From NCBI GenBank assembly GCA_031264245.1, contig JAISEG010000002.1:186001-250000 (forward strand): a DNA stretch of 64,000 nucleotides. Direction: 5' to 3'. The notes under the pieces are model-generated. The model was not told the DNA's origin. It saw only the letters and a list, made by a program, of their open reading frames with translations, and did no database searches. Each line of letters opens with the position of its first letter. The first letter of the stretch is position 1. Positions 1 through 64,000 of this stretch are shown here, in pieces. A program made the position numbers and the translations under genes. This DNA is from Oscillospiraceae bacterium. Its GTDB lineage: Bacteria > Bacillota > Clostridia > Oscillospirales > JAAYOS01.

Positions 1-380
1 ATTACCTCGGCGTCCTTCCACATGTGTACGCTTTCGAACATGTCCGCCCCCATTATAAGGGTGAGCAGCGCATCGGGATACAGGTCGTGCAGCTCCCAAA
101 GGGTGTCCGCCGTGTAGCTCGCCCCCCGGCGCGCGATTTCGATCCCGCTCACCTCGGCAAATTTAACCTCGGAAAACGCCAGCCTTGCCATTTCGAGCCG
201 CTGAGCCGCCGTCGCCGAGCCGTCCGAAAGCTCCTTGTGCGGAGGGACCGACGCGGGTATCACCAGTACCCGGTCGAGCTTCAGCTCCCTTTTCACCTCC
301 TGCACAGCTATCACATGCCCCAGGTGCGGCGGGTCGAAGGTTCCCCCGTATATGCCGATTTTCTCGTACTCTCTGCCCAT
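1..380 (-). CDS. nadD: Nicotinate-nucleotide adenylyltransferase, N-terminal part (cut by window edge)
   Basis: This cytoplasmic enzyme transfers AMP from ATP to nicotinate mononucleotide in NAD synthesis. About 126 residues are visible and the rest lies beyond base 1. Residues 9-22 read GIYGGTFDPPHLGH, the nucleotidyltransferase signature with its HxGH ATP-binding motif, and VIPASVPPHK follows as expected for NadD. The ATG at 380 directly follows the stop codon of yhbY, so the two are translated from one message. The yhbY-nadD order is common in Firmicutes. Identification is firm from the motif and context; only the C-terminus is unseen. Confidence 0.93.
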   Translation of the reverse strand, partial: MGREYEKIGIYGGTFDPPHLGHVIAVQEVKRELKLDRVLVIPASVPPHKELSDGSATAAQRLEMARLAFSEVKFAEVSGIEIARRGASYTADTLWELHDLYPDALLTLIMGADMFESVHMWKDAEV

Positions 381-674
381 TCACTTGCGCCCTTTTATCA
401 GCGGGTTCTTCGGGTCGGGACGATAAAGCACAAACCTGCTGCCTATGACCTGCACAGGGTCGCTTTCCGTCGCCTCCGCCAAGATAACCGCCGCTTCTCT
501 GGCTGAGTACTGCGAATTTTCAAGCACGCGGAACTTCACTAGCTGCCGCGCCGTCAGCGCGTCGTCCACAAGCTTGATTATGTCGCGGTCGATTTCGCCC
601 TTTCCTATCTGCCCGATAGTGTCTATGGGGTTTGCTATGGCGCGCAGCTCGGCGCGTTCCTTTGACGTCAGCAT
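381..674 (-). CDS. yhbY: YhbY-family RNA-binding (CRM domain) protein
   Basis: A 97-residue single-domain CRM protein. Known relatives bind pre-50S ribosomal particles and help ribosome assembly. The sequence opens MLTSKERAELRAIA and carries the typical IGKGEID element near residue 25 (the GxxG loop position) and a C-terminal VLYRP strand. The open frame extends 15 codons further upstream, but the ATG at 674 has an AAAGGA Shine-Dalgarno 8 nt away and gives the family length. It lies between rdgB, whose frame ends at 716, and nadD. Confidence 0.93.
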   Translation of the reverse strand: MLTSKERAELRAIANPIDTIGQIGKGEIDRDIIKLVDDALTARQLVKFRVLENSQYSAREAAVILAEATESDPVQVIGSRFVLYRPDPKNPLIKGRK

Positions 675-715
675 TCTGTAAATCCTTTCATGCGGGAGCA
701 ATATTGCCGCGCTTA

Positions 716-1303
716 TCACAGCTTTTTCGCAAATTCCTCTATTGCCCTCGCCCTGTGCGATATTTTATTTTTTTCCTCCGGCGATATCTCCGCCATAGTG
801 CGCCCAAGCGAGGCTGCGATGAATACAGGGTCGTACCCAAAGCCGCCATCCCCGGACGGCGCCTCGGCTATTTCGCCCTCGCAGCTCCCTTCGGCGGTTA
901 TTACCCTGCCGCTCACCGGGTCCACACACGCGATACAGCTTACAAACCGGGCGGAGCGGTTTTTGACCCCCGCCATGTTTTTAAGCAGCAGCTCATACCG
1001 CTGCCTGTCGCTTTTGCAGCTGTCCCCGCCGTACCTCGCGGAGTACACCCCCGGCTCGCCGCCCAGCGCGTCCACCACAAGCCCCGAATCGTCGGAAATT
1101 GCGGGCATACCGCTGAATTCGGCGATACGCCGCGCCTTGATAAGCGCGTTTTCCTCAAAGGTTGAGCCGGTCTCCTCAATTTCCCCGGAAAATCCGATAT
1201 CCTCCAGGCTCAGCAGCTCAAACCCCTTTTCCCCGAGTATATACTTCATTTCCTCAAGCTTTTTCCTGTTGTTCGACGCGATGACCGCCTTCGCCTTCTC
1301 CAT
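716..1303 (-). CDS. rdgB: XTP/dITP pyrophosphatase (RdgB/HAM1 family)
   Basis: This 195-residue cytoplasmic enzyme hydrolyses deaminated purine triphosphates (dITP, XTP) to monophosphates and so keeps them out of DNA. Motifs seen are ASNNRKKLEE at the N-terminus, TGSTFEENALIKA at about 45-57, SDDSGL at 70-75 with the metal-binding Asp pair, and GDGGFGYDPVF near 150. Length and motif order match the family. It sits between ftsY and yhbY on the same strand with gaps of about 40 bases, consistent with one operon ending in nadD. Confidence 0.95.
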   Translation of the reverse strand: MEKAKAVIASNNRKKLEEMKYILGEKGFELLSLEDIGFSGEIEETGSTFEENALIKARRIAEFSGMPAISDDSGLVVDALGGEPGVYSARYGGDSCKSDRQRYELLLKNMAGVKNRSARFVSCIACVDPVSGRVITAEGSCEGEIAEAPSGDGGFGYDPVFIAASLGRTMAEISPEEKNKISHRARAIEEFAKKL

Positions 1304-1340
1304 CAGCGTTTATCCTTTCCAAAGATATCAGAACGAGTTC

Positions 1341-2246
1341 TCATAGCAGCGCTTCTATAAAGCTCTTCGCCTCGAACGGCGTCAAATCGTCAACCTTCTC
1401 GCCCACACCGATAAATTTCACGGGTATTCCCAGCGTGTCGGCTATGGCGATGACTATGCCGCCCTTCGCCGTCCCGTCAAGCTTTGTCAGCACAACCCCG
1501 CTCACGTTTGCCGCTTCCTTAAACTGCGCCGCCTGCATAAGCCCGTTTTGCCCGGTGGTCGCGTCTATCACAAGCAGGGTCTCGCGGGAACAGCCGGGAA
1601 GCTCCCTGTCGATTATCCTGCTTATCTTGCTAAGCTCGTTCATCAAATTTTGCTTGTTGTGCAGGCGTCCCGCCGTGTCGCATATCACAACGTCGCAGCC
1701 CCTGGCCTTTGCGGCGGCGCAGGCGTCGTACACGACTGCCGCCGGGTCGGAGCCCTCGTTCTGCCGGACGATCTGAACCCCGCTTCTCCCCGCCCATATC
1801 TCCAGCTGGTCGGCGGCGGCGGCGCGGAAGGTGTCCGCGGCGCAGAGCAGCACCTTTTTCCCCTCCCCCGCGTACAGTGACGCCAGCTTTCCTATCGTCG
1901 TCGTCTTTCCCACTCCGTTCACCCCGATCACCAGAATGACCGACGGTCGGGTGTCCAGCCTCACCTCCGGCTCCCCGTTTTCAAGGAAGCCCCGGAGGAT
2001 ATCGGCAAGCGCCGCCTTGATCTCCTCCGACGATTTGAGCTTTTCCGACTTGGCGCGGGCTTTCAGCGCCTCCACAGCCTTGAGCGAGGTTTCGACCCCG
2101 ATGTCTCCCAGTATGAGCGTCTCCTCAAGCTCGTCGAAGAACTCGTCGTCCGCCCTGACAAAGCCGCCGAAAAGCTCCTCTATCTGCCCGGAGACCGCCT
2201 TCCTCGTCTTTTCAAGCCCCTTCTTAATCTTATCAAAAAATGACAT
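1341..2246 (-). CDS. ftsY: Signal recognition particle receptor FtsY
   Basis: This SRP-type GTPase docks ribosome-nascent chain-SRP complexes to the membrane. It has 301 residues: a short helical N domain (about 1-95) and a G domain with P-loop GVNGVGKTT (108-116), DTFRAAAADQLEIW (138-151), DTAGR (190-194) and TKLDGTAKGG (254-263). It lacks the long acidic A domain of E. coli FtsY, as is usual in Firmicutes. It follows smc, the classical gram-positive order, but a 149-base gap containing hairpins separates them. Confidence 0.97.
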   Translation of the reverse strand: MSFFDKIKKGLEKTRKAVSGQIEELFGGFVRADDEFFDELEETLILGDIGVETSLKAVEALKARAKSEKLKSSEEIKAALADILRGFLENGEPEVRLDTRPSVILVIGVNGVGKTTTIGKLASLYAGEGKKVLLCAADTFRAAAADQLEIWAGRSGVQIVRQNEGSDPAAVVYDACAAAKARGCDVVICDTAGRLHNKQNLMNELSKISRIIDRELPGCSRETLLVIDATTGQNGLMQAAQFKEAANVSGVVLTKLDGTAKGGIVIAIADTLGIPVKFIGVGEKVDDLTPFEAKSFIEALL

Positions 2247-2395
2247 ATCCTATCTCCATTCGTCCGCTTTGCGGACGCTCAAATATATATAAAAAGACGC
2301 GGTTCCGCGAAGCGGAATGTCGGCGGCTCTTTACGCCGGCAAGTGTCTTTTTATCTGCGTGAAAATTTTTTCACGCTATCTCCATATTTACTCTT
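2247..2395. repeat. Hairpin-rich spacer between smc and ftsY
   Basis: The spacer holds a small perfect hairpin GTCCGC-TTT-GCGGAC near 2260-2275, an outer pair AAAAAGAC...GTCTTTTT near 2290-2353 that encloses two further GC-rich stems, and a GCGTGAAAATTTTTTCACGC palindrome near 2357. The triloop hairpin has the same form as others listed at 22757, 35432, 47469 and 58880. A role as partial terminator or mRNA stabiliser between smc and ftsY is inference. Confidence 0.5.
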
Positions 2396-5300
2396 TTAAT
2401 TGACGTGAATCCCCAGCTCCCGCTCGGCTTCGTTTACGTTGAGGGAGAGTATCTTCGACACCCCGATCGACTGCATGGTCACGCCGTAAAGTATGTCGCT
2501 TTCCTCCATGGTGCCTCTGCGGTGGGTGATTACGATGAACTGCGTCTTGTCGCAGTATGTCCGCATGTACTGGGCAAACCGCTCGACGTTCACCTCGTCC
2601 AGCGCCGCCTCTATCTCGTCCATGACGCAAAACGGGGTGGGGCGCACCTTAAGTATCGCAAAGTAGAGCGCGATCGCGACAAATGCCTTCTCCCCGCCGG
2701 AGAGCAGCGTAATTGTTTTCAGCGCCTTTCCGGGCGGCTGTACCCTTATCTCGATGCCGCAGCCCAGAATGTCCTCCTCGTCCTCAAGCTCAAGCCGCCC
2801 CTGCCCTCCGCCGAACAAATCCGCAAAGGTCTGGGCGAAGCATTCGTTTATAAGTGCGAATTGCTCTGAGAATATCTCCTTCATTTTTTCCGTTATCTCG
2901 GAAATGATGTTTAACAGGTCGTTTTTTGACTTGTCAACGTCGTCGCGCTGGGCGGTGAGATACCCGTACCTCTCGTTTATCCTCTTGTACTCCTCGATCG
3001 CTCCGATGTTTACGTCTCCCAGCCCCGATATCTCCCTTTTAAGCTCGCCTATCCTGCGGTTTGCCGCGGATATGCTGCTTTGCACCGCCGCAACCTCCCC
3101 GGCGGTGGAGCGGGTAAGCCCGTAAGTGTCCCACAGCTTGTCAAGCAGCTGCTTTTCCAGCAGCTCCGCCTCCGTCTTTTTCTGCTCCAGCCGTCCGCGG
3201 TCACGTTCGACATTGATTATTGTCCTGTTTTTCTCCTGGCTCTCCTTCTCCGCCGACGTGCGTCTTGCCTCAAGCCGGAGCTTTTCCTCCACCAGCGCCG
3301 ATATCTCGCCTCTTATCCCGTCACATTCGGCGGAAATTCCCTTCACCGCCTCGGTTTTTTCGGCAGCGCCGCTGTTTATTTCCTCTATCTGAAGCTTATA
3401 TTCCGCTATAAGCGCGTCTCTTTTCCCGATGTCAGAGCTGTACTGCGCGTCCATGCCTTTAAGCTCGTTGAGGCTTTCACCAAGCGCGTCACGCTCGCTT
3501 TGAAGCCCGCTTCTCTCCTCTCGAAGCTGTGAAGCCCGCTCCGCCGCCTCGCCTCGCCTGCCGCTAAGCTCGCTTCCCGCGTCGCCAAGCTCGGATATCC
3601 GGCTGACAACCTCCTCGAGAGAGGAAGCGGCTTTACTTATATCCTCTTCGATCTCCGCAAGCCGCCGGTCAAGCTCGTCCAGCCGCTTCTCCAGCTCCGC
3701 AAGCTCACTCTTCATCGCCCCCGACGTATCCTCAAACAAATCCAGCCGCTGCCGCAGCGACTCAAGCTCGCCGCCCGCCTTAAGCGCGGTATCCTCCGCC
3801 GCGCGCTGCTCCGCCGCCGCGACCTCCGCCTCATACTCAGCCGCGCTGACCTCACGCTCAAGCTCCTTAAACTCCGCGTCCGCCGCCGTCAGCTTGTCCC
3901 GCGTCTCACCAAGCCTTTCACGAAGCGCGCCCAGCTCGTTTGTCCTGCTGAGTATCCCCGTTCCGCTGCCCGCGCTTCCCCCCGTCATCGAGCCGCCCGC
4001 GTTTATTATCTGCCCGTCAAGGGTGACTATCCTGAACCGGTAGGAGTGCGCCTTCGCCATCCGGATAGCGGCGTCCATATCGGTCGCCACCACCGTCCTG
4101 CCAAGGGAGCTCAGCACTATCTCGCGGTACTTTCCGTCGCAGCTCACAAGCCCGCTCGCGATACCGACAAAGCCCTCCTCTGTGAGCTTCTCGTTCAACT
4201 CCCTGCCCCTTATCGCGGAGACGGGGAGAAACGTCGCCCTGCCGCCGTCCTTCCTTTTAAGAAAGCTTATCGCCGCCTTGCCGTCCTGCTCGTCGTCCAC
4301 CACAATGTTCTGCAAGGTCTGACCCATGGCGGTTTCTATGGCCAGGGTATACATATCCTCAACCTTGATAAGGGCGGAGAGCGGACCGTCTATGCCGCTG
4401 AGTCCCCCGCGCTCACTCTCCTGCATTATAAGCTTTACCGCGCGGGAATAACCCTCGTAGTCCCGCTCCATATCGCTGAGCAGCTTCACCCGGTTTTCCG
4501 CCGCGTGGTGCTGCATGGTGAGCCTTGTGCGTTCCTCGGCCGCCTGTTCCAGCTTCTTTTTGCGGTTGGACAGCCTTATCCCGTACCCGGCTATCACATT
4601 TTTCAGCTCCTCCGCCGTCGAGGAAGCCCGGTCCAGCTCCAGCTTCTTTTCCCCGTATTCCGCCGCCGCCAGGTCTCTCACCGCGCCGGCGCTCCCGATA
4701 TCCCCGTTCAGCTTTTCCCGCCTGACCCGAAGCTCCTCCGCCGCCGACAAAACCGAGGATTTTTCGACATTCCTCTGCGCCAGTATGCCCTCATAGCCCT
4801 GCCGTCTCAGCACAAGCGCCTGCTCAGTGCTTTTCGCGCCCTCCGCTTCGCTCAGCAGCTCTTCACTCAGCCTGTTTAGACGGGCAAGCTCCTCATTTGT
4901 TTCATCAAGCCTCTGCTCCGTCTCCCTTATCCTGTTTTCACGTTCCCTTATCTGCTCGGAGAGGGACTGCGCCCGCCCGCTCTGTTCGTCCTTTTCCCCC
5001 TCGAGCCTCGCTATATTTTCACGCAGGTTCGCGGCGCTCGCCTCCATGACGGCGATTTCGCTCTCCGACCCGCGAAGCAGCTCCTCCCGCCTGGAAAGCA
5101 GACCGCGCTTTTCCTCGGCGGCGATGTCCTTCTGCCGCATCTCTCCGGTCAGCCGCTCCACCGTCTCGTACAGCCCGGTCAAAAGCCCGCTCTCGCTCTC
5201 CAGCTGCGCCGACAGAAGCTCATAGCTCTCCAAAAGCTCCGCCGAGCTCTCCTTCAAGGACGCAAGGCTGTGCATCCACACCGACACCTCCAGCACCCGC

Positions 5301-5965
5301 AGCTCATCCCGCAGCAGGAGGTATCTCGACGCTGTCTCGGACTGCTCCCTCAGCGGTCCGACATTTAGCTCCAGCTCCGCTATCTTGTCGTTTATCCGCA
5401 CCAGGTTTACCTCGGTGCCCTGGAGCCGCCTCTCCGCCTCCTCCTTGCGATACCGGAATTTGGATATACCCGCCGCCTCCTCAAAGATATCGCGGCGATC
5501 CGAGCTTTTGGCCGACAGTATCTCGTCGATCCTGCCCTGCCCTATCATCGAATACCCGTCCCTGCCGATGCCGGTATCCATGAAAAGCTCGTGTACGTCC
5601 TTGAGCCGCACGCTCGTCTTGTTGAGGTAGTATTCGCTTTCGCCGGAGCGGTAATACCGCCGCGTAACCATGACCTCGGAGGAATCCATGCTGAGACGCC
5701 CCTCGCTGTTGTCAAGTATGAGCGAAACCTCCGCATAACCGACAGGTCCCCTGAGCTGGGTGCCTCCAAATATAACGTCCTCCATCTTTGCCCCGCGCAG
5801 AGCTTTGCTCGACTGCTCGCCGAGCACCCAGCGGATTGCGTCCGAAATATTCGATTTTCCGCTGCCGTTCGGTCCGACAATCGCGCTTATTCCCCTGTCG
5901 AAATTCAGCTCCGTCTTGTCGGGAAACGACTTGAACCCTTGCAGTTCAAGTGATTTTAAATACAA
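2396..5965 (-). CDS. smc: Chromosome segregation SMC ATPase
   Basis: This 1189-residue SMC protein is the core of the bacterial condensin that, with ScpA and ScpB, compacts and separates chromosomes. Walker A is GPNGSGKSN at 31-39. Long coiled coils flank a hinge at roughly 510-660. The C-terminal head has LSGGEKAF at about 1088 and Walker B CVMDEIEAALDE at about 1113. The start is TTG: residues YLKSLELQGFKSF follow it immediately, as in other SMC proteins, and AGGAAG lies 5 nt upstream. No ATG start is available. Its own promoter and a leader hairpin precede it. Confidence 0.97.
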   Translation of the reverse strand: MYLKSLELQGFKSFPDKTELNFDRGISAIVGPNGSGKSNISDAIRWVLGEQSSKALRGAKMEDVIFGGTQLRGPVGYAEVSLILDNSEGRLSMDSSEVMVTRRYYRSGESEYYLNKTSVRLKDVHELFMDTGIGRDGYSMIGQGRIDEILSAKSSDRRDIFEEAAGISKFRYRKEEAERRLQGTEVNLVRINDKIAELELNVGPLREQSETASRYLLLRDELRVLEVSVWMHSLASLKESSAELLESYELLSAQLESESGLLTGLYETVERLTGEMRQKDIAAEEKRGLLSRREELLRGSESEIAVMEASAANLRENIARLEGEKDEQSGRAQSLSEQIRERENRIRETEQRLDETNEELARLNRLSEELLSEAEGAKSTEQALVLRRQGYEGILAQRNVEKSSVLSAAEELRVRREKLNGDIGSAGAVRDLAAAEYGEKKLELDRASSTAEELKNVIAGYGIRLSNRKKKLEQAAEERTRLTMQHHAAENRVKLLSDMERDYEGYSRAVKLIMQESERGGLSGIDGPLSALIKVEDMYTLAIETAMGQTLQNIVVDDEQDGKAAISFLKRKDGGRATFLPVSAIRGRELNEKLTEEGFVGIASGLVSCDGKYREIVLSSLGRTVVATDMDAAIRMAKAHSYRFRIVTLDGQIINAGGSMTGGSAGSGTGILSRTNELGALRERLGETRDKLTAADAEFKELEREVSAAEYEAEVAAAEQRAAEDTALKAGGELESLRQRLDLFEDTSGAMKSELAELEKRLDELDRRLAEIEEDISKAASSLEEVVSRISELGDAGSELSGRRGEAAERASQLREERSGLQSERDALGESLNELKGMDAQYSSDIGKRDALIAEYKLQIEEINSGAAEKTEAVKGISAECDGIRGEISALVEEKLRLEARRTSAEKESQEKNRTIINVERDRGRLEQKKTEAELLEKQLLDKLWDTYGLTRSTAGEVAAVQSSISAANRRIGELKREISGLGDVNIGAIEEYKRINERYGYLTAQRDDVDKSKNDLLNIISEITEKMKEIFSEQFALINECFAQTFADLFGGGQGRLELEDEEDILGCGIEIRVQPPGKALKTITLLSGGEKAFVAIALYFAILKVRPTPFCVMDEIEAALDEVNVERFAQYMRTYCDKTQFIVITHRRGTMEESDILYGVTMQSIGVSKILSLNVNEAERELGIHVN

Positions 5966-6020
5966 ATTAACTTCCTCACAGGTATGTACAGTAATTCCAC
6001 TAACTAACTATTGATAATAT

Positions 6021-6067
6021 TGCTTTCCGCAGCATCGCATATAAGGACGGCTCAACTGCGGAAAGCA
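6021..6067 (-). promoter_or_regulatory. Leader hairpin upstream of smc
   Basis: TGCTTTCCGCAG and its exact complement CTGCGGAAAGCA form a 12-bp stem around a 23-nt loop. The hairpin lies between the putative smc promoter at 6107-6135 and the smc TTG start, so it would be in the 5' untranslated region. No U-run follows it on the minus strand, so it is not a simple terminator. Confidence 0.5.
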
Positions 6068-6106
6068 AATCAATATTAAGTGCAATTGCTATACGTAATA
6101 AATATT

Positions 6107-6135
6107 ATTTTAGCAGGATACGGATAATTTTTCAA
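6107..6135 (-). promoter_or_regulatory. Sigma-A-type promoter for smc
   Basis: On the minus strand TTGAAA and TAAAAT are separated by exactly 17 bases. The predicted start site near 6100 gives a leader of about 135 nt before the smc TTG codon, which includes the hairpin at 6021-6067. The promoter lies just past the end of the radical SAM gene. Confidence 0.6.
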
Positions 6136-6163
6136 TTAAAACCCGGATAAATTTATAAAACTT

Positions 6164-7189
6164 TTATAACGGGGGACACAGAACGGCAGCGTAGCCGTCA
6201 ATATCCCCCTCAATCACCTTTATCCTCTTTATCCCGTACCTTTCCTTCAGGCGGTTTACATTGCATTTCCTCTGCCCCACCATCATCGAGGTTCTGCCCC
6301 TGCCCACCGCAATGGTCACCGTATCAGGCACACAGCCCGCAAGCTTACAAAGCTCCGCCTCCGCGTTTTTCAGGTACAGCTTCGATTTGCACAGCTCCCC
6401 GAAGGCGGGATGGTATACCCCCGCCGCCACCTCACCGGAAAGCTCCTCCGTCGGGTTCAGCCCAATTCGAATCACCCGTATCCCCGCCTCCTCAAAAAGC
6501 GGGATAAGCCCGGCGCATATTTCGGCGGCTTCGTCGGTTTCAAGCGGCGTGTACCTGCCCTCCAGGTACATTTTTTCAAGCGCGGTATTCCTAATGACCG
6601 CAGTGGGGTAGATTCTGACAAGGTCGGGACCGCACCCTATTATCTCCCGCGCGGTATACTCCGCCGAGCCTTCGTTTTCGCCGGGAAGCCCTATCATCAT
6701 TTGCAGCCCCAGTGTAAAGCCATACGCCTTTACCAGCGCCGCCGCTTTTCTCGTGTCACGGGCAAGGTGTCCCCTGTTCGACTTTATCAGTACGCTGTCC
6801 TCCATCGACTGCGCCCCCAGCTCCACCGTCCCGACCCCATATCTTCTCAGCCTGTCCAGCGCGGCGGCGTCCACACAGTCCGGCCGTGTCGAAATCCTGA
6901 CTGAGGACAGCTGTCCGCTTTTTACATATTCGTACGCCGCCCGCAGATATTCCTCCTGCCTGCCCGCATCGATAGCGGTAAAGCTCCCGCCGTAAAACGC
7001 AAGCTCCGGCAAGGCTCCCACTTTGCCTATGCCCTCCCGTATCAGGGCGTGCAGCTCGTCCATATCCGGCTCCCTTGCCGCCGCGATAGAGCGCTGGTTG
7101 CAGAATACACAGTCCCGCGGACAGCCGAGATGCGGTACAAAGACGGGGATTATCGGCGACCCGCCCCGCTCATACATCCGTGCGGCCAT
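6164..7189 (-). CDS. Elp3-like radical SAM protein, function unknown
   Basis: This 341-residue protein has the radical SAM cluster motif CPRDCVFC (CxxxCxxC) at about 23-30, then a glycine-rich AFYGGSFTAID and RISTRPDCVD, which are typical of the Elp3/YhcC-like branch. No acetyltransferase domain follows, so it is not a full Elp3. The start overlaps the end of rnc by 20 bases, indicating translational coupling. ATGs at 7189 and 7177 are both possible. The association with rnc and smc is seen in many Clostridia. A role in RNA modification is plausible but unproven. Confidence 0.85.
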   Translation of the reverse strand: MAARMYERGGSPIIPVFVPHLGCPRDCVFCNQRSIAAAREPDMDELHALIREGIGKVGALPELAFYGGSFTAIDAGRQEEYLRAAYEYVKSGQLSSVRISTRPDCVDAAALDRLRRYGVGTVELGAQSMEDSVLIKSNRGHLARDTRKAAALVKAYGFTLGLQMMIGLPGENEGSAEYTAREIIGCGPDLVRIYPTAVIRNTALEKMYLEGRYTPLETDEAAEICAGLIPLFEEAGIRVIRIGLNPTEELSGEVAAGVYHPAFGELCKSKLYLKNAEAELCKLAGCVPDTVTIAVGRGRTSMMVGQRKCNVNRLKERYGIKRIKVIEGDIDGYAAVLCPPL

Positions 7190-7850
7190 ATCTGATGAGC
7201 GAGTCCCTGGCCGCGGCCTGCTCCGCTTCCTTTTTCGAGCGTCCCGTCCCCTGCCCCATCACGGTCTCGTTTACAACCGCCTCGCACACAAATTCCTTGT
7301 TGTGATCCGGACCGTTTTCACTCACAAGCCTATACAAAAGGACACTGTCCCTGTCCTTTTGGACAAGCTCCTGAAGCTCTGTTTTGTAGTCGGCGTTCTT
7401 TGTCGCCTTACGCAGCGATTCGTTTGAGAGGATAAACCGCTTTATAAATCTTTTGCTCTCGTCGACGCCGCCATCGATGTATATACCGCCTATTATGGCC
7501 TCTATAACGTCGGCGAGTATAGAAGCCCGGCTCCGCCCGTTTGTCGCTTCCTCCCCTTTGCCCAGCAGCAGATACCTGCCCAGTTCAATTTGTTCCGCTA
7601 CCGACACCAAATTTTGCTCGCACACCAAATTCGCCCGCATACGGGTAAGCTCCCCCTCCGGCACCTCCGGCTGTGAGAAATACAGGTAGTCGGCTGTGGC
7701 AAAGCCCAGTATCGAATCCCCCAGAAACTCCAGCCGTTCGTAGTTTACGGTCCTTCCGCCGCGGCTTTCGTTTGTATACGAGCTGTGCGTCAGCGCCGTT
7801 TCCAGCGTCGCCTTGTTCTTGAAATTGTATCCGATGGTTTTTTCCAGCAT
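7170..7850 (-). CDS. rnc: Ribonuclease III
   Basis: This double-strand-specific endoribonuclease processes rRNA and mRNA. It has 226 residues: a catalytic domain with the signature ERLEFLGDSILGF at 38-50 and the second acidic helix ADVIEAIIGGIYID near 112-125, then a C-terminal double-stranded RNA-binding domain (about 155-222) ending in GTGRSKKEAEQAAARDSL. A strong AAAGGAGG precedes the ATG. It follows acpP, from which a good terminator separates it, so it may have its own weak promoter or depend on read-through. Confidence 0.97.
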   Translation of the reverse strand: MLEKTIGYNFKNKATLETALTHSSYTNESRGGRTVNYERLEFLGDSILGFATADYLYFSQPEVPEGELTRMRANLVCEQNLVSVAEQIELGRYLLLGKGEEATNGRSRASILADVIEAIIGGIYIDGGVDESKRFIKRFILSNESLRKATKNADYKTELQELVQKDRDSVLLYRLVSENGPDHNKEFVCEAVVNETVMGQGTGRSKKEAEQAAARDSLIRYGRTDV

Positions 7851-7891
7851 ATGGTCCCTCCTTTATATTTTATAACAAGTAACCCTCGTAT

Positions 7892-7921
7892 AAAAAGCGC
7901 CCCGCGTTTAAGCCGGGGCGC
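7892..7921 (-). terminator. Rho-independent terminator after acpP
   Basis: On the minus strand an 8-bp GC stem GCGCCCCG/CGGGGCGC is followed directly by TTTTTA. It begins 10 nt beyond the acpP stop codon. Confidence 0.85.
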
Positions 7922-7930
7922 TCACTTTTC

Positions 7931-8167
7931 TTATTCCGGCGAACGGGCTGTTATAAGCTCCACAACGTCGCCAATTGTCGTAAGTCCCTCAAGAACGCTG
8001 TCCTCTATCTCACCCAAGTCAAATTCCTCCTCCAGCATCATGGAAAGCTCGACCAGGTCAAGCGAATCCGCGCCCAGGTTTTCAACAAAGTTCGTTTTCG
8101 TCGTCAGTGTGCTTTCATCAACTCCAAACTGTTCCGCGATAAGTCCCGCCAATTTCTCAAAGAGCAT
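7931..8167 (-). CDS. acpP: Acyl carrier protein
   Basis: This small acidic 78-residue protein carries fatty-acyl intermediates on a phosphopantetheine arm. The attachment serine is S35 in LGADSLDLVEL, the canonical motif, followed by the helix MMLEEEFD. GGGGAGGTG precedes the ATG. It lies downstream of plsX, which consumes acyl-ACP, but has its own consensus promoter at 8275-8303 and its own terminator, as expected for a very abundant protein. Confidence 0.97.
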   Translation of the reverse strand: MLFEKLAGLIAEQFGVDESTLTTKTNFVENLGADSLDLVELSMMLEEEFDLGEIEDSVLEGLTTIGDVVELITARSPE

Positions 8168-8197
8168 CCTAATTCACCTCCCCAAAAATAAATTGTT

Positions 8198-8219
8198 GAT
8201 ATCCAGGTAAGCTGATATC
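8198..8219 (-). promoter_or_regulatory. Inverted repeat in the acpP leader
   Basis: Two GATATC half sites are separated by ten bases in the region between the acpP promoter and its Shine-Dalgarno. It could be an operator for a lipid-synthesis regulator, but it matches neither the FapR nor the FabT consensus that I know, so this is a weak suggestion. Confidence 0.3.
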
Positions 8220-8274
8220 TGAATAATAAAAATTTTACACCAATAGGTTCTCTTCAACATTCCCGGCTAACAAA

Positions 8275-8303
8275 ATATTATTTATATTTGCTCACATTGT
8301 CAA
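8275..8303 (-). promoter_or_regulatory. Sigma-A promoter for acpP
   Basis: On the minus strand a perfect TTGACA and TAATAT are spaced by 17 bases, giving a leader of about 100 nt before acpP. It sits in the 190-base spacer after plsX. Confidence 0.75.
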
Positions 8304-8358
8304 GAGCTTTCTATAATTTTTTAATATTTTATTCTGCACCCCCTCCCCGCGGGGAGGT

Positions 8359-9387
8359 TCATTGTTCGCCCTGTTCAACCTTCATATACTCTATGTTTTC
8401 CTGAATACTCTCCACTATGCCCGAATCGGTATATTCGATAGCCTGCTTGATAGCGGAGCGGATGGTAAACGCCGTCGCCGAGCCGTGCGCCTTTATGACC
8501 GGCTTGGAGATGCCGAGCAGCGGCGTGCCGCCGGTCTCGTTGTAATCCATGAGCTTTTTAAGGTCGCGCAGGCTGTCCTTCACCGCGAGCGACGCCAGCT
8601 TGGACAGGGTGTTTTTGGTGAACATCTCCTTTAGCGCGTCCACAAAGAAAAGCCCGAGCCCCTCAATGGACTTCAGCAGTATATTCCCCGAGTATCCGTC
8701 AGCCACCACCACGTCGCAGCCGCCGAACATGATATCCCTGCCCTCAACGTTTCCGATAAACCTGATGCTTCCCCGCTCCCCCGCCTCCTTTAGCAGCTTA
8801 TACGTCTCCTTTTGCAGCGCGGTGCCCTTAGTCTCCTCGCTGCCCACATTCAGCAGCCCCACTCTCGGCTCCGGTATATTCAGTATCTTACGCACATAAA
8901 AGCTGCCCATGTACGCAAACTGCACCAGATACTCCGGGGTACACTCCACGTTCGCTCCGCAGTCTATAAGCAGCGCCTTGCCCGTCTTTGTGGGGAGCAG
9001 CGGGGGCAGCGCCGCCCGTCTTATCCCGCGTATGCGCTTGATCACCAGGGTGGACCCGGAAAGGAGGGCGCCTGTGCTTCCCGCGGAGACAAACGCGTCC
9101 CCGACCCCCTCCGCCAGCATCGCAAGCCCGACCGCCATCGAAGAATTTTTCTTTTCCCTGACCGCCGACGACGGATCGTCGGTCATCTCGATCACTTCCG
9201 GCGCGTCAACTATTTCTATGCCCTTCGGCAGCGCTCCATACCCGTTTTCATGAATAACCTCGAGTATTTTTTCACCCTTACCAACGAGGCACGCCTCAAC
9301 TCCAAATTCCTCGGCCGCCATAATCGTGCCTATGACCGCACTCCCGGGCGCGTTATCCCCGCCCATCGCATCCACTATAATCTTCAT
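8359..9387 (-). CDS. plsX: Phosphate acyltransferase PlsX
   Basis: PlsX converts acyl-ACP to acyl-phosphate at the membrane surface, the first step of the PlsX/PlsY phospholipid route. The 342-residue sequence starts MKIIVDAMGGDNAP, the family signature, and contains SAGSTGALL near 103, LLIDCGANVECTPEYL and VVADGYSGNILLKS. Length is normal. The pairing with acpP is the usual Firmicute arrangement. The start has only a weak Shine-Dalgarno but matches the family N-terminus exactly. Its stop codon abuts a short CCTCCCC/GGGGAGG palindrome. Confidence 0.97.
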   Translation of the reverse strand: MKIIVDAMGGDNAPGSAVIGTIMAAEEFGVEACLVGKGEKILEVIHENGYGALPKGIEIVDAPEVIEMTDDPSSAVREKKNSSMAVGLAMLAEGVGDAFVSAGSTGALLSGSTLVIKRIRGIRRAALPPLLPTKTGKALLIDCGANVECTPEYLVQFAYMGSFYVRKILNIPEPRVGLLNVGSEETKGTALQKETYKLLKEAGERGSIRFIGNVEGRDIMFGGCDVVVADGYSGNILLKSIEGLGLFFVDALKEMFTKNTLSKLASLAVKDSLRDLKKLMDYNETGGTPLLGISKPVIKAHGSATAFTIRSAIKQAIEYTDSGIVESIQENIEYMKVEQGEQ

Positions 9388-9447
9388 ATCAGTCGTCCGC
9401 GCGGCATAAACGTCACATCCCGCCGCGCCGCCTCCTTCCCTGTCGGA

Positions 9448-10782
9448 TTAATTTTGGGGTATGTCCAGCCCCGCCCGCAATATCGCTTTATCCAGCGCCT
9501 CCAAGGCCCTTTCGCTTATTTTCAGGTTTTTATCCCGCTTTTTCAGCTTTCCCGCACCAATGGAGAGCGGCGTCATTATTCCGAAGTTTATATTCATCGG
9601 CTGGAAGTCCCCCGCCGCGCCGCCGCTGATATACGCCGCGAGCGCGCCTGTCGCGGTGTCGCTTCCAAGCTTGAACGGAGCCACACCCAGCAGCCTTCCC
9701 GCCATGGCTGCGGCCGCGTATAAGCCCGACGCCGCCGATTCAATATACCCCTCGACCCCGGTCATCTGACCCGCGAAGCTCACTCTGGGGCATATTTTAG
9801 CCTCGTAGAACCCGCCCAGCAGCTTGGGAGAATTGAGGTATGTGTTGCGGTGCATGACACCGTACCGCACAAAGTCCGCGTTTCTGAGCGCCGGTATCAT
9901 CGAAAAGACCCGCTTCTGTTCCCCGAAGGTAAGGTGCGTCTGAAAGCCGACAAGGTTGTACAGGGTACCCTCCCTGTTGTCCTTTCTCAGCTGAACCACC
10001 GCGAAGGGCGGCTGGGAGCTCCTCGGGTCGGAGAGACCCACAGGCTTGAGCGGTCCGTAACGCAGCGTTTCATACCCCCGCCGTGCCATTACCTCCACCG
10101 GCATACAGCCCTCAAAGACCTTTTTGTCCTCGAAACCGTGTACCGCAGCCTCCTTCGCATCCTTTAATGCTTCCCAAAAAATTCTGTATTCATCCTCGGT
10201 CATCGGACAATTTATATAGTCCGCGGTGCCTTTGTTGTACCTGGAGGCAAAAAACGCGCTGTTCATATCTATCGTTGCCGCGTCGACGATAGGCGCCGCG
10301 GCGTCGTAAAAGCTGAGCGTGTCCTCCCCGCCGAAAAACCGGATAATATCCTGCGCAAGCGCGCCGGAGGTGAGCGGACCCGTTGCGACTATCACATCCC
10401 CGCTGTCCGGTATCGCGGAGACCTCGCCTCCCGTGAAGGTTATCCCGCTGTGGGAGGTCAATTTCTCCGTAATCTCGCGGGAAAACAGCTCCCTGTCCAC
10501 CGCGAGCGCGCCGCCTGCCGCAACCCTGTGCCTATCCGCCGCGTACATGACAAGGGAGCCCAGCCGACGCAGCTCCTCCTTCAGAAGCCCCGGCGCGTTT
10601 TCAAGTCCCGCCCCCCTCAGCGAGTTGGAGCAGACAAGCTCGCCGAAATTTCCGCTGTGATGGGCGGGGGACATGCTCTCAGGCTTCATGTCGCAAAGCT
10701 CCACCTCTATGCCCCTGCACGCAAGCTGCCACGCGGCTTCGCTTCCCGCAAGCCCCGCTCCGATGACCTTAACCTTCGGCAT
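9448..10782 (-). CDS. trmFO: tRNA m5U54 methyltransferase, folate- and FAD-dependent (TrmFO)
   Basis: This 444-residue flavoprotein uses methylenetetrahydrofolate to make ribothymidine at tRNA position 54. The N-terminus VKVIGAGLAGSEAAWQLA is a Rossmann FAD-binding fold. CDMKPESMSPAHHSGNFGEL and VCSNSLRG follow, both diagnostic for TrmFO/Gid. The catalytic-type Cys is in the VCSNS segment. Its ATG lies 14 bases inside the end of topA, so the pair is translationally coupled. The topA-trmFO order is conserved in Firmicutes. Confidence 0.97.
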   Translation of the reverse strand: MPKVKVIGAGLAGSEAAWQLACRGIEVELCDMKPESMSPAHHSGNFGELVCSNSLRGAGLENAPGLLKEELRRLGSLVMYAADRHRVAAGGALAVDRELFSREITEKLTSHSGITFTGGEVSAIPDSGDVIVATGPLTSGALAQDIIRFFGGEDTLSFYDAAAPIVDAATIDMNSAFFASRYNKGTADYINCPMTEDEYRIFWEALKDAKEAAVHGFEDKKVFEGCMPVEVMARRGYETLRYGPLKPVGLSDPRSSQPPFAVVQLRKDNREGTLYNLVGFQTHLTFGEQKRVFSMIPALRNADFVRYGVMHRNTYLNSPKLLGGFYEAKICPRVSFAGQMTGVEGYIESAASGLYAAAAMAGRLLGVAPFKLGSDTATGALAAYISGGAAGDFQPMNINFGIMTPLSIGAGKLKKRDKNLKISERALEALDKAILRAGLDIPQN

Positions 10783-13105
10783 CCCCCGCCTCCGTTTTCT
10801 TCGCTGTCCTTTTAGCCGGCTTCTTTGCTTCGGATTTTGAAGCGGAGGTTTTATCCGGCGCTGCCGTCTTTTTAGACCCGCTTTTTTTCGCAGCGGCGGT
10901 CTTTTTCGCAGCGGCTTTCTTCGCGGCCGGCTTCTTTGCCGCCGTCTTTTTCGCCTTCTTTTCTTCCCCGGCGGTCTCGGAGGTCTCGCCGTCCTCCGTT
11001 TTTACCCTCTTTTTGTAGCCCCTCTTGTCCTCCGGGAGGAAGAGAGCGCATTCCGGATTGACGCAGAAGGGCTTCTTCTGTCCCTTGCCGGACAGCTTGA
11101 ACATTGTCAGCCCACATTCGGGGCACTGATCGGCGACCGGGATGTCCCATGTCATAAAATCGCACGCGGGATGGTTTTCGCAGCCGTAGTAAGTATAGTT
11201 GTTTTTTGACTTCTTCTTGAGCACCGATCCGCCGCACTTGGGGCAGAAGCCGGGGGTCGGCTCGGTTATCGCCTTTGTAAATTTGCAGTCGGGGTAGCCC
11301 GGGCAGGCGAGAAACCGCCCGAAGCGGCCGCTTTTGATGACCATGTTGCGCCCGCACAGCTCGCAGACGACATCGGTCTCCTCGTCCGGCACCTTTATCC
11401 TCTCGTTCTTGAGCGCCTCCTCAGCCTCCTCCATCTTCTTTTCGAAATCGGAATAGAAGCTTTCGAGCAGCCGGCGCCACTCCTGCTTGCCCTCCCCCAC
11501 CTCGTCGAGCTGCTTTTCCATCCTGGCGGTAAACTCGATGTCGATGATGTTGTCAAACCTGTCCTTCATAAGCTGGGTGATCACCTCGCCCAGCGGGGTG
11601 GGGCGCAGGCTTTTTTGTTCCTTTATGACATATTCCCTGCTCAGTATTGTTGAAATAGTCGGCGCGTAAGTGGACGGGCGGCCCACTCCGTTCTCCTCCA
11701 TCGCCTTTATAAGCGACGCCTCGGTGTAACGCGGAGGCGGGATGGTGAAGTGCTGGCCCGGCAGAAGCTCGGCAAGGGTGAGCGCCTGACCCTCGGAAAG
11801 CGCGGGAAGCTTCGCGGTCTCCTCCTCGTCCGGTTCGTCCTTTCCCTCCTCGTATACGGCGGTAAAGCCCGCAAAGTTTATCCGCTGGCTTGTCGCGCGG
11901 AAAATATACCCCGCGGCCTCGGTCTCCACAGCCTGGGTGTCATATACCGCGTTTTCCATCTGGCAGGCAAGAAACCTGCTCCATATCAGCTTGTACAGCC
12001 GGTACTGGTCGGAGGTGAGCGAATCCTTGATGTCCTCGGGAATGAGCGTCACGTCTGACGGGCGGATCGCCTCATGCGCGTCCTGCGCCGTGCTTTTCGT
12101 CTTATATTTCCTCGGCTCCTTCGGCAGGTATTTCTCACCGTACCGGCTGGAAACCAGCGCGCGCACCGACTGTATGGCTTCGTCGGATATGCGAAGCGAA
12201 TCGGTTCTCATGTAGGTGATAAGCCCGACGTTGCCGATACCCTGGATATTTATTCCCTCATACAGCTGCTGGGCAATCGACATCGCGCGCCTGGACTGCA
12301 TACCCAGCTTTCTCGACGCCTCCTGTTGCAGCGTCGAGGTTATAAACGGCGGCGCGGGTGAGCGTCTTTTCTGCCCGTTCTTCACCGAGCGGACGGAAAA
12401 CGCGGCGTCCTCCACAGCCCTTTGAACCGCCAGCGTCTCTTCCTCGCTTGAAAGCTCCAGCTTCTCCGTCGTTGTTCCGTAAAAGCCCGCCTTGAATATG
12501 TGCCCGTCCGCGACGCTCAGCAGCACGTCGAGGCTCCAGTATTCCACAGGGACAAAGGCGCGTATCTCGTTTTCCCTGTCCACGGCGAGCCTTGTCGCCA
12601 CCGACTGGACCCTGCCCGCCGAAAGTCCCCTCTTTATTTTCCGCCACAGCAGCGGACTTAGCTCGTAGCCCACTATCCGGTCGAGAATCCGCCGCGCCTG
12701 CTGCGCGTCGACAAGGTCCATATCAATAGCCCTCGGCTTTGATATGGCGTCTCTGACTACGTTCTTTGTTATCTCGTTGAAGGTCACCCGCAGCGCCTTA
12801 TCCTCCGGGATTTCCAGAAGCTCCTTCAAATGCCAGGATATCGCTTCCCCCTCCCGGTCGGGGTCGGTCGCGAGATATATCTTATCGCTCTCCTCCGCCG
12901 ACTTCCTGAGGTCCTTTATCATGTCGTCCTTGCCCTTGATAGGCTGATAATCGGGGATAAAGCCACCCTCGATATTCACCCCCATCTTGGACTTCGGCAA
13001 ATCGCGCAGGTGTCCCATCGACGCCTTGACCCTATATCCCGCGCCAAGATATTTTTCTATTGTTTTAGCCTTTGCGGGCGATTCGACAATAACTAAATCC
13101 GCCAT
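10769..13105 (-). CDS. topA: DNA topoisomerase I (type IA)
   Basis: This enzyme relaxes negative supercoils by single-strand passage. It has 778 residues. The Toprim domain opens LVIVESPAKAKTIEKYLG (catalytic E8) and includes DPDREGEAI near 81-89. The active tyrosine is Y298 in GLITYMRTDS. Three C4 zinc ribbons follow at about 580-700 (CELCGRN...CPGYPDC, CPKCGG..., CPECGL...). A tail of about 70 residues rich in Lys and Ala with KKTAAKK-type repeats ends the protein and probably adds non-specific DNA affinity. AAGGAG precedes the ATG. Confidence 0.97.
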   Translation of the reverse strand: MADLVIVESPAKAKTIEKYLGAGYRVKASMGHLRDLPKSKMGVNIEGGFIPDYQPIKGKDDMIKDLRKSAEESDKIYLATDPDREGEAISWHLKELLEIPEDKALRVTFNEITKNVVRDAISKPRAIDMDLVDAQQARRILDRIVGYELSPLLWRKIKRGLSAGRVQSVATRLAVDRENEIRAFVPVEYWSLDVLLSVADGHIFKAGFYGTTTEKLELSSEEETLAVQRAVEDAAFSVRSVKNGQKRRSPAPPFITSTLQQEASRKLGMQSRRAMSIAQQLYEGINIQGIGNVGLITYMRTDSLRISDEAIQSVRALVSSRYGEKYLPKEPRKYKTKSTAQDAHEAIRPSDVTLIPEDIKDSLTSDQYRLYKLIWSRFLACQMENAVYDTQAVETEAAGYIFRATSQRINFAGFTAVYEEGKDEPDEEETAKLPALSEGQALTLAELLPGQHFTIPPPRYTEASLIKAMEENGVGRPSTYAPTISTILSREYVIKEQKSLRPTPLGEVITQLMKDRFDNIIDIEFTARMEKQLDEVGEGKQEWRRLLESFYSDFEKKMEEAEEALKNERIKVPDEETDVVCELCGRNMVIKSGRFGRFLACPGYPDCKFTKAITEPTPGFCPKCGGSVLKKKSKNNYTYYGCENHPACDFMTWDIPVADQCPECGLTMFKLSGKGQKKPFCVNPECALFLPEDKRGYKKRVKTEDGETSETAGEEKKAKKTAAKKPAAKKAAAKKTAAAKKSGSKKTAAPDKTSASKSEAKKPAKRTAKKTEAGDAEG

Positions 13106-13134
13106 TCACTCTGCTCCTTAAAATAGTCCAAAAA

Positions 13135-14355
13135 TCATTTTAAAAATAGATCGCTCAGCCCGTGCCTTTTCCCCGGGAAGGATACCACTATGCCGTCCAG
13201 CTCCAGAAGAGTGAGTTCGGCAAGCACGTCCCGCAGGCTGAGACCGGTGAGCCCCATGATATCGTCCACCTGTTTTGGTATATCCGCAATAGATACTATA
13301 ATCTTCCTTCGGCATTCTGTAAAGTCTTTTATTTTTTCGCTCAGCGGCGCGCGGGGCTCCTCTTCCTTTTCCGGCGTATCGTTTTTCCTGTCCTTAGCGC
13401 GGGATTTTACCGTGAGCATGGTATTTGAAATAACCGCGCGGTCCGCGCCTTCACCCCGCCCGGTTATCAATATCTTATGTGGAAATACATTTGTGTATTC
13501 GCTGAGCACGTCCCACGCGTCCGAAACAAGCTTTGCCCCCGACTTGATGAGGTTGTTTGCGCCCTCGCTCTCCCTGACATATATGCTGCCCGGCACGGCA
13601 AATACGTCCCGCCCCTCCTCAAGAGCGTAATTAGCGGTTATGTTTGTCCCGCTGTGCCTCGGAGCCTCCACCACAAGCACCCCCAGGCTCAGTCCGCTCA
13701 TTATCCTGTTGCGCACGGGGAAATGTATCCCCAGCGGCCGTGTTCCGGGCGGATACTCGGAGATGACGACGCCGGACGCGATTATGTCCTCGTATAGCTG
13801 CCTGTTCTCCGGAGGATATACCACATCCACCCCGCCGCCGAGCACAGCCGCCGTCATTTTTCCCGCCTTGAGCGCCCCGATATGCGCGGCTGAATCCAGC
13901 CCCGCCGCCATACCGGACACTATGTAGCCGCCGCCCGCCGCGATATCATGCGCCAGCCGCTCAGCCGCGGTCACACCGTAGGCGGTGCATTTTCGCGTCC
14001 CTATGACCGCTATCGCCGCTTCCTCGTCGAAAACCGGCATAGTCCCCTTATAATACAGCAGGATAGGGGGAACTCCGATATTTTTCAGCCTGTCCGGATA
14101 CTCCGCGTCCTGCATGGTCATAAGCTTTATTTGCCCACGGTCGCAGGCTTCAAATATCCTGTCCGCGGTCTCAAAGCTCTTGTCGCCGAGTATATCCGCT
14201 TCCGCCCCTGTTATCCCGTCCGCCTTCAGGTAATCCCCGCGCTCGGCGTAGTAAAGGTTCTCCAGCGTTCCGAAGTGACTGATAAGCTCCTGACACGCCG
14301 CCGGTTTAATTCCGGTCTTTGATGAAAGCCAGACCCAATATTTCAGCTGCGCCAT
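13135..14355 (-). CDS. dprA: DNA-processing protein DprA
   Basis: DprA loads RecA on incoming single-stranded DNA during transformation. The 406-residue sequence has an N-terminal HhH-like part, a Rossmann DprA core from AIAVIGTRKCTAYG (about 114-127) through VSGMAAGLDSAAHIGAL and VLGGGVDVVYPPENRQLY to FPVRNRIMSGLS, and a C-terminal winged helix (about 355-406). It lies upstream of topA, as in many Firmicutes. With comM at 53105 it hints at natural competence, but no DNA-uptake genes are in the window. Confidence 0.96.
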   Translation of the reverse strand: MAQLKYWVWLSSKTGIKPAACQELISHFGTLENLYYAERGDYLKADGITGAEADILGDKSFETADRIFEACDRGQIKLMTMQDAEYPDRLKNIGVPPILLYYKGTMPVFDEEAAIAVIGTRKCTAYGVTAAERLAHDIAAGGGYIVSGMAAGLDSAAHIGALKAGKMTAAVLGGGVDVVYPPENRQLYEDIIASGVVISEYPPGTRPLGIHFPVRNRIMSGLSLGVLVVEAPRHSGTNITANYALEEGRDVFAVPGSIYVRESEGANNLIKSGAKLVSDAWDVLSEYTNVFPHKILITGRGEGADRAVISNTMLTVKSRAKDRKNDTPEKEEEPRAPLSEKIKDFTECRRKIIVSIADIPKQVDDIMGLTGLSLRDVLAELTLLELDGIVVSFPGKRHGLSDLFLK

Positions 14356-14402
14356 TTTTTATCACCGCACCCTTCCTTATTTGACGCCCATACCAATCAG
14401 TG

Positions 14403-15167
14403 TTACAGACTGCCTCTTTTTGCCTCCCACATGGTTATGGCGGCGGCCTGCGCCGCGTTGAGCGATTCGGTCCCGTTTCTCATCGGTATTGCGTAGCTCC
14501 CCCCGCACAGCCGGAGCAGGGCGGCGGATATCCCGTTCCCCTCGTTTCCGATGACCGGGGTCACTTTGTCCCACTCTACATTCCTGATATCTGTCTCGCC
14601 GTCCGCCGCGGCCGCGTACAGCGCCGTCCCGCCGCCCAGCGCCGCGATTATCTCCTCCGTGCCGCATTCCATTACCGGCACCCTGAAAACCGCTCCCATC
14701 GACGCCCTGACCGCCTTATACCCAAACGGATCGGCGCAGCCTCCGTGCAATATCACGCCTGCCATCCCCGCGGCGGCGGCGGTGCGTATTATTGTCCCTA
14801 CGTTTCCCGGGTCCTGCAAGCCGTCCAGCAATATTCCGCCCTTCAGCGTTACCTCCCGCCTTTCAGGCAGCGCGGCTGTAAATATCACCCCCTGGGAGCT
14901 TTCCTGCGAGGAGATATATTCAAACAGTCCGTCCGGCAGCGAGACGATCCTCACACCGCCCGGAAGAACCGACGTATCGAAGCTCTCAGCCCCGCCGTCC
15001 GACAGTATAACAGCGCTTATGTCCGAGCCGGAGGAAACGGCGTCCAGAAGAAGCTTGGAGCCCTCGGCTATGAACATACCGTGTTCACGCCGGTATTTCC
15101 TGCTTGAAAACAGCTTAATTACATGCGCGATGAGCGGATTCTTTTTTGATGTAATGTACTCCGGCAT
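14403..15167 (-). CDS. SpoU/TrmH-family RNA 2'-O-ribose methyltransferase
   Basis: A 254-residue SPOUT enzyme that methylates rRNA or tRNA ribose from S-adenosylmethionine. An N-terminal substrate-binding part starts ITSKKNPLIAHVIKL and has FIAEGSKLLLDA. The knotted domain shows motif 1 LDGLQDPGNVGTIIRTA (about 142-158), motif 2 VIGNEGNGIS and motif 3 IPMRNGTESLNAAQAAAI. The exact target (23S G2251 or another site) cannot be decided. It is followed by dprA after 47 bases. Confidence 0.92.
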   Translation of the reverse strand: MPEYITSKKNPLIAHVIKLFSSRKYRREHGMFIAEGSKLLLDAVSSGSDISAVILSDGGAESFDTSVLPGGVRIVSLPDGLFEYISSQESSQGVIFTAALPERREVTLKGGILLDGLQDPGNVGTIIRTAAAAGMAGVILHGGCADPFGYKAVRASMGAVFRVPVMECGTEEIIAALGGGTALYAAAADGETDIRNVEWDKVTPVIGNEGNGISAALLRLCGGSYAIPMRNGTESLNAAQAAAITMWEAKRGSL

Positions 15168-15212
15168 TTATATCACCGCACCTTTGCTTCCCCTGTTAAA
15201 AAGCTCAAGTCT

Positions 15213-15875
15213 TCAAGCCTTCCCGTCCGTAACGGAGGTCAGATCGTCGTCTTTTCCAATCAAAACCAGTATATCACCCTTGTCAATAATATATTCAGCC
15301 GAGGGTGAGGCTGTGAATAACGTCCGGTTTCTGTTGTGCGCCGCAAGGACGGTAATGCCGTACCTTGCCCGTATATTCAGCGTCCCTATCGACTTGCCCG
15401 CCCAGTCGGACGGGGCGCTGCACTCTATTATGCTGTAGTCCTCGGACAGCTCGATGTAGTCGATCATGCTCGCGTTGGACATGGTCTGCGCAAGCCGCTT
15501 TCCCATGTCCCGCTCAGGTATAAGAACCCTGTCCGCCCCCACACGCTCGAGTACACGCTTATGATTTTCATTTTTCGCCTTGCATATGACCGTCTTCATC
15601 CCCATGTCCTTGAGCAGGAGGGTCACAAGCACGCTGTCCTCAATGTTGCCGCCTATCCCGACAATGGCGCAGTCAAAGTTTCTAACCCCGATCGAACGCA
15701 TGACCTCTTCATCCTTCGCGTCACATACCATCGAATGGGTCACCCTGTCCGCAATGCTTCCGACCTTCTCCTCATTTTCGTCTATGGCGAGCACCTCGTT
15801 GCCTATCTCCATCAGTTCCTCCGCCACAGCCGAGCCGAAGCGTCCAAGTCCGATTACAATATATGATTTTCTCAT
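15213..15875 (-). CDS. ktrA: Potassium-uptake regulatory subunit (KtrA/TrkA, RCK domain)
   Basis: This 220-residue cytoplasmic ring subunit gates a KtrB/TrkH channel in response to nucleotides. Residues 5-16 show the GxGxxG fold (VIGLGRFGSAVA), and AIDENEEKV has the acidic end of beta-2 that holds NAD/ATP ribose. The RCK_N domain spans about 1-125 and the RCK_C domain about 140-218. It lies 35 bases after the membrane subunit gene, and GGAGG precedes its ATG. Confidence 0.93.
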   Translation of the reverse strand: MRKSYIVIGLGRFGSAVAEELMEIGNEVLAIDENEEKVGSIADRVTHSMVCDAKDEEVMRSIGVRNFDCAIVGIGGNIEDSVLVTLLLKDMGMKTVICKAKNENHKRVLERVGADRVLIPERDMGKRLAQTMSNASMIDYIELSEDYSIIECSAPSDWAGKSIGTLNIRARYGITVLAAHNRNRTLFTASPSAEYIIDKGDILVLIGKDDDLTSVTDGKA

Positions 15876-15910
15876 TTGCGCTTATCCTCCAAATTCCGGA
15901 ATATCCGAGC

Positions 15911-17272
15911 CTATCCTATCAATATCTGCGTATCCGGATAGTGTATCTTTTCTTTCCTTGTGCCGGTCACAAGGGTGGATATCCCAAACGTCATCATTCC
16001 CACCCGGCCTAAAAACATCAGCGCCGCGAGAGCCGTGAGCGACGGCGCACTGAGCGTCCCGAGTGACTCGAACCTGAGCCCCAGCGTCGTCACCGCCGAA
16101 AGCGCGATACCAAACGCCTCCCCCATATCGAGGCTGTCACATACAAGCAGCACAGCCATCCCCGCGGTCAGCGAGACGAGCACAATAAAAAACATCGTCA
16201 TACAGTCGTGTACTTTCTCCTGCGGCACGTGTCTGCCCGCGATGTTTACCTCCCGCTTCCCTCTTATCGTCTCCGCCGCACTGATAACAAGTATTGCCGC
16301 CGCCACAGTCTTTAAGCCCCCCGCCGTAGACCCCGGGGAGCCTCCGATTACCATAAGTATCACGGTCAGAAGCTTTGAGGGACCGGTCAGGAGGGTGTGG
16401 TCGACAGTCAGCATACCCGACGTTCTCATCGCGGCGGACTGGTAGAGCGCGGCGAGCGCCTTGCCCGGAAGGGAAAAGCCCCCGATAGTGCCCGGATTTG
16501 AGTATTCAAAAACAAAGTAGAGCAGCCCGCCCAGAGCAATAAGCAGCCCGCTCATCACAATAACCAGCTTTGAATGGAGCATCAGCTCGCCAAAGCTTCT
16601 TTTCCGGTAGATATCCTCCCACACAAAAAATCCGAGTCCGCCCACCACAATAAGCCCGCCCAGCGTCAGGCATACTATCGGGTTAGTTGCGTACTCGGAA
16701 AATCCGGCGAAGGAAGCGGTCTCTCCCATCAGGTCAAGCCCGGCGTTGCAAAAAGCCGACACCGAGTGAAAGATACCCTTTATAAGCGCGCCGAAAAAAC
16801 CAAATCTCTTCCAGAAGCAGAGGGTCAGCAGCACAGCCCCCGCCCCTTCAAAGATAAGCGTACCGTATAAAACGTGCCGCACCGTTCTGACGACGCCGTT
16901 GATATCATTCAGGCTCAGCGACTGAACCATTATAAGCCGTTCCTTCAGACCTATGGTTCTGCCGAGCAAAAAGGAAAAAATTGATACAAAGCACATGAAG
17001 CCCAGCCCGCCTATTTGTATCAAGGCAAGCAAGACCCCCTGACCCAGCGGCGACCAGTAGCTCCACACGTCCCACATCGTAAAGCCTGTGACGCACACCG
17101 CCGAGGCCGAGGCAAAAAAGCTGTGGATAAAGCTTGTCCCCTCCCCGCTTTTTGAGCACACCGGGAGCATCAGAATAAGCGTGCCGGCAAAAATCAGCGC
17201 CACAAACACCAGCGGCACAGACCTTGTGGGACTCAGCCTATCTATTCTCCTGAATAACTTTTTTATCAACAT
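15911..17272 (-). CDS. ktrB: Potassium-uptake membrane subunit (KtrB/TrkH family)
   Basis: A polytopic transporter of about 453 residues in four repeated M1-P-M2 units. Selectivity-filter-like segments are seen at ASAVCVTGF, SVSAFCNAGLDL, AAMRTSGML and ALSAVTTLGL, each with the conserved Gly or its equivalent. The frame extends 5 codons further to a TTG at 17287; the ATG at 17272 begins MLIKKLFRRIDRLSP and fits the family better, although the GAGGA site lies nearer the TTG. It forms a two-gene unit with ktrA. Confidence 0.92.
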   Translation of the reverse strand: MLIKKLFRRIDRLSPTRSVPLVFVALIFAGTLILMLPVCSKSGEGTSFIHSFFASASAVCVTGFTMWDVWSYWSPLGQGVLLALIQIGGLGFMCFVSIFSFLLGRTIGLKERLIMVQSLSLNDINGVVRTVRHVLYGTLIFEGAGAVLLTLCFWKRFGFFGALIKGIFHSVSAFCNAGLDLMGETASFAGFSEYATNPIVCLTLGGLIVVGGLGFFVWEDIYRKRSFGELMLHSKLVIVMSGLLIALGGLLYFVFEYSNPGTIGGFSLPGKALAALYQSAAMRTSGMLTVDHTLLTGPSKLLTVILMVIGGSPGSTAGGLKTVAAAILVISAAETIRGKREVNIAGRHVPQEKVHDCMTMFFIVLVSLTAGMAVLLVCDSLDMGEAFGIALSAVTTLGLRFESLGTLSAPSLTALAALMFLGRVGMMTFGISTLVTGTRKEKIHYPDTQILIG

Positions 17273-17324
17273 ACAGCAGAACTTCAATCCTCAAAAAATT
17301 TATTTTTCTGCAAACCGGTCTCTG

Positions 17325-17975
17325 TTATTCAGCCGCCGTCAGGCTGTTTATGACCTTCACGGCGGAGGCATATCTTTCAATATACTTCCCGTCGTCCTTT
17401 TTGTCATATCTCCAGCCCTTGACGCACAGGTAGTAGCCTGTGTCCACCACCAGAATACGCTCAAACACGGGCAGGTCATTTACATAATAAAACGGATCGG
17501 TATCCGAGGCTATCCCGAAGTCGGCAAGCGACTCGTAGTTGTCCGCTTCGAACCGCCCTCTCAGCGTCTCGTCGAAGAGGAACAGCACCTTGTCGGCGTC
17601 CGCCATGAACGCCATGTCCAGCGCCTGGAGCTGAATTGTCCCTGTCTCAGTGTCCGCGGCGATACCCTCCAGCTCGCTGCTGTCAAGGGTCGGGGTATAT
17701 ACATCCACCCGCACAATGACCTCGCCGTCGCCGTTCACATCCCCCACGGTCTCTTCGATTACGCTCTTCAGCTCCGCGAGATCGTCCTGCGTGAGGATAT
17801 CTATCGTCCCGACCGACAAAATGAAATCGGGTCTATTCCCGCTGTACGCGTCATGCAGCAGATATACCGCCATCGCGACGCCTATTACGGCAATGACGGT
17901 TATCAGTAAGTAATGGGGTACAAACACATTTTTCATCCAGTACCCAAACGTCATTTTTCGTTTCTCTTCCGCCAT
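17325..17975 (-). CDS. Unknown single-pass membrane protein
   Basis: I do not recognise this 216-residue protein. A cytoplasmic N-terminus (MAEEKRKMTFGYWMKNVF) precedes one transmembrane segment at about 21-41. The rest is an acidic extracytoplasmic domain rich in beta/alpha alternation (VIVRVDVYTPTL, ADKVLFLFDETLRG, ILVVDTGYYLCVKGW) that could be a small Rossmann-like or solute-binding fold. The ATG at 17975 has AAGGAAGG 12 nt upstream, and an earlier ATG at 17987 overlaps that site. It lies 60 bases after lysS and before ktrB, so it is probably cotranscribed with either. Confidence 0.75.
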   Translation of the reverse strand: MAEEKRKMTFGYWMKNVFVPHYLLITVIAVIGVAMAVYLLHDAYSGNRPDFILSVGTIDILTQDDLAELKSVIEETVGDVNGDGEVIVRVDVYTPTLDSSELEGIAADTETGTIQLQALDMAFMADADKVLFLFDETLRGRFEADNYESLADFGIASDTDPFYYVNDLPVFERILVVDTGYYLCVKGWRYDKKDDGKYIERYASAVKVINSLTAAE

Positions 17976-18035
17976 GCTTATGACCATCCTTCCTTGTCCA
18001 TGGGATTTTGCCCGGTTATACGGCAAACCCCTCGG

Positions 18036-19556
18036 CTATTCGGCGGGCTTCATCGTCGGGAAAAGCAGTACGTCACGTATGGACGCGCTGCCGGTAAACA
18101 GCATTATCATCCTGTCAAGCCCCAGCCCCATGCCCCCTGTGGGCGGCATACCGTACTCCATCGCGGTGACAAAATCCTCGTCTATCTCGAATTCGCCCTC
18201 TATGGCCTTCTTCTTCGCCTGCTCCACGAATCTCTCCCGCTGATCCACCGGGTCGTTCAGCTCTGTGAAGGCGTTGCCCATCTCCCGTCCGAAGATGAAC
18301 GCTTCGAAGCGCTGGGTCAATCTTCCGTCATACTCCGTCTTTTTCGCGAGCGGGGATATCTCGATCGGATAATCCGTGATAAAGGTCGGCTGTATGAGCT
18401 TGTCCTCCACATACCGCTCAAAGAACAGATTGATTATATCTCCCCGCCTGTGCTCATCCTCGTAGTGTATTTCATGCTCATCCGCCAGCGCCTTCGCCGC
18501 CTCGTCCGTCCCGACCGCGTCGAAATCCACGCCGGAAAATTCCCTTATCGAGCCTATCATCGTCATCCGCTTCCACGGGGTGCCGAGGTCAATCTCCGTC
18601 CCCTGATAGACAAGCCTTCCGTCCTCGCACAGCTCCGCCGCCACAGCGGCGTACAGAGCTTCACACAGCTCCATCATACCGTTGTAGTCGGTGTACGCCT
18701 GGTACATCTCAATCATAGTAAACTCGGGGTTGTGCTTTACGGACATCCCCTCGTTTCTGAATATGCGCCCTATTTCAAACACTCTCTCAAACCCGCCGAT
18801 AATAAGCCTCTTTAGGTATAGCTCCAGCTCGACCCGCAAAACCATGTCTATGTCGAGGGTGTTGTGGTGGGTGCGGAAGGGGCGCGCGGCGGCGTTTGTG
18901 GCGTGATTGTGGAGCACCGGGGTCTCCACCTCCATAAATCCTCTGACCATCAGCTCCCTTCTTACTATCTCGATTATTTTCGCCCTCTTATAGAAGGTCT
19001 CGCGCACCTCCGCGTTCATTATCAAATCCAGATAGCGCTGACGGTAGCGGAGGTCCGTATCCTTTAGCCCGTGAAACTTTTCCGGAAGCGGTCTGAGCGA
19101 CTTTGACAGAAGGACGACCTCGTCCGCCTTTACCGAAACCTCGCCGGTCTTGGTCTTAAATACCTCGCCGGTCACACCCACTATGTCCGCTATGTCGTAT
19201 TTTTTGAAGCGGGCATATTCCTCCGCGCCTATCCCGTCCGCCCTCACATAGACCTGTATATTCCCCGCCCTGTCCGCAAGGTCGCAGAAGGACGCCTTTC
19301 CCATGCCGCGCTTCGACATGAGCCGCCCGCTTATTTTGACGGTCTTCCCCTCAAGCCGGTCGTAGCCGCCCTTGATATCCGCCGAGAGGTGGGTCTGGTC
19401 AAATATAGTCCGGTCAAACGGGTCGAGCCCTATCTCCTGAAGCTCCCGAAGCTTGTCCCTGCGTATTTGAAGCAGCTCGGACAGCTCCTCCGCCGTCTGC
19501 CCGCGGTCTGTCTCCGGGTTTACCGTCTCCGGATTTACTACGTTGTCCTGCGGCAT
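18036..19556 (-). CDS. lysS: Lysyl-tRNA synthetase (class II)
   Basis: This enzyme charges tRNA-Lys. The product has 506 residues. An OB-fold anticodon-binding domain (about 60-170, with KISGRLMSKRGMGKASF) precedes the class II core, with motif 2 FRNEGMSVKHNPEFTMIEMYQAYTD split around residue 275 and motif 3 GLGLDRM near 485. The ATG at 19556 has GAGAGGA 9 nt upstream; the longer frame would begin at TTG 19574. It follows greA, the common Firmicute order, but a terminator lies between them. Confidence 0.97.
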   Translation of the reverse strand: MPQDNVVNPETVNPETDRGQTAEELSELLQIRRDKLRELQEIGLDPFDRTIFDQTHLSADIKGGYDRLEGKTVKISGRLMSKRGMGKASFCDLADRAGNIQVYVRADGIGAEEYARFKKYDIADIVGVTGEVFKTKTGEVSVKADEVVLLSKSLRPLPEKFHGLKDTDLRYRQRYLDLIMNAEVRETFYKRAKIIEIVRRELMVRGFMEVETPVLHNHATNAAARPFRTHHNTLDIDMVLRVELELYLKRLIIGGFERVFEIGRIFRNEGMSVKHNPEFTMIEMYQAYTDYNGMMELCEALYAAVAAELCEDGRLVYQGTEIDLGTPWKRMTMIGSIREFSGVDFDAVGTDEAAKALADEHEIHYEDEHRRGDIINLFFERYVEDKLIQPTFITDYPIEISPLAKKTEYDGRLTQRFEAFIFGREMGNAFTELNDPVDQRERFVEQAKKKAIEGEFEIDEDFVTAMEYGMPPTGGMGLGLDRMIMLFTGSASIRDVLLFPTMKPAE

Positions 19557-19660
19557 AACATTATATCCTCTCAATCCGTTTATTCAAAATAAACTCAAAC
19601 TCCTAACCAATTTGCGAATTTTAAAGGGCAATATACCTGAAACTCTCCGCAAATTGGTAC

Positions 19661-19690
19661 AAAAAGGCATTTTCGGCGTATCGCCAAAAA
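19661..19690 (-). terminator. Probable terminator after greA
   Basis: On the minus strand TTTTGGCG-ATA-CGCC-GAAAA forms a hairpin with one bulged base, followed by TGCCTTTTT. It starts about 12 nt beyond the greA stop. A wider inverted repeat ACCAATTTGCG/CGCAAATTGGT occupies 19603-19658 just beyond. Confidence 0.6.
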
Positions 19691-19702
19691 CGCCCCCTGT
19701 CT

Positions 19703-20185
19703 CTATCTGCTTATTTCAAGTACCTTAAAGCTCATCACACCGACCGGCGCTTCAAAGGAAACTACCTCGCCCTCCCTCGCGCCCACAAGCGCCATACCCA
19801 GAGGGGATTCGTCAGAAATGCGGTTGTCGGAGGGATTCGCCTCCTTGGAGCCGACAAGCCTGTATTTAAGCTCCCTCTCATTTTTCTGGTCGTAGAGCCT
19901 GACGGTACAGCCTATGTCGACAACATCCTTTTGCATGGTGCTCTCGTCGATAATGATCGCGTGAGCCAATATGTCCTCAATTTCCGCGATACGGGAATAA
20001 AGCTTTCCCTGTTCGTTCTTGGCCTCGTCATATTCGCTGTTCTCAGAGAGGTCTCCAAAGGAGCGCGCTTCCTTTATCTGCTCCGCGACTTCCCTCTCAC
20101 GAACTGTTTTTGAGTAATGAAGCTCCTGTTCATATTCCTTATATCTCTCTCTTGTAAGCTTGTGAACCTTTTCTGTCTGTAACAT
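19703..20185 (-). CDS. greA: Transcription elongation factor GreA
   Basis: GreA rescues backtracked RNA polymerase by stimulating transcript cleavage. The 160-residue sequence has the N-terminal antiparallel coiled coil with the functional tip ARSFGDLSENSEYDEAKNEQ (about 39-58, containing the catalytic D and E residues) and a C-terminal FKBP-like domain ending SFKVLEIS. The insertion DQKNERELKYRLVGSKEA is normal for the family. AAAGAAAGGAAA precedes the ATG. It has a strong promoter at 20244-20272. Confidence 0.97.
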   Translation of the reverse strand: MLQTEKVHKLTRERYKEYEQELHYSKTVREREVAEQIKEARSFGDLSENSEYDEAKNEQGKLYSRIAEIEDILAHAIIIDESTMQKDVVDIGCTVRLYDQKNERELKYRLVGSKEANPSDNRISDESPLGMALVGAREGEVVSFEAPVGVMSFKVLEISR

Positions 20186-20243
20186 AATCCGTTTCCTTTC
20201 TTTAGGGAGGCTGCCACGCTATTGCACCAATTATTAAGATATA

Positions 20244-20272
20244 ATTATAATTACTGTTATGCAAAAAGTCAA
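20244..20272 (-). promoter_or_regulatory. Sigma-A promoter for greA
   Basis: On the minus strand TTGACT and TATAAT are spaced by 17 bases. The predicted start site near 20237 leaves a leader of about 50 nt before greA. Confidence 0.75.
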
Positions 20273-20329
20273 TAGCGTTAACCGCTCAATACAAAATTAC
20301 AATGAATGTGCGTCTATTTATTTACTGCT

Positions 20330-20375
20330 CCCCCAACTAATCCATGCCGGGCTAAACGCAAGGTTTAGTTGGGGG
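20330..20375. repeat. Inverted repeat across the end of the 267-residue unknown gene
   Basis: CCCCCAACTAA and TTAGTTGGGGG form an 11-bp stem with a 24-nt loop. The repeat includes the last codons and stop of the minus-strand gene that ends at 20352. No clear U-run follows on either strand, so a terminator is possible but not compelling. Confidence 0.4.
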
Positions 20376-21155
20376 GCAATAGATAATCTCTTCTACCCGG
20401 ATATCTTCATTTTTTATCGCGCCCGCCCCGTACAGCGCCGTCAGCAGCGTCTGCCTGTCGTACCCGTTGAATTTCTCGTAGGGGTCCGCGGTATCCACCA
20501 GCACATCCTCCACCGCCGTCAGGCCTTCGTTCGTGTATTCCTCGCAGAGCACAAGCGCGCGCGGTCTTTTCGTCACCTTAAGCTCGGCGGCGGGCGGCTG
20601 ATAAATTATATAGAAATCAGCCGTACACGCGACCTCCGCGGTCATGTTCACCGACAGCCCATAGTCAAAGCGCAGCGATTCGCAGTAGCCCTCTCCCCCG
20701 CTTCTCAGGCATATCGACAGCTTCCCCACCCTTGGCGCCAAATATCTGACCGCCCTGTCCAAATCGGAGGACGCCCGGGTTGCAAAGATGGAGACGGCGC
20801 CGCCCTTCGTCTCCTCCAGGCACTTCTCCGCTATAAGCCCCGCCGCTCCCGTAAGAAGCTTTTTCCTGTCCGGCAGACGCAGACCGCTCTCGTGAAATAT
20901 GCGGCTGTGAGCGAGACCCTCCGGGTATATCACCTCGGTTATCCCACTCCCCAAAATAAGCTCCGCCGCGGCGATATACCTCTTCTCGGTGAGCCTCTCC
21001 TTCTCGTCGGAGAACCCGGCTATATTCACCGACAGCGCGCTGACCTTAAAGTCCGGAATTTCTTCGGCGCTCACCCCAAGGCTCCTGTCAAACCGCCCGA
21101 AAAACCGCTTAAACCTGTTTCGCGGCAAAGCAATGGCGTCTATAATCGCAAACAT
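20352..21155 (-). CDS. Unknown 267-residue cytoplasmic protein
   Basis: I do not recognise this protein. It begins MFAIIDAIALPRNRFKRFF and has no signal peptide or membrane segment. The middle (about 70-185) alternates helices and strands (RYIAAAELILGSGITEVIYP, AVSIFATRASSDLDRAV, KLSICLRSG), as in a Rossmann-like alpha/beta fold, and ADFYIIYQPP and RALVLCEEYT follow. A nucleotide-binding GxGxxG loop is not evident. It lies between the S41 peptidase and greA. Codon use looks like that of its neighbours. Probably real, function unknown. Confidence 0.75.
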   Translation of the reverse strand: MFAIIDAIALPRNRFKRFFGRFDRSLGVSAEEIPDFKVSALSVNIAGFSDEKERLTEKRYIAAAELILGSGITEVIYPEGLAHSRIFHESGLRLPDRKKLLTGAAGLIAEKCLEETKGGAVSIFATRASSDLDRAVRYLAPRVGKLSICLRSGGEGYCESLRFDYGLSVNMTAEVACTADFYIIYQPPAAELKVTKRPRALVLCEEYTNEGLTAVEDVLVDTADPYEKFNGYDRQTLLTALYGAGAIKNEDIRVEEIIYCPPTKPCV

Positions 21156-21266
21156 CCGTATATTTTCCCCCGTGTATATTTTTGCCTCCGGCTTCTATGT
21201 GCAAATATATTCAGGTGACGCAATATATATTCGGATTATGCCCCGGCGGTTAAACAGCAATTTGGT

Positions 21267-22490
21267 TTATCCCTCGGCGCGTTTGGCCTCGTAGGTTATT
21301 ATCTCCGTTTTCAACACCTCGATCGCCTTTTGCAGCTGATTGTCCTCGCTGTGCTCGAGCATCAGGTAATTCCCTTCAAAATTCAGCTTCACCTCATAGT
21401 CCGGCGTAACTCCCGTGCCTATCAGGCTCACTCCGTTCGGGGTAAAATACTCGTTTGTGGATATGTTGATGGCGCTGCCGTCGGACAGCGGCTTTGTCAC
21501 CTGGGAGTACCCCTTTCCGGTCGTCGCCGTGCCGATAACCGACGCCTTTCCGTACTCCTGCAACGCCGCCGCAAAGAACTCCGCCGCGCTGTAGGAGTTT
21601 GAGTTTATAATGACCGTCATGGGCAGGTCGATCTCATTTTCGTCCGAGTGATCCACGCTTGCGTTTCCGTGCTTATCCCGCATTGTAAAGAGAACCCCCT
21701 GCGGGCACAGCAGATCGAGCATGGACACCATGACGTCCTTCATCCCGCCCGGGTTGTCCCTGACGTCAAATACAAAGCCCTCAACGCCCGCTTCGAGTAA
21801 TTTTGCCACAGCGTCGGTAAAATTGATGTCGACACGGCTGTCAAAGTTATCAATTTTTACATAACCGACATTGCCCTCAAGTATCTCGGAGGTCACCGCG
21901 TTTATGAGATAGGATTTCCTCATGACATTTACGTTTCTCGGCGTGTCCTCACCCCGCGAAATAACCCCCAGCGTCACCTCGGTGTCCTCTTCGCCCCGAA
22001 CCTTCATCACTGTAGCCTGATAACCGATATCCTTTACAAGCTCTCCGTCCACCGACAAAATTTTGTCGTATTTTTTAAGCCCCGCGGTTTCGGCGGGCGA
22101 GCCGGCGTTGACCTTTGCCACTGTGAGCGCGCCGCCCTCCTCGTCGTATACAACGGTCACTCCGATGCCTATCTGCTCGTTTCTCATGCTCAGCTGATAA
22201 TCGGCGTAATTCTTGGCGCTCATATAAAAGGACCACCTGTCCCCCGTAGCGGCAACCATACCGTCAGCGGCGCCGTCCGCCAAAGCCTCATCATCATATT
22301 CCCCGACATAGTAATTTGTTATTATATCGTGTATATCGGCCAGCTTCTGGAGATAAGCGCTCTTATCCTTTTCACTCGAAAGCTGGGCGGCAAAAATATT
22401 TTCAACAGAGAGGAAGGTAATCGTAAAGGTCAGCGCCGCCACCAATATCATAATACCCGCGATAGTCGCTATGTTAAATCTTTTCTTCAT
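21267..22490 (-). CDS. C-terminal processing peptidase, S41 family (CtpA/PrcA type)
   Basis: A secreted or membrane-anchored serine protease of 407 residues. A transmembrane or signal segment lies at about 7-28. A PDZ domain at about 95-180 includes TAGLKKYDKILSVDGE. The S41 domain carries FVFDVRDNPGG, the catalytic Ser in NSNSYSAAEFFAAAL and the Lys in TTGKGYSQV. The ATG at 22490 has GAAAGG 9 nt upstream; the longer frame upstream is untranslated leader. In Clostridia, ftsE-ftsX-M23-S41 is a recurrent set, which suggests work on cell-wall hydrolases or their regulators. Confidence 0.93.
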   Translation of the reverse strand: MKKRFNIATIAGIMILVAALTFTITFLSVENIFAAQLSSEKDKSAYLQKLADIHDIITNYYVGEYDDEALADGAADGMVAATGDRWSFYMSAKNYADYQLSMRNEQIGIGVTVVYDEEGGALTVAKVNAGSPAETAGLKKYDKILSVDGELVKDIGYQATVMKVRGEEDTEVTLGVISRGEDTPRNVNVMRKSYLINAVTSEILEGNVGYVKIDNFDSRVDINFTDAVAKLLEAGVEGFVFDVRDNPGGMKDVMVSMLDLLCPQGVLFTMRDKHGNASVDHSDENEIDLPMTVIINSNSYSAAEFFAAALQEYGKASVIGTATTGKGYSQVTKPLSDGSAINISTNEYFTPNGVSLIGTGVTPDYEVKLNFEGNYLMLEHSEDNQLQKAIEVLKTEIITYEAKRAEG

Positions 22491-22561
22491 CACATCAAGC
22501 CTTTCGCTTATAATACGCTGTTTTGTATAATAAGCCCCGGGGCAGTCAAGTACCCCGAGGC

Positions 22562-22785
22562 ACATTATACCATAGGCGTTTACGCCGTAATGGTATATTT
22601 ATTTAATCGGCGTATAATGTCCACTTGTGGACATTATACCACAGGCGCGGAGCGCCGCAGTGGTATATTTGTTTGATTGGCGTATAATGTCCACCTGTGG
22701 ACATTATACCATAGGCGTTTACGCCGCAGTGGTATATTTATTTAATCGCGGTATAATAGCCGCTTTGCGGCTATTATACTAAATA
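22562..22785. repeat. Tandem REP-like palindromic array, three units and a partial
   Basis: Three units of 69-70 bases start at 22562, 22631 and 22701, with a truncated fourth at 22771. Each unit holds two hairpins: TACCATAGGCG/CGCCG-TGGTA and the perfect palindrome GTATAATGTCCAC/GTGGACATTATAC (GTATAATAGCCGC/GCGGCTATTATAC in the last), joined by an ATTTATTTAATCG linker. Compensatory changes (GGCGTTTACGCC versus GGCGCGGAGCGCC) keep the stems. The array fills the gap between the M23 and S41 genes and matches a second array at 49360-49510. Bases 22786-22897 are AT-rich with nothing else seen. Confidence 0.85.
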
Positions 22786-22897
22786 CTAAATATAATCGGC
22801 ATATTAAGTTTAGTCGATTATAATACGGTCTTAAATAAATATCAAGTCTATTATAGCTAATAATCAAATAAATATTTATCGTTAATTGCAAAGCGTT

Positions 22898-24085
22898 CTA
22901 TGACTTCTTAAAAAATTGCATGGGATTGATGTATGTTCCGTTTTTACTTATTCCAAAGTGCAGGTGCGGTCCGGTCGAATACCCAGTAGACCCGACAAGT
23001 CCGATCTTCTCACCCTTTTTAACATCCGCGCCCTTTTTTGTAAGTATCTGCGACATATGTCCGTATAATGTGGTATATCCGCCGCCGTGATCGATAACGA
23101 CATAGTTCCCATAGCCGTTGTTCCACCCCGCGATTATAACGTTTCCGCTGTTCGAGGCGACTATCGTCGTGCCCTTGGGCGCTGCTATATCCGTGCCGGT
23201 GTGCGCGGTGTATTTCTTGAGCACCGGATGGTATCTGTTTGGATTGAACTCGGAGGTGACGGTGTAGTATCCCGGAAGCGGCCAGCCCCATTCGCCGCCC
23301 ACATAGACGGAGAGCTTTGCCAGCTCCTTTATCATCTTGTTGACTTCGGCTTCGGCTTCCCTTTCCGCCTTCTGCGCGGCTTCCAGGGCAGCCTTGTACT
23401 CCGCCTCATCCGCCTCAAGCTCGGTTATGAAATTGGCCTGCTCCTCATACCTCTGTTCAGCCTCAAGCTTTTGCCCCTCAAGCTCCGCCTTTATCGCGGC
23501 GTGCTCGGTCCTGTCCTGCTCAAGCTCGGTTTTTGCTGTAACTATCTCTTCGCGTATTTTCCCAAGCTTCGCCATCAGCTGCTTGTCATATTCGATGATA
23601 TCGTTGATAACCGACGTCCTGCTGAGCAGGTCGGAAAAGCTCTCCGCCTTGAGCAGCACTCCCCAGTACGAAGCGGAGCGGTTCTCCTCCATCGCGCGGA
23701 CCCGCTGCTTGAACAGCGCGTACTCGGCGGCTTCCTCAGCCTCGGCCGCGGCAATTTCACTCTCCTTCACCGCTATCTGTTCGTCAAACGCAGCAATAAG
23801 CTGGGTGGCGTTTTCGATCTGCGATTCGATGACGGAAATCTGCTGGTCAAGCGCCTTTTTCTGACTTATGGCGTTATTTTTCTCCTTTTGAAGCTGATTG
23901 AGCTCACTTGTTATGGCGCTCTTTTCATTTTTTAAGCTTGACGCCTTCTTTTTAAGCGCGTCGAGCTCAGCCTGACTCACAGCCCCGGCGGTTCCCACAA
24001 TAGTAACTATTACGGACAGCAGCATAAGCGCCGCCAAAAACAGCGCCAGCGCGGCTGTAATTTTTTTGGAGTGCTTTCTCAACAT
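22898..24085 (-). CDS. Murein hydrolase activator / M23 peptidase with coiled coil (EnvC-like)
   Basis: This exported 395-residue protein has a signal or anchor segment at about 10-35, a long coiled coil at 35-250 and a LytM/M23 domain at about 270-390. The zinc ligands are intact: HTGTDIAAP (H..D), TLYGHM and the HxH of TGPHLHFGI. It is therefore likely an active endopeptidase rather than a pure activator. It lies 64 bases after ftsX. In B. subtilis and streptococci FtsEX drives coiled-coil hydrolases (CwlO, PcsB) of just this build, so it is the probable FtsEX partner. Confidence 0.93.
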   Translation of the reverse strand: MLRKHSKKITAALALFLAALMLLSVIVTIVGTAGAVSQAELDALKKKASSLKNEKSAITSELNQLQKEKNNAISQKKALDQQISVIESQIENATQLIAAFDEQIAVKESEIAAAEAEEAAEYALFKQRVRAMEENRSASYWGVLLKAESFSDLLSRTSVINDIIEYDKQLMAKLGKIREEIVTAKTELEQDRTEHAAIKAELEGQKLEAEQRYEEQANFITELEADEAEYKAALEAAQKAEREAEAEVNKMIKELAKLSVYVGGEWGWPLPGYYTVTSEFNPNRYHPVLKKYTAHTGTDIAAPKGTTIVASNSGNVIIAGWNNGYGNYVVIDHGGGYTTLYGHMSQILTKKGADVKKGEKIGLVGSTGYSTGPHLHFGISKNGTYINPMQFFKKS

Positions 24086-24149
24086 CTCATCATCCTTTCG
24101 CTTTTGCGGGGTATAATCAATTATTGCTCCACTTATAAAAAGTGAATTC

Positions 24150-25037
24150 TTAAACCCTCATAAATTTTCTTATCGTAGTGACGCTTCCGCCGATGCCGAC
24201 AAGGAAGCCCACCCCCATAAACACCAGCAACAGCATAGCCGATATGTCATAAAAGCTGACAAGCGCCCCCATCTGAGTGAGCGCGGGAATATTCTCCGCC
24301 GCAAAGTTGTATATGCCCCACTGACCAAAAAAAGCTATAAGCCCGCCTATAAGCCCGAGAAGGAAGCCCTCAAACACAAACGGCCAGCGGATAAACGAGT
24401 TGGTGGCTCCGACCATTTTCATTATCGCGATCTCCTCCCGCCGGTCAAACGTAGCCAGCTTTACGGTGTTGGAGATAATAAAAACCGACACGGCAGCCAG
24501 GACGGCGGCTAAAATATATGTGATTATGTTAACCGTATTTTTAAGCGTAATTATCCCCTCGGAAATCTCAAAGCTCGCGCTGACCTTGTCTATCCCGCTT
24601 ATCTTCTTCAGTTCCGCGCAGGTCTGCTCCATCAGATTTATATCCTCAACGTAGATACGGTACCTGTGCCGGAGGATATCCTCGCTTTCCAGCCCGTCCA
24701 GCAGGTAGCCGTCGTCGCCGAGACTTTCGTGGTACTGGGCAAACGCCTCGTCCCGCGAAGTAAACTGCGCCGTTTTTACATTTTCGACGGCGTAAATTTT
24801 TGTACCCACCGCCAGCGCCTCGTTTTCCGACAGGGAATCGTCGATAAATACCAGGATTTGGTTGTCGTCCTCCACCTTCTGTATGACCTCGTTGACGTTA
24901 AACGACAAAAGCGCGAAGCTCCCCATTATAATAAGGCACGCCACTATCGCTCCGACAGCGGCAAAGCTTGTAAAGCCGTGCTGTAGTATTCCCTTTATCC
25001 CTTCACGTAAAAAATATAAAAAATTGTAACCCTTCAC
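24150..25037 (-). CDS. ftsX: Cell division ABC permease FtsX
   Basis: This 295-residue membrane partner of FtsE transmits ATP hydrolysis to a periplasmic-side hydrolase. TM1 lies at about 22-45, an extracytoplasmic domain at about 50-170 (with EVIQKVEDDNQILVFIDDSL, typical of FtsX) and three TM helices at about 173-290, with KMVGATNSFIRWPF as the coupling segment. The start is GTG at 25037, where the family N-terminus YNFLYFLREGIKGI begins. Unusually, 276 bases including a MITE-like element separate it from ftsE. Confidence 0.95.
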   Translation of the reverse strand: MKGYNFLYFLREGIKGILQHGFTSFAAVGAIVACLIIMGSFALLSFNVNEVIQKVEDDNQILVFIDDSLSENEALAVGTKIYAVENVKTAQFTSRDEAFAQYHESLGDDGYLLDGLESEDILRHRYRIYVEDINLMEQTCAELKKISGIDKVSASFEISEGIITLKNTVNIITYILAAVLAAVSVFIISNTVKLATFDRREEIAIMKMVGATNSFIRWPFVFEGFLLGLIGGLIAFFGQWGIYNFAAENIPALTQMGALVSFYDISAMLLLVFMGVGFLVGIGGSVTTIRKFMRV

Positions 25038-25201
25038 TATAAAGTTCCATTCCGCCGGTAATTGATTATTGAAAATACCCGGAGTGTTTCATAACCTCAC
25101 GTACGCCGAATTATCCAACACTCCCTTGTTCCTTAAATATGTTATGGCTTTGCCTGCGCGACCGGCATACATCTGGCAAAGCTCTCGTTCTCTTCTTCCT
25201 C

Positions 25202-25308
25202 ACGCCTGTCGAAAAAGAACCATTTTTCACGGACGCGCACTGCGTTTTTGCAGGGACGGCCTTTGGTCGTCCGCCGTCCGCAATTTTCCGGCTTTTTTGA
25301 CACGCTGA
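25202..25308 (-). mobile_element. MITE-like dispersed element, copy 1
   Basis: A non-coding element of about 107 bases in the gap between ftsE and ftsX. Read on the minus strand it begins CAGCGTGTCAAAAAAG and ends CTTTTTCGACAGGCGTG. These ends are imperfect inverted repeats (core TGTC[A/G]AAAAAG). The interior GCCGGAAAATTGCGGAC and GACCAAAGG-CGTCCCTGCAAA recur at 39805-39935 in the opposite orientation. No transposase is encoded. Confidence 0.7.
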
Positions 25309-25313
25309 CAGGT

Positions 25314-25994
25314 TTATACCTGATAGTATCCGCCTGTCCTGTCGCTGACAATTTTCCCTCCGTCCAGCGCGATGACCCGCTTTTCAAAGGAGTTTACTAT
25401 GTCGCGCTCATGCGTTACCGCGATTATTGTGGTGCCCAGCTGGTTTATTTTTTCAAGCAGCTGCATAATTTCCTGTGACCTGAGCGGGTCGAGATTCCCC
25501 GTCGGCTCGTCCGCGATAATGACCCTGGGATTATTTATAAGCGCCCGCGCAATTGAAACCCTCTGCTTCTCTCCGCCGGAGAGCTCGCCGGGGCGGCTTT
25601 TCGCTTTGTGGGCAAGTCCGACAAGCTCCAGTATAACAGGAACCCTTTCCGCGATCTTCTTTGGGCTTGCACCTATTACCCTCATCGCGAACGCGACGTT
25701 TTCATACACGTTTTTGTTGTCAATAAGCCTGAAGTCCTGAAATACGACCCCAAGCGTCCTTCTAAGCTTCGGTATCTGTGACTCCCTTATATTCAGGAGG
25801 TTGAATCCGTTTACAAGCAGCTTGCCGTCGGTGAGCTGCTCCTCCGCCGTAATCAGCTTTACGACGGTGGATTTTCCGGAGCCGGACGGGCCGACCAAAA
25901 ACACAAACTCACCGTCGTCTATCCGTATGTCTATGCCTTTAAGCGCCTTTGTGCCGTTGTCGTATGATTTGTAGATGTTTGCAAAGCGAACCAT
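25314..25994 (-). CDS. ftsE: Cell division ATP-binding protein FtsE
   Basis: The 226-residue ABC ATPase of the FtsEX complex. Walker A is GPSGSGKST at about 35-43, the Q-loop VFQDFRLIDNKNVYEN is the FtsE type, the signature LSGGEKQRVSIARAL is near 138, and Walker B is VIIADEPTGNLD. The ATG overlaps the stop of the upstream PucR-type gene by one base (TAATG), so the two are translationally coupled. A MITE-like element follows before ftsX. Confidence 0.96.
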   Translation of the reverse strand: MVRFANIYKSYDNGTKALKGIDIRIDDGEFVFLVGPSGSGKSTVVKLITAEEQLTDGKLLVNGFNLLNIRESQIPKLRRTLGVVFQDFRLIDNKNVYENVAFAMRVIGASPKKIAERVPVILELVGLAHKAKSRPGELSGGEKQRVSIARALINNPRVIIADEPTGNLDPLRSQEIMQLLEKINQLGTTIIAVTHERDIVNSFEKRVIALDGGKIVSDRTGGYYQV

Positions 25995-27085
25995 TAATAT
26001 TTGTTCTCCCTGCTGGCTAAATATTTCCGAACCATGAGGGCAACCTTAAATATGATGGCATGGTCGAATTCCCTGAGATCAAGCCCGGTGAGCTTCTTGA
26101 TTTTCTCAAGGCGGTAAACAAGCGTGTTTCTGTGGACAAACAGCTTTCTCGAGGTCTCGGAAACGTTGAGGTTGTTTTCAAAGAACTTGTTGATGGTGAA
26201 GATAGTCTCGGAGTCGAGGCTGTCGATGGTGTTCTTTTTGAATACCTCGGACAGGTACATTTCGCACAGCGTCGTCGGAAGCTGATATATCAGCCGCCCT
26301 ATCCCCAGATTTTCGTACGCGATTATAGCCTTTTCGGTGTCAAAGACCTTGCCCACTTCTATTGCCACCTGGGCAGCCTTAAATGAGTCGGCAAGGTCGC
26401 GGAGATGCCCCGCAATCGTTCCAACCCCAATAACGGTCCTGATATAGAGCTCGGTGTTGATGGTTTCCTCGATGGTCTTTGCCATATGGAGAATCTCTTT
26501 AAGCTCAACCGATTTCTTGACCTCCTTTACAAGGGCGATGTCGGTTTCGCTCACGCTGATAACAAAGTCCTGCTGATGGTCGGGGAACAGGTTCTGGAGC
26601 ACATCCATTACCGCGAGGTCGGTCCGCTCCTCCTGCCGTATGAGTATGACGGCGTGCGGCGAATCGTTGATGAAGTGCAGCTCCCTTGAGCGGATATATA
26701 TATCTCCGGGAAGAATGTTGTCAAGGATAATATTTTTTATGAAGGTGGACTTGTCGTGTTTTTCGTCATGTGACTGCTTTGCCCCGTTGAGGCATATCGC
26801 AGCCATTATACACATACTCGCGGCCTCGTCGTCGTCGCCGCTGACAAATACGGCAAAATCGAAAACCCCGCCCATAGTCGGAAGAGCCTTGTAGGTGTTC
26901 CCATCGATTACCGAAGCGCCGTCGGTCTGGGAATGGATCATACCCGCGGCAATTTCCCGCTTGTTTCCCATAAGCCCCAGCTCGCTGCACGCGATAATAC
27001 TTCCCCCGGTATCAATGACTCCAATGGTTCTGTCAGTCGCTTCCTTCATTTGAAGAACCAGTCCCTGAAACATTCTGCTTGACAT
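25994..27085 (-). CDS. PucR/CdaR-family transcriptional regulator
   Basis: A 363-residue regulator with an N-terminal sensory region resembling the sugar-diacid recognition domain of CdaR (about 1-130), a central GGDEF-like or unassigned region (about 130-290) and a PucR-type C-terminal helix-turn-helix (NVSETSRKLFVHRNTLVYRLEKI, about 308-330). The ATG at 27085 has GGAGG 5 nt upstream; the ATG at 27097 overlaps that site. Its stop overlaps ftsE, so the regulator and the division ABC are one translation unit. The ligand is unknown. Confidence 0.9.
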   Translation of the reverse strand: MSSRMFQGLVLQMKEATDRTIGVIDTGGSIIACSELGLMGNKREIAAGMIHSQTDGASVIDGNTYKALPTMGGVFDFAVFVSGDDDEAASMCIMAAICLNGAKQSHDEKHDKSTFIKNIILDNILPGDIYIRSRELHFINDSPHAVILIRQEERTDLAVMDVLQNLFPDHQQDFVISVSETDIALVKEVKKSVELKEILHMAKTIEETINTELYIRTVIGVGTIAGHLRDLADSFKAAQVAIEVGKVFDTEKAIIAYENLGIGRLIYQLPTTLCEMYLSEVFKKNTIDSLDSETIFTINKFFENNLNVSETSRKLFVHRNTLVYRLEKIKKLTGLDLREFDHAIIFKVALMVRKYLASRENKY

Positions 27086-27136
27086 ATAAACCTCCATTTG
27101 CCCACAAAGTGGGTATACAAATTCATGCTATTATAT

Positions 27137-27165
27137 ATAATAACTTTTTTTTTTCTATTTTTCAA
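27137..27165 (-). promoter_or_regulatory. Sigma-A-like promoter for the PucR-ftsE unit
   Basis: On the minus strand TTGAAA and TATTAT are spaced by 17 bases within a very AT-rich stretch. A small palindrome CCCAC-AAA-GTGGG lies at 27106-27118 between it and the Shine-Dalgarno. Confidence 0.5.
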
Positions 27166-27263
27166 GCATAACTTTACATAATAATCGATTTTTCAGCAGA
27201 TTTTTTTGTTTCAATGAATAAGGCGCCATAATTTTGAAAACAAATGTATGCTATACGAACTAA

Positions 27264-27290
27264 AGGGCGTACGGAAATTCCATACGCCCT
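27264..27290 (-). terminator. Terminator after the sugar-ABC ATPase
   Basis: On the minus strand AGGGCGTA-GG/CC-TACGCCCT forms an 11-bp stem with one mismatch, followed by TTTAGTT, about 54 nt after the stop codon at 27344. Confidence 0.6.
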
Positions 27291-27343
27291 CGTCAGCTAT
27301 ACAGGCATTGCAACTGAACCTGCAAATTTACGCAATATACACT

Positions 27344-28456
27344 CTAGTTGGTGATAGTCTTCTCAGTATCCTTGTCAAATATGTGTATCTTGTTGGGGTC
27401 AAATGCAACCTTTATCTTGTCGCCCGATTTGGCTGTCGAACGGTTTGAAACACGGGCTGTAAACTGCCTGCCCTCGCAAACGAGATACAGGAAGGTTTCG
27501 TTGCCCATAAGCTCAACAACTTCAACGTCAGCATTTACAAGGTCATTCGGGAACTGTGTGAGATAGACCTCTTCATCATGTATTATTTCGGGACGGATGC
27601 CCAAAATAACTTCTTTTCCGATGTACGCCATAACCTCCGGCTTACGTCCCTTGTTCTCGGGAAGAGCTACCTTTGAATCTCCGAACTTGGCGTAAGTAAC
27701 TCCGCCTTCGTCGATAAGAGTGGCTTCTATGGTGTTCATCTGCGGCGAACCGATAAATGTGGCGACGAAAAGATTTGACGGATATTCGTACAGATTCTGC
27801 GGGGAGGATATCTGCTGGATAAATCCGTCCTTCATGACAACGATACGCGTACCCATCGTCATAGCCTCAGTCTGGTCATGGGTAACATATATAAAGGTCG
27901 TCGCGAGTCTGTTGTGCAGCTTTGTAAGCTCCGTACGCATCTGCGCGCGCAGCTTGGCGTCAAGGTTGGAAAGGGGCTCGTCAAGAAGGAATACCTTTGG
28001 GCTGCGGACTATGGCGCGACCCAGCGCAACACGCTGGCGCTGACCGCCGGACAACGCCGCCGGCTTACGGTCGAGAAGATGCTCAATTTCGAGTATACGC
28101 GCCGCTTCGTCAACCCGGCGCTTGATCTCATCCTTTGGTATGCGGCGAAGCTTGAGACCGAAGGCCATGTTTTCGAATACCGTCATATGCGGGTAGAGGG
28201 CGTAGTTCTGGAAAACCATCGCGATATCTCTCTCTTTAGGCGGGATATCGTTGCACCGCTTCCCATCTATGTATAAGTCCCCGTCGGAAATTTCTTCCAG
28301 ACCCGCTATCATACGAAGAGTCGTCGACTTGCCGCATCCGGACGGACCGACAAGGATGATAAATTCCTTGTCCTCGACATCCAGATTGAAGTCGGAGACC
28401 GCCACAACTCCGCCGGAGTATTTTTTGTATACGCTCTTAAGGGTTACACTTGACAT
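27344..28456 (-). CDS. Carbohydrate ABC transporter ATP-binding protein (UgpC/MsmX/MalK family)
   Basis: This 370-residue ATPase energises sugar or glycerol-phosphate importers. Walker A is GPSGCGKSTTLRMIAGLE at about 37-54, the signature LSGGQRQRVALGRAI is near 136, and Walker B is VFLLDEPLSNLDAKLR. The C-terminal TOBE/OB regulatory domain spans about 240-365. No permease or binding-protein gene is adjacent, so it may be a shared ATPase serving several importers, as MsmX does in B. subtilis. GGAGG precedes the ATG. Confidence 0.95.
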   Translation of the reverse strand: MSSVTLKSVYKKYSGGVVAVSDFNLDVEDKEFIILVGPSGCGKSTTLRMIAGLEEISDGDLYIDGKRCNDIPPKERDIAMVFQNYALYPHMTVFENMAFGLKLRRIPKDEIKRRVDEAARILEIEHLLDRKPAALSGGQRQRVALGRAIVRSPKVFLLDEPLSNLDAKLRAQMRTELTKLHNRLATTFIYVTHDQTEAMTMGTRIVVMKDGFIQQISSPQNLYEYPSNLFVATFIGSPQMNTIEATLIDEGGVTYAKFGDSKVALPENKGRKPEVMAYIGKEVILGIRPEIIHDEEVYLTQFPNDLVNADVEVVELMGNETFLYLVCEGRQFTARVSNRSTAKSGDKIKVAFDPNKIHIFDKDTEKTITN

Positions 28457-28631
28457 TTATTTTACCTCCAAATTAATCGCCAAAAAGCATATAGGTACTA
28501 TATCACAATTCTAGTCTCGAGTATATCCCTATAATCAACAAATAAGTTTAATCTGTTTTGTACAACCTGACTATTTCTTTAAGAAAGTATTAACAAATCA
28601 AAAACAGACAAAACCAAAAAATTATCGCATT

Positions 28632-28672
28632 AAAACGTATGCCGGAGGACAGCCGTTTAGACCGTCCTCCCG
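28632..28672 (-). terminator. Probable terminator after the EF-G paralogue
   Basis: On the minus strand GGAGGAC/GTCCTCC forms a 7-bp stem with a 13-nt loop, followed by GGCATACGTTTTAA. It lies about 10 nt after the stop at 28683. The U-run is short. Confidence 0.5.
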
Positions 28673-28682
28673 CAAAAAATAA

Positions 28683-30725
28683 TTATTCTTCACTTTCGAG
28701 ATGCTTCGTCTCCTCTATAACCTTCTGCTGCACGCCCGCGGGAGCCTCCTCGTACCTTTCAAACGTGAGTGTAAACGATCCCCGTCCCTGTGTCATCGAG
28801 CGCATATCTATAGCGTAGGACGCCATTTCGGCCATAGGCGCCTCGGCCTCGACAATCTGTTCGCCCTGTCCCGCGGGGTTCATCCCCATTACACGGCCGC
28901 GCCGCTTGTTCAGATCGCCGATTATATCTCCCATATAGCTGTCCGGTATCTTAACCTTGAGCAGCCCGACAGGCTCCATCAGCACGGGATTCGCCTGAGT
29001 CAGACCGTTCTTGTAGGCGATGGAGGCCGCCATTTTAAACGCCATTTCAGATGAGTCGACGTCGTGATACGAGCCGTCCACCAGCGTCGCCTTAAGTCCG
29101 ACTACCGGGTAGCCGGCCAGTACGCCGTGCTTTATGCAGTCGCGAAGCCCCTTTTCAACGGCGGGATGGAAGTTTTTAGGCACGGACCCGCCGAATATCT
29201 TTTCTTCAAATATGAGGTCGCTGCTCTCCTCCGCCGGCTCAAACTCGATCCACACGTGACCGTACTGACCGTGTCCGCCGGACTGCTTCTTGTGCTTGCC
29301 CTCCACCTTGACCTTTTTCTTTATCTTTTCGCGGTAGGGAACCCTCGGCTCCTCAACCTTGGTGTCGGCGCCGAATTTGCCTTTAAGCTTGGAACGAAGC
29401 ACGTCGATGTGGATATCGCCCAACCCGCTGAGCACCATCTGCTTGGTCTCGGCGTTCTGCTCCACCGCAAAGGTTGGATCCTCCTCGGAAAGCCTGCTCA
29501 GCCCCGACGCGATTTTCTCCTCCCCGCCCTTGACCAGCGGCATTATTGCCATCGAGTAGCAGGGCTCGGGGAATTCGATCCCCTCAAGCTCAATATTGTT
29601 GCCCGGCTCCCTGAGCGTATCCCCGGTCTTTGTATACGAAAGCTTCGATACCGCGCCGATATCGCCGCAGACCACCTCGTTTATTTCGGTGTTTTTCTTG
29701 CCCTTTACACTGTAGAGATGCCCGAGCTTTTCCTTGTTTTCGGCGCGCGGGTTATCCAGCGTCATATCTGTTTTGACGGTTCCGGACACGACCTTAAAGA
29801 ATGAAAATTTTCCATATTGGTCGGAAACGGTCTTAAACACTATCGCCGCCGCTTTTCCGTTCGGGTCGATGGGCTTCCCGGCTTCCCCCCGTCCCTCCAG
29901 CGGCGACGGCGCAAAGCTGCATATCCCTTCGATGAGCGCATATGTCCCTATCCCGCTCACTGCGCTGCCGCAGAACACCGGCGCGACAGAGCCGGTGCGC
30001 ACGCCTTCGCGGATGCCGGTTATCAGCTCTTCGGTTGAAAATTCTTCCCCGTCGAAGAATTTTTCCATGAGCTCCTCCGAGGTCTCGGCAACGCTTTCAG
30101 ACAGCACCGAAAACATGTCGCCCAGCGTACCCTGCAGCGAGTCCGGCACAGGCATCTCCTCCCTGACGCCGCCGTTCATTTTAAACGCCTTCTTCCGGAC
30201 GACGTCGATTATGCCGGTTATTTTCCCGTCGACGACGGCGGGCATTGCGACCGGGCAGGCGGAAACTCCGAATTTCCCCCGTATCTCCTCAAGGGACTTG
30301 TTGAAGTCCGCGTTTTCCTCGTCTATCTTTGATATATAGTACATCTTGGGGATACCGTTGTCCTCAAGCCTTTTTACCGCCTTTTCGGTTCCGACGTCAA
30401 CTCCGCTCTTCGCGCTGAGCACAACAATTCCGCAGTCGGCTACGCGCAGGCATTGCAATACCTCCCCCTCAAAGTCAAAGTATCCCGGCGTGTCCATCGC
30501 GTTTATCTTGCAGTCGCCGAAATAGACCGGTACCGGAGTTGCCGCAATGCTTATCTGTCTCTTTATCTCCTCCGGGTCAAAATCGCAGACTGTGGTCCCG
30601 TCTGAAATTTTTCCCAGACGGTCGGTGCCCTTGGTTAAGTACAGCATACTTTCGACAAGGCTCGTTTTGCCTTCTCCGCCGTGTCCCATTAAACATATGT
30701 TCCTTATATTTTCGGATTTCGCCAT
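28683..30725 (-). CDS. Elongation factor G paralogue (EF-G-like GTPase, FusA2 type)
   Basis: A 680-residue translational GTPase with all EF-G domains but a divergent G domain. The P-loop is GHGGEGKT (14-21) rather than AHIDAGKT, switch II is DTPGYFDF (78-85) with Tyr where EF-G has the catalytic His, and G4 is SKID (132-135) rather than NKMD. Domain IV (IKHGVLAGYPVVGLKATLVDG) is present. These traits mark a second EF-G-like family seen beside canonical FusA in many bacteria. Its role is unsettled; ribosome rescue or stress binding is possible. GGGAGG precedes the ATG. Confidence 0.9.
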   Translation of the reverse strand: MAKSENIRNICLMGHGGEGKTSLVESMLYLTKGTDRLGKISDGTTVCDFDPEEIKRQISIAATPVPVYFGDCKINAMDTPGYFDFEGEVLQCLRVADCGIVVLSAKSGVDVGTEKAVKRLEDNGIPKMYYISKIDEENADFNKSLEEIRGKFGVSACPVAMPAVVDGKITGIIDVVRKKAFKMNGGVREEMPVPDSLQGTLGDMFSVLSESVAETSEELMEKFFDGEEFSTEELITGIREGVRTGSVAPVFCGSAVSGIGTYALIEGICSFAPSPLEGRGEAGKPIDPNGKAAAIVFKTVSDQYGKFSFFKVVSGTVKTDMTLDNPRAENKEKLGHLYSVKGKKNTEINEVVCGDIGAVSKLSYTKTGDTLREPGNNIELEGIEFPEPCYSMAIMPLVKGGEEKIASGLSRLSEEDPTFAVEQNAETKQMVLSGLGDIHIDVLRSKLKGKFGADTKVEEPRVPYREKIKKKVKVEGKHKKQSGGHGQYGHVWIEFEPAEESSDLIFEEKIFGGSVPKNFHPAVEKGLRDCIKHGVLAGYPVVGLKATLVDGSYHDVDSSEMAFKMAASIAYKNGLTQANPVLMEPVGLLKVKIPDSYMGDIIGDLNKRRGRVMGMNPAGQGEQIVEAEAPMAEMASYAIDMRSMTQGRGSFTLTFERYEEAPAGVQQKVIEETKHLESEE

Positions 30726-30778
30726 TGTGGTTCCTCCCCTGATTTAGTTATACGTTATCGAACGGCAATTACTCGTCC

Positions 30779-30807
30779 ATTATACAGCAAATATATGCCT
30801 TATACAA
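30779..30807 (-). promoter_or_regulatory. Sigma-A promoter for the EF-G paralogue
   Basis: On the minus strand TTGTAT and TATAAT are spaced by 17 bases, giving a leader of about 45 nt. The 335-base region from 30726 to 31060 also contains the hairpins at 30934-30961 and 30974-31060. Confidence 0.75.
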
Positions 30808-30933
30808 TAGTTTTTTTATGAAATATTGCCATATAAAAAATATTGCCATATAATTGCCCGGACGGTTGAATAACCGCAAAAATGGTGCTATATTTAAAAA
30901 TGATATTATTAGGCGCTCAGCGCCGTGAAAGGT

Positions 30934-30961
30934 GGCAAGTGTAAATAAATTTACGCTTGCC
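30934..30961. repeat. Hairpin upstream of the VOC gene
   Basis: GGCAAGTGTAAAT and ATTTACGCTTGCC pair over 13 bp with one G-U pair and a two-base centre, followed by AAAAATTAAATT. A smaller palindrome GGCGCTCAGCGCC lies at 30912-30924. Confidence 0.5.
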
Positions 30962-30973
30962 AAAAATTAAATT

Positions 30974-31060
30974 AATAAACCACTTATCATTTCTCAGGCG
31001 GTGGATGGTAAGTGCGCACAACCTATAACTATTCTTACCGCCTGAGAAATGGTGGTTTAT
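30974..31060 (+). promoter_or_regulatory. Long inverted repeat ending at the VOC gene start codon
   Basis: The left arm carries ATAAACCAC, a 6-nt gap and TTTCTCAGGCGGT (30990-31002). The right arm is ACCGCCTGAGAAA (31037-31049), a 2-nt gap and GTGGTTTAT, ending one base before the ATG at 31061. The inner 13 bp are perfect. The likely Shine-Dalgarno GGTGG lies inside the right arm, so the folded form would hide the ribosome-binding site. Confidence 0.6.
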
Positions 31061-31468
31061 ATGATAATCAAATCAATCGCGCATACCGCGTACAGGTGCT
31101 CCGACATGGAAAAATCGCTGGACTTTTACTGCAACGTGCTGGGCTTGTCCCGGGTTTTCGACCTCAGCCACGGCGATAAGCCCTGGATAATCTATCTCAA
31201 GGTCTGCGGCGGGCAGTTCATCGAGCTTTTCTACACCGGACCGGAGGAAACGGTCGAGCAGGCGAATAGTGCATCCTACACCCATCTGTGCCTCGAGGTG
31301 TTTGATATCCATGAAGCCTGTGAGTCCATAAAAAGCAAGGGCTATCCCCTGACCTCAGAGCCTGTTCAAGGCATTGATTTGAACATGCAGGCGTGGGTGG
31401 CGGACCCCGACGGCAACCGCATTGAGCTCATGCAGATAAACGAAAATTCGCCGCAGGCGAAGGCTTGA
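31061..31468 (+). CDS. VOC-superfamily (glyoxalase/dioxygenase fold) protein
   Basis: A 135-residue single VOC domain. IKSIAHTAYRCSDMEKSLDFYCNVLG is the usual first half and ends in the FY..VLG motif. Metal-ligand-like positions are His in IAHTAY, Glu in FIELFY, His in YTHLCLEV and Glu in GNRIELMQ, so a 2x(His, Glu) metal site is complete, as in glyoxalase I. The substrate is unknown. The ATG at 31061 is preferred over 31049 by Shine-Dalgarno spacing. It is the first plus-strand gene and is convergent with the ABC permease. Confidence 0.88.
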   Translation: MIIKSIAHTAYRCSDMEKSLDFYCNVLGLSRVFDLSHGDKPWIIYLKVCGGQFIELFYTGPEETVEQANSASYTHLCLEVFDIHEACESIKSKGYPLTSEPVQGIDLNMQAWVADPDGNRIELMQINENSPQAKA

Positions 31469-31478
31469 GGTAACGTCA

Positions 31479-31517
31479 ATCCCCCTGAGAGAACGCGCCG
31501 CGTTCTCTCAGGGGGAT
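31479..31517. terminator. Bidirectional terminator between the VOC gene and ABC permease
   Basis: A 19-bp perfect inverted repeat, ATCCCCCTGAGAGAACGCG against its complement, with one central base. It starts 10 nt after the VOC stop and 9 nt after the permease stop on the other strand, followed by ATTATTAC on the plus strand. Confidence 0.8.
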
Positions 31518-31526
31518 TATTACATG

Positions 31527-34500
31527 CTACTCCACATTTTTCAGCGACTCGACCATATCTATCCGCGCCAGCTTATAGTTCATCACCAGGTTGACAAACA
31601 CCGCGAACGCAAGGGACAGCGCCACCGCGTATATGTAGCTTGGAAAATTGATTATCAGCGGGAATTTCAGCAGGTCTATCTCCACCGAGGCAAGCACAAA
31701 CCTGTGAAGGAAAATTCCCCCGACAAGTCCCAGCGCGATTCCCATAAAGGTGACCGCCCCGTTTTCCCTGTACACATACATCGCAAGCTCAGTGTTATAG
31801 AACCCCAGCACCTTGATGGTCGCCAGCTCGCGTATGCGCTCTGAAATATTGATGTTGGTCAGGTTGAACAGTACCACCAGCGCAAGCATACACGCAAGCG
31901 CTATCAGCACGATTGTGACTATGCCTATGGCGTCTGTCGATTTGCTGAGCCTGGACAAAAGCTCCGCCGTGCCTATGACCGCCCTGACATTTTTGTTTTC
32001 AAGCATTTCCCGGGCAAACTCCCGCTCATTTCCGGTGAACGCCAAAACACTGTTTGGGTACGCCCGCCCGCCGTTGAGCTCGGAATATACCTCCCCGGAC
32101 ATGTAGATATAGTGCATCACGTAGTTTTCCACAATGCCCGCCACCCTGACCGTGTGCGTCCCGCCGTTTCCCGCCGTCATGTCAAAGCTGTCCCCGACCG
32201 ACACCCCCATCACCCGCGCGAGCTTTTCGGTGACCAAAACCCCGTCCGGCGGCAGAGGCACGCTCTCGCCCGTTTCGGGGGAGTACAGGTTTATAAACCT
32301 GATCAAGTCCTCGCGGACCTCGGGCACTATCAGCGACGCGGACAATCCGCCCTCGTCACCCGCGGCGTCCACCGCTTCTTCGCGGATGAAGAGATAGTCG
32401 TCGGGAAGCGCCGCGCCCAGACCCGCGCGCTGCCTCTCTGTGGTTATGTCCTTGAGGTATGCCCGCGCGTCATATTTTACAATGCTGCCGTATTGAAGCT
32501 CGGATACTCCCTGTATGCTGTCACGCAGCCCGAACGCGGTGAGAAGCAGCGCGGAGCAGCCCAAAATACCAAACAGCGTCATAAAGAAGCGCTTTTTATA
32601 CCGGAATATGTTTCGGGCTGTGACCTTGCCGATAAAGCTGAACCGGCTCCATACAAACCCGATCCTTTCCAGAAATATACGCTTGCCCGCGGACGGCGGC
32701 TTGGGGCGCATAAGCAGAGCCGGAGAGCCCTTCATCGAACCGGCGCACGCCGTCAGCGTCACCAGCACGACGGATACCACCCCTATAACCAGGGCCAGCA
32801 TCCCGATAAAGAACGGCACCGGCGTTTCAACCGGCGGCATACTGTAGAGATACCCGTATGCGTCGGAGATAACAACCGGGAACAGCCAACTGCCCACAAG
32901 TATGCCCAGCGCTCCTCCGGCAAGGCTTGCGCTGAACGCATAGATGAAATATTTCGCCATAATCGCCGCCGGGCGGTAGCCCAGAGCCTTGTAAACGCCG
33001 ATCTGCGTCCTGTGCTCCTCGACCATGCGGGACATGGAGGTCAGCGACACCATCACCGCCACGAGGAAAAACACCATCGGAAAGACATATCCGATTTTTT
33101 GAAGCCTCAGCGTATCCTGATAGTAGGAATCGAAGGCCACGCCGTCCTTGCGGGTAAAGTAGAACCACTCCGGCTCGGGCGCGCTGTCCAGCTTCTCCTG
33201 CGCGTCCTCAAGCTCAAGCCTGGCGTCGTTCAGCTTCGCCGCCGCGTCGGCTTCCTCTTTATCCAATGTCTGAACGCCGTCGTCGTACTCGCCCAGCCCT
33301 TTATAATATTCCGCCCAGCCGTCGTTTATCTCCGCCTGCGCCCGAACCCGCTCCTTCTCAAGCGTCTCCCGCGCGGCGCTGATTTGCCCCGCGCCGTCCT
33401 CCAATTCCGCCCGCGCGGAATCAAGGGCGGTACGGGCGTAGTCCAGCTCCGCCTGCTTGGCGGCGAGAAGCCGCAGCGATTCATCGACCTGCTCATAGTA
33501 CCCGTCCAGCTCCGGCGAAATCCCCTGCGGTCCCTTGCTCTCCAGCTCCGCCAGCCTTTCCTCCAGCAGCCCCCGTGCCGCGTCCAGCTCCGCCTGACCG
33601 TTCTCAAGCTCGGAATATCGAACGTCAAGCTCGGTCTCGCCGTCCCTCAGCTCCGCCTCCTTCGCGGCAAGCTCACGTTTGCCGGCCGCGATTTTTGCGT
33701 CAAGGGTTTTCTTCCCGTCCGCAAGAGCCTCCCGGGCGTCGTCCAGCTTTATTTTGGCGTCCTCCAGCTCCCTCCGCCCTTCGGCGGTCTTTTCCTCCAG
33801 CTCCCTTACGCCGTCGTAATATTCCGCCCAGCCGTCGTCGATATCGGCCTGCGCGTCGGCCAGCTCGTCCTGCCGGTCCTTGATGCGCGTATCCCCGGTA
33901 AGCTTGATTTGACGCTTCCACCCGTCGGCGGCGGCGTAATAAGCCTCCGTAAGGTTATCCATTTCCCGCGAGCCGTCCATCAGTATGTACGCGTCGGTGT
34001 AAACATCGACGACATACGCATCCGGGTGCAGATAGAGGTAAAAGTTAAGCGAACCGTCGCCCAAGGTGGTGTTCCCGCGCTCGTGCCCCGAAATATACAG
34101 CGGCGACGACACCGTTCCCACGATGGTAAACGTATCTCCCGCGAGCATGTCATAGTAGTCGCCCATATCGTCCAGACCCAGCGTGACGCTGTCGCCGAGC
34201 GTATACCCTCCCGCACGCAGAACCGAGCTCTCGACGGCACATTCGGCGGCGTTTTCAGGCAGCCGCCCCTCCAAAACGCGGATGGCGTTGAGGCTGTCCG
34301 GCAGCGCGTATGTGCGCGCCGCGAGGACTTCGCCCTCCAAATATATAAACACGTCATATGTATATGTCGGCATGACCTCCGCCACACCGGCCGTACCGCG
34401 CAGCGCGGCTATATCCCCGTCGTCAAAGCCCATGGCGGACTTCAGCTGCAAATCGTACAGTCCGCTCTCCTTATACAGCTTATCCGCCGTGTCACGCATG

Positions 34501-34625
34501 TCAATGGACGCCGCCTGTATCCCGACGACCGACGCGGCGCCCAGCGCCGTGATAATGACCAGCGAAATATACCGCCCCATGGTGTTACGTATTTCGCGAA
34601 AAATATCCTTCCAGAATGCACTCAC
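31527..34625 (-). CDS. FtsX/MacB-type ABC permease with long extracytoplasmic coiled coil
   Basis: A 1032-residue export-type permease with two FtsX domains. TM1 is at about 18-40, followed by a folded extracytoplasmic part (40-230) and then a coiled coil rich in Glu, Leu, Asp and Ala (about 240-480, e.g. ELEEKTAEGRRELEDAKIKL). Three TM helices lie at about 515-625, a second TM-extracytoplasmic unit at 655-870 and three TM helices at 875-1030. The start is GTG with GGAGGAG 9 nt upstream. It pairs with the ATPase at 34691. Such permeases move peptides, lipids or lipoproteins; the substrate is unknown. Confidence 0.92.
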   Translation of the reverse strand: MSAFWKDIFREIRNTMGRYISLVIITALGAASVVGIQAASIDMRDTADKLYKESGLYDLQLKSAMGFDDGDIAALRGTAGVAEVMPTYTYDVFIYLEGEVLAARTYALPDSLNAIRVLEGRLPENAAECAVESSVLRAGGYTLGDSVTLGLDDMGDYYDMLAGDTFTIVGTVSSPLYISGHERGNTTLGDGSLNFYLYLHPDAYVVDVYTDAYILMDGSREMDNLTEAYYAAADGWKRQIKLTGDTRIKDRQDELADAQADIDDGWAEYYDGVRELEEKTAEGRRELEDAKIKLDDAREALADGKKTLDAKIAAGKRELAAKEAELRDGETELDVRYSELENGQAELDAARGLLEERLAELESKGPQGISPELDGYYEQVDESLRLLAAKQAELDYARTALDSARAELEDGAGQISAARETLEKERVRAQAEINDGWAEYYKGLGEYDDGVQTLDKEEADAAAKLNDARLELEDAQEKLDSAPEPEWFYFTRKDGVAFDSYYQDTLRLQKIGYVFPMVFFLVAVMVSLTSMSRMVEEHRTQIGVYKALGYRPAAIMAKYFIYAFSASLAGGALGILVGSWLFPVVISDAYGYLYSMPPVETPVPFFIGMLALVIGVVSVVLVTLTACAGSMKGSPALLMRPKPPSAGKRIFLERIGFVWSRFSFIGKVTARNIFRYKKRFFMTLFGILGCSALLLTAFGLRDSIQGVSELQYGSIVKYDARAYLKDITTERQRAGLGAALPDDYLFIREEAVDAAGDEGGLSASLIVPEVREDLIRFINLYSPETGESVPLPPDGVLVTEKLARVMGVSVGDSFDMTAGNGGTHTVRVAGIVENYVMHYIYMSGEVYSELNGGRAYPNSVLAFTGNEREFAREMLENKNVRAVIGTAELLSRLSKSTDAIGIVTIVLIALACMLALVVLFNLTNINISERIRELATIKVLGFYNTELAMYVYRENGAVTFMGIALGLVGGIFLHRFVLASVEIDLLKFPLIINFPSYIYAVALSLAFAVFVNLVMNYKLARIDMVESLKNVE

Positions 34626-34690
34626 TATTTATTGCTCCTCCAAATAAGCTTTGCCTTTCGCGCGCAGTTTAACGCCGCGCTTGCGGATCG

Positions 34691-35398
34691 CTACCACTCG
34701 ATCTCGGATATCGGCTTGGGAGCGGGGTTGTCGGTCACGGCTTCCACCTTGCCGCTTTTTATTTTCACCACCCTGTCCGCCATCGGCGCAATAGCCATAT
34801 TGTGGGTAATTACCACCACGGTAACTCCCTTTATCCGGCAGGTGTCCTGCAAAAGCTGGAGTATGCTCTTGCCCGTCTGGTAGTCGAGCGCTCCGGTAGG
34901 TTCGTCGCACAGCAGCAGCTTCGGATCCTTTGTCAGCGCGCGCGCAATCGCCACCCGCTGCTGCTCCCCTCCGGAAAGCTGTGCCGGAAAATTGTCTATC
35001 CTGTGCCCCAGACCCACCTCATTCAAAATCAGCCGCGGGTCCAGCGCATTTTTGCGGATCTGTGAAGCCAGCTCCACATTTTCAAGCGCGGTAAGGTTCT
35101 GTATCAGGTTGTAAAACTGAAATACAAAGCCCACATCGTCACGCCGGTATGTACAGATATCCCGGCCGGACAGGCGGGTTATATCCCGGCCGTCCACAGT
35201 GACCTGGCCGGAGGTTACGGTTTCCATACCTCCCAGCATATTCAGCACAGTGGTTTTCCCCGCGCCGGACGGTCCGACGATAATGCTGAATTTTCCCTTT
35301 TCCAGGGAAAAGGTTATACCGTCGGCGGCGCGCACGGCGACGTGCCCGCTGTGATATTCCCGGACGACGTCGGTAAAGGCGACATAATTTTCAGACAA
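34691..35398 (-). CDS. ABC transporter ATP-binding protein (LolD/MacB type)
   Basis: A 235-residue ATPase for the adjacent permease. Walker A is [16 protein letters not shown], the Q-loop is [17 protein letters not shown], the signature is [15 protein letters not shown] and Walker B is [12 protein letters not shown], all typical of MacB/LolD proteins. The open frame runs to 35518, but the upstream part crosses a 23-bp perfect hairpin. A TTG at 35398 with CGGAGG 5 nt upstream gives an N-terminus ([17 protein letters not shown]) that fits the family. It lies 65 bases before the permease. Confidence 0.92.
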
Positions 35399-35431
35399 AT
35401 TGACCTCCGTTGCGGATACGCCGCTTCTTCT

Positions 35432-35480
35432 TAATAAACCTATCCAAAATTCACTTTGTGAATTTTGGATAGGTTTATTA
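35432..35480. terminator. 23-bp perfect hairpin with TTT loop
   Basis: TAATAAACCTATCCAAAATT is the outer part of the left arm; the arm ends CAC, then TTT, then the exact complement. It lies between the ABC exporter pair and the LolD-type ATPase, so on the minus strand it probably ends exporter transcription. The flanking AT-rich bases could serve as a weak U-run. Confidence 0.55.
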
Positions 35481-35583
35481 TACACCCTGACTCCCGATAT
35501 CTCAATGTGGATATTCATAAGAGAATCAATTTCCGTTCAGAAATAATTTAGCTACTATTTCTCCCGTACAACGATATACATTG

Positions 35584-37332
35584 TCAAAGCTGTTCAAACT
35601 GGCTGCGGTAAATTTCGGAGTAGAAGCCCTTAGCCCGAAGCAGTTCCCTGTGCGTCCCCGTCTCCACAATCCTGCCCCCCTCCAGCACCAAAATCAGGTC
35701 CGCGGACACGACCGTCGAAAGCCTGTGCGCAATAATAAAGCTCGTCCGCCCCTCCATCAGCTTCCCAAACGCGCGCTGAACCCATATCTCGGTCAGGGTG
35801 TCTATGGAGCTTGTCGCCTCGTCAAGAATAAGCATACGCGGGTTTGCGAGCATGACCCGCGCTATGGTGATGAGCTGCTTTTGCCCATTAGACAAATTTT
35901 CTCCCCCGCCTGTTATTACAGCGTCGTACCCGTCCGGCAAATTCTTTATAAATGAATGCGCCTGCGCGTTTTCGCAGGCGGTCAGCAGCTCCCGCTCGCT
36001 CGCCCCGGGGTTTCCGTACATGATGTTTTCCCGCACGGTTCCGTCGAAAAGCCACGTGTCCTGCAAGACCATTCCGAAGCCGCTTCTCAGCGCGTCCCGC
36101 CTTATGTCCCTTATGTCCGTCCCGTCAACCGTGATCCTCCCGCCGCCGGTCTCATAAAACCGCATAAGCAGATTTACTATCGTAGTTTTTCCCGCTCCGG
36201 TAGGTCCGACTATGGCAATCACATTTCCCGGCGCGGCAAAAAGGCTCAGCCCCTCGATAAGCGGGCGGGCGGGGTCGTACGAAAAGCCCACGTTGTCAAA
36301 TTTAATCTCCCCCCGAACCTCGCCCAGCTCCGAAGCATCCGGGGCGTCCCCCGTCTCCTCCTCCTCGCCGAGCAGCTCAAATATGCGGTCCAGGGCGGCA
36401 AACGCGGTTTGGATATTGCCCATGATGGAGGACATCTCGTTAAACGGCTTTGAAAACTGCGCCGAATAGATTAAAAAGCTTGACACCGTTCCCGCCGAAA
36501 TTCCGTACGCGGCCGCCGATATCCCCCCGATAACGCCTACAAGCATGTAGGACGTATGATCCACAAAGCGGGTGACCGGATTGACGATAGCGGAGGCGAA
36601 GTGCGCCGTCTTTCCCGCCTTGTAAAGCGCGGCGTTTATCTCCTTGAATCTCCCGACGCTTTTTTCCTCGTACCCCAAAGCCTTTACAACCTTTTCGTTT
36701 CCTACGATCTCGGATACGAACGCGCTCAGGCTGCCCACCGCCTCCTGCTGCCGCTTAAAGGTTTTTTGAGAAAACCTGGCGACAAGGTACGCCACAATGA
36801 AGCAAAAGGGAGTGGCGAGCAAAATCACCAACGTGATTCCGACGTCCAGCCCGAGCATTATTATAAGCGCGGACAAAACGGTGACAAGTCCCGGGAAAAG
36901 GCTGGTAACGGTCAGCGACAGCGCGTCGCTTACGCTGTCCGCGTCGTTTGTGAAACGGCTTACAATGTCGCCGTGACGATGGGAATCGAAATAGGAAACG
37001 GGCAAACGGCCAAGCTTGCTGAAAAGCTTCAGCCTCAGGTCCATGGAGGTTTTGTAGGCGAGCTTATTCGCCAAAACCGACACAAACCACTGAAACACCG
37101 AGAAAAGACCGTACAGCACGGCAAGAATTATCAGCGCCTTCGCCAAGCCGCCAAAATCCACATTCCCCTCCCCGGCGACAATATCTATGGTTTTCCCTAT
37201 ATATAAGGTAGTCAGAACCGAGGCTATGCTCGTCACAGCGGCGCACAGCAAGGTAACCGCGAGCAATATCCCGCTGCCTGAAATAAGCCTTAAAAGCTTT
37301 TTAAAAGCCGTCTGTTTTTTACTCTTCACCAT
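35584..37332 (-). CDS. Heterodimeric ABC exporter, subunit with catalytic Glu
   Basis: A 582-residue half transporter with six TM helices (about 15-310) and a nucleotide-binding domain (about 345-580). Walker A is GPTGAGKTTIVN and Walker B is MLILDEATSSID with the catalytic Glu and H-loop IIAHRLS, but the signature is LSNGQKQ rather than LSGGQ. Its start overlaps the end of the partner gene by 7 bases. The partner has the reciprocal changes, so together they form one consensus and one degenerate ATP site, as in TM287/288 and LmrCD-type multidrug or lipid exporters. Confidence 0.93.
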   Translation of the reverse strand: MVKSKKQTAFKKLLRLISGSGILLAVTLLCAAVTSIASVLTTLYIGKTIDIVAGEGNVDFGGLAKALIILAVLYGLFSVFQWFVSVLANKLAYKTSMDLRLKLFSKLGRLPVSYFDSHRHGDIVSRFTNDADSVSDALSLTVTSLFPGLVTVLSALIIMLGLDVGITLVILLATPFCFIVAYLVARFSQKTFKRQQEAVGSLSAFVSEIVGNEKVVKALGYEEKSVGRFKEINAALYKAGKTAHFASAIVNPVTRFVDHTSYMLVGVIGGISAAAYGISAGTVSSFLIYSAQFSKPFNEMSSIMGNIQTAFAALDRIFELLGEEEETGDAPDASELGEVRGEIKFDNVGFSYDPARPLIEGLSLFAAPGNVIAIVGPTGAGKTTIVNLLMRFYETGGGRITVDGTDIRDIRRDALRSGFGMVLQDTWLFDGTVRENIMYGNPGASERELLTACENAQAHSFIKNLPDGYDAVITGGGENLSNGQKQLITIARVMLANPRMLILDEATSSIDTLTEIWVQRAFGKLMEGRTSFIIAHRLSTVVSADLILVLEGGRIVETGTHRELLRAKGFYSEIYRSQFEQL

Positions 37333-39095
37333 TTAACGTCATCCTCCCCGTCCCTGAACTGGGAGGAATATATTTCCCTGTAGTGCCCGCAGCTGGCCAG
37401 CAATTCCTCGTGCGTACCCATGCCGCTTATTTCCCCCTCCCGCAAAACCACTATTTTGTCCGCGTTTCGCACCGAGCTTATGCGCTGCGAAACTATGACC
37501 GAGGTGGTGGACGCGGGGAGCGAGGCCTTCAAGCTTTTTCTCAGCAGCATGTCGGTTTTGTAGTCCAGCGCGCTCAGGCTGTCGTCAAATATCAGTATCT
37601 CCGGCCGCTTTACCACCGCCCTGGCTATTGTCAGCCGCTGCCGCTGCCCGCCGGAAAAATTCCCGCCGCCCTCCCCGACCTGCGCCTCTATACCTTCGGG
37701 CAGCGCGGAAATAAAATCATATGCCTGCGCAATTTTCAGCGCGTCAATTATTTCCCCGTCGGCGGCGTCAGCCTTGCCCCACCTGATGTTTTCCGCGACG
37801 CTGCCCGAGAACAGGACGCCTGTCTGCGGGACGATTCCTATTTCCCTTCTCAGCCTGTCCCCGGGATATTCCTTTATATTTCTGCCGCCGATTTTTATTT
37901 CCCCGCCGGACACGTCGTAAAACCGCTGCAATAAATTTAAAAGGGTCGTCTTTCCGCTCCCCGTAATTCCGACTATCCCAAGCGTCCAGCCCCTTTTTAC
38001 CGCGAAGGTAATATTTGAAAGGACGTTTTCCCCGCCGTTGTACGAAAACGTAACGTTGTTAAATTCAAAGGAATATTCACCTTGTTTTTCATGCGGGAGA
38101 CCGCCTGATACGCTGTCGTCCGCCCCCGTCTCTTCCGGGAAAATTACCGACGGCTCGGTGTTCAGCACCTCGTTTATTCTCTCGGAGGAAACTATGGCCT
38201 TGGCAAACATGACCACCAAATTCGCCACCACAATCAACGCGTAGAGTATCTTTGTCGCGTATGTGCAAAGCGCGAGAATATTCCCCTGGGTCAGCCGCCC
38301 CTCAAAGACGCGCGACGCCCCGAAATACAGAATAGCTATGACGCTCAGGTTTACTATCATCGAGGTCAGCGGATTCATCAGCGTCGCCAAATTTGCCGCG
38401 TGATTACTGACCTCCCTCAGCTCCCCTGCCGCCTCCGCAAACCGCTCCTCCTCCTTCTTCGTACGCGAAAAAGCGCGGATGACCCGTACCCCGCCTAAAT
38501 TTTCCCGCACTATCAGCGCGGCGCGGTCCAGCTTTTTTTGCACCCTTGTATAAAGCGGCGAGGTGGTTTTCATAAACCAGAACAGTATTACTCCCAAAAT
38601 CGGTATGGTGACAAGAAAAATCAAGGTCAGCGTCACATCGATCATAAGCGACATAACAACCGCGCCTATACACAAAAAAGGCGCGCGTGACACCAGACGG
38701 ACAGTAAACGCGACCGCCTGCTGCACATAATTCACATCCGACGCAGTCCTGTTTATCAGCGTCTCGGTCCCGAATTTATCAAGCTCCGCGTATGAAAAGG
38801 CGGATATCCTCTCAATAAGCGCGTTGCGTATGTTAAGACCCGTTCCACAGGAGGATACAGCCGCGCAGTATTGGCAGTACAGCGCCGCCGCCAGACCCAG
38901 CACAATCAGTATGAGCAGGTACGCTCCCATCCTCAATATATAGCCGCGGTCGCCGCGTACAATGCCTATGTCAATAATATTTGCCATCAACAAAGGCAGG
39001 CACAGCTCAAGCGCCGCCTCCAGCAGCTTGGAAAGCGAGCCGAGAATGAACATCAGCCTGTATGGTTTAATGTATTTTGCAATAAGTTTAGTCAA
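37326..39095 (-). CDS. Heterodimeric ABC exporter, subunit with degenerate Walker B
   Basis: A 589-residue half transporter with six TM helices (about 15-305) and a nucleotide-binding domain (about 345-580). Walker A is GITGSGKTTLLN and the signature FSGGQRQRL is intact, but Walker B ends ILIFDDSLSALD with Asp in place of the catalytic Glu, and the H-loop reads IVSQR with Gln for His. It is the non-catalytic member of the pair. The TTG start at 39095 has GGAGG 7 nt upstream and gives the normal N-terminus TKLIAKYIKPYRLMFI. Confidence 0.93.
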   Translation of the reverse strand: MTKLIAKYIKPYRLMFILGSLSKLLEAALELCLPLLMANIIDIGIVRGDRGYILRMGAYLLILIVLGLAAALYCQYCAAVSSCGTGLNIRNALIERISAFSYAELDKFGTETLINRTASDVNYVQQAVAFTVRLVSRAPFLCIGAVVMSLMIDVTLTLIFLVTIPILGVILFWFMKTTSPLYTRVQKKLDRAALIVRENLGGVRVIRAFSRTKKEEERFAEAAGELREVSNHAANLATLMNPLTSMIVNLSVIAILYFGASRVFEGRLTQGNILALCTYATKILYALIVVANLVVMFAKAIVSSERINEVLNTEPSVIFPEETGADDSVSGGLPHEKQGEYSFEFNNVTFSYNGGENVLSNITFAVKRGWTLGIVGITGSGKTTLLNLLQRFYDVSGGEIKIGGRNIKEYPGDRLRREIGIVPQTGVLFSGSVAENIRWGKADAADGEIIDALKIAQAYDFISALPEGIEAQVGEGGGNFSGGQRQRLTIARAVVKRPEILIFDDSLSALDYKTDMLLRKSLKASLPASTTSVIVSQRISSVRNADKIVVLREGEISGMGTHEELLASCGHYREIYSSQFRDGEDDVKW

Positions 39096-39324
39096 CCCTC
39101 CGCCTCCTCCCGTCGTTTACCCTCCGCGGCCGTGACAAATGCGCAGAGACAAACAAATTTATTATATACCAGCAAGCAGCGTAATTCAATTGCAATTTTG
39201 CACATGTGTCTGTCGCAGCGCCGCAAAAATTATTTTAATAATTTTTCTCATACTGTAAATAATGCTAATATCGGTTAGTATTATATTCTAAGAAGCAAGC
39301 TTCTATTTTAATATCAGGATGGTT

Positions 39325-39765
39325 ATGCTTATGAAATTGACAAACAACGAATACAATAAGTTAGTGCAGGACAAGTCGCCCAAATCCCCCTTGTGGCGGA
39401 ACATATTGTTATCCTTCCTTATCGGCGGCGCTATATGCGCGATCGGTCAGGGAATAAAGAACCTCTTTTTAAATAATGGGCTTGACATGGAAAAAGCGGG
39501 GCTTGCAACCTCGGTGACAATGGTTTTCCTGGGCGCCCTTCTCACAGCGTTAAACCTGTACGATAAGCTTGCCAAGCTGGGCGGCGCCGGAACCCTGGTA
39601 CCTATAACAGGCTTTGCAAACGCGGTCACGGCGCCGGCGATGGAATTCAAGTACGAAGGAATAATTACCGGCGTGTGCGCCAAGATGTTTACCATCGCGG
39701 GACCCGTCATCGTCTATTCCATGATCTCCTCCGTCATATACGGAATAGTTTTGCTGTTTGTATAA
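39325..39765 (+). CDS. spoVAC: Stage V sporulation protein AC
   Basis: A membrane protein of about 146 residues that in B. subtilis is the mechanosensitive part of the SpoVA channel for dipicolinic acid. TM segments lie at about 28-48, 62-80, 90-115 and 122-145. GAGTLVPITGFANAVTAPAMEF followed by EG and CAKMFTIAGPVIVYSMISS is the SpoVAC signature. ATGs at 39319, 39325 and 39331 are all possible; AGGA 5 nt upstream favours 39325. spoVAD and spoVAE, usually next to it, are absent here: sigK follows on the other strand. Confidence 0.92.
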   Translation: MLMKLTNNEYNKLVQDKSPKSPLWRNILLSFLIGGAICAIGQGIKNLFLNNGLDMEKAGLATSVTMVFLGALLTALNLYDKLAKLGGAGTLVPITGFANAVTAPAMEFKYEGIITGVCAKMFTIAGPVIVYSMISSVIYGIVLLFV

Positions 39766-39768
39766 TAT

Positions 39769-39803
39769 ACCTCCCCACAAAACCGAAGGTTTTGCGGGGA
39801 GGT
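39769..39803. terminator. Hairpin after spoVAC
   Basis: CCTCCCC and GGGGAGG enclose CAAAACC-GAA-GGTTTTG, giving a 14-bp stem with one mismatch. It starts a few bases after the spoVAC stop but lacks a U-run. The CCTCCCC/GGGGAGG arms recur at 8342 and 55074. Confidence 0.5.
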
Positions 39804-39804
39804 C

Positions 39805-39935
39805 TCAGCGTGTCAAAGAAGCCGGAAAATTGCGGACGACCAAAGGTCGTCCCTGCAAAAAATGCTGTGTTTTCAAGGGTTCGTGTAGGGGCGCGCATCG
39901 CGCGTCCGCGAAAAACAGTTCTTTTTCGACAGTCT
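39805..39935 (+). mobile_element. MITE-like dispersed element, copy 2
   Basis: About 130 bases, begins CAGCGTGTCAAAGAAGCC and ends CTTTTTCGACAG, with the same interior as the copy at 25202-25308 (GCCGGAAAATTGCGGAC, GACCAAAGGTCGTCCCTGCA) plus an extra stretch with GGGGCGCGCATCGCGCGTCC. Imperfect terminal inverted repeats TGTC[A/G]AAAAAG are present and no transposase. A palindrome GGGAGCGGCAA/TTGCCGCTCCC follows at 39943-39966. The gap 39766-39993 holds nothing else. Confidence 0.7.
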
Positions 39936-39993
39936 GGCAGCCGGGAGCGGCAAAATTGCCGCTCCCGCCGTATCCGTCCACTCCGCCTCCAGC

Positions 39994-40704
39994 CTAGTAC
40001 GATACCCGCTTATTCGACGGGTTGTCGAACCACTTCTTCAGCTTTTCAAGCGCTTTTTTCTCGATTCTTGATACATAGCTTCGCGATATTCCACACCTGA
40101 GCGCTATCTCCCTTTGGGTCATCGGCTTTTTGTTGTCCATGCCGTAGCGCTTTGTAATTATGTCCTTTTCCCTGTCGTCAAGCAGCTCATCCATGCCCCT
40201 CATAAGCGCATGATACATCTCTTCTCTGTCCAGCCGGTCAAGTATCTCCTCGCTTTCGTCGCTGAGCGTGTCGCCCAGCACAAGGGAATTCCCGTCCCCG
40301 TCGCTTTCAATGGTGTCAAACATCATAATTTCGCCCGCGACCTTTCTCTGGGTGCGAAAATACATCAGTATCTCGTTTTCTATACACCTGCCCGCGTATG
40401 TGGCAAGCTTGATTTTCTTGGAGGAATCGAAGGTGTTTACCGCCTTTATAAGCCCTATCGTCCCTATTGATATCAAATCCTCATGATCCTTTGAGGCTGT
40501 GTAATATTTTTTCATCACATGCGCGACAAGCCTCAAATTCCGTTCAACCAGGATATCCCTTGCCGTCTCATCGCCGTTTTCCGCAAGGGTCAGATATTTT
40601 TTCTCCTCCTCGGCTGACAACGGCTTTGGAAAGGACCCCCCTCCCGATATCCGCAGCGTTACATATAAGCTGTGAAGCAGGAGATACAGCGAAACAGAAA
40701 ACAA
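39994..40704 (-). CDS. sigK: Sporulation sigma factor SigK (pro-sigma-K)
   Basis: The late mother-cell sigma factor. About 236 residues: a hydrophobic pro-sequence (FSVSLYLLLHSLYVTLRIS), then FPKPLSAEEEKKYL and NLRLVAHVMKKYY as in B. subtilis SigK, region 2 with DLISIGTIGLIKAVNTFD and ATYAGRCIENEILMYFR, and region 4.2 with TQREIALRCGISRSYVSRIEKKAL. It is one continuous frame, with no skin-type interruption. The start is probably TTG at 40704 with GAGGTGG 5 nt upstream; a GTG at 40713 is possible. The pro-sequence implies SpoIVFB-type proteolytic activation. Confidence 0.95.
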   Translation of the reverse strand: MFSVSLYLLLHSLYVTLRISGGGSFPKPLSAEEEKKYLTLAENGDETARDILVERNLRLVAHVMKKYYTASKDHEDLISIGTIGLIKAVNTFDSSKKIKLATYAGRCIENEILMYFRTQRKVAGEIMMFDTIESDGDGNSLVLGDTLSDESEEILDRLDREEMYHALMRGMDELLDDREKDIITKRYGMDNKKPMTQREIALRCGISRSYVSRIEKKALEKLKKWFDNPSNKRVSY

Positions 40705-40820
40705 AATAACCACCTCATCAATAAGTAATATACACTAACTTATTCCGAAGCGGTTACGTTTATGTTGCGAAAAACCAATATTATAGGCAGTCATCGAAGT
40801 CCGCCGTATACCGGGAGCCT

Positions 40821-41036
40821 TTATCCATGGGTCTCCATATCCTGATCCCGGTCTCCGCCGCCTCCGGGTTTTTTTGATATTTTGGCTTCTATCCCGCTGT
40901 CGATAAGGTGGATAAGCTCCATTACGCTCCTGTACGGCTGCACCTCATCGGTGTCCATATTGCTGAGCATTCCTTGCAGGGAGGAGTTCTGCCGGTTTAA
41001 AACCTCAACAATAAAATAGCTGTTGATCTTCTCCAT
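40821..41036 (-). CDS. Small unknown protein with RQN-S-QG domain
   Basis: A 71-residue protein that I cannot assign. The core FIVEVLNRQNSSLQGMLSN, then YRSVMELIHLIDSGI, closely resembles the C-terminal third of the next gene upstream (FTMYVVSRQNVSWQGYVRF, HSELDLIRLILKHVL), so the two share a small domain of about 45 residues. The tail (KKPGGGGDRDQD) is polar and probably disordered. The ATG at 41036 has GGAGAGG 9 nt upstream. It is the third gene of a probable operon headed by the BTAD regulator. Confidence 0.72.
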   Translation of the reverse strand: MEKINSYFIVEVLNRQNSSLQGMLSNMDTDEVQPYRSVMELIHLIDSGIEAKISKKPGGGGDRDQDMETHG

Positions 41037-41098
41037 AGTATGCCGCCTCTCCAACAATTTACAGAGCTTCATTCCGGGTAAACGCCGATAGGTTCACC

Positions 41099-41542
41099 TT
41101 ATGGCGCACCAAGGGCGGTCAAGACATGCTTCAAAATAAGCCTTATCAAATCAAGCTCGCTGTGAAATACTGTTTCGCCGGCTTCACCGGCAAACCGGAC
41201 ATAGCCCTGCCAGCTAACATTTTGCCTTGACACGACATACATTGTAAAGGTCATAAGCCTTCCCGCGAACCCCTCGATTTCAACGCCGTCCTTGTCCTCC
41301 AGCAGCCGGTAATCGGGTGCTGGCAGCTGTCCCCTCTTAAAGGTTCTCTTGTTTTGAAACGCCTGCGGATACTTCTGTTTATCCATTAAGGCTTCAGTCA
41401 GATATAAAAAATCATTTATATCCGTGAATTTTACAGGCTCGCTCAGGCGGCGGTGATATATTTCCCCTGATATCGCCCCATTGATAAATCCGTTCACACA
41501 AATTTGAAACACCGCGTTTTTATTTATAAATGTCGTATTCAT
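41099..41542 (-). CDS. Unknown protein ending in an RQN-S-QG domain
   Basis: A 147-residue cytoplasmic protein without signal or membrane segments. The N-terminal part (about 10-60) reads VFQICVNGFINGAISGEIYH and NDFLYLTEALMDKQKYPQAF. The C-terminal part (about 100-145) has the RQN-S-WQG and ELDLIRLI motifs shared with the small gene at 40821. GGAGA lies 7 nt before the ATG, and the gene starts 18 bases after the BTAD regulator stop, so it is almost certainly cotranscribed. Function unknown; the context suggests a product of, or partner for, the regulator. Confidence 0.78.
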   Translation of the reverse strand: MNTTFINKNAVFQICVNGFINGAISGEIYHRRLSEPVKFTDINDFLYLTEALMDKQKYPQAFQNKRTFKRGQLPAPDYRLLEDKDGVEIEGFAGRLMTFTMYVVSRQNVSWQGYVRFAGEAGETVFHSELDLIRLILKHVLTALGAP

Positions 41543-41560
41543 TGCAAATCTCCAACCAAC

Positions 41561-42778
41561 TCACATCGACAGCTCGATCTGACGCAGCTTATAGCCTATT
41601 TTCAGCTTATCTCGCGGGTACTGGCGGGCAAAGCCGCGCAGTATCCTTCTCATCACCATTTCCGCGTTTTCATAGCTTGCGGTTGGCAGGAGGAATACGT
41701 ATTGCGCCCCGCTGTATCTGGAGACGACGTCGCCCTTCCTGAGCGTCTGGGTAATGACCTCCAGCAGCCTGCCCATCGTCTTGTTCAAAATGTCCAGCTC
41801 CGGAACGTCGCCGGTTTCGGTCGCAACCGTCATAAGCGCGAGATGCACGCTTATCCCCTGCCTGGGCGCCCTTCTGACCTCAAGCCGGTACGCCTCCCGG
41901 AAAAAGCCCGGTTCAACAATAAACGCTCCGGCGTTTTCATCCCTTTCACGCATATCGTGCTGAATGAAATTGAGATCCACCTCCAGATTCTTTTGATCCT
42001 TCATTATCTCAAGATACAGCTCCCGAAGCCGCCTTGACGGCTGTACCCCCAGGTTTCTGTACAGCAGGTCGGTGGCTCTTTCGTAATGCTTCAGCGCGCC
42101 CTGATAATCTCCCAGGCGTATCATCGCAAGCACCATAAGGGAGTGCAGCTGTTCGTCATAGATATCGATCTCAAGAGCTTTCCCGCACAGTCCGGCAAGC
42201 TCCTCAAACAAATTGTTCTTTATCAGCAGGCCCGCGAAGCCCTTGACCGTTTTCAAATATGTTTCATGATAGTGCAGTGAAATGGGACGAAGCCAGAGCT
42301 GGGCGGCAAGCTTGGGCAGAAATACCCCCTTGTATAACGAAATAGCTTTTCTGTAAGCGGCGAAACGGTCCTCCTCGCTCATTGTTTCGTTTTCAAGCTT
42401 GTAGCAAACCTCGGAAAATTCCTCAATGTCAACGCAGCAGTTTAAATTCCTGTTCCACGAGTAGGAGCCCCTCTGCGAAAGGATAAGCCGGAGCTCTTCG
42501 CCGATAATGGGCGCAAGGGTCAACCTGGTGCGGTACAGCAGGGTTTTAAGCGCGCTGGACGAATTTTCGCTGTCGCCCGGCCACAGCACATCCTCAAATT
42601 CACTTTGAAGTATATTCCTGTCCCTGTGCACAATGAGATAGGCAAGCAAATTCCACATCATGCCCGAACGGTTAATCTCATCTGTGATAACAGCGTCGCC
42701 TATACATATCCTGAATTCTCCAAACATATATATCTTAACCATTGTGCCCATCATTTCCATGTTTAAAGTTTCGTCCAT
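41561..42778 (-). CDS. SARP/BTAD transcriptional regulator with degenerate GGDEF-like tail
   Basis: A 405-residue regulator. Residues about 13-110 form an OmpR-type winged helix (MVKIYMFGEFRICIGD; SSALKTLLYRTRLTL). Residues about 130-275 are a TPR-rich bacterial transcriptional activator domain (GDYQGALKHYERATDLLYRNLGVQPS). The last 120 residues look like a GGDEF fold: MTVATETG, LRKGDVVSRYSGAQYVFLLP where SGAQY occupies the GGDEF site, and AEMVMRRILRGF. The site lacks the catalytic Asp-Glu, so it is a sensor at most. GGAG lies 8 nt before the ATG. Confidence 0.85.
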   Translation of the reverse strand: MDETLNMEMMGTMVKIYMFGEFRICIGDAVITDEINRSGMMWNLLAYLIVHRDRNILQSEFEDVLWPGDSENSSSALKTLLYRTRLTLAPIIGEELRLILSQRGSYSWNRNLNCCVDIEEFSEVCYKLENETMSEEDRFAAYRKAISLYKGVFLPKLAAQLWLRPISLHYHETYLKTVKGFAGLLIKNNLFEELAGLCGKALEIDIYDEQLHSLMVLAMIRLGDYQGALKHYERATDLLYRNLGVQPSRRLRELYLEIMKDQKNLEVDLNFIQHDMRERDENAGAFIVEPGFFREAYRLEVRRAPRQGISVHLALMTVATETGDVPELDILNKTMGRLLEVITQTLRKGDVVSRYSGAQYVFLLPTASYENAEMVMRRILRGFARQYPRDKLKIGYKLRQIELSM

Positions 42779-42828
42779 AAATTCTACTCCGTAATTCTCC
42801 GCAAAGATATAATAACTTACTGTGGTTG

Positions 42829-42860
42829 ATTATATCATTTTCCTTGTTAAAATGCCAGTG
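42829..42860 (-). promoter_or_regulatory. Possible promoter for the BTAD cassette
   Basis: On the minus strand a perfect TATAAT lies 50 nt before the start codon with CTGGCA 18 bases upstream of it. The -35 match is weak. The 391-base gap from 42779 to 43169 is otherwise AT-rich and also contains an inverted repeat TTTGCAGACC/GGTCTGCAAA at 42956-42999 and a 25-nt palindrome GTAATATAGCAA/TTGCTATATTAC at 43024-43048. Confidence 0.4.
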
Positions 42861-43072
42861 TTTTTTCAAATAAAAGAACTTTTATTTAGTAAATTATTTG
42901 AAATTAGTAATATTTTTCCATTAATATTACTTCTGCATCAAACAGTAGTAAAAGCTTTGCAGACCGAAATCCCGTATATGCAAGCATTTAGGTCTGCAAA
43001 ATTAACTGCTGTTAAGTGCCGAGGTAATATAGCAATTTGCTATATTACTAAAACGCCGATAAGAAACCGTAA

Positions 43073-43117
43073 TAAAAACAGCAAAACGGCGCGGTGAGGA
43101 CACCGCGCCGTTTTGCT
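43073..43117 (-). terminator. Terminator of the aspartate-family operon
   Basis: On the minus strand AGCAAAACGGCGCGGTG pairs perfectly over 17 bp around a 4-nt loop and is followed by TTTTTATT, about 53 nt after the lysC stop. Confidence 0.88.
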
Positions 43118-43169
43118 GCAACCCCTTAAGGGAGAGACCGGGAATTAAATCCGCCTGTTCATATGAAAC

Positions 43170-44390
43170 CTAAAAGGCATTTTTGCTGAAGAACTTTTCG
43201 TGAACCGCCTGTACCGCCCTGTCCGAATCCACGAGGTCTATAAGCACCGAAACCTTGATTTCGCTTGTGGATATCATGTGTATGTTTATACCGACGTTGT
43301 ACAGCGCCTCAAACAGCAGCGACGCGATGCCGGGATTGTTTATCATGCCGGAGCCGACTATGGATATCTTGGACAGCTTGTCATTTATGGTGAGCTCGGT
43401 AAAGTTCAGCGCCTCCTTGTTGTCAAGCAATATCTGCTTTGCCTGGGCGCAGCTGTCCTTTTTAACCGTGAAGGTGATATCCTTTGTGTTGTCACGGCCG
43501 ATCGACTGGAGAATTATGTCCACATTTATTCTTGACTTTGCTAAAAGCGAAAATATTTTGTGCGCCACGCCCGGAACGTCCTCAAGCTGTGTAAGAGCTA
43601 TGCTTGCCACATTTTCGTCCTTTGCTACCCCGCTTATTGCCGTACTTTCCATCTTGTTTACAATCTCCTTTACTAATGTTCCGGGTTTATCTGCAAGGCT
43701 TGATAAAACCTCGAGATGCACTCCATACCTCTTCGCCAGCTCCACCGAGCGGTTTTGCAGCACCTGCGCGCCCAGCGACGCAAGCTCCAGCATCTCGTCG
43801 AAGGTGATTTCGTCGAGCTTCTTCGCGTCCTTCACAATCCTCGGGTCCGCCGTGAACACACCTTCGACGTCGGTGTAAATGCGGCACACCTCCGCGTCCA
43901 GCTTCGCCGCCAGAGCGACCGCGGACAGGTCCGACGCGCCCCGCCCAAGGGTGGTTATGTCGTGAAACCTGTTCACGCCCTGAAAGCCTGTTACCAGTAC
44001 GATGTTTTTCCTGTTCAGCTCGGCGCGTATGCGGTCGTCCGCAAGGTCCTTTATCCTGGCGCTCCCATAGTTGGAGTCTGTCCGCACCCCCGCCTGCCAC
44101 GCGTTTAGGGATATGACCGGATAGCCGAGCTTCTCAATAGCCATCGCGCAGAGAGCGACCGAAGCCTGCTCACCTGTTGACATAAGCATATCCATTTCAC
44201 GCTTTGATGGGTTTTCGTTAATTTCCTTTGCCTTTTCGATCAGCTCGTCGGTGGTGTCCCCCTGCGCGGACAGCGAAACAACAACGTCATTCCCCTCCTT
44301 GTAGGTGTCGGTTATTATCCTCGCCACATTAAAAATTCTCTCCGCGTTTTTCACCGAGCTGCCGCCAAACTTCTGAACAATCAGTGCCAT
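43170..44390 (-). CDS. lysC: Aspartate kinase
   Basis: This enzyme phosphorylates aspartate, the entry step to lysine, threonine and methionine. The 406-residue sequence starts MALIVQKFGGSSVKN with the kinase motif KFGGSS; STGEQASVALCAMAIE, TTLGRGASDLSAVALAA and YTDVEGVFTADPRIV follow. Two ACT domains fill about 265-406 (DVPGVAHKIFSLLAKSRINVD and SGMINNPGIASLLFEAL), so allosteric inhibition by lysine and/or threonine is expected. It is last in pheB-hom-thrB-lysC. CGGGAGGA precedes the ATG. Confidence 0.97.
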   Translation of the reverse strand: MALIVQKFGGSSVKNAERIFNVARIITDTYKEGNDVVVSLSAQGDTTDELIEKAKEINENPSKREMDMLMSTGEQASVALCAMAIEKLGYPVISLNAWQAGVRTDSNYGSARIKDLADDRIRAELNRKNIVLVTGFQGVNRFHDITTLGRGASDLSAVALAAKLDAEVCRIYTDVEGVFTADPRIVKDAKKLDEITFDEMLELASLGAQVLQNRSVELAKRYGVHLEVLSSLADKPGTLVKEIVNKMESTAISGVAKDENVASIALTQLEDVPGVAHKIFSLLAKSRINVDIILQSIGRDNTKDITFTVKKDSCAQAKQILLDNKEALNFTELTINDKLSKISIVGSGMINNPGIASLLFEALYNVGINIHMISTSEIKVSVLIDLVDSDRAVQAVHEKFFSKNAF

Positions 44391-44399
44391 CTGAGTCCT

Positions 44400-44471
44400 C
44401 CCGCTTATGCCGTAATGGCATATTTATTTTAATCGTTATATAACATTCGCTTTAACGCCGCCGCAGTATAT
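44400..44471. repeat. Degraded REP-like unit between thrB and lysC
   Basis: Bases 44407-44433 (GCCGTAATGGCATATTTATT and TTAATCG) and 44450-44470 (GCCGCCGCAGTATATTTAAT) resemble the right half of the palindromic unit seen at 22562 and 49360, but the left arms are lost. The degraded copy fills the whole thrB-lysC gap. Confidence 0.6.
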
Positions 44472-45365
44472 TTAATCCACCCGCTCCACCGTTACCCCCG
44501 TTTCATCGCAGTCGAGCATCACCGGCTTCCACTTTGGCAGCATTTCGCTGAACCTGACCTTCGCCCGTATCTCGAAGCCCGTGTCCTCCCTGTCCACAAT
44601 CGCCATTATCGTCGGTCCCGCGCCGGAGATATACGCGCCCAGAGCGCCGATGGATTTTGCCTGCTCGATCACCTTTTTCCCGTCCTCTATCAAATCAAAC
44701 CGGTACGGCTGATGCAGGCAGTCCTCGGTCGCCACTATCATGTTGTGCAGGTCGCCCGCGACAAGGGACCCAGCAAAGAGCGCCGCCCTGGACAGATTGA
44801 ACACCGCGTCGCCAAACGGCACCGTCTGGGGAAGTACTCCCCTCGCCTTCTCGGTCTTTAGCTCAAAGTCCGGAATAAACGCGCAAAACCTCAGCTTGTG
44901 CGATATCGGAACCCGAACCTGCCAGACCTTCCCCTCCTGGAGCAGCGCCGCCACAAAGCCGCCTCGGATGGCCGGCGTCGTATTGTCGGGATGCCCCTCG
45001 ATACATGCCGCAAGGTCGATTATTTCACCCGTATCCAGCGGCTTTCCCAGCAGTTCGTTTGCTCCCACCACCCCCGCCACGGTACATGCCGAGGAGGAGC
45101 CCAGCCCCCTTGTCATCGGGATAACCGAGCGCTCGGTTATTTTAAGCCCGGGCAGAGGCTTACCGACAATGTCAAATACTCTCTTGGCGCATTTGTATAT
45201 GAGGTTTGTTTCGTCGCAGGACACGTCGTATCCCAGCTCGTTGACGATATCGACGGTGTCGCTCAGCTCCATTTCAACTGTATTTCTCATGGTGAGCGCG
45301 ATACCCATGCAGTCGAAGCCGGCTCCCATGTTCGCGCTTGATGCCGGTACAGATACTCTTATCAA
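44472..45365 (-). CDS. thrB: Homoserine kinase
   Basis: This GHMP-family kinase phosphorylates homoserine on the way to threonine. It has 297 residues. The N-terminus IRVSVPASSANMGAGFDCMG is typical, the ATP loop is PMTRGLGSSSACTVAG at about 86-101, and the C-terminal GAYISGAGPTIMAI glycine loop is near 250. The start is TTG at 45365 with GGGAGG 6 nt upstream. It follows hom and precedes lysC. No threonine synthase gene is in the window. Confidence 0.96.
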   Translation of the reverse strand: MIRVSVPASSANMGAGFDCMGIALTMRNTVEMELSDTVDIVNELGYDVSCDETNLIYKCAKRVFDIVGKPLPGLKITERSVIPMTRGLGSSSACTVAGVVGANELLGKPLDTGEIIDLAACIEGHPDNTTPAIRGGFVAALLQEGKVWQVRVPISHKLRFCAFIPDFELKTEKARGVLPQTVPFGDAVFNLSRAALFAGSLVAGDLHNMIVATEDCLHQPYRFDLIEDGKKVIEQAKSIGALGAYISGAGPTIMAIVDREDTGFEIRAKVRFSEMLPKWKPVMLDCDETGVTVERVD

Positions 45366-45411
45366 TTTATTCCTCCCGGAGCAATATTATAATAACACAC
45401 CGCGCTTTGCC

Positions 45412-46647
45412 CTAACCCAGAACACGCATACATGAGAGAACCATGGCGGATTTTTTGTACTCGTCAAGCGCCTTTTCAAACTCGCAGCCGTCCATTTCCT
45501 CCGTAATAAATACGCTCATACCGCCGGTTCCGCCCGAGATGACCTCCAGCCTTCCAAACAGCCGCTCCGCGTCGGAAGGCTCGCCCGCCGGGTTTGCCGC
45601 ACCCTCCGCCCTTATATAGTACCTCTGCCTCAGCACCTTGCTGTCCTGTGTGAAGGCTCCGCCTTCTCCCCAGAGCCGCTTGTTTTTTGTCTTGTCTATG
45701 TGCCTCGCCGCATCTATAACGTCGGCGACGACCGCCGACGCCGTCGGCATATCCCCCGCTCCCCGACCGTAGAACATGACCTCTCCTACGGCGTTTCCCC
45801 GGACAATGATACCGTTGAACACTCCGCTCACCCCGGACAGCATGGATTCCTGCCCGATGAGGTGCGGCGCAACATACACGCATATTTTGCCGCCGTCCAG
45901 CTTCTTGTATCTGCCAAGCAGCTTTATCACCATTCCCGCTTCCGCCGCGTAGCGCACGTCGTCCAGGGTTATTTCCATTATCCCCTCGCACACAACCTGC
46001 TCCGGGTAGATGTGGTGTCCGGACGCGAGGGAAGCCAGTATCGCTATCTTTCTTCCCGCGTCGACGCCTTCGATGTCTGACGCCGGATTTCTCTCGGCAT
46101 ATCCGTTTGATTTCGCCAGCTCCAGCGCCTGCTCAAACGACATTCCGGCGTTTATCATCATTGTCAGGATATAATTTGTCGTCCCGTTCAGTATCCCGAT
46201 TATTTCGGTGATCTCGTTTGCCGACAGGCACTGTATAATAGGTCGGATTATCGGTATCCCGCCGCCCACGCTCGCCTCAAACAGATAGTTTACGTTTTTC
46301 TCCTCGGCGAGGGACAAAAGCTCGTATCCATGTGTCGCCACAAGCTCCTTATTCGATGTGACGACGTGCTTTCCCCTTTCAAGCGCCCGCCGTGTAAAGT
46401 CGTACGCCGCGCCCGCGCCGCCGATGGTCTCGATCACAATTTTGATCTCGGGGTCGTTCTCAATGACCGCGAAATCGTCCGTCACTTTGTCCTCATATTC
46501 CGCGCCGGGAAATTTTCTTATGTCGAGTATATATTTTATCTCAATGCCTGCCTCGCATTTTGTCTTTATTTGTGAGGAGTTCTGCTTGAGCACCTCATAG
46601 ACCCCGCAGCCCACCACTCCAAAGCCCAGTATAGCGGCCTTAATCAT
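45412..46647 (-). CDS. hom: Homoserine dehydrogenase
   Basis: This enzyme reduces aspartate semialdehyde to homoserine with NAD(P)H. The protein has 411 residues: a Rossmann domain opening IKAAILGFGVVGCGVYEVL, catalytic-core motifs VTSNKELVATHG, FEASVGGGIPIIRPI, GILNGTTNYILT and SDIEGVDAGRKIAILAS, and a short C-terminal ACT-like domain for feedback control. The ATG at 46647 has AAAGGA 9 nt upstream; the ATG at 46656 directly abuts that site. Confidence 0.96.
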   Translation of the reverse strand: MIKAAILGFGVVGCGVYEVLKQNSSQIKTKCEAGIEIKYILDIRKFPGAEYEDKVTDDFAVIENDPEIKIVIETIGGAGAAYDFTRRALERGKHVVTSNKELVATHGYELLSLAEEKNVNYLFEASVGGGIPIIRPIIQCLSANEITEIIGILNGTTNYILTMMINAGMSFEQALELAKSNGYAERNPASDIEGVDAGRKIAILASLASGHHIYPEQVVCEGIMEITLDDVRYAAEAGMVIKLLGRYKKLDGGKICVYVAPHLIGQESMLSGVSGVFNGIIVRGNAVGEVMFYGRGAGDMPTASAVVADVIDAARHIDKTKNKRLWGEGGAFTQDSKVLRQRYYIRAEGAANPAGEPSDAERLFGRLEVISGGTGGMSVFITEEMDGCEFEKALDEYKKSAMVLSCMRVLG

Positions 46648-46731
46648 AAAATTCATTCCTTTCTCAAGACCCGGCGCGCAGTGGCAGTCCGTTAAACAAA
46701 ACGGAGCCGCCGCGCGTGAGCCGCCATTTTT

Positions 46732-47172
46732 TTATCCCGCGACGATTTCTATTTTTGTCACCTCGCGCAGGGCGCCTATGTGGTCTAAAAGAGTATATAT
46801 ATCGCTTTTCATATCGCCGGTTTCCGCAGATACCGTAACCGAGGCCACCCCGTTTACCGGAATGGACTGGTTTATCGTGAGAATATTCGCTCCAAGCTCG
46901 GCAAATATTTTCAGTATCGCGGAGAGCACCCCCGGCGCGTCAACCAGGATCATATGAAAGGTCACCATCCCCTCGGAGGAGGACTTGTAAAACGGCTTTA
47001 TCGCGTCCCTGTATTTGTAAAAGGCGCTTCGGCTGAGCCCGCTCAGCTTAACCGCTTCGCTCACATTTTCAGCTTTTCCGGTTTCGAGGTTGTGCAGCGC
47101 CTCGGCAACCTTCAGAAACACCTCGGGCATCGCCGACGCTTCTACCAGATAATACTTTGGTGTACCAGGCAT
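46732..47172 (-). CDS. pheB: ACT-domain regulatory protein, PheB family (UPF0735)
   Basis: A 146-residue protein with an N-terminal helix-turn-helix-like part (AVKLSGLSRSAFYKYRDAIKPF, about 40-61) and a C-terminal ACT domain (about 70-143, VTFHMILVDAPGVLSAILKIFAELGANI). Members sit next to phenylalanine or aspartate-family genes in Firmicutes and are thought to sense amino acids; the mechanism is not settled. Here it heads pheB-hom-thrB-lysC, so it may tune that pathway. Confidence 0.9.
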   Translation of the reverse strand: MPGTPKYYLVEASAMPEVFLKVAEALHNLETGKAENVSEAVKLSGLSRSAFYKYRDAIKPFYKSSSEGMVTFHMILVDAPGVLSAILKIFAELGANILTINQSIPVNGVASVTVSAETGDMKSDIYTLLDHIGALREVTKIEIVAG

Positions 47173-47218
47173 AATTTATTTTCTCTCTCCTCTCCTCGTG
47201 AGGGTCTCTTTTTGTTGT

Positions 47219-47330
47219 GAACCGGGGCGCAATACTCCGCCGCTCTGCGGCAAACCATATTCCGCACCCCGCCCCGCAGGGCGGTATCCTTAAGGGATAC
47301 CCCGCGGCGGAGACCGCGGGGAGGTCCATC
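47219..47330 (+). repeat. Dispersed structured element, copy B
   Basis: About 112 bases resembling the element at 54980-55086. Shared parts include GGNGCAATACNCCGCC at the left, CCCCGCAGG(G)CGGTAT in the middle and TATGGGGAGG or CGCGGGGAGG with TTCATC/TCCATC at the right. Internal hairpins are CCGCC-GCTCTG-CGG, GGTATCCTTAAGGGATACC and CCCGCGG/CCGCGGG. It lies in the leader of pheB but points against the operon. The 362-base gap from 47173 to 47534 holds this element, a promoter and a long hairpin. Confidence 0.65.
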
Positions 47331-47375
47331 GGTGTGTCCGCCCAGGATGGTCATTTGTTTTTTTCAAGTGGAATA

Positions 47376-47404
47376 ATTGTAACATGCACCGGCGCATAAT
47401 GCAA
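47376..47404 (-). promoter_or_regulatory. Sigma-A promoter for pheB-hom-thrB-lysC
   Basis: On the minus strand TTGCAT and TACAAT are spaced by 17 bases. Transcription would start near 47369, giving a leader of about 200 nt that contains copy B of the dispersed element in antisense. No T-box, lysine or SAM riboswitch core was seen in this leader. Confidence 0.6.
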
Positions 47405-47468
47405 TTGTCTATATCAAATAATTTTTATAGCTTAAAAAGTATTATTCTGCTAAAATCCACAAATAAGC

Positions 47469-47513
47469 GGACTTCCCGGCGAAATTCACAAAGTGAATTT
47501 CGCCGGGAAGTCC
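47469..47513. terminator. 21-bp perfect hairpin with AAA loop after the flavodoxin gene
   Basis: GGACTTCCCGGCGAAATTCA plus C pairs perfectly with the bases from 47493 to 47513 around AAA. It starts about 22 nt beyond the flavodoxin stop. No clean U-run follows on the minus strand. The core TTCAC/GTGAA is the same as in the hairpin at 35432. Confidence 0.6.
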
Positions 47514-47534
47514 AATGTACCCAAAAGCGCGCGC

Positions 47535-47948
47535 CTATTCCGCAAACTCCCGCGCAAACTCCCGCGCCCTCTCCAAATCCTCGCTGCCCGGACGTCCCTT
47601 GTTTGCGATTTTAAACTCGCCCTTGCAGTGAAATTCCCTGGCGCTTACCGGTATCCCCTTCTCCTCAAAGAGCTTTTTTACCCTTTTGTAGGTCGATTGT
47701 ACCAGCGCGGCAGTGCTGAACGCGGCGGCGAGCTTTACCGTATCCCTGTCAAGCGAGCCGATATATTTTTTCACTTCCTCGTCCACATCGAACGCGTATA
47801 CCGAGCTTCCGAAGAACAGTACATCCACAGTCCCGTCCAGCGGAACGTCGATTGTCTCCGCCTTCACCCCAAATACCTCGGCTATGGCGTCGGCGAGCTT
47901 CTTTGTGTTCCCGGTCCTTGTGTAGTATCTGACAGCAACCTTATTCAT
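47535..47948 (-). CDS. Flavodoxin-like protein
   Basis: A 137-residue single-domain protein. KVAVRYYTRTGNTKKLADAIAE has the flavodoxin phosphate-binding loop TxTGNT, and VDVLFFGSSVYAFDVD matches the strand and loop next to the isoalloxazine ring. It probably carries FMN as an electron carrier or small reductase. The ATG at 47948 is preferred to the longer frame because the flavodoxin fold starts there. It stands alone between metY and pheB. Partnership with the pyruvate oxidoreductase at 55134 is possible but not shown. Confidence 0.88.
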   Translation of the reverse strand: MNKVAVRYYTRTGNTKKLADAIAEVFGVKAETIDVPLDGTVDVLFFGSSVYAFDVDEEVKKYIGSLDRDTVKLAAAFSTAALVQSTYKRVKKLFEEKGIPVSAREFHCKGEFKIANKGRPGSEDLERAREFAREFAE

Positions 47949-48016
47949 TTGTCCCTGCCCCTTTCGTAATATTATGTACCTCATATTTATCTCGTTATAT
48001 AGCGCGGAACTCCGGC

Positions 48017-49279
48017 TTATATCGCGCTCAAGCCTTTTTCAACGTCCGCTATGATGTCGTCCGCACTTTCAAGCCCCACCGAGAATCGGATCATTCCGGG
48101 ATTGATCCCCGCGGTCTCAAGCTGCCGGTCTGTGAGCTGGCGGTGGGTAGCGGACGCCGGATGCAGCACGCAGGTGCGTATATCCGCGACGTGAACCTCG
48201 TTTGAGGCAAGCTCCAGACTGTCCATAAACCTCACGGCGTTTTCCTTGCCGCCTTTGATGGTGACCGAAATAACTCCGCTCGAGCCGCTGAGATATTTCT
48301 TTGCCAGGGCGTGATATTTGTCGTTTTCAAGCCCTGGATAGCTCACCGACTCCACCTTTTCCGACGCCTCAAAGTGTTTCGCGACCTTGAGGGCGTTGGA
48401 GCAGTATCGCTCCATCCTTATGGCAAGTGTCTCAAGCCCGAGGTTTAAAAGAAACGCCGAGTTTGCCGCGGGATACGCGCCGAAGTCGCGCATAAGCTGC
48501 ATACGCGCCTTGAGTATGTATGCCAGCTTGCCGTAGTCCCGTGTGTATGAGATGCCGTGATAGCTCTCGTCCGGCTCTGTAAGCTCGGGAAACCTCCCGT
48601 TTGTCCAGTCAAATTTTCCGCTGTCCACAATAACTCCGCCCACCTGTACCGCGTGCCCGTCCATATACTTGGAGGTGGAGTGAACAACTATGTCCGCTCC
48701 GAACTCTATCGGCCGGCAGAGCACGGGGGTCGCAAAGGTGTTGTCCACAATAAGCGGAACGCCGTGCTTATGCGCTATATTCGCGAAGCGTTCGATGTCA
48801 AATACCGTAAGCGCCGGGTTTGCTATGGTCTCTCCGAACACAGCCCTTGTGTTCGGCTTAAACGCCGCCTCCACTGCGGCGTCGTCCGCGTCGCCGTCCA
48901 CAAAGATGCACTCTATGCCAAGGCGCTTCAGCGTAACGGCAAAGAGGTTTATCGTCCCGCCATATATCTGCCCGGTGCTGATAAAGCTGTCGCCGCTGCT
49001 GCAAATATTCATAATAGCCAGCATTGACGCCGCCTGTCCGGAGGTGGTGCACATGGCGCCTATCCCGCCCTCAAGGTCGGCGATCTTCGCCTCGACCGCC
49101 ATAACGGTTGGATTGGCGAAGCGGGAGTAGATAAGATTCTTTGTAGGGTCATTGAACACTTCGCCAACGTCGTCTGTGGAGTCAAAGACATAGGTCGTGC
49201 TTTGTACTATCGGAATTACGCGCGGCTCAGTGTTTTTCGGCGAATAACCCGAGTGCAGGCATTTTGTTTCAATATCCAT
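48017..49279 (-). CDS. metY: O-acetylhomoserine sulfhydrylase (Cys/Met metabolism PLP enzyme)
   Basis: This enzyme makes homocysteine from O-acetylhomoserine and sulfide. The 420-residue sequence shows TKCLHSGY at the start, YSRFANPTV, CTTSGQAASMLAIMN, IVDNTFATPVLCRPIEFGAD and VVHSTSKYMDGH with the PLP lysine K204. The length above 400 with the SGKFDWTNGRFPEL insertion favours MetY over MetB/MetC. It uses homoserine-derived substrate from the neighbouring operon. No SAM riboswitch is visible upstream. Confidence 0.94.
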   Translation of the reverse strand: MDIETKCLHSGYSPKNTEPRVIPIVQSTTYVFDSTDDVGEVFNDPTKNLIYSRFANPTVMAVEAKIADLEGGIGAMCTTSGQAASMLAIMNICSSGDSFISTGQIYGGTINLFAVTLKRLGIECIFVDGDADDAAVEAAFKPNTRAVFGETIANPALTVFDIERFANIAHKHGVPLIVDNTFATPVLCRPIEFGADIVVHSTSKYMDGHAVQVGGVIVDSGKFDWTNGRFPELTEPDESYHGISYTRDYGKLAYILKARMQLMRDFGAYPAANSAFLLNLGLETLAIRMERYCSNALKVAKHFEASEKVESVSYPGLENDKYHALAKKYLSGSSGVISVTIKGGKENAVRFMDSLELASNEVHVADIRTCVLHPASATHRQLTDRQLETAGINPGMIRFSVGLESADDIIADVEKGLSAI

Positions 49280-49359
49280 ATTCTCTTTCCATCCCTGTAT
49301 TTATTATTTATTCAGCACATAACAATTCCAATCATGTACAATATTCGAATTGGAAGTAT

Positions 49360-49510
49360 TATACCATAGGCGTTTACGCCGTAATGGTATATAAATTCTA
49401 ATCAGGGTATAATAACCGCTTGCGGTTATTATACCCTAGGCGCCCCGCGCCGTAATGGTATATTTATCTAATCCGTGTATAATAGCCGCTTTGCGGCTAT
49501 TATATCATAA
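49360..49510. repeat. Second REP-like palindromic array
   Basis: Two units, starting at 49368 and 49428, and a partial at 49499, with the same plan as the array at 22562: ATTATACCATAGGCG-CGCC-GTAATGGTAT, an ATTTATCTAATC linker and a perfect hairpin (GTATAATAACCGC/GCGGTTATTATAC; GTATAATAGCCGC/GCGGCTATTATA). A small AAGCGCAACATGCGCTT palindrome follows near 49520. The 373-base gap from 49280 to 49652 between metY and the next gene holds nothing else clear. Confidence 0.85.
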
Positions 49511-49652
49511 GTATATCTGGAAGCGCAACATGCGCTTCGCTAATTAATATTCCATTCCCTCACACTTTTCCCTCTTTTCGCATATCCTGAGGTTGAAATA
49601 AGAAAAAAAGAGCCTTTTTCTGTATTATTAATCCCTTAAAGGAGCTGATAAA

Positions 49653-50330
49653 ATGAGTGACGGCGCTGTTAATTATGTCTGGGCATATGAAAAGCGGGAG
49701 GAAAATAACACCCTTCTCTACGACTCCTGTCCCATCCTCGATTACCGGGTGAGGTATCCGAGGTTTACAAAAAAGAACTCGCCCGCGCATGAACGTGTAA
49801 ACAAATATTACAGAAAGCTTTCGGACCACTTCATCAAATTCTGCGAAAAGAAGCTCTTCCCGCTGGCGTGCGAAGGGTATCAGAGCAGTATCCGGCTGTG
49901 TCAGGCGCCCTCCTCCTTCCTTGCCATGCTCAGCTGTTCACTCACCGAGTGCGGGGACGGCGTCCTGTCGGTCACGGTCACACAGAATATCAACTTCGGC
50001 GATTCGCGCCCGCTTGTGCTAAAGAGCTGTGATTTGTGGAGCGCGGACGGCTACCCGCTGGAGCTCAGGGACATAGGCGGAGGGGACAGGAGCTTCCTTA
50101 AGAAGCTGTGCCAGAATATAAAAAAGCAGTCGGATATCCGAAATGACCGGGCTAAATATCCGGGGCTAAAGCTCAGGCGGATAAAGCAAAGGCTGAAAAA
50201 TGACAAGTTGACGTTGAAGCGGGATGAAGCAGGCTATGAGCTTTTCCTGTGTTATCCGGAGCTTCGCCGAAACCCCGACGACGTCCTGTCCTACTCCTGC
50301 CCTCTTTCCGTGTTTGAAGGGCCGCAGTGA
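49653..50330 (+). CDS. Unknown 225-residue protein, weakly like DUF3298/DUF4163
   Basis: I do not recognise this protein firmly. It has no signal peptide or membrane segment. The part from about 25 to 150 (CPILDYRVRYPRFTKKNSPA, ERVNKYYRKLSDHFIKFCEK, LKSCDLWSADGYPLELRDI) has the strand-helix-strand plan of the DUF3298/DUF4163 region found in deacetylases such as the one at 61327. The C-terminus is basic. AAAGGAG lies 8 nt before the ATG. The next plus-strand gene follows after 127 bases. Confidence 0.72.
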   Translation: MSDGAVNYVWAYEKREENNTLLYDSCPILDYRVRYPRFTKKNSPAHERVNKYYRKLSDHFIKFCEKKLFPLACEGYQSSIRLCQAPSSFLAMLSCSLTECGDGVLSVTVTQNINFGDSRPLVLKSCDLWSADGYPLELRDIGGGDRSFLKKLCQNIKKQSDIRNDRAKYPGLKLRRIKQRLKNDKLTLKRDEAGYELFLCYPELRRNPDDVLSYSCPLSVFEGPQ

Positions 50331-50457
50331 GCCGGTCGTCTGTATAAATACTAATCCCGGACAGGAAGCATACAGCATTCTGCGTTTTTCGTGCAAGCTT
50401 TGTAATATAATAGTCAAATCCCGTACAAAAATACTAATTATATTATGAGGTGACGCC

Positions 50458-50853
50458 ATGCCTGACACAAAAAAGCCAAAGCCCACTCTCCTGATACTGT
50501 TGCTCCTGCTCCTGTGCACAGCCTTTGCCATACCTGTAACGGCGGCGAATCAGGACGTCGGTTTCCGCGAAATACAGGTATATGTGAACAGGGTCAACAT
50601 AAAGATCGACGGCGAGCTTGCCGCCATGACAGGCGAAGCCTGCATACTCGACAACGGCGACACGGTTCCCTTCTCCATCCTGTACAACGGAACCACCTAC
50701 GTTCCGATACGAAGGCTGTCCGAACTGCTTTTAAAGCAGGTCAGCTTTGACGCCGCAACCTCGACCGCTTCGATAGCTTCTATACCCCCGGCAAAAAACG
50801 GCGGCGAGCCTTTTTGTCCGCCGCCGTGCCGCTGTGATTCTACAGTCGATTAA
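50458..50853 (+). CDS. Exported protein with copper-amine-oxidase-N-like domain
   Basis: A 131-residue protein with a signal peptide (KKPKPTLLILLLLLLCTAFA, cleaved near VTAA at 26-29) and then a stalk-type domain, VNIKIDGELAAMTGE and VPFSILYNGTTYVPIRRLSELL, matching the copper amine oxidase N-terminal (PF07833-type) fold common on clostridial surface proteins. The last 20 residues (Pro- and Cys-rich, CPPPCRCDSTVD) are read across the antisense terminator of the cysteine desulfurase gene. GAGGTG lies 5 nt before the ATG. Confidence 0.8.
   Translation: MPDTKKPKPTLLILLLLLLCTAFAIPVTAANQDVGFREIQVYVNRVNIKIDGELAAMTGEACILDNGDTVPFSILYNGTTYVPIRRLSELLLKQVSFDAATSTASIASIPPAKNGGEPFCPPPCRCDSTVD
50793..50826 (-). 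terminator. Terminator of the cysteine desulfurase gene
   Basis: On the minus strand CGGCGGCG pairs with CGCCGCCG around a 12-nt loop, then TTTTTTG, about 42 nt after the stop. It lies inside the coding end of the convergent plus-strand gene. Confidence 0.82.
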
Positions 50854-50868
50854 TTTAAGAATGGTCGC

Positions 50869-51984
50869 CTACAAAATAATTTCCTCTATCGCAGAAAGCA
50901 GCGCGTCCACATCCCCTGCGTCATTTTGGGAGGAGAAGCTCACCCGTACAGCCGAGCGTATGAGCCTTTTATCTATATGCATCGCATCAAGCACATGGCT
51001 GTCCTTCCCCTTCGCGCAGGCGGAACCGCTGGACACATATATGTTCCTGCTTTCAAGCATCCTGATGAGCACCTCGGACGGATACTTCGGCACGGAGAAA
51101 TTTACTATCGAATTTCCCGCCGCGATAACCGTGACCCCGCTCAGCTTCTCCAGACCCTCCAAAAGACGCCCGCGCAGCTGCCCGATAAGCCCGATGTTCA
51201 TATCCATGCCGCCCGCAGCCTCCTGCGCGGCGACCCCGAAGCCGGATATTCCGCCCACCGCCTCGGTTCCGGGGCGCATACCCTTTTGCTGTCCTCCGCC
51301 GAACATGTACGGCGGCAGATTGACTCCCTTTTTGATGTACAGCGCGCCCACACCCTTGGGACCGTGTATCTTGTGCGAGCTAAGGCTGAGCATGTCCGCC
51401 CCGAGCTCGGCCGGAGTAAATTTATATTTCATAAACGCCTGAACGGCGTCGGTGTGTACAAGCCCCTCCGGGTTCTTCTCCTTAAACAATTTTGCGGCCT
51501 TGTCAACCGGCAGCAGCGTACCCGTCTCATTGTTTATAAGCATCATCGACAGCAGCGCCGTATCGGGACGGATGAGACTTTCAAGCTCCTCGAGCGATAT
51601 GCTTCCCGTCCTTGTGCTTCTCAGATAATTGACCTCAAAGCCCTTTGTTTCAAGATATTTAGCCGTATTCAGCACAGCGGGGTGCTCCGCAGAGGTGGTG
51701 ATTATGTGCCGCCCCTTGCGCGCAAGCGACTCCGCGCCCCGAATGAGCGCAAAATTATCAGCCTCGGTTCCGCCCGAGGTAAAGTATATCTCATCCCCGG
51801 CGCAGCCCAAAGCCTTTGCCACCCTTTCTCTCGCGGTCTCCACCAGCCCCTCCGCCTCGATTCCCATTTTGTGAACCGAGGAAGGGTTCCCGTACGCGGT
51901 CTCCATCGCGTACAGAACAGCCGCCGCCGCGCCTGCCGACACTCTGGTCGTCGAGGCGTTGTCAAGGTAATGAAGCTCATTCAT
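50869..51984 (-). CDS. Cysteine desulfurase (NifS/IscS family)
   Basis: This PLP enzyme releases sulfur from cysteine for iron-sulfur clusters or thio-tRNA. The 371-residue sequence shows YLDNASTT, GNPSSVHKMG, FTSGGTEADNFAL, SAEHPAV, the PLP lysine K205 in SSHKIHGPKG, and the catalytic Cys C323 in SSGSACAKGKDSHVL. The long loop between the last strand and Cys is of the NifS/IscS type rather than SufS. The ATG at 51984 has AGGTGG 7 nt upstream. No IscU or ThiI gene is adjacent. Confidence 0.95.
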   Translation of the reverse strand: MNELHYLDNASTTRVSAGAAAAVLYAMETAYGNPSSVHKMGIEAEGLVETARERVAKALGCAGDEIYFTSGGTEADNFALIRGAESLARKGRHIITTSAEHPAVLNTAKYLETKGFEVNYLRSTRTGSISLEELESLIRPDTALLSMMLINNETGTLLPVDKAAKLFKEKNPEGLVHTDAVQAFMKYKFTPAELGADMLSLSSHKIHGPKGVGALYIKKGVNLPPYMFGGGQQKGMRPGTEAVGGISGFGVAAQEAAGGMDMNIGLIGQLRGRLLEGLEKLSGVTVIAAGNSIVNFSVPKYPSEVLIRMLESRNIYVSSGSACAKGKDSHVLDAMHIDKRLIRSAVRVSFSSQNDAGDVDALLSAIEEIIL

Positions 51985-52109
51985 CACAAAACCACCTTAT
52001 ATCTTACACCTTACACAAATACAAAATACAAATCTGTTCATAGCTTATGCCGGAAGCGCCGAAAAAATGCTTTTCTTACGCCTTGTCAATGTCAGCGCGG
52101 GGCAGCCAC

Positions 52110-53030
52110 CTAATTCCTCGCCTTGTGATTCATCGTGACCTTTGTGGCGTGCAAACTGTGATAAATAATATACTGCTTTGTATACACCGATCGCCCTTCC
52201 TTATATGCGCCGTTGTCCTTTATCTCCTCATCAATTTCGGCGCAAATTTTGTTTATCTCCCCAAATTTGTGAATCCTCAGGTAATTCGGATGCAGCTGCG
52301 GCTTCACAAAGCAGAGAACCGTATACAGTAGGAACAGCGGGAATATTATCGAAAACACGATAACAAGGAAGAAATCGGTTATTTCATCATCCACCTTCAA
52401 ATATCTCAGCTCCAGGCAGTATGATGCGACCTCCATGCCCACAGCTTCGCCGTCCACCCCCATGTCATGCCCGATGTAGAGCGGAAGCTCGCTGAAGCAG
52501 GCGTAAAGCACCGTCTCCCCCGGGGTCAGCGTTTCGCCCACAGGCATAAGCGCTACAACGTTTTTCCCGTCAATCGTAACCATCGCGACCTTCTGCACCG
52601 CGTCCGGCGGCGCGACGTCCCCTCTCGCCGGGTCGTACCGCGACGCCGCAAGGATGGCGTCCAGCGGCGCGGAGTATGCTATACCCAGCTCCCTGTAGCT
52701 TTCCACCTCCACCTTGAAGCGGTATTTGTTCCCGTCCCGGTAAACCTCGTCCAGCCTCAGCATCGGCGGCAGCGTCACCCCATATTCGCCCGTATTGAAG
52801 TACTCGGTCTGCTCGGTTATCTCCAGCAGCTTGGCGTCGTCCCACAGCCTGCCGCTGTCAAGCGTATACCCCGAGGTGAAGGCGTTTAAAAAATACACCC
52901 CCGCCGAGCTCATATACCAGCAGTATAAGCCAAAGAGAAGCAGCGCCCAAAAGAGCAGCATAAATACGTTTTTCCGAGTCAAGCCATATATATAACCCCT
53001 GTTTATTTTCAGCTTAAGTATTTTCTTCAT
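52110..53030 (-). CDS. Unknown membrane protein with two TM segments
   Basis: I cannot assign this protein of 306 residues. TM1 is at about 20-42 (NVFMLLFWALLLFGLYCWYM) and TM2 at about 226-250 (FFLVIVFSIIFPLFLLYTVLCF). An extracytoplasmic domain of about 180 residues lies between, rich in beta strands (YRFKVEVESY, VAMVTIDGKNVVALMPVGE). A basic cytoplasmic tail of about 55 residues follows. The ATG at 53030 directly abuts GAGGA; a TTG at 53066 is the alternative. Gaps of about 75-125 bases separate it from comM and the desulfurase. Confidence 0.78.
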   Translation of the reverse strand: MKKILKLKINRGYIYGLTRKNVFMLLFWALLLFGLYCWYMSSAGVYFLNAFTSGYTLDSGRLWDDAKLLEITEQTEYFNTGEYGVTLPPMLRLDEVYRDGNKYRFKVEVESYRELGIAYSAPLDAILAASRYDPARGDVAPPDAVQKVAMVTIDGKNVVALMPVGETLTPGETVLYACFSELPLYIGHDMGVDGEAVGMEVASYCLELRYLKVDDEITDFFLVIVFSIIFPLFLLYTVLCFVKPQLHPNYLRIHKFGEINKICAEIDEEIKDNGAYKEGRSVYTKQYIIYHSLHATKVTMNHKARN

Positions 53031-53104
53031 TCCTCGTTTGCCGCCGCAAATATACGGCTCTCCCAATCAAATATTTTGTGCCGGACGAGATCGGCCGCGA
53101 ACGG

Positions 53105-54622
<1,518 letters not shown>

Positions 54623-54918
54623 ACGCCGCCACCTCCGGACAGCCCGGAATTCTCTTTCCCGCCAAGGCTTATTTTTCTCATAGAAGCAAATCTCCAATAT
54701 CCCGGAGGCGCCTCCTCCCAAGGGAACAGCCTCCTAAAAATTCATATTTTATACTAGTATTATACATAATACACCAGAAATGTACAATATGCAATAGATG
54801 TATCTCGTTTAAACTGCCTTTGTTGTATAAAATATTAATAATTTTCTGCACACAGCGTATAAAATCACTGCTTGTACATAAAAAAGTTGAGATTTTCAGA
54901 AAAATAGAACTTTTATTG

Positions 54919-54947
54919 TTTACACAATTATCTTTTAGTGGTAGAAT
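54919..54947 (+). promoter_or_regulatory. Sigma-A promoter for the pyruvate oxidoreductase
   Basis: TTTACA and TAGAAT are spaced by 17 bases. The leader of about 180 nt contains copy A of the dispersed element. The 511-base gap from 54623 to 55133 is otherwise AT-rich. Confidence 0.65.
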
Positions 54948-54979
54948 ATCTCATGGACAGGCATGTCCTGTCTTTTTTA

Positions 54980-55086
54980 TGGATCGCGGTGCAATACACC
55001 GCCCTTTCTGGCGGGCTTTTATCCGTGCACCAACCCCGCAGGCGGTATACGCTTAGACCGTAGCTGAAACTATGGGGAGGTTCATC
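54980..55086 (+). repeat. Dispersed structured element, copy A
   Basis: About 107 bases with GGTGCAATACACCGCC, CCGCC/GGCGG stems and TATGGGGAGGTTCATC, alignable with copy B at 47219-47330. It ends 47 bases before the oxidoreductase start codon and points the same way as the gene. The last block GGGGAGGTTCAT also occurs at 8352-8363 beside plsX. Confidence 0.65.
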
Positions 55087-55133
55087 ATTTCATCTTTTTT
55101 ATGATTTATATTTTATGAGGAGGACATCAAGTA

Positions 55134-58100
55134 ATGGCACGAAAGAAAAAAACCATGGACGGCAACACTGCCGCCGCGCATGTCGCTTACGCCTTCACCG
55201 ACGTTGCCGGCATCTATCCCATCACCCCGTCGTCGGTCATGGCCGAGCTTTCCGACAAATGGGCGGCCGAGGGTCAGAAAAATATCTTCGGGCAGACCGT
55301 TAAGGTGGTGGAAATGCAGTCGGAGGCGGGCGCCGCCGGCGTAGTTCACGGCTCCCTCGCGGCGGGCGCGCTCACAACCACATTCACAGCCTCTCAGGGA
55401 CTTCTTCTTATGATCCCTAATATGTATAAAATAGCCGGGGAGCTTTTGCCCGGCGTTATTCACGTCTCCGCCCGGGCTGTCGCTTCCCACGCGCTCAATA
55501 TCTTCGGCGATCACTCCGACGTTATGGCGTGCCGCGCGACAGGCTTCGCGATGCTTGCGGCAAGCAACCCGCAGGAGGTCATGGATCTGGGCGCGGTGGC
55601 GCACCTGTCCGCTATCAAGGGCAGGATTCCGTTCCTTCACTTCTTTGACGGCTTCCGCACCTCGCACGAGCAGCAGAAGATCGAAATATGGGACTATGAC
55701 GAGCTTGCAAAGCTTGTCGATTACGACGCGGTGGATCGCTTCCGCGCAAATTCCCTCAACCCGGAGCACCCCGTTCTCCGCGGCTCCGCGCAAAACGGCG
55801 ATATCTTCTTCCAGGCGCGCGAATCCTGCAACACCTACTACGACGAGCTGCCCTCCGTTGTCGAGGAATATATGAACAGGGTAAACGCCGAAATCGGCAC
55901 CGACTACAAGCTGTTCAACTACTACGGCGCTCCCGACGCGGAGCATGTCATCGTCGCCATGGGTTCGGTCTGCGACACGATAGAGGAAACCATCGACTAC
56001 CTTGCAAAGCAGGGTGAAAAGGTCGGACTGCTCAAGGTCCGCCTCTACCGCCCGTTCGCCACCGCCAAGTTTGTCGAGGCGCTTCCGAAGAGCTGCAAGG
56101 CTATCTCCGTGCTGGACCGCACAAAGGAGCCCGGCTCACAGGGCGAGCCGCTCTATCTCGACGTTATCACCGCCCTGCGTGAAAACGGCATAGACGGCAT
56201 CAGCGTGTACGGCGGACGCTACGGTCTCGGTTCAAAGGACACCCCTCCCTCCAACATCATCGCCGTCTACCGCAACATGCAGTCCTCCGCTCCCAAGAAG
56301 GAGTTTACAATCGGCATCACCGACGACGTCACCAACCTCTCCCTTCCCTCGGCTGAAAATCCGAACACCACGCCTGAGGGCATCATCTCCTGCAAATTCT
56401 GGGGGCTTGGCTCCGACGGCACGGTGGGCGCGAACAAGAACGCCATAAAGATCATCGGCGACCACACCGACATGAACGCCCAGGCGTATTTCTTCTACGA
56501 CTCGAAGAAATCCGGCGGTATCACCGTCTCCCACCTGCGCTTCGGCAACCAGCCCATCAAATCGACCTACTATATTTCACAGGCCGACTTTGTCGCCTGC
56601 CACAACCCCTCCTACATCGGCAAGTATGACATGGTTCAGGACGTCCGCAAGGGCGGCACCTTCCTTATAAACGCTCCGTGGACCGACGCGGACATTTCCT
56701 CGCACCTTCCCGCGAAGGACAAGAAATATATCGCCGACAACGACATCAAGGTCTATGTCGTCGACGGTATCAAGATAGCCAAGGAGCTGGGGCTCGGCGG
56801 ACGTATAAACATGATTTTGATGTCCGCGTTCTTCTGCCTGACCAAAATACTCCCGATCGACGACGCCGTTGAGTACATGCGAAACGCGGTCGTCGCCTCC
56901 TACGGCAAGCGCGGCGAAGCCGTTGTAAATATGAACTACGCCGCCATTGACGCGGGCAAGGACGCCGTACACGCCATCAAAGTGCCCGCCGATTGGAGCA
57001 ATCCGGGCGCTGACGAAGCCGCCGAAGCTGTAACCGGCGACCGCCAGACCTTGGTCGACTTTGTGACAAACGTTATGAACCCGGTCAACGCGCAGCGCGG
57101 CGACAGGCTTCCCGTCTCCGCCTTTAAGGGCGCGGAGGACGGCACCTTCCCGCAGGGCAGCTCCGCCTACGAAAAACGCGGCATCGCCGTTGACGTACCA
57201 AAGTGGATACCCGAAAACTGCATACAGTGCAACCAGTGCTCCTTTGTCTGCCCGCACGCCGTTATCCGCCCGTTCGCCGCGACTGAGGACGAGGTGAAGG
57301 CGGCTCCCGCCGGTTACCAGTCAAAGAAAATGATCGGCAAGGGACTTGACGCCTACCAGTATTCCATCGTCGTTTCCACCTACGACTGCACAGGCTGCGG
57401 CGCGTGCGCCAACACCTGTCCGGCCAAGACCAAGGCGCTTGAGATGGTTCCTCTCGAAACAATGACCGGGATGCAGGAGGTTTTCAACTACGCGTTTGAA
57501 AAGCTGTCCGACAAGCCGGAAATCTATGACGCGTTCAAGGTCGATTCTGTCAAGGGCTCGCAGTTCAAGCAGCCGCTTCTCGAGTTCTCCGGCGCGTGCG
57601 CGGGCTGCGTTGAAACGGCGTACGCCAAGCTCATCACCCAGCTTTTCGGCGACAGGATGCTCATCGCCAACGCCACCGGCTGCTCCTCCATCTGGGGCGG
57701 TTCGGCGCCCTCCACACCGTACACCGTAAACCGTGAGGGCAAGGGTCCCGCCTGGGCAAACTCACTGTTTGAGGACAACGCCGAATACGGCTACGGCATG
57801 TTCCTTGGAATGGGGCAGCGCCGCACACGTCTCATCGACACGGTTTCAAAGCTTGTTGAGGTGCCGTACTGCGACTCCGCGCTGGTCGAGGCCGGAAAGG
57901 CATGGCTTGAAAACGCGTTCGACGGCGAAGGCTCGAAGGATGCGTCCGCGAAGCTTCTCGAAGCCTGCAAGGAGGCGCTTGACGTAGACCTCACCGGCAC
58001 CGAGTGGGAAGCGGATTGGATCAAAAACGGGCGTATCTGCGGATGTGACGCGTGTACCCTCGCCCGCGAGGTGGTCAAAAACGCCGACATCCTCGTCAAG

Positions 58101-58757
58101 AAATCCATCTGGGTCTTCGGCGGCGACGGCTGGGCGTACGACATCGGCTTCGGCGGACTCGACCATGTTATCGCGTCGGGACAGGACGTCAATATATTCG
58201 TGTTCGACACCGAGGTCTATTCCAACACAGGCGGTCAGGCCTCAAAGGCCTCTCAGATAGGACAGGTCGCCCAGTTTGCGGCGGCGGGCAAGGTTCAGGC
58301 GAAGAAGAGCCTCAGCGAAATCGCCATGACCTACGGCAACGTATATGTTGCGCAGGTGGCCATGGGCGCGAATATGAACCAGACCGTCAAGGCTATTGCC
58401 GACGCCGAGGCATACCCGGGACCGTCCATCGTCATCGGATATTCACCGTGTATCAACCACGGGCTCAAGAACGGAATGGGCAAGGCTATGGACGAGACCA
58501 AAGCCGCCGTTGAAGCGGGCTACTGGCACAACTTCCGCTACGACCCGCGCCTGAGAGGGGTCGAGGGCAAGGACGCGTTCCAGCTTGACAGCAAGGAGCC
58601 GACCGCTTCCTACAAGGACTTCATCAGAGGCGAGGTCCGCTACTCCAGCCTTGAGCGCAGCTTCCCGGAAAAAGCCGCGGAATTGTTCGAGCTTGCTGAG
58701 CAGACAGCCGCCGAGCAGTATAAAAAGCTTGAGCGCATGAAGGAGCTTTATAAGTAA
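55134..58757 (+). CDS. nifJ: Pyruvate:ferredoxin (flavodoxin) oxidoreductase, single-chain
   Basis: The central anaerobic enzyme that turns pyruvate and CoA into acetyl-CoA, CO2 and reduced ferredoxin or flavodoxin. The 1207-residue protein fuses all domains: pyrimidine-binding N-terminus (YPITPSSVMAELSDKW), gamma and CoA domains, two 4Fe-4S ferredoxin clusters (CIQCNQCSFVCP near 695 and CTGCGACANTCP near 751), an extra cluster-binding Cys (GACAGCVET and ATGCSSIWG), and the TPP site GGDGWAYDIGFGGLDH near 995 with SNTGGQASKAS. AGGAGG lies 10 nt before the ATG. It is likely strongly expressed. Confidence 0.98.
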   Translation: MARKKKTMDGNTAAAHVAYAFTDVAGIYPITPSSVMAELSDKWAAEGQKNIFGQTVKVVEMQSEAGAAGVVHGSLAAGALTTTFTASQGLLLMIPNMYKIAGELLPGVIHVSARAVASHALNIFGDHSDVMACRATGFAMLAASNPQEVMDLGAVAHLSAIKGRIPFLHFFDGFRTSHEQQKIEIWDYDELAKLVDYDAVDRFRANSLNPEHPVLRGSAQNGDIFFQARESCNTYYDELPSVVEEYMNRVNAEIGTDYKLFNYYGAPDAEHVIVAMGSVCDTIEETIDYLAKQGEKVGLLKVRLYRPFATAKFVEALPKSCKAISVLDRTKEPGSQGEPLYLDVITALRENGIDGISVYGGRYGLGSKDTPPSNIIAVYRNMQSSAPKKEFTIGITDDVTNLSLPSAENPNTTPEGIISCKFWGLGSDGTVGANKNAIKIIGDHTDMNAQAYFFYDSKKSGGITVSHLRFGNQPIKSTYYISQADFVACHNPSYIGKYDMVQDVRKGGTFLINAPWTDADISSHLPAKDKKYIADNDIKVYVVDGIKIAKELGLGGRINMILMSAFFCLTKILPIDDAVEYMRNAVVASYGKRGEAVVNMNYAAIDAGKDAVHAIKVPADWSNPGADEAAEAVTGDRQTLVDFVTNVMNPVNAQRGDRLPVSAFKGAEDGTFPQGSSAYEKRGIAVDVPKWIPENCIQCNQCSFVCPHAVIRPFAATEDEVKAAPAGYQSKKMIGKGLDAYQYSIVVSTYDCTGCGACANTCPAKTKALEMVPLETMTGMQEVFNYAFEKLSDKPEIYDAFKVDSVKGSQFKQPLLEFSGACAGCVETAYAKLITQLFGDRMLIANATGCSSIWGGSAPSTPYTVNREGKGPAWANSLFEDNAEYGYGMFLGMGQRRTRLIDTVSKLVEVPYCDSALVEAGKAWLENAFDGEGSKDASAKLLEACKEALDVDLTGTEWEADWIKNGRICGCDACTLAREVVKNADILVKKSIWVFGGDGWAYDIGFGGLDHVIASGQDVNIFVFDTEVYSNTGGQASKASQIGQVAQFAAAGKVQAKKSLSEIAMTYGNVYVAQVAMGANMNQTVKAIADAEAYPGPSIVIGYSPCINHGLKNGMGKAMDETKAAVEAGYWHNFRYDPRLRGVEGKDAFQLDSKEPTASYKDFIRGEVRYSSLERSFPEKAAELFELAEQTAAEQYKKLERMKELYK

Positions 58758-58857
58758 TACCAATCAGGTAAAAAACATAGATAAGCCTTTCGGGGCGCAA
58801 AAGCATATATCCAACTTTTGCGCCCCGAAAGGCTATGTTTTTAACCTGGATTGGTAT
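58757..58857 (+). terminator. Terminator after the pyruvate oxidoreductase
   Basis: An inner 20-bp perfect stem AGCCTTTCGGGGCGCAAAAG (58784-58803) with its complement at 58815-58834 and an 11-nt loop is followed by ATGTTTTTAA. Outer arms ATACCAATC/GATTGGTAT extend it over about 100 nt. It begins at the stop codon. Confidence 0.8.
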
Positions 58858-58879
58858 AAGTCTCCCTGTAAAATCCAAT

Positions 58880-58922
58880 GGACTTCATTTGAAGCTCGCT
58901 TTGCGAGCTTCAAATGAAGTCC
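58880..58922. repeat. 20-bp perfect hairpin with TTT loop
   Basis: GGACTTCATTTGAAGCTCGC and its exact complement flank TTT. No U-run follows directly. Same plan as the hairpins at 35432 and 47469, lying between the oxidoreductase terminator and the promoter of the MetRS gene. Confidence 0.6.
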
Positions 58923-58944
58923 TTAACTTTGGTATAAAAATATT

Positions 58945-58973
58945 TTGCAAACCGGGCATAATTATGATATAGT
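58945..58973 (+). promoter_or_regulatory. Sigma-A promoter for the MetRS gene
   Basis: TTGCAA and TATAGT are spaced by 17 bases. The predicted leader is about 50 nt. Confidence 0.65.
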
Positions 58974-59030
58974 TCATTTTAATATTTCTATCAAATTTAG
59001 CATAAATCATCATTTGAGAGGATGTCGTCT

Positions 59031-61031
59031 ATGACAAATGAGATAAAGGAAAAAATGAATACCCGCCCATCGTTTCCGGAACACGCGGTGGTAACGGGCG
59101 GAATGCCCTACGGCAACAAGGATCTGCACTTTGGTCATGTGGGCGGCATGTTTGTTCACGCGGATACCTTTGCCAGATTCCTCCGTGACCGCATAGGCGG
59201 TGAAAATGTTATCTTTGTCTCCGGCACCGACTGCTACGGCTCGCCCATCACCGAAAGCTACAGGAAGGAATGTGAAGCCGGGACCTTCAGCGGAAGCATC
59301 ACCGACTACGCAAAAATGAATCACGCTTTGCAGGTCGAAACCCTGAACGGCTTTCTTATCAAGCCGGAGCTCTTCGCCGCGTCCGCTTTTGGCCGCGCGT
59401 CCGAGATTCATAAGGAGATATCCGACTACTTCATAGAAACCCTGCACAAAAACGGTCATCTCACTAAGACCACAACCCTGCAATTTTACGACCCGGAACG
59501 GGGAGTCTTTTTAAACGGGCGTCAGGTGGTCGGGCGCTGCCCGATATCCGGCTGCCAGTCGGACAAGGGTTACGCGGACGAATGTGCCCTTGGGCATCAG
59601 TATCCGCCCTCCGAGCTTATAAACCCGAAGAGCGCCCTCACCGGAAAAACCCCGGAAATGGTCGAGGTGTCCAACTGGTACGTAAAGACCGACGAGATGC
59701 ATGACCTGCTTCGCGAATGGAGCGCCGAACTGAAAGCCCGCCCCTCCACCCGTCCCTTCTCCGCCGCTGCCATAGAGGAATTTCTCGAGCCGCCGGTCAT
59801 CTACCTCAAGCGGGATTACCTGGACGAGCTGGACGGCTTAAAGGGTGAGCTGCCCGGCTTTGAGCTTCGGGACGACGGCAAGAACAAAGCGAGCGTCGCC
59901 CTCGTGTTTGACAGGCTTGCGGAGCGGGAGGCCGCCTGCGAGCTGCTCAGCGGCAAAGGTATCAACTTCCGCACCGGAAAGACCCTTGTCCCCTTCCGCC
60001 TGACCGGCAACATCGAGTGGGGAGTACCCGCTCCCGCGCTTGAGGGTCTCGGCAATTTGACCGTCTGGGTCTGGCCGGAATCCCTCTGGGCGCCGATCTC
60101 ATTTGTTCAGACCTTCCTTGAGGTCAAAGGCGAAGACCGGGACGGATGGAAAAGGTGGTGGTGCGGGAAGACCTCCGGCGTATACCAGTTCATCGGGCAG
60201 GACAATATCTATTTTTACGGTCCGGCGCAGACCTCCATGTTTTTGGGAATGCAGGGGGAGCAGCCCTCCGCCGTTCCAGCGGAGGATCAGCTGCTTCTCA
60301 CAAATATAGTCGCAAACAGCCATCTCCTGTTCCTCGACAAAAAGGTCAGCTCCTCAAGCGAGATAAAGCCTCCGCTGGCGAGGGAGCTTTTGGACTACTA
60401 CACCCCCGAGCAGCTCAGAGCCCACTTTCTGGGGCTGGGGCTTGGAATACGAAGCGTCGGGTTCAATCCCAAGCCCCTGAATCCCAGGGCAAACGAAAAC
60501 GATTCCGACCCCGTGCTCAAGGAGGGCAACCTGCTGACCAACGTTTTCAACCGGGTGGCACGCTCCTGCTTCTACACCGCCCAGAAATATTGCGGCAGCG
60601 CCGTCCCATCCCGCCCGCTCTCCGCCGAAGCCGCGGATATGGCTGTGGAAGCCGTGCTGGACTACGAAAGGCTGATGTCACGCTGCGAGTTCCATCAGGT
60701 TATGAACCTGCTGGACACATATATACGCGGGATAAACAAATACTGGTCAAAATATATGAAGGAAGCGGACGCCGCCGACGATACGGAAAAGCGGCTTGAC
60801 ATCCTGGCGGACTGCCTGCACATGGTGCGTGTCGCCGCGGTCCTCACACATCCGGTCGCGCCCTCAGGCAGCGAAATGCTTGCGGATTACTTCAACCTCG
60901 GCTGCGATTTCTTCACCTGGGAGAATATCTTCCGTCCGATAGCCGACCTTGTCCCCCCGTCGCATAAGCTCAAATTCCTCGAACCCCGGGTGGATTTCTT
61001 CGCAAAGCACCCCTCACAGCTCGGCGAATAA
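59031..61031 (+). CDS. metG: Methionyl-tRNA synthetase, divergent
   Basis: A class I synthetase of 666 residues. VVTGGMPYGNKDLHFGHVGG at about 20-39 contains the HIGH-type motif as HFGH. A CPISGCQSDKGYADECALGH zinc-knuckle-like segment lies near 160-185, and VWVWPESLWAPISF and YQFIGQDNIYFYG near 340-395 are MetRS core segments. The KMSKS loop is replaced by DKKVSSSSE near 436-442, lacking the second Lys. The C-terminal helical anticodon domain is present, with no OB-fold tail. GAGAGG lies 9 nt before the ATG at 59031; an ATG at 59022 directly abuts it. Confidence 0.85.
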   Translation: MTNEIKEKMNTRPSFPEHAVVTGGMPYGNKDLHFGHVGGMFVHADTFARFLRDRIGGENVIFVSGTDCYGSPITESYRKECEAGTFSGSITDYAKMNHALQVETLNGFLIKPELFAASAFGRASEIHKEISDYFIETLHKNGHLTKTTTLQFYDPERGVFLNGRQVVGRCPISGCQSDKGYADECALGHQYPPSELINPKSALTGKTPEMVEVSNWYVKTDEMHDLLREWSAELKARPSTRPFSAAAIEEFLEPPVIYLKRDYLDELDGLKGELPGFELRDDGKNKASVALVFDRLAEREAACELLSGKGINFRTGKTLVPFRLTGNIEWGVPAPALEGLGNLTVWVWPESLWAPISFVQTFLEVKGEDRDGWKRWWCGKTSGVYQFIGQDNIYFYGPAQTSMFLGMQGEQPSAVPAEDQLLLTNIVANSHLLFLDKKVSSSSEIKPPLARELLDYYTPEQLRAHFLGLGLGIRSVGFNPKPLNPRANENDSDPVLKEGNLLTNVFNRVARSCFYTAQKYCGSAVPSRPLSAEAADMAVEAVLDYERLMSRCEFHQVMNLLDTYIRGINKYWSKYMKEADAADDTEKRLDILADCLHMVRVAAVLTHPVAPSGSEMLADYFNLGCDFFTWENIFRPIADLVPPSHKLKFLEPRVDFFAKHPSQLGE

Positions 61032-61076
61032 TAACACAGAACCGTGTCATAATCTAAGCTATAACGCAAACACATC

Positions 61077-61127
61077 CCGGAATGTCCGATTCGAGGTCTA
61101 ACGACCTCGAATCGGACATTCCGGGAT
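61077..61127. terminator. Long perfect palindrome after the MetRS gene
   Basis: TCCCGGAATGTCCGATTCGA extends to a stem of about 24 bp whose complement follows after a 3-nt centre (GGTC-TAA-CGACC). It lies about 45 nt beyond the MetRS stop and could act as a terminator, but no U-run is seen. Confidence 0.55.
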
Positions 61128-61326
61128 GTTGCGCTGACCCGGTAGCTCAGAAGCCCACCCTTGACCTGCAAACGCTGATCACGACCCTCCTGTATTCGGG
61201 GGCTTCGGCGCCGACCAAAAATATCCCGGTCGGCGGCGTGACGATGTTAAAATACCTTTTCGACTCGAGATGTGCCCAGTGGTAAAGCAGCTATCCGGGG
61301 AGACGCTCAACTGTCCCCGCCCGCGC
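61128..61326. other. Unexplained GC-rich spacer, possible gene remnant
   Basis: The 295-base gap between the MetRS and deacetylase genes is GC-rich beyond the palindrome and differs from the AT-rich spacers elsewhere. A plus-strand reading without stops gives LDLQTLITTLLYSG and IPVGGVTMLKYLF but has no start signal, and no hit to a known family came to mind. It may be the end of a decayed gene. Confidence 0.35.
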
Positions 61327-62883
61327 TTATTTCCCGCTGTTGTATACGACGCCGGCCTGCATTGTTTTATCGGAATATTCCATCAGCTCCGATACCGTTA
61401 CCAGCTGATAGCCCTTCTCAAGCAGCGCCGGAATTACCCTGTCCATCGCTTCGGCGGTCGTTTTGTGAAGATCGTGCAGAAGAATAATCGCTTTATTGGT
61501 CGTATCCTTCATTATGGCGTTGTAAACCGCGCCGGAGTTCTTGGTTTTCCAGTCCAGCGTGTCAACCGACCAGTTGATTATCGCCTGTCCGAGGTCGGCG
61601 GAAACACTTTTCACAGACTTATTCACCGCGCCGTACGGCGGGCGGAAAAATTTAGGTTGAACGCCGGTGGCAGCTTCAATCGCGTTGCTTGTATCGTTAA
61701 GCTCCTGCCGTATGTCGTCCTCCGAAAGCTTTGACAAATTGCGGTGCGACCAGGAGTGTCCCCCGATCTCGCAGCCCATATCATACGCGCGAGCTACCAC
61801 CTCCGACCTGTTTGAGACAATGTTGCCAACCACGAAAAAGGTGGCGCGGCAGTTATACTGCTCCAGCAAATCCAAAACATGCGCCGTGTACTTGCTTGGT
61901 CCGTCGTCAAAGGTAAGTGCGACCATCGGCTTGGACGGGTCGATATTGCCGTTTTGCGGCGGAGCGTCGGTTTCCGGATAATTGGTTGACTCAGGCTCAT
62001 CCGGTTCGGGCGAAGCGTCAGGTTCCTGCGGTTCGGCGGAGCTGTCCGGCTGGGAATCCTTGCCGAGCTTCAGCGCCTGGTCAAGCTTGTCATAAGGCAG
62101 AGTAATTGTCTGGGTTCCAAGATATGTCGGCAGATATTGGGAGCGCTCAAGCAGGACAATAATTCCGTCATGCCCAATCAGAAGGTGAGTTAGCCACTCC
62201 TCCGATATGTCGTCCAGCCGGTCGCTCTCATCAGGGTACTCCGACAAAAGCTGAGCTCTCAGCAGCGGCAAAATTGTATCCAATTTGGAAAAATCCAGAA
62301 TATCGGTGTTTTCCAGAAATATTTTCTTTTCCGTATCTATGTTAAATGTCTTAATTATATCTCCCGGGTGCGCCATAGACGACAGGCTCAGCATACCCTT
62401 TTCCAGAATACCGGCGTATCGGTTGTCCACAAAGTACGAATCAAACTGAATGTTGATTTCGCCATGAGCGCCGGAGTCGGTTTTCAGCAGCTCGTCAAGT
62501 TGAGCCTGCCCGTCCGCGTAAGTGTCTGTGACCCAATTTTCTATCCTTTCATCAGCAAAGCCCATTGATTGGGGGTAACTGATGTACGCGAGGAGGATCC
62601 CGCTGTTCGAGATGAGCTTTGTGGGATCGCCATATTCTATCTTTGAATTCAGCGCGTCCATCTCCGCCGTGGCCACGATCATATCGGACTCCGGAGCATC
62701 TGAAACGGCGGGAACCGCGCCGGTCTCGCCCGACGTGTTGCCCATGGAATTCGTAAGCCTGTAAGCGGCGCATCCCGCAAGGGAAATGATGATTATGCCG
62801 ACTATCAAAAAGACGGCAAGGGGCAGTCTCGGCACGGTTTTCTTTTTGGGGAGTCTTTTCACTTTGGTTTCCTCGTTTTTCAT
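61327..62883 (-). CDS. Membrane-anchored polysaccharide deacetylase (NodB domain with DUF3298-like domain)
   Basis: A 518-residue enzyme that probably removes acetyl groups from peptidoglycan or a surface polymer. A cytoplasmic KKK-rich start and one TM helix (about 18-40) lead to a DUF4163/DUF3298-like domain (about 75-260) and a Pro/Glu/Ser-rich linker (about 270-310). The NodB domain has TFDDGPS, GGHSWSHRNLS, FRPPYGAVNK, DTLDWK and ILLHDLH, so the catalytic Asp, metal-binding Asp-His-His set and Arg are present. The plan matches B. subtilis PdaC. No strong Shine-Dalgarno precedes the ATG. Confidence 0.93.
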   Translation of the reverse strand: MKNEETKVKRLPKKKTVPRLPLAVFLIVGIIIISLAGCAAYRLTNSMGNTSGETGAVPAVSDAPESDMIVATAEMDALNSKIEYGDPTKLISNSGILLAYISYPQSMGFADERIENWVTDTYADGQAQLDELLKTDSGAHGEINIQFDSYFVDNRYAGILEKGMLSLSSMAHPGDIIKTFNIDTEKKIFLENTDILDFSKLDTILPLLRAQLLSEYPDESDRLDDISEEWLTHLLIGHDGIIVLLERSQYLPTYLGTQTITLPYDKLDQALKLGKDSQPDSSAEPQEPDASPEPDEPESTNYPETDAPPQNGNIDPSKPMVALTFDDGPSKYTAHVLDLLEQYNCRATFFVVGNIVSNRSEVVARAYDMGCEIGGHSWSHRNLSKLSEDDIRQELNDTSNAIEAATGVQPKFFRPPYGAVNKSVKSVSADLGQAIINWSVDTLDWKTKNSGAVYNAIMKDTTNKAIILLHDLHKTTAEAMDRVIPALLEKGYQLVTVSELMEYSDKTMQAGVVYNSGK

Positions 62884-62923
62884 ATTTTAGAGGGACGTTC
62901 TGCCGATCGTTTCAGCTGTCGAT

Positions 62924-62953
62924 ATTATAGCACAGACTAAATATATCAGTAAA
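62924..62953 (-). promoter_or_regulatory. Promoter for the deacetylase gene
   Basis: On the minus strand TTTACT and a perfect TATAAT are spaced by 18 bases, with a leader of about 35 nt. Confidence 0.6.
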
Positions 62954-63075
62954 CGACAAATTTCGCTGTCTGTAAGTTTTACGGGGGATAAAAACCCTCT
63001 GAAAATCTGATTTTTACCCCTTAGGGACTTTTACTGTTTTTTAACAAAATATTAATTTTTATAAACAGGAATTTA

Positions 63076-63104
63076 TTGTATTTCTAAAGCTTTTATTTTA
63101 TAAT
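63076..63104 (+). promoter_or_regulatory. Promoter for the terminal ABC ATPase gene
   Basis: TTGTAT and a perfect TATAAT are spaced by 17 bases, giving a leader of about 60 nt. It shares the 285-base intergenic region with the divergent deacetylase promoter. Confidence 0.7.
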
Positions 63105-63168
63105 AAAAAAGCTGTATTTTTAACGAAATTGATTTGACAGATCAATAATTTACCGTAGGGGGAATTTG

Positions 63169-64000
63169 ATGGCGCAGACACTTTTGCAAACAAAGGAATT
63201 AACCAAAAAATACGGGGAGTTTGCGGCGCTCCGCGACGTCTCGCTGACACTCAACAAGGGCGACATTTACGGTCTTGTGGGGCGAAACGGCGCGGGAAAG
63301 ACCACCTTTTTCAAATGCGTGATGGGGCTTGCCAAATCGACCTCCGGCGCGCTTGAGATCGGCGGGGGCGGCAGCTCGCTGGATTCGGCGCGGCGGGAAA
63401 TTGGATTTATGATCAGCCCGTCGTTTTTCCCATATCTGAATCCGAAACAGAACCTGGAATACCTGTGCCGCGTAAAGGGCGTTTCCAAAAAGGGAGAAGT
63501 GGACAGGCTGCTTAAAATCGTCGGGCTCAACGGAGTAAAAAAGCCGTTCAAAGCCTTTTCGCTCGGCATGAAACAGCGGCTCGGGATTGCCGGAGCCATG
63601 CTCGGCTCGCCGCCCATCGTGGTGCTGGATGAACCGATCAACGGACTTGACCCGCAGGGCATCGCCGACATCCGTGGGGTTATCCAACAGGAAAACAGAG
63701 AAAACGGAGCCACCTTCATCGTATCCTCACACATTCTCAGCGAGCTGGACCTGGTGGCAACCACCTTCGGATTCATTGAGCAGGGCAGGCTGATGCAGGA
63801 AATCACCCATACCGGTCTGCACGAGCGTACCAAAAAGTCACTGGTCGTCGAGGTTGACGACAGCGTAAAAGCCGCCGCGGTTCTGAAAGAACGGCTGAAT
63901 ATTGCGGACGCGGAGGTCAGCGAAAACCGGCTGACGCTGGAATCCTATCTTGACCGCGCCAATGTGATCACCCGTACCCTGGTGGAAGCGGGACTGGAGG
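63169..64000 (+). CDS. ABC transporter ATP-binding protein, antimicrobial-peptide type (cut by window end)
   Basis: The first 277 residues of an ATPase of the BcrA/lantibiotic-immunity group. Walker A is GRNGAGKTTFFK at about 41-52, the Q-loop is MISPSFFPYLNPKQNLEYLC, the signature is reduced to FSLGMKQRLGIAGAML, Walker B is IVVLDEPINGLDPQG and the H-loop is SSHILSEL. The region after residue 220 is the start of the C-terminal accessory domain typical of the group. AGGGGGA lies 6 nt before the ATG. The permease should follow beyond the window. Confidence 0.9.
   Translation, partial: MAQTLLQTKELTKKYGEFAALRDVSLTLNKGDIYGLVGRNGAGKTTFFKCVMGLAKSTSGALEIGGGGSSLDSARREIGFMISPSFFPYLNPKQNLEYLCRVKGVSKKGEVDRLLKIVGLNGVKKPFKAFSLGMKQRLGIAGAMLGSPPIVVLDEPINGLDPQGIADIRGVIQQENRENGATFIVSSHILSELDLVATTFGFIEQGRLMQEITHTGLHERTKKSLVVEVDDSVKAAAVLKERLNIADAEVSENRLTLESYLDRANVITRTLVEAGLE

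Follow-up and report, generated by a model that had tools for sequence, protein, structure and literature searches.

What would a SARP-type regulator with a GGDEF-like tail control in a member of the Clostridia, and what do the two small proteins encoded directly behind it contribute? The question is raised by a three-gene cassette in a 64 kb stretch of DNA, which was analysed as a whole and is called the window here. The cassette is, with a probability of roughly 70%, an output module for c-di-GMP, in which the SARP regulator would sense the second messenger through a degenerate GGDEF domain and control adhesin and pilus-like genes, and the small proteins, named RQN proteins after their signature, would act at the output.

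The original prediction had placed three open reading frames here, and an ORF check recovered all of them on the minus strand between 42778 and 40821: a BTAD regulator and two small-protein genes (Table 1). The predicted spacing of 18 nt between the regulator and small protein 1 is exact. For the second spacing, 62 nt had been proposed; the gap is 26 nt if counted from the start of the longest ORF (41072) and 62 nt if counted from an internal ATG (41036). Because the internal ATG has a ribosome site (GGAGAGG) and agrees with the start positions in relatives, the start at 41036, and hence the 62-nt gap, is probably right. A promoter-like site precedes the regulator gene by about 50 nt, and a hairpin closes the upstream aspartokinase gene and separates it from the cassette. 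The scan found no minus-strand terminator-like site between the cassette genes. The three genes are likely to share one predicted transcript.

Table 1. Features of the cassette and its upstream region (window positions).
Feature	Position	Strand	Details
Regulator gene	41561..42778	-	405 aa: winged helix, BTAD/TPR, degenerate GGDEF domain
Winged-helix DNA-binding region	42455..42739	-	About aa 14-108; Trans_reg_C E=0.0026, AfsR alignment
BTAD domain	42005..42430	-	aa 117-258; PF03704 E=8.4e-17
Degenerate GGDEF domain	41564..41923	-	aa 286-405; model alignment and profile matches
RKGD, the RxxD inhibitory-site motif	41729..41740	-	R347-D350
SGAQY at the GG[DE]EF active-site position	41699..41713	-	aa 356-360
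R378, distal inhibitory-site Arg	41645..41647	-	31 residues after R347
Small protein 1	41099..41542	-	147 aa; predicted beta-beta-beta-alpha domain twice (aa 11-56, aa 97-143)
RQNVSWQG signature, small protein 1	41204..41227	-	aa 106-113
Small protein 2	40821..41072	-	ORF of 83 aa; single RQN domain; probable start 41036 (71 aa)
RQNSSLQG signature, small protein 2	40971..40994	-	Sequence and alignment
Promoter-like site CTGGCA-18-TATAAT	42829..42858	-	10/12 matches, consensus only; TG before second hexamer
Intrinsic-terminator-like hairpin	43078..43119	-	Strong, 19 pairs; consensus match only

The cassette is flanked by the aspartokinase gene upstream and by a sigma-factor gene followed by ABC transporter genes downstream. 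The sigma-factor gene (39994-40713, minus strand) is of the sporulation type, with Sigma70 r2 and r4 regions, and is SigK-like; it begins 107 nt past small protein 2, and the intervening stretch shows no terminator-like site. A truncated sigma ORF related to it lies beside a small gene in another locus (L204, 9437-9799). The ABC transporter genes form a row at 34691-39095 (minus strand), and three of these ORFs fall into one similarity cluster.

The regulator had been predicted to join a winged helix to a BTAD domain, and both parts were supported. As a single sequence, it scores 62.3 bits against the BTAD family in Pfam, where the cut-off is 22.1. The corresponding Trans_reg_C score of 18.3 bits is under the Pfam cut-off of 26.2; the winged helix is supported by the AlphaFold2 model of the regulator (mean pLDDT 89), to which AfsR and EmbR align starting at aa 10-13 with Z scores of 19-20.5. 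AfsR aligned over aa 12-263 (Z 20.5) and EmbR over about aa 11-264 (Z 19). Several solved GGDEF domains were matched by a 38-row profile of the regulator family, as were AfsR (2e-17) and EmbR (6e-11). The modelled fold is best read as that of a winged-helix/BTAD transcription factor of the SARP type (AfsR/EmbR-like) with putative DNA-binding activity.

The last 120 residues had been expected to adopt a GGDEF fold with SGAQY at the active site. Comparison of the predicted C-terminus with known folds bore this out: residues 287-405 of the model superpose on solved GGDEF domains with Z about 14 (PleD 297-424, Z 13.4), and SGAQY aligns with the GGEEF/GGDEF of solved cyclases. The domain is shorter at its C-terminus than a full GGDEF domain, and the GGDEF match of the single regulator sequence is below the Pfam cut-off. 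The motif of an active diguanylate cyclase is replaced by SGAQY in the window and mostly by S-x-S-Q-F/Y in relatives. An active GGDEF motif is absent from all of 100 distinct regulators, which represent all fetched loci and include the 38 aligned regulators; 96 of the 100 carry Gln at the position of the catalytic Glu. The tail had been described as dead, which is correct for the active site but overlooked the inhibitory site (I-site), whose triad persists: RxxD is found in 98 of the 100 regulators, and RxxD together with R378 in 97. Among the 38 aligned regulators, R302, R306, G308, R347, G349, D350, and R378 are invariant. In HMMER alignments, the RxxD motif coincides with those of SadC (LRDGD), tDGC (VRRSD), and 3ign (IRQSD), the last of which is an entry of a c-di-GMP complex. 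The I-site of PleD, which we take to be R359, D362, and R390, presumably has the same distance of 31 between its arginines. GGDEF domains in general often carry the Arg of their ER motif, so R378 weighs less than RxxD. A kept I-site combined with a lost catalytic site is the pattern expected of a c-di-GMP receptor. Since the inhibitory site is retained in nearly all of these regulators, the tail is probably a receptor rather than a relic, and it is predicted to bind c-di-GMP. In the degenerate GGDEF domain of Bacillus cereus PelD, R363, D366, and R395, which correspond to the triad of the regulator, are required for c-di-GMP binding (PMC7112168).

The loss of the active site in every regulator would also suit a tail that has become a dimerisation or protein-interaction module for another ligand or for the small proteins; the regulator would then still control surface genes, and c-di-GMP would act through riboswitches only. 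A pure scaffold, however, would have no need of RxxD and the distal Arg, which have been kept in divergent regulators despite the drift of the active site. This alternative is thus rather improbable, and the evidence on genomes and riboswitches given below bears on it further.

The two small genes had been predicted to share a domain. A pairwise BLASTP comparison of small proteins 1 and 2 gave no match, although a family profile built without the 83-aa protein matches the C-terminal domain of that protein with E=1.8e-10; their kinship is therefore real. The signature of the RQN domain is R-Q-N/H-A/S-S/T-W-Q-G, followed by an F-R-S-x-L-E-L helix; the R, Q, W, Q, and G of the small protein 1 signature are invariant in 83 sequences. 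Small protein 1 is predicted to contain two units, one with strands at 11-20, 23-30, and 37-39 and a helix at 42-56, and the other with strands at 97-107, 110-117, and 123-126 and a helix at 129-143. The N-terminal domain of the family, absent from the original prediction, is likely a copy of the shared domain that arose by internal duplication. Compared as profiles, the two halves of small protein 1 give E 6e-5 at a probability of 65%, so the duplication is likely, short of proven.

The RQN-S-QG domain had been presented as one without a described function, and the libraries agree. No consistent Pfam or NCBIfam match was found in 83 RQN members, no PHROGs match of note in nine members, and no PDB sequence relative of note; Foldseek with the small-protein model returned nothing below E 0.15. 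By sequence, the RQN proteins are a small-protein family without a library entry. The full 29-row alignment was too divergent for searching, and a nine-row subset was used. A viral scan with the 83-aa protein found no relative, and the phage link of the family is limited to one IMG/VR contig. The motif RQN-x-S-W-Q-G contains NxSxxG, as in PilZ domains (RxxxR and later (D/N)xSxxG, on a beta-barrel). Within the RQN family, none of the 83 members matches PilZ in Pfam, the first Arg of RxxxR is not invariant, and the folds reach at most Z 4.1. A likeness of the small model to triphosphate-tunnel (CYTH) proteins was rejected, as its best Z of 4.1 is below the level of a common arrangement.

A profile search and a table of neighbours were used to investigate the distribution of the cassette. 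A sample of 295 genomes from the order contains 35 with the small family, 51 with the regulator, and 31 with both. The regulator is present in 31 of the 35 genomes that carry a small gene versus 20 of the 260 others (p=3e-24), and these 20 genomes have the regulator without the small protein. In a phylum-wide sample of 398 genomes, 32 of the 34 small-carrying genomes have the regulator. A public genome collection yielded 278 confirmed places, of which 80 were kept, including ones in Oscillibacter, Flavonifractor, and Pseudoflavonifractor. The order regulator, two-domain gene, one-domain gene is also intact in another genome of the order (G064, L121). Homologs of the small proteins thus adjoin BTAD regulators, and at the level of genomes the co-occurrence is strong, which also fits a scaffold tail that binds the small proteins. 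In one locus (L222, G675:C1, about 9740-10508), a two-domain small gene is interrupted by an in-frame TAA, while the regulator on one side of it and the one-domain copy on the other are intact; the gene is either an error or a paralogue in decay.

The window's cassette sits between the sigma-factor and aspartokinase genes, without functional neighbours, and could be taken for a one-off: an ordinary BTAD regulator beside two unrelated hypothetical genes that form no system. The recurrence of the same genes and neighbours across the order and the phylum already contradicts this view, which we consider extremely improbable. The cassette is real and conserved.

In relatives, the common neighbours are genes for T2SSE, T2SSF, DUF4860, a transglutaminase-like lipoprotein, sortase, Cna_B, and FctA. 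In Flavonifractor sp. An100 (L142), for example, a divergent regulator gene is followed by genes for a transglutaminase-like lipoprotein and T2SSF, three short genes (one of them DUF4860), and T2SSE, and then by a small-protein gene, a c-di-GMP-I riboswitch, a Cna_B surface-protein gene, and a sortase gene; variants of this order recur in other loci. Past this riboswitch, the Cna_B gene appears as two separate ORFs (10642-12078 and 12366-16400), for which a frameshift, an assembly error, or phase variation could each be responsible. In the window's own family, one genome (G008, L124) encodes a regulator 46% identical to that of the window, pilus genes, and a small gene in a single locus.

Of 85 small genes in 81 loci, 41 lie directly 5' of a gene whose product has a signal-like N-terminus; judged by a crude pattern, 24 of these 41 downstream genes have an anchor-like end. 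In 16 of the 85 cases, no more than 700 nt separate the small gene from the regulator, and in 40 the regulator is inside the fetched 10 kb. The small proteins are tied more closely to surface-protein genes than to the regulator. These counts bear on the idea, already contained in the original prediction, that the small proteins are ligand-binding partners. The RQN proteins could act directly on the regulator, as ligand-responsive partners or as anti-activators, and form a regulator-adaptor switch that would be compatible with a c-di-GMP output module. The presence of the regulator in most small-carrying genomes would agree with this, as would the regulator-small-small order shared by the window and G064 and resembled in two other loci (L224, L225). 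On the other hand, the small gene is usually found at the adhesin end, and regulators also occur without any small protein in the 20 genomes noted above. Because the small genes are linked more to surface-protein genes than to the regulator, a partner role is possible, at clearly less than even odds, and has no advantage over a function at the adhesin or pilus output.

Two further contexts of the small genes were observed. In four phylum-wide loci (L229, L226, L227, and L230), a one- or two-domain small gene lies directly 5' of a gene with an LPxTG-like end, even where no riboswitch was detected between them. In six others (L203, L190, L197, L210, L180, and L136), the RQN gene ends an operon that seems to encode, upstream, AMP-binding/condensation proteins, a carrier protein, a phosphopantetheinyl-transferase-like protein, and a response regulator; a natural-product operon is possible.

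A c-di-GMP-I aptamer was first suspected from reading the gap 3' of a small gene. In the eight loci checked first, which had been picked because their sequence resembled this aptamer, Rfam RF01051 was found in all eight, at 68-83 bits against a gathering threshold of 35; at the gathering score it was found in two of nine further loci. A model built from 20 of these riboswitches was applied to 79 loci that were picked by protein alone and had sufficient downstream sequence. In 41 of them, a c-di-GMP-I riboswitch was detected no more than 300 nt past the small gene; the others, about half, have none within that distance. The riboswitch 3' of the small gene is mostly followed by a gene for a secreted, often sortase-anchored surface protein. 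Among 18 phylum-wide loci selected for having both the regulator and the small gene, 13 contain a c-di-GMP riboswitch within the fetched stretch, and three classes are represented: c-di-GMP-I, c-di-GMP-I-GGC, and c-di-GMP-II (in G675). Three tandem c-di-GMP-I copies were seen near the cassette in two loci (L229, 11870-12247; L230, 6833-7220).

In the order sample, only 82 of the 295 genomes have any c-di-GMP-I riboswitch; it is present in 22 of the 51 regulator genomes and in 60 of the 244 others, a modest difference (p=0.007). G008 is listed without a c-di-GMP-I riboswitch, and G064 is not among the riboswitch-bearing genomes of this sample. The link is local and is no genome-wide requirement. 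The modest co-occurrence per genome would suit a regulator whose tail is a mere scaffold; the three riboswitch classes near the cassette speak against it. It is also conceivable, if doubtful, that the RQN domain is a new c-di-GMP output protein, with c-di-GMP itself, the leader that holds the riboswitch, or the nascent adhesin mRNA as its ligand, in which case the cassette would join a protein sensor (SARP-GGDEF), an RNA sensor, and a small-protein sensor or coupler, all acting on one surface programme.

The surroundings of the cassette in the window yielded no surface protein, sortase, pilus gene, or riboswitch, and an Rfam scan of the 64 kb gave no RNA match. In the window's genome, which is 47% complete, neither a c-di-GMP-I riboswitch nor a T2SSE gene was found. 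The genome encodes six intact GGDEF domains, so c-di-GMP is probably made in this organism. The window's copy of the cassette may serve the same surface programme as the copies in relatives.

Since the relatives' genes adjoin c-di-GMP riboswitches, adhesins, and pilus genes, the gene set probably controls bacterial attachment. As a c-di-GMP output module, the cassette may work as follows. The cell's cyclases would make c-di-GMP, which would occupy the I-site of the regulator tail and alter the dimer state or assembly of the regulator, or its DNA binding. The SARP part would then activate, or release, transcription of the type IV pilus-like (T2SSE/T2SSF) genes and of the adhesin genes, whose products would be the large secreted, often sortase-anchored Cna_B/FctA proteins. 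Where a riboswitch is present in the leader, it would gate the adhesin mRNA a second time by c-di-GMP. The RQN proteins would be cytoplasmic accessories of the output step, produced just ahead of the adhesin. Both the direct regulation of surface genes by the regulator and the action of the RQN proteins at the adhesin or pilus output are what we infer from gene neighbourhoods, and control in either direction, on or off, is compatible with the sequences.

If this is true, the regulators would represent a widespread family of c-di-GMP-responsive transcription factors in gut Bacillota, built from a SARP protein and a repurposed GGDEF domain. The host lineages include Oscillibacter, Flavonifractor, Pseudoflavonifractor, and many uncultured ones, and the source genome is of a gut-type Clostridia. 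In common gut anaerobes, pili and sortase-anchored adhesins would then be linked at two levels to a single second messenger, and RxxD-dependent c-di-GMP binding is a concrete prediction for the regulator tail.

SARP regulators, degenerate GGDEF receptors, c-di-GMP riboswitches, and sortase-anchored adhesins are individually known. Searchable open-access literature and libraries yielded neither the SARP-GGDEF fusion, nor the combination, nor the RQN family: open-access titles and abstracts gave nothing relevant on a regulator with BTAD and GGDEF or with SARP and c-di-GMP, and the words BTAD, SARP, and AfsR are absent from a 2025 review of c-di-GMP effectors. With the SARP/BTAD activators AfsR and EmbR, the regulator has the winged helix and the BTAD/TPR part in common. 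The C-terminal part is an ATPase/TPR region in AfsR and an FHA domain in EmbR, whereas the present regulator ends in a degenerate GGDEF domain and is found in Bacillota beside surface genes rather than in antibiotic clusters. The degenerate-GGDEF c-di-GMP receptors PelD and PopA resemble it in that RxxD and the distal Arg are intact although the active site is dead. Neither of them is known as a DNA-binding transcription factor; in the regulator, by contrast, the degenerate GGDEF domain, here a predicted receptor, is fused to a SARP DNA-binding part. The leaders of relatives carry the known c-di-GMP-I riboswitch (RF01051) well above its threshold, and none was found in the window. A precedent for riboswitch control of such genes comes from Clostridioides difficile, in which c-di-GMP riboswitches precede sortase-dependent adhesin genes and the pilin gene pilA1 (PMC6200980). 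Those loci are described as riboswitch-controlled, whereas the loci of the relatives also encode, in or near them, a SARP-GGDEF regulator and RQN proteins.
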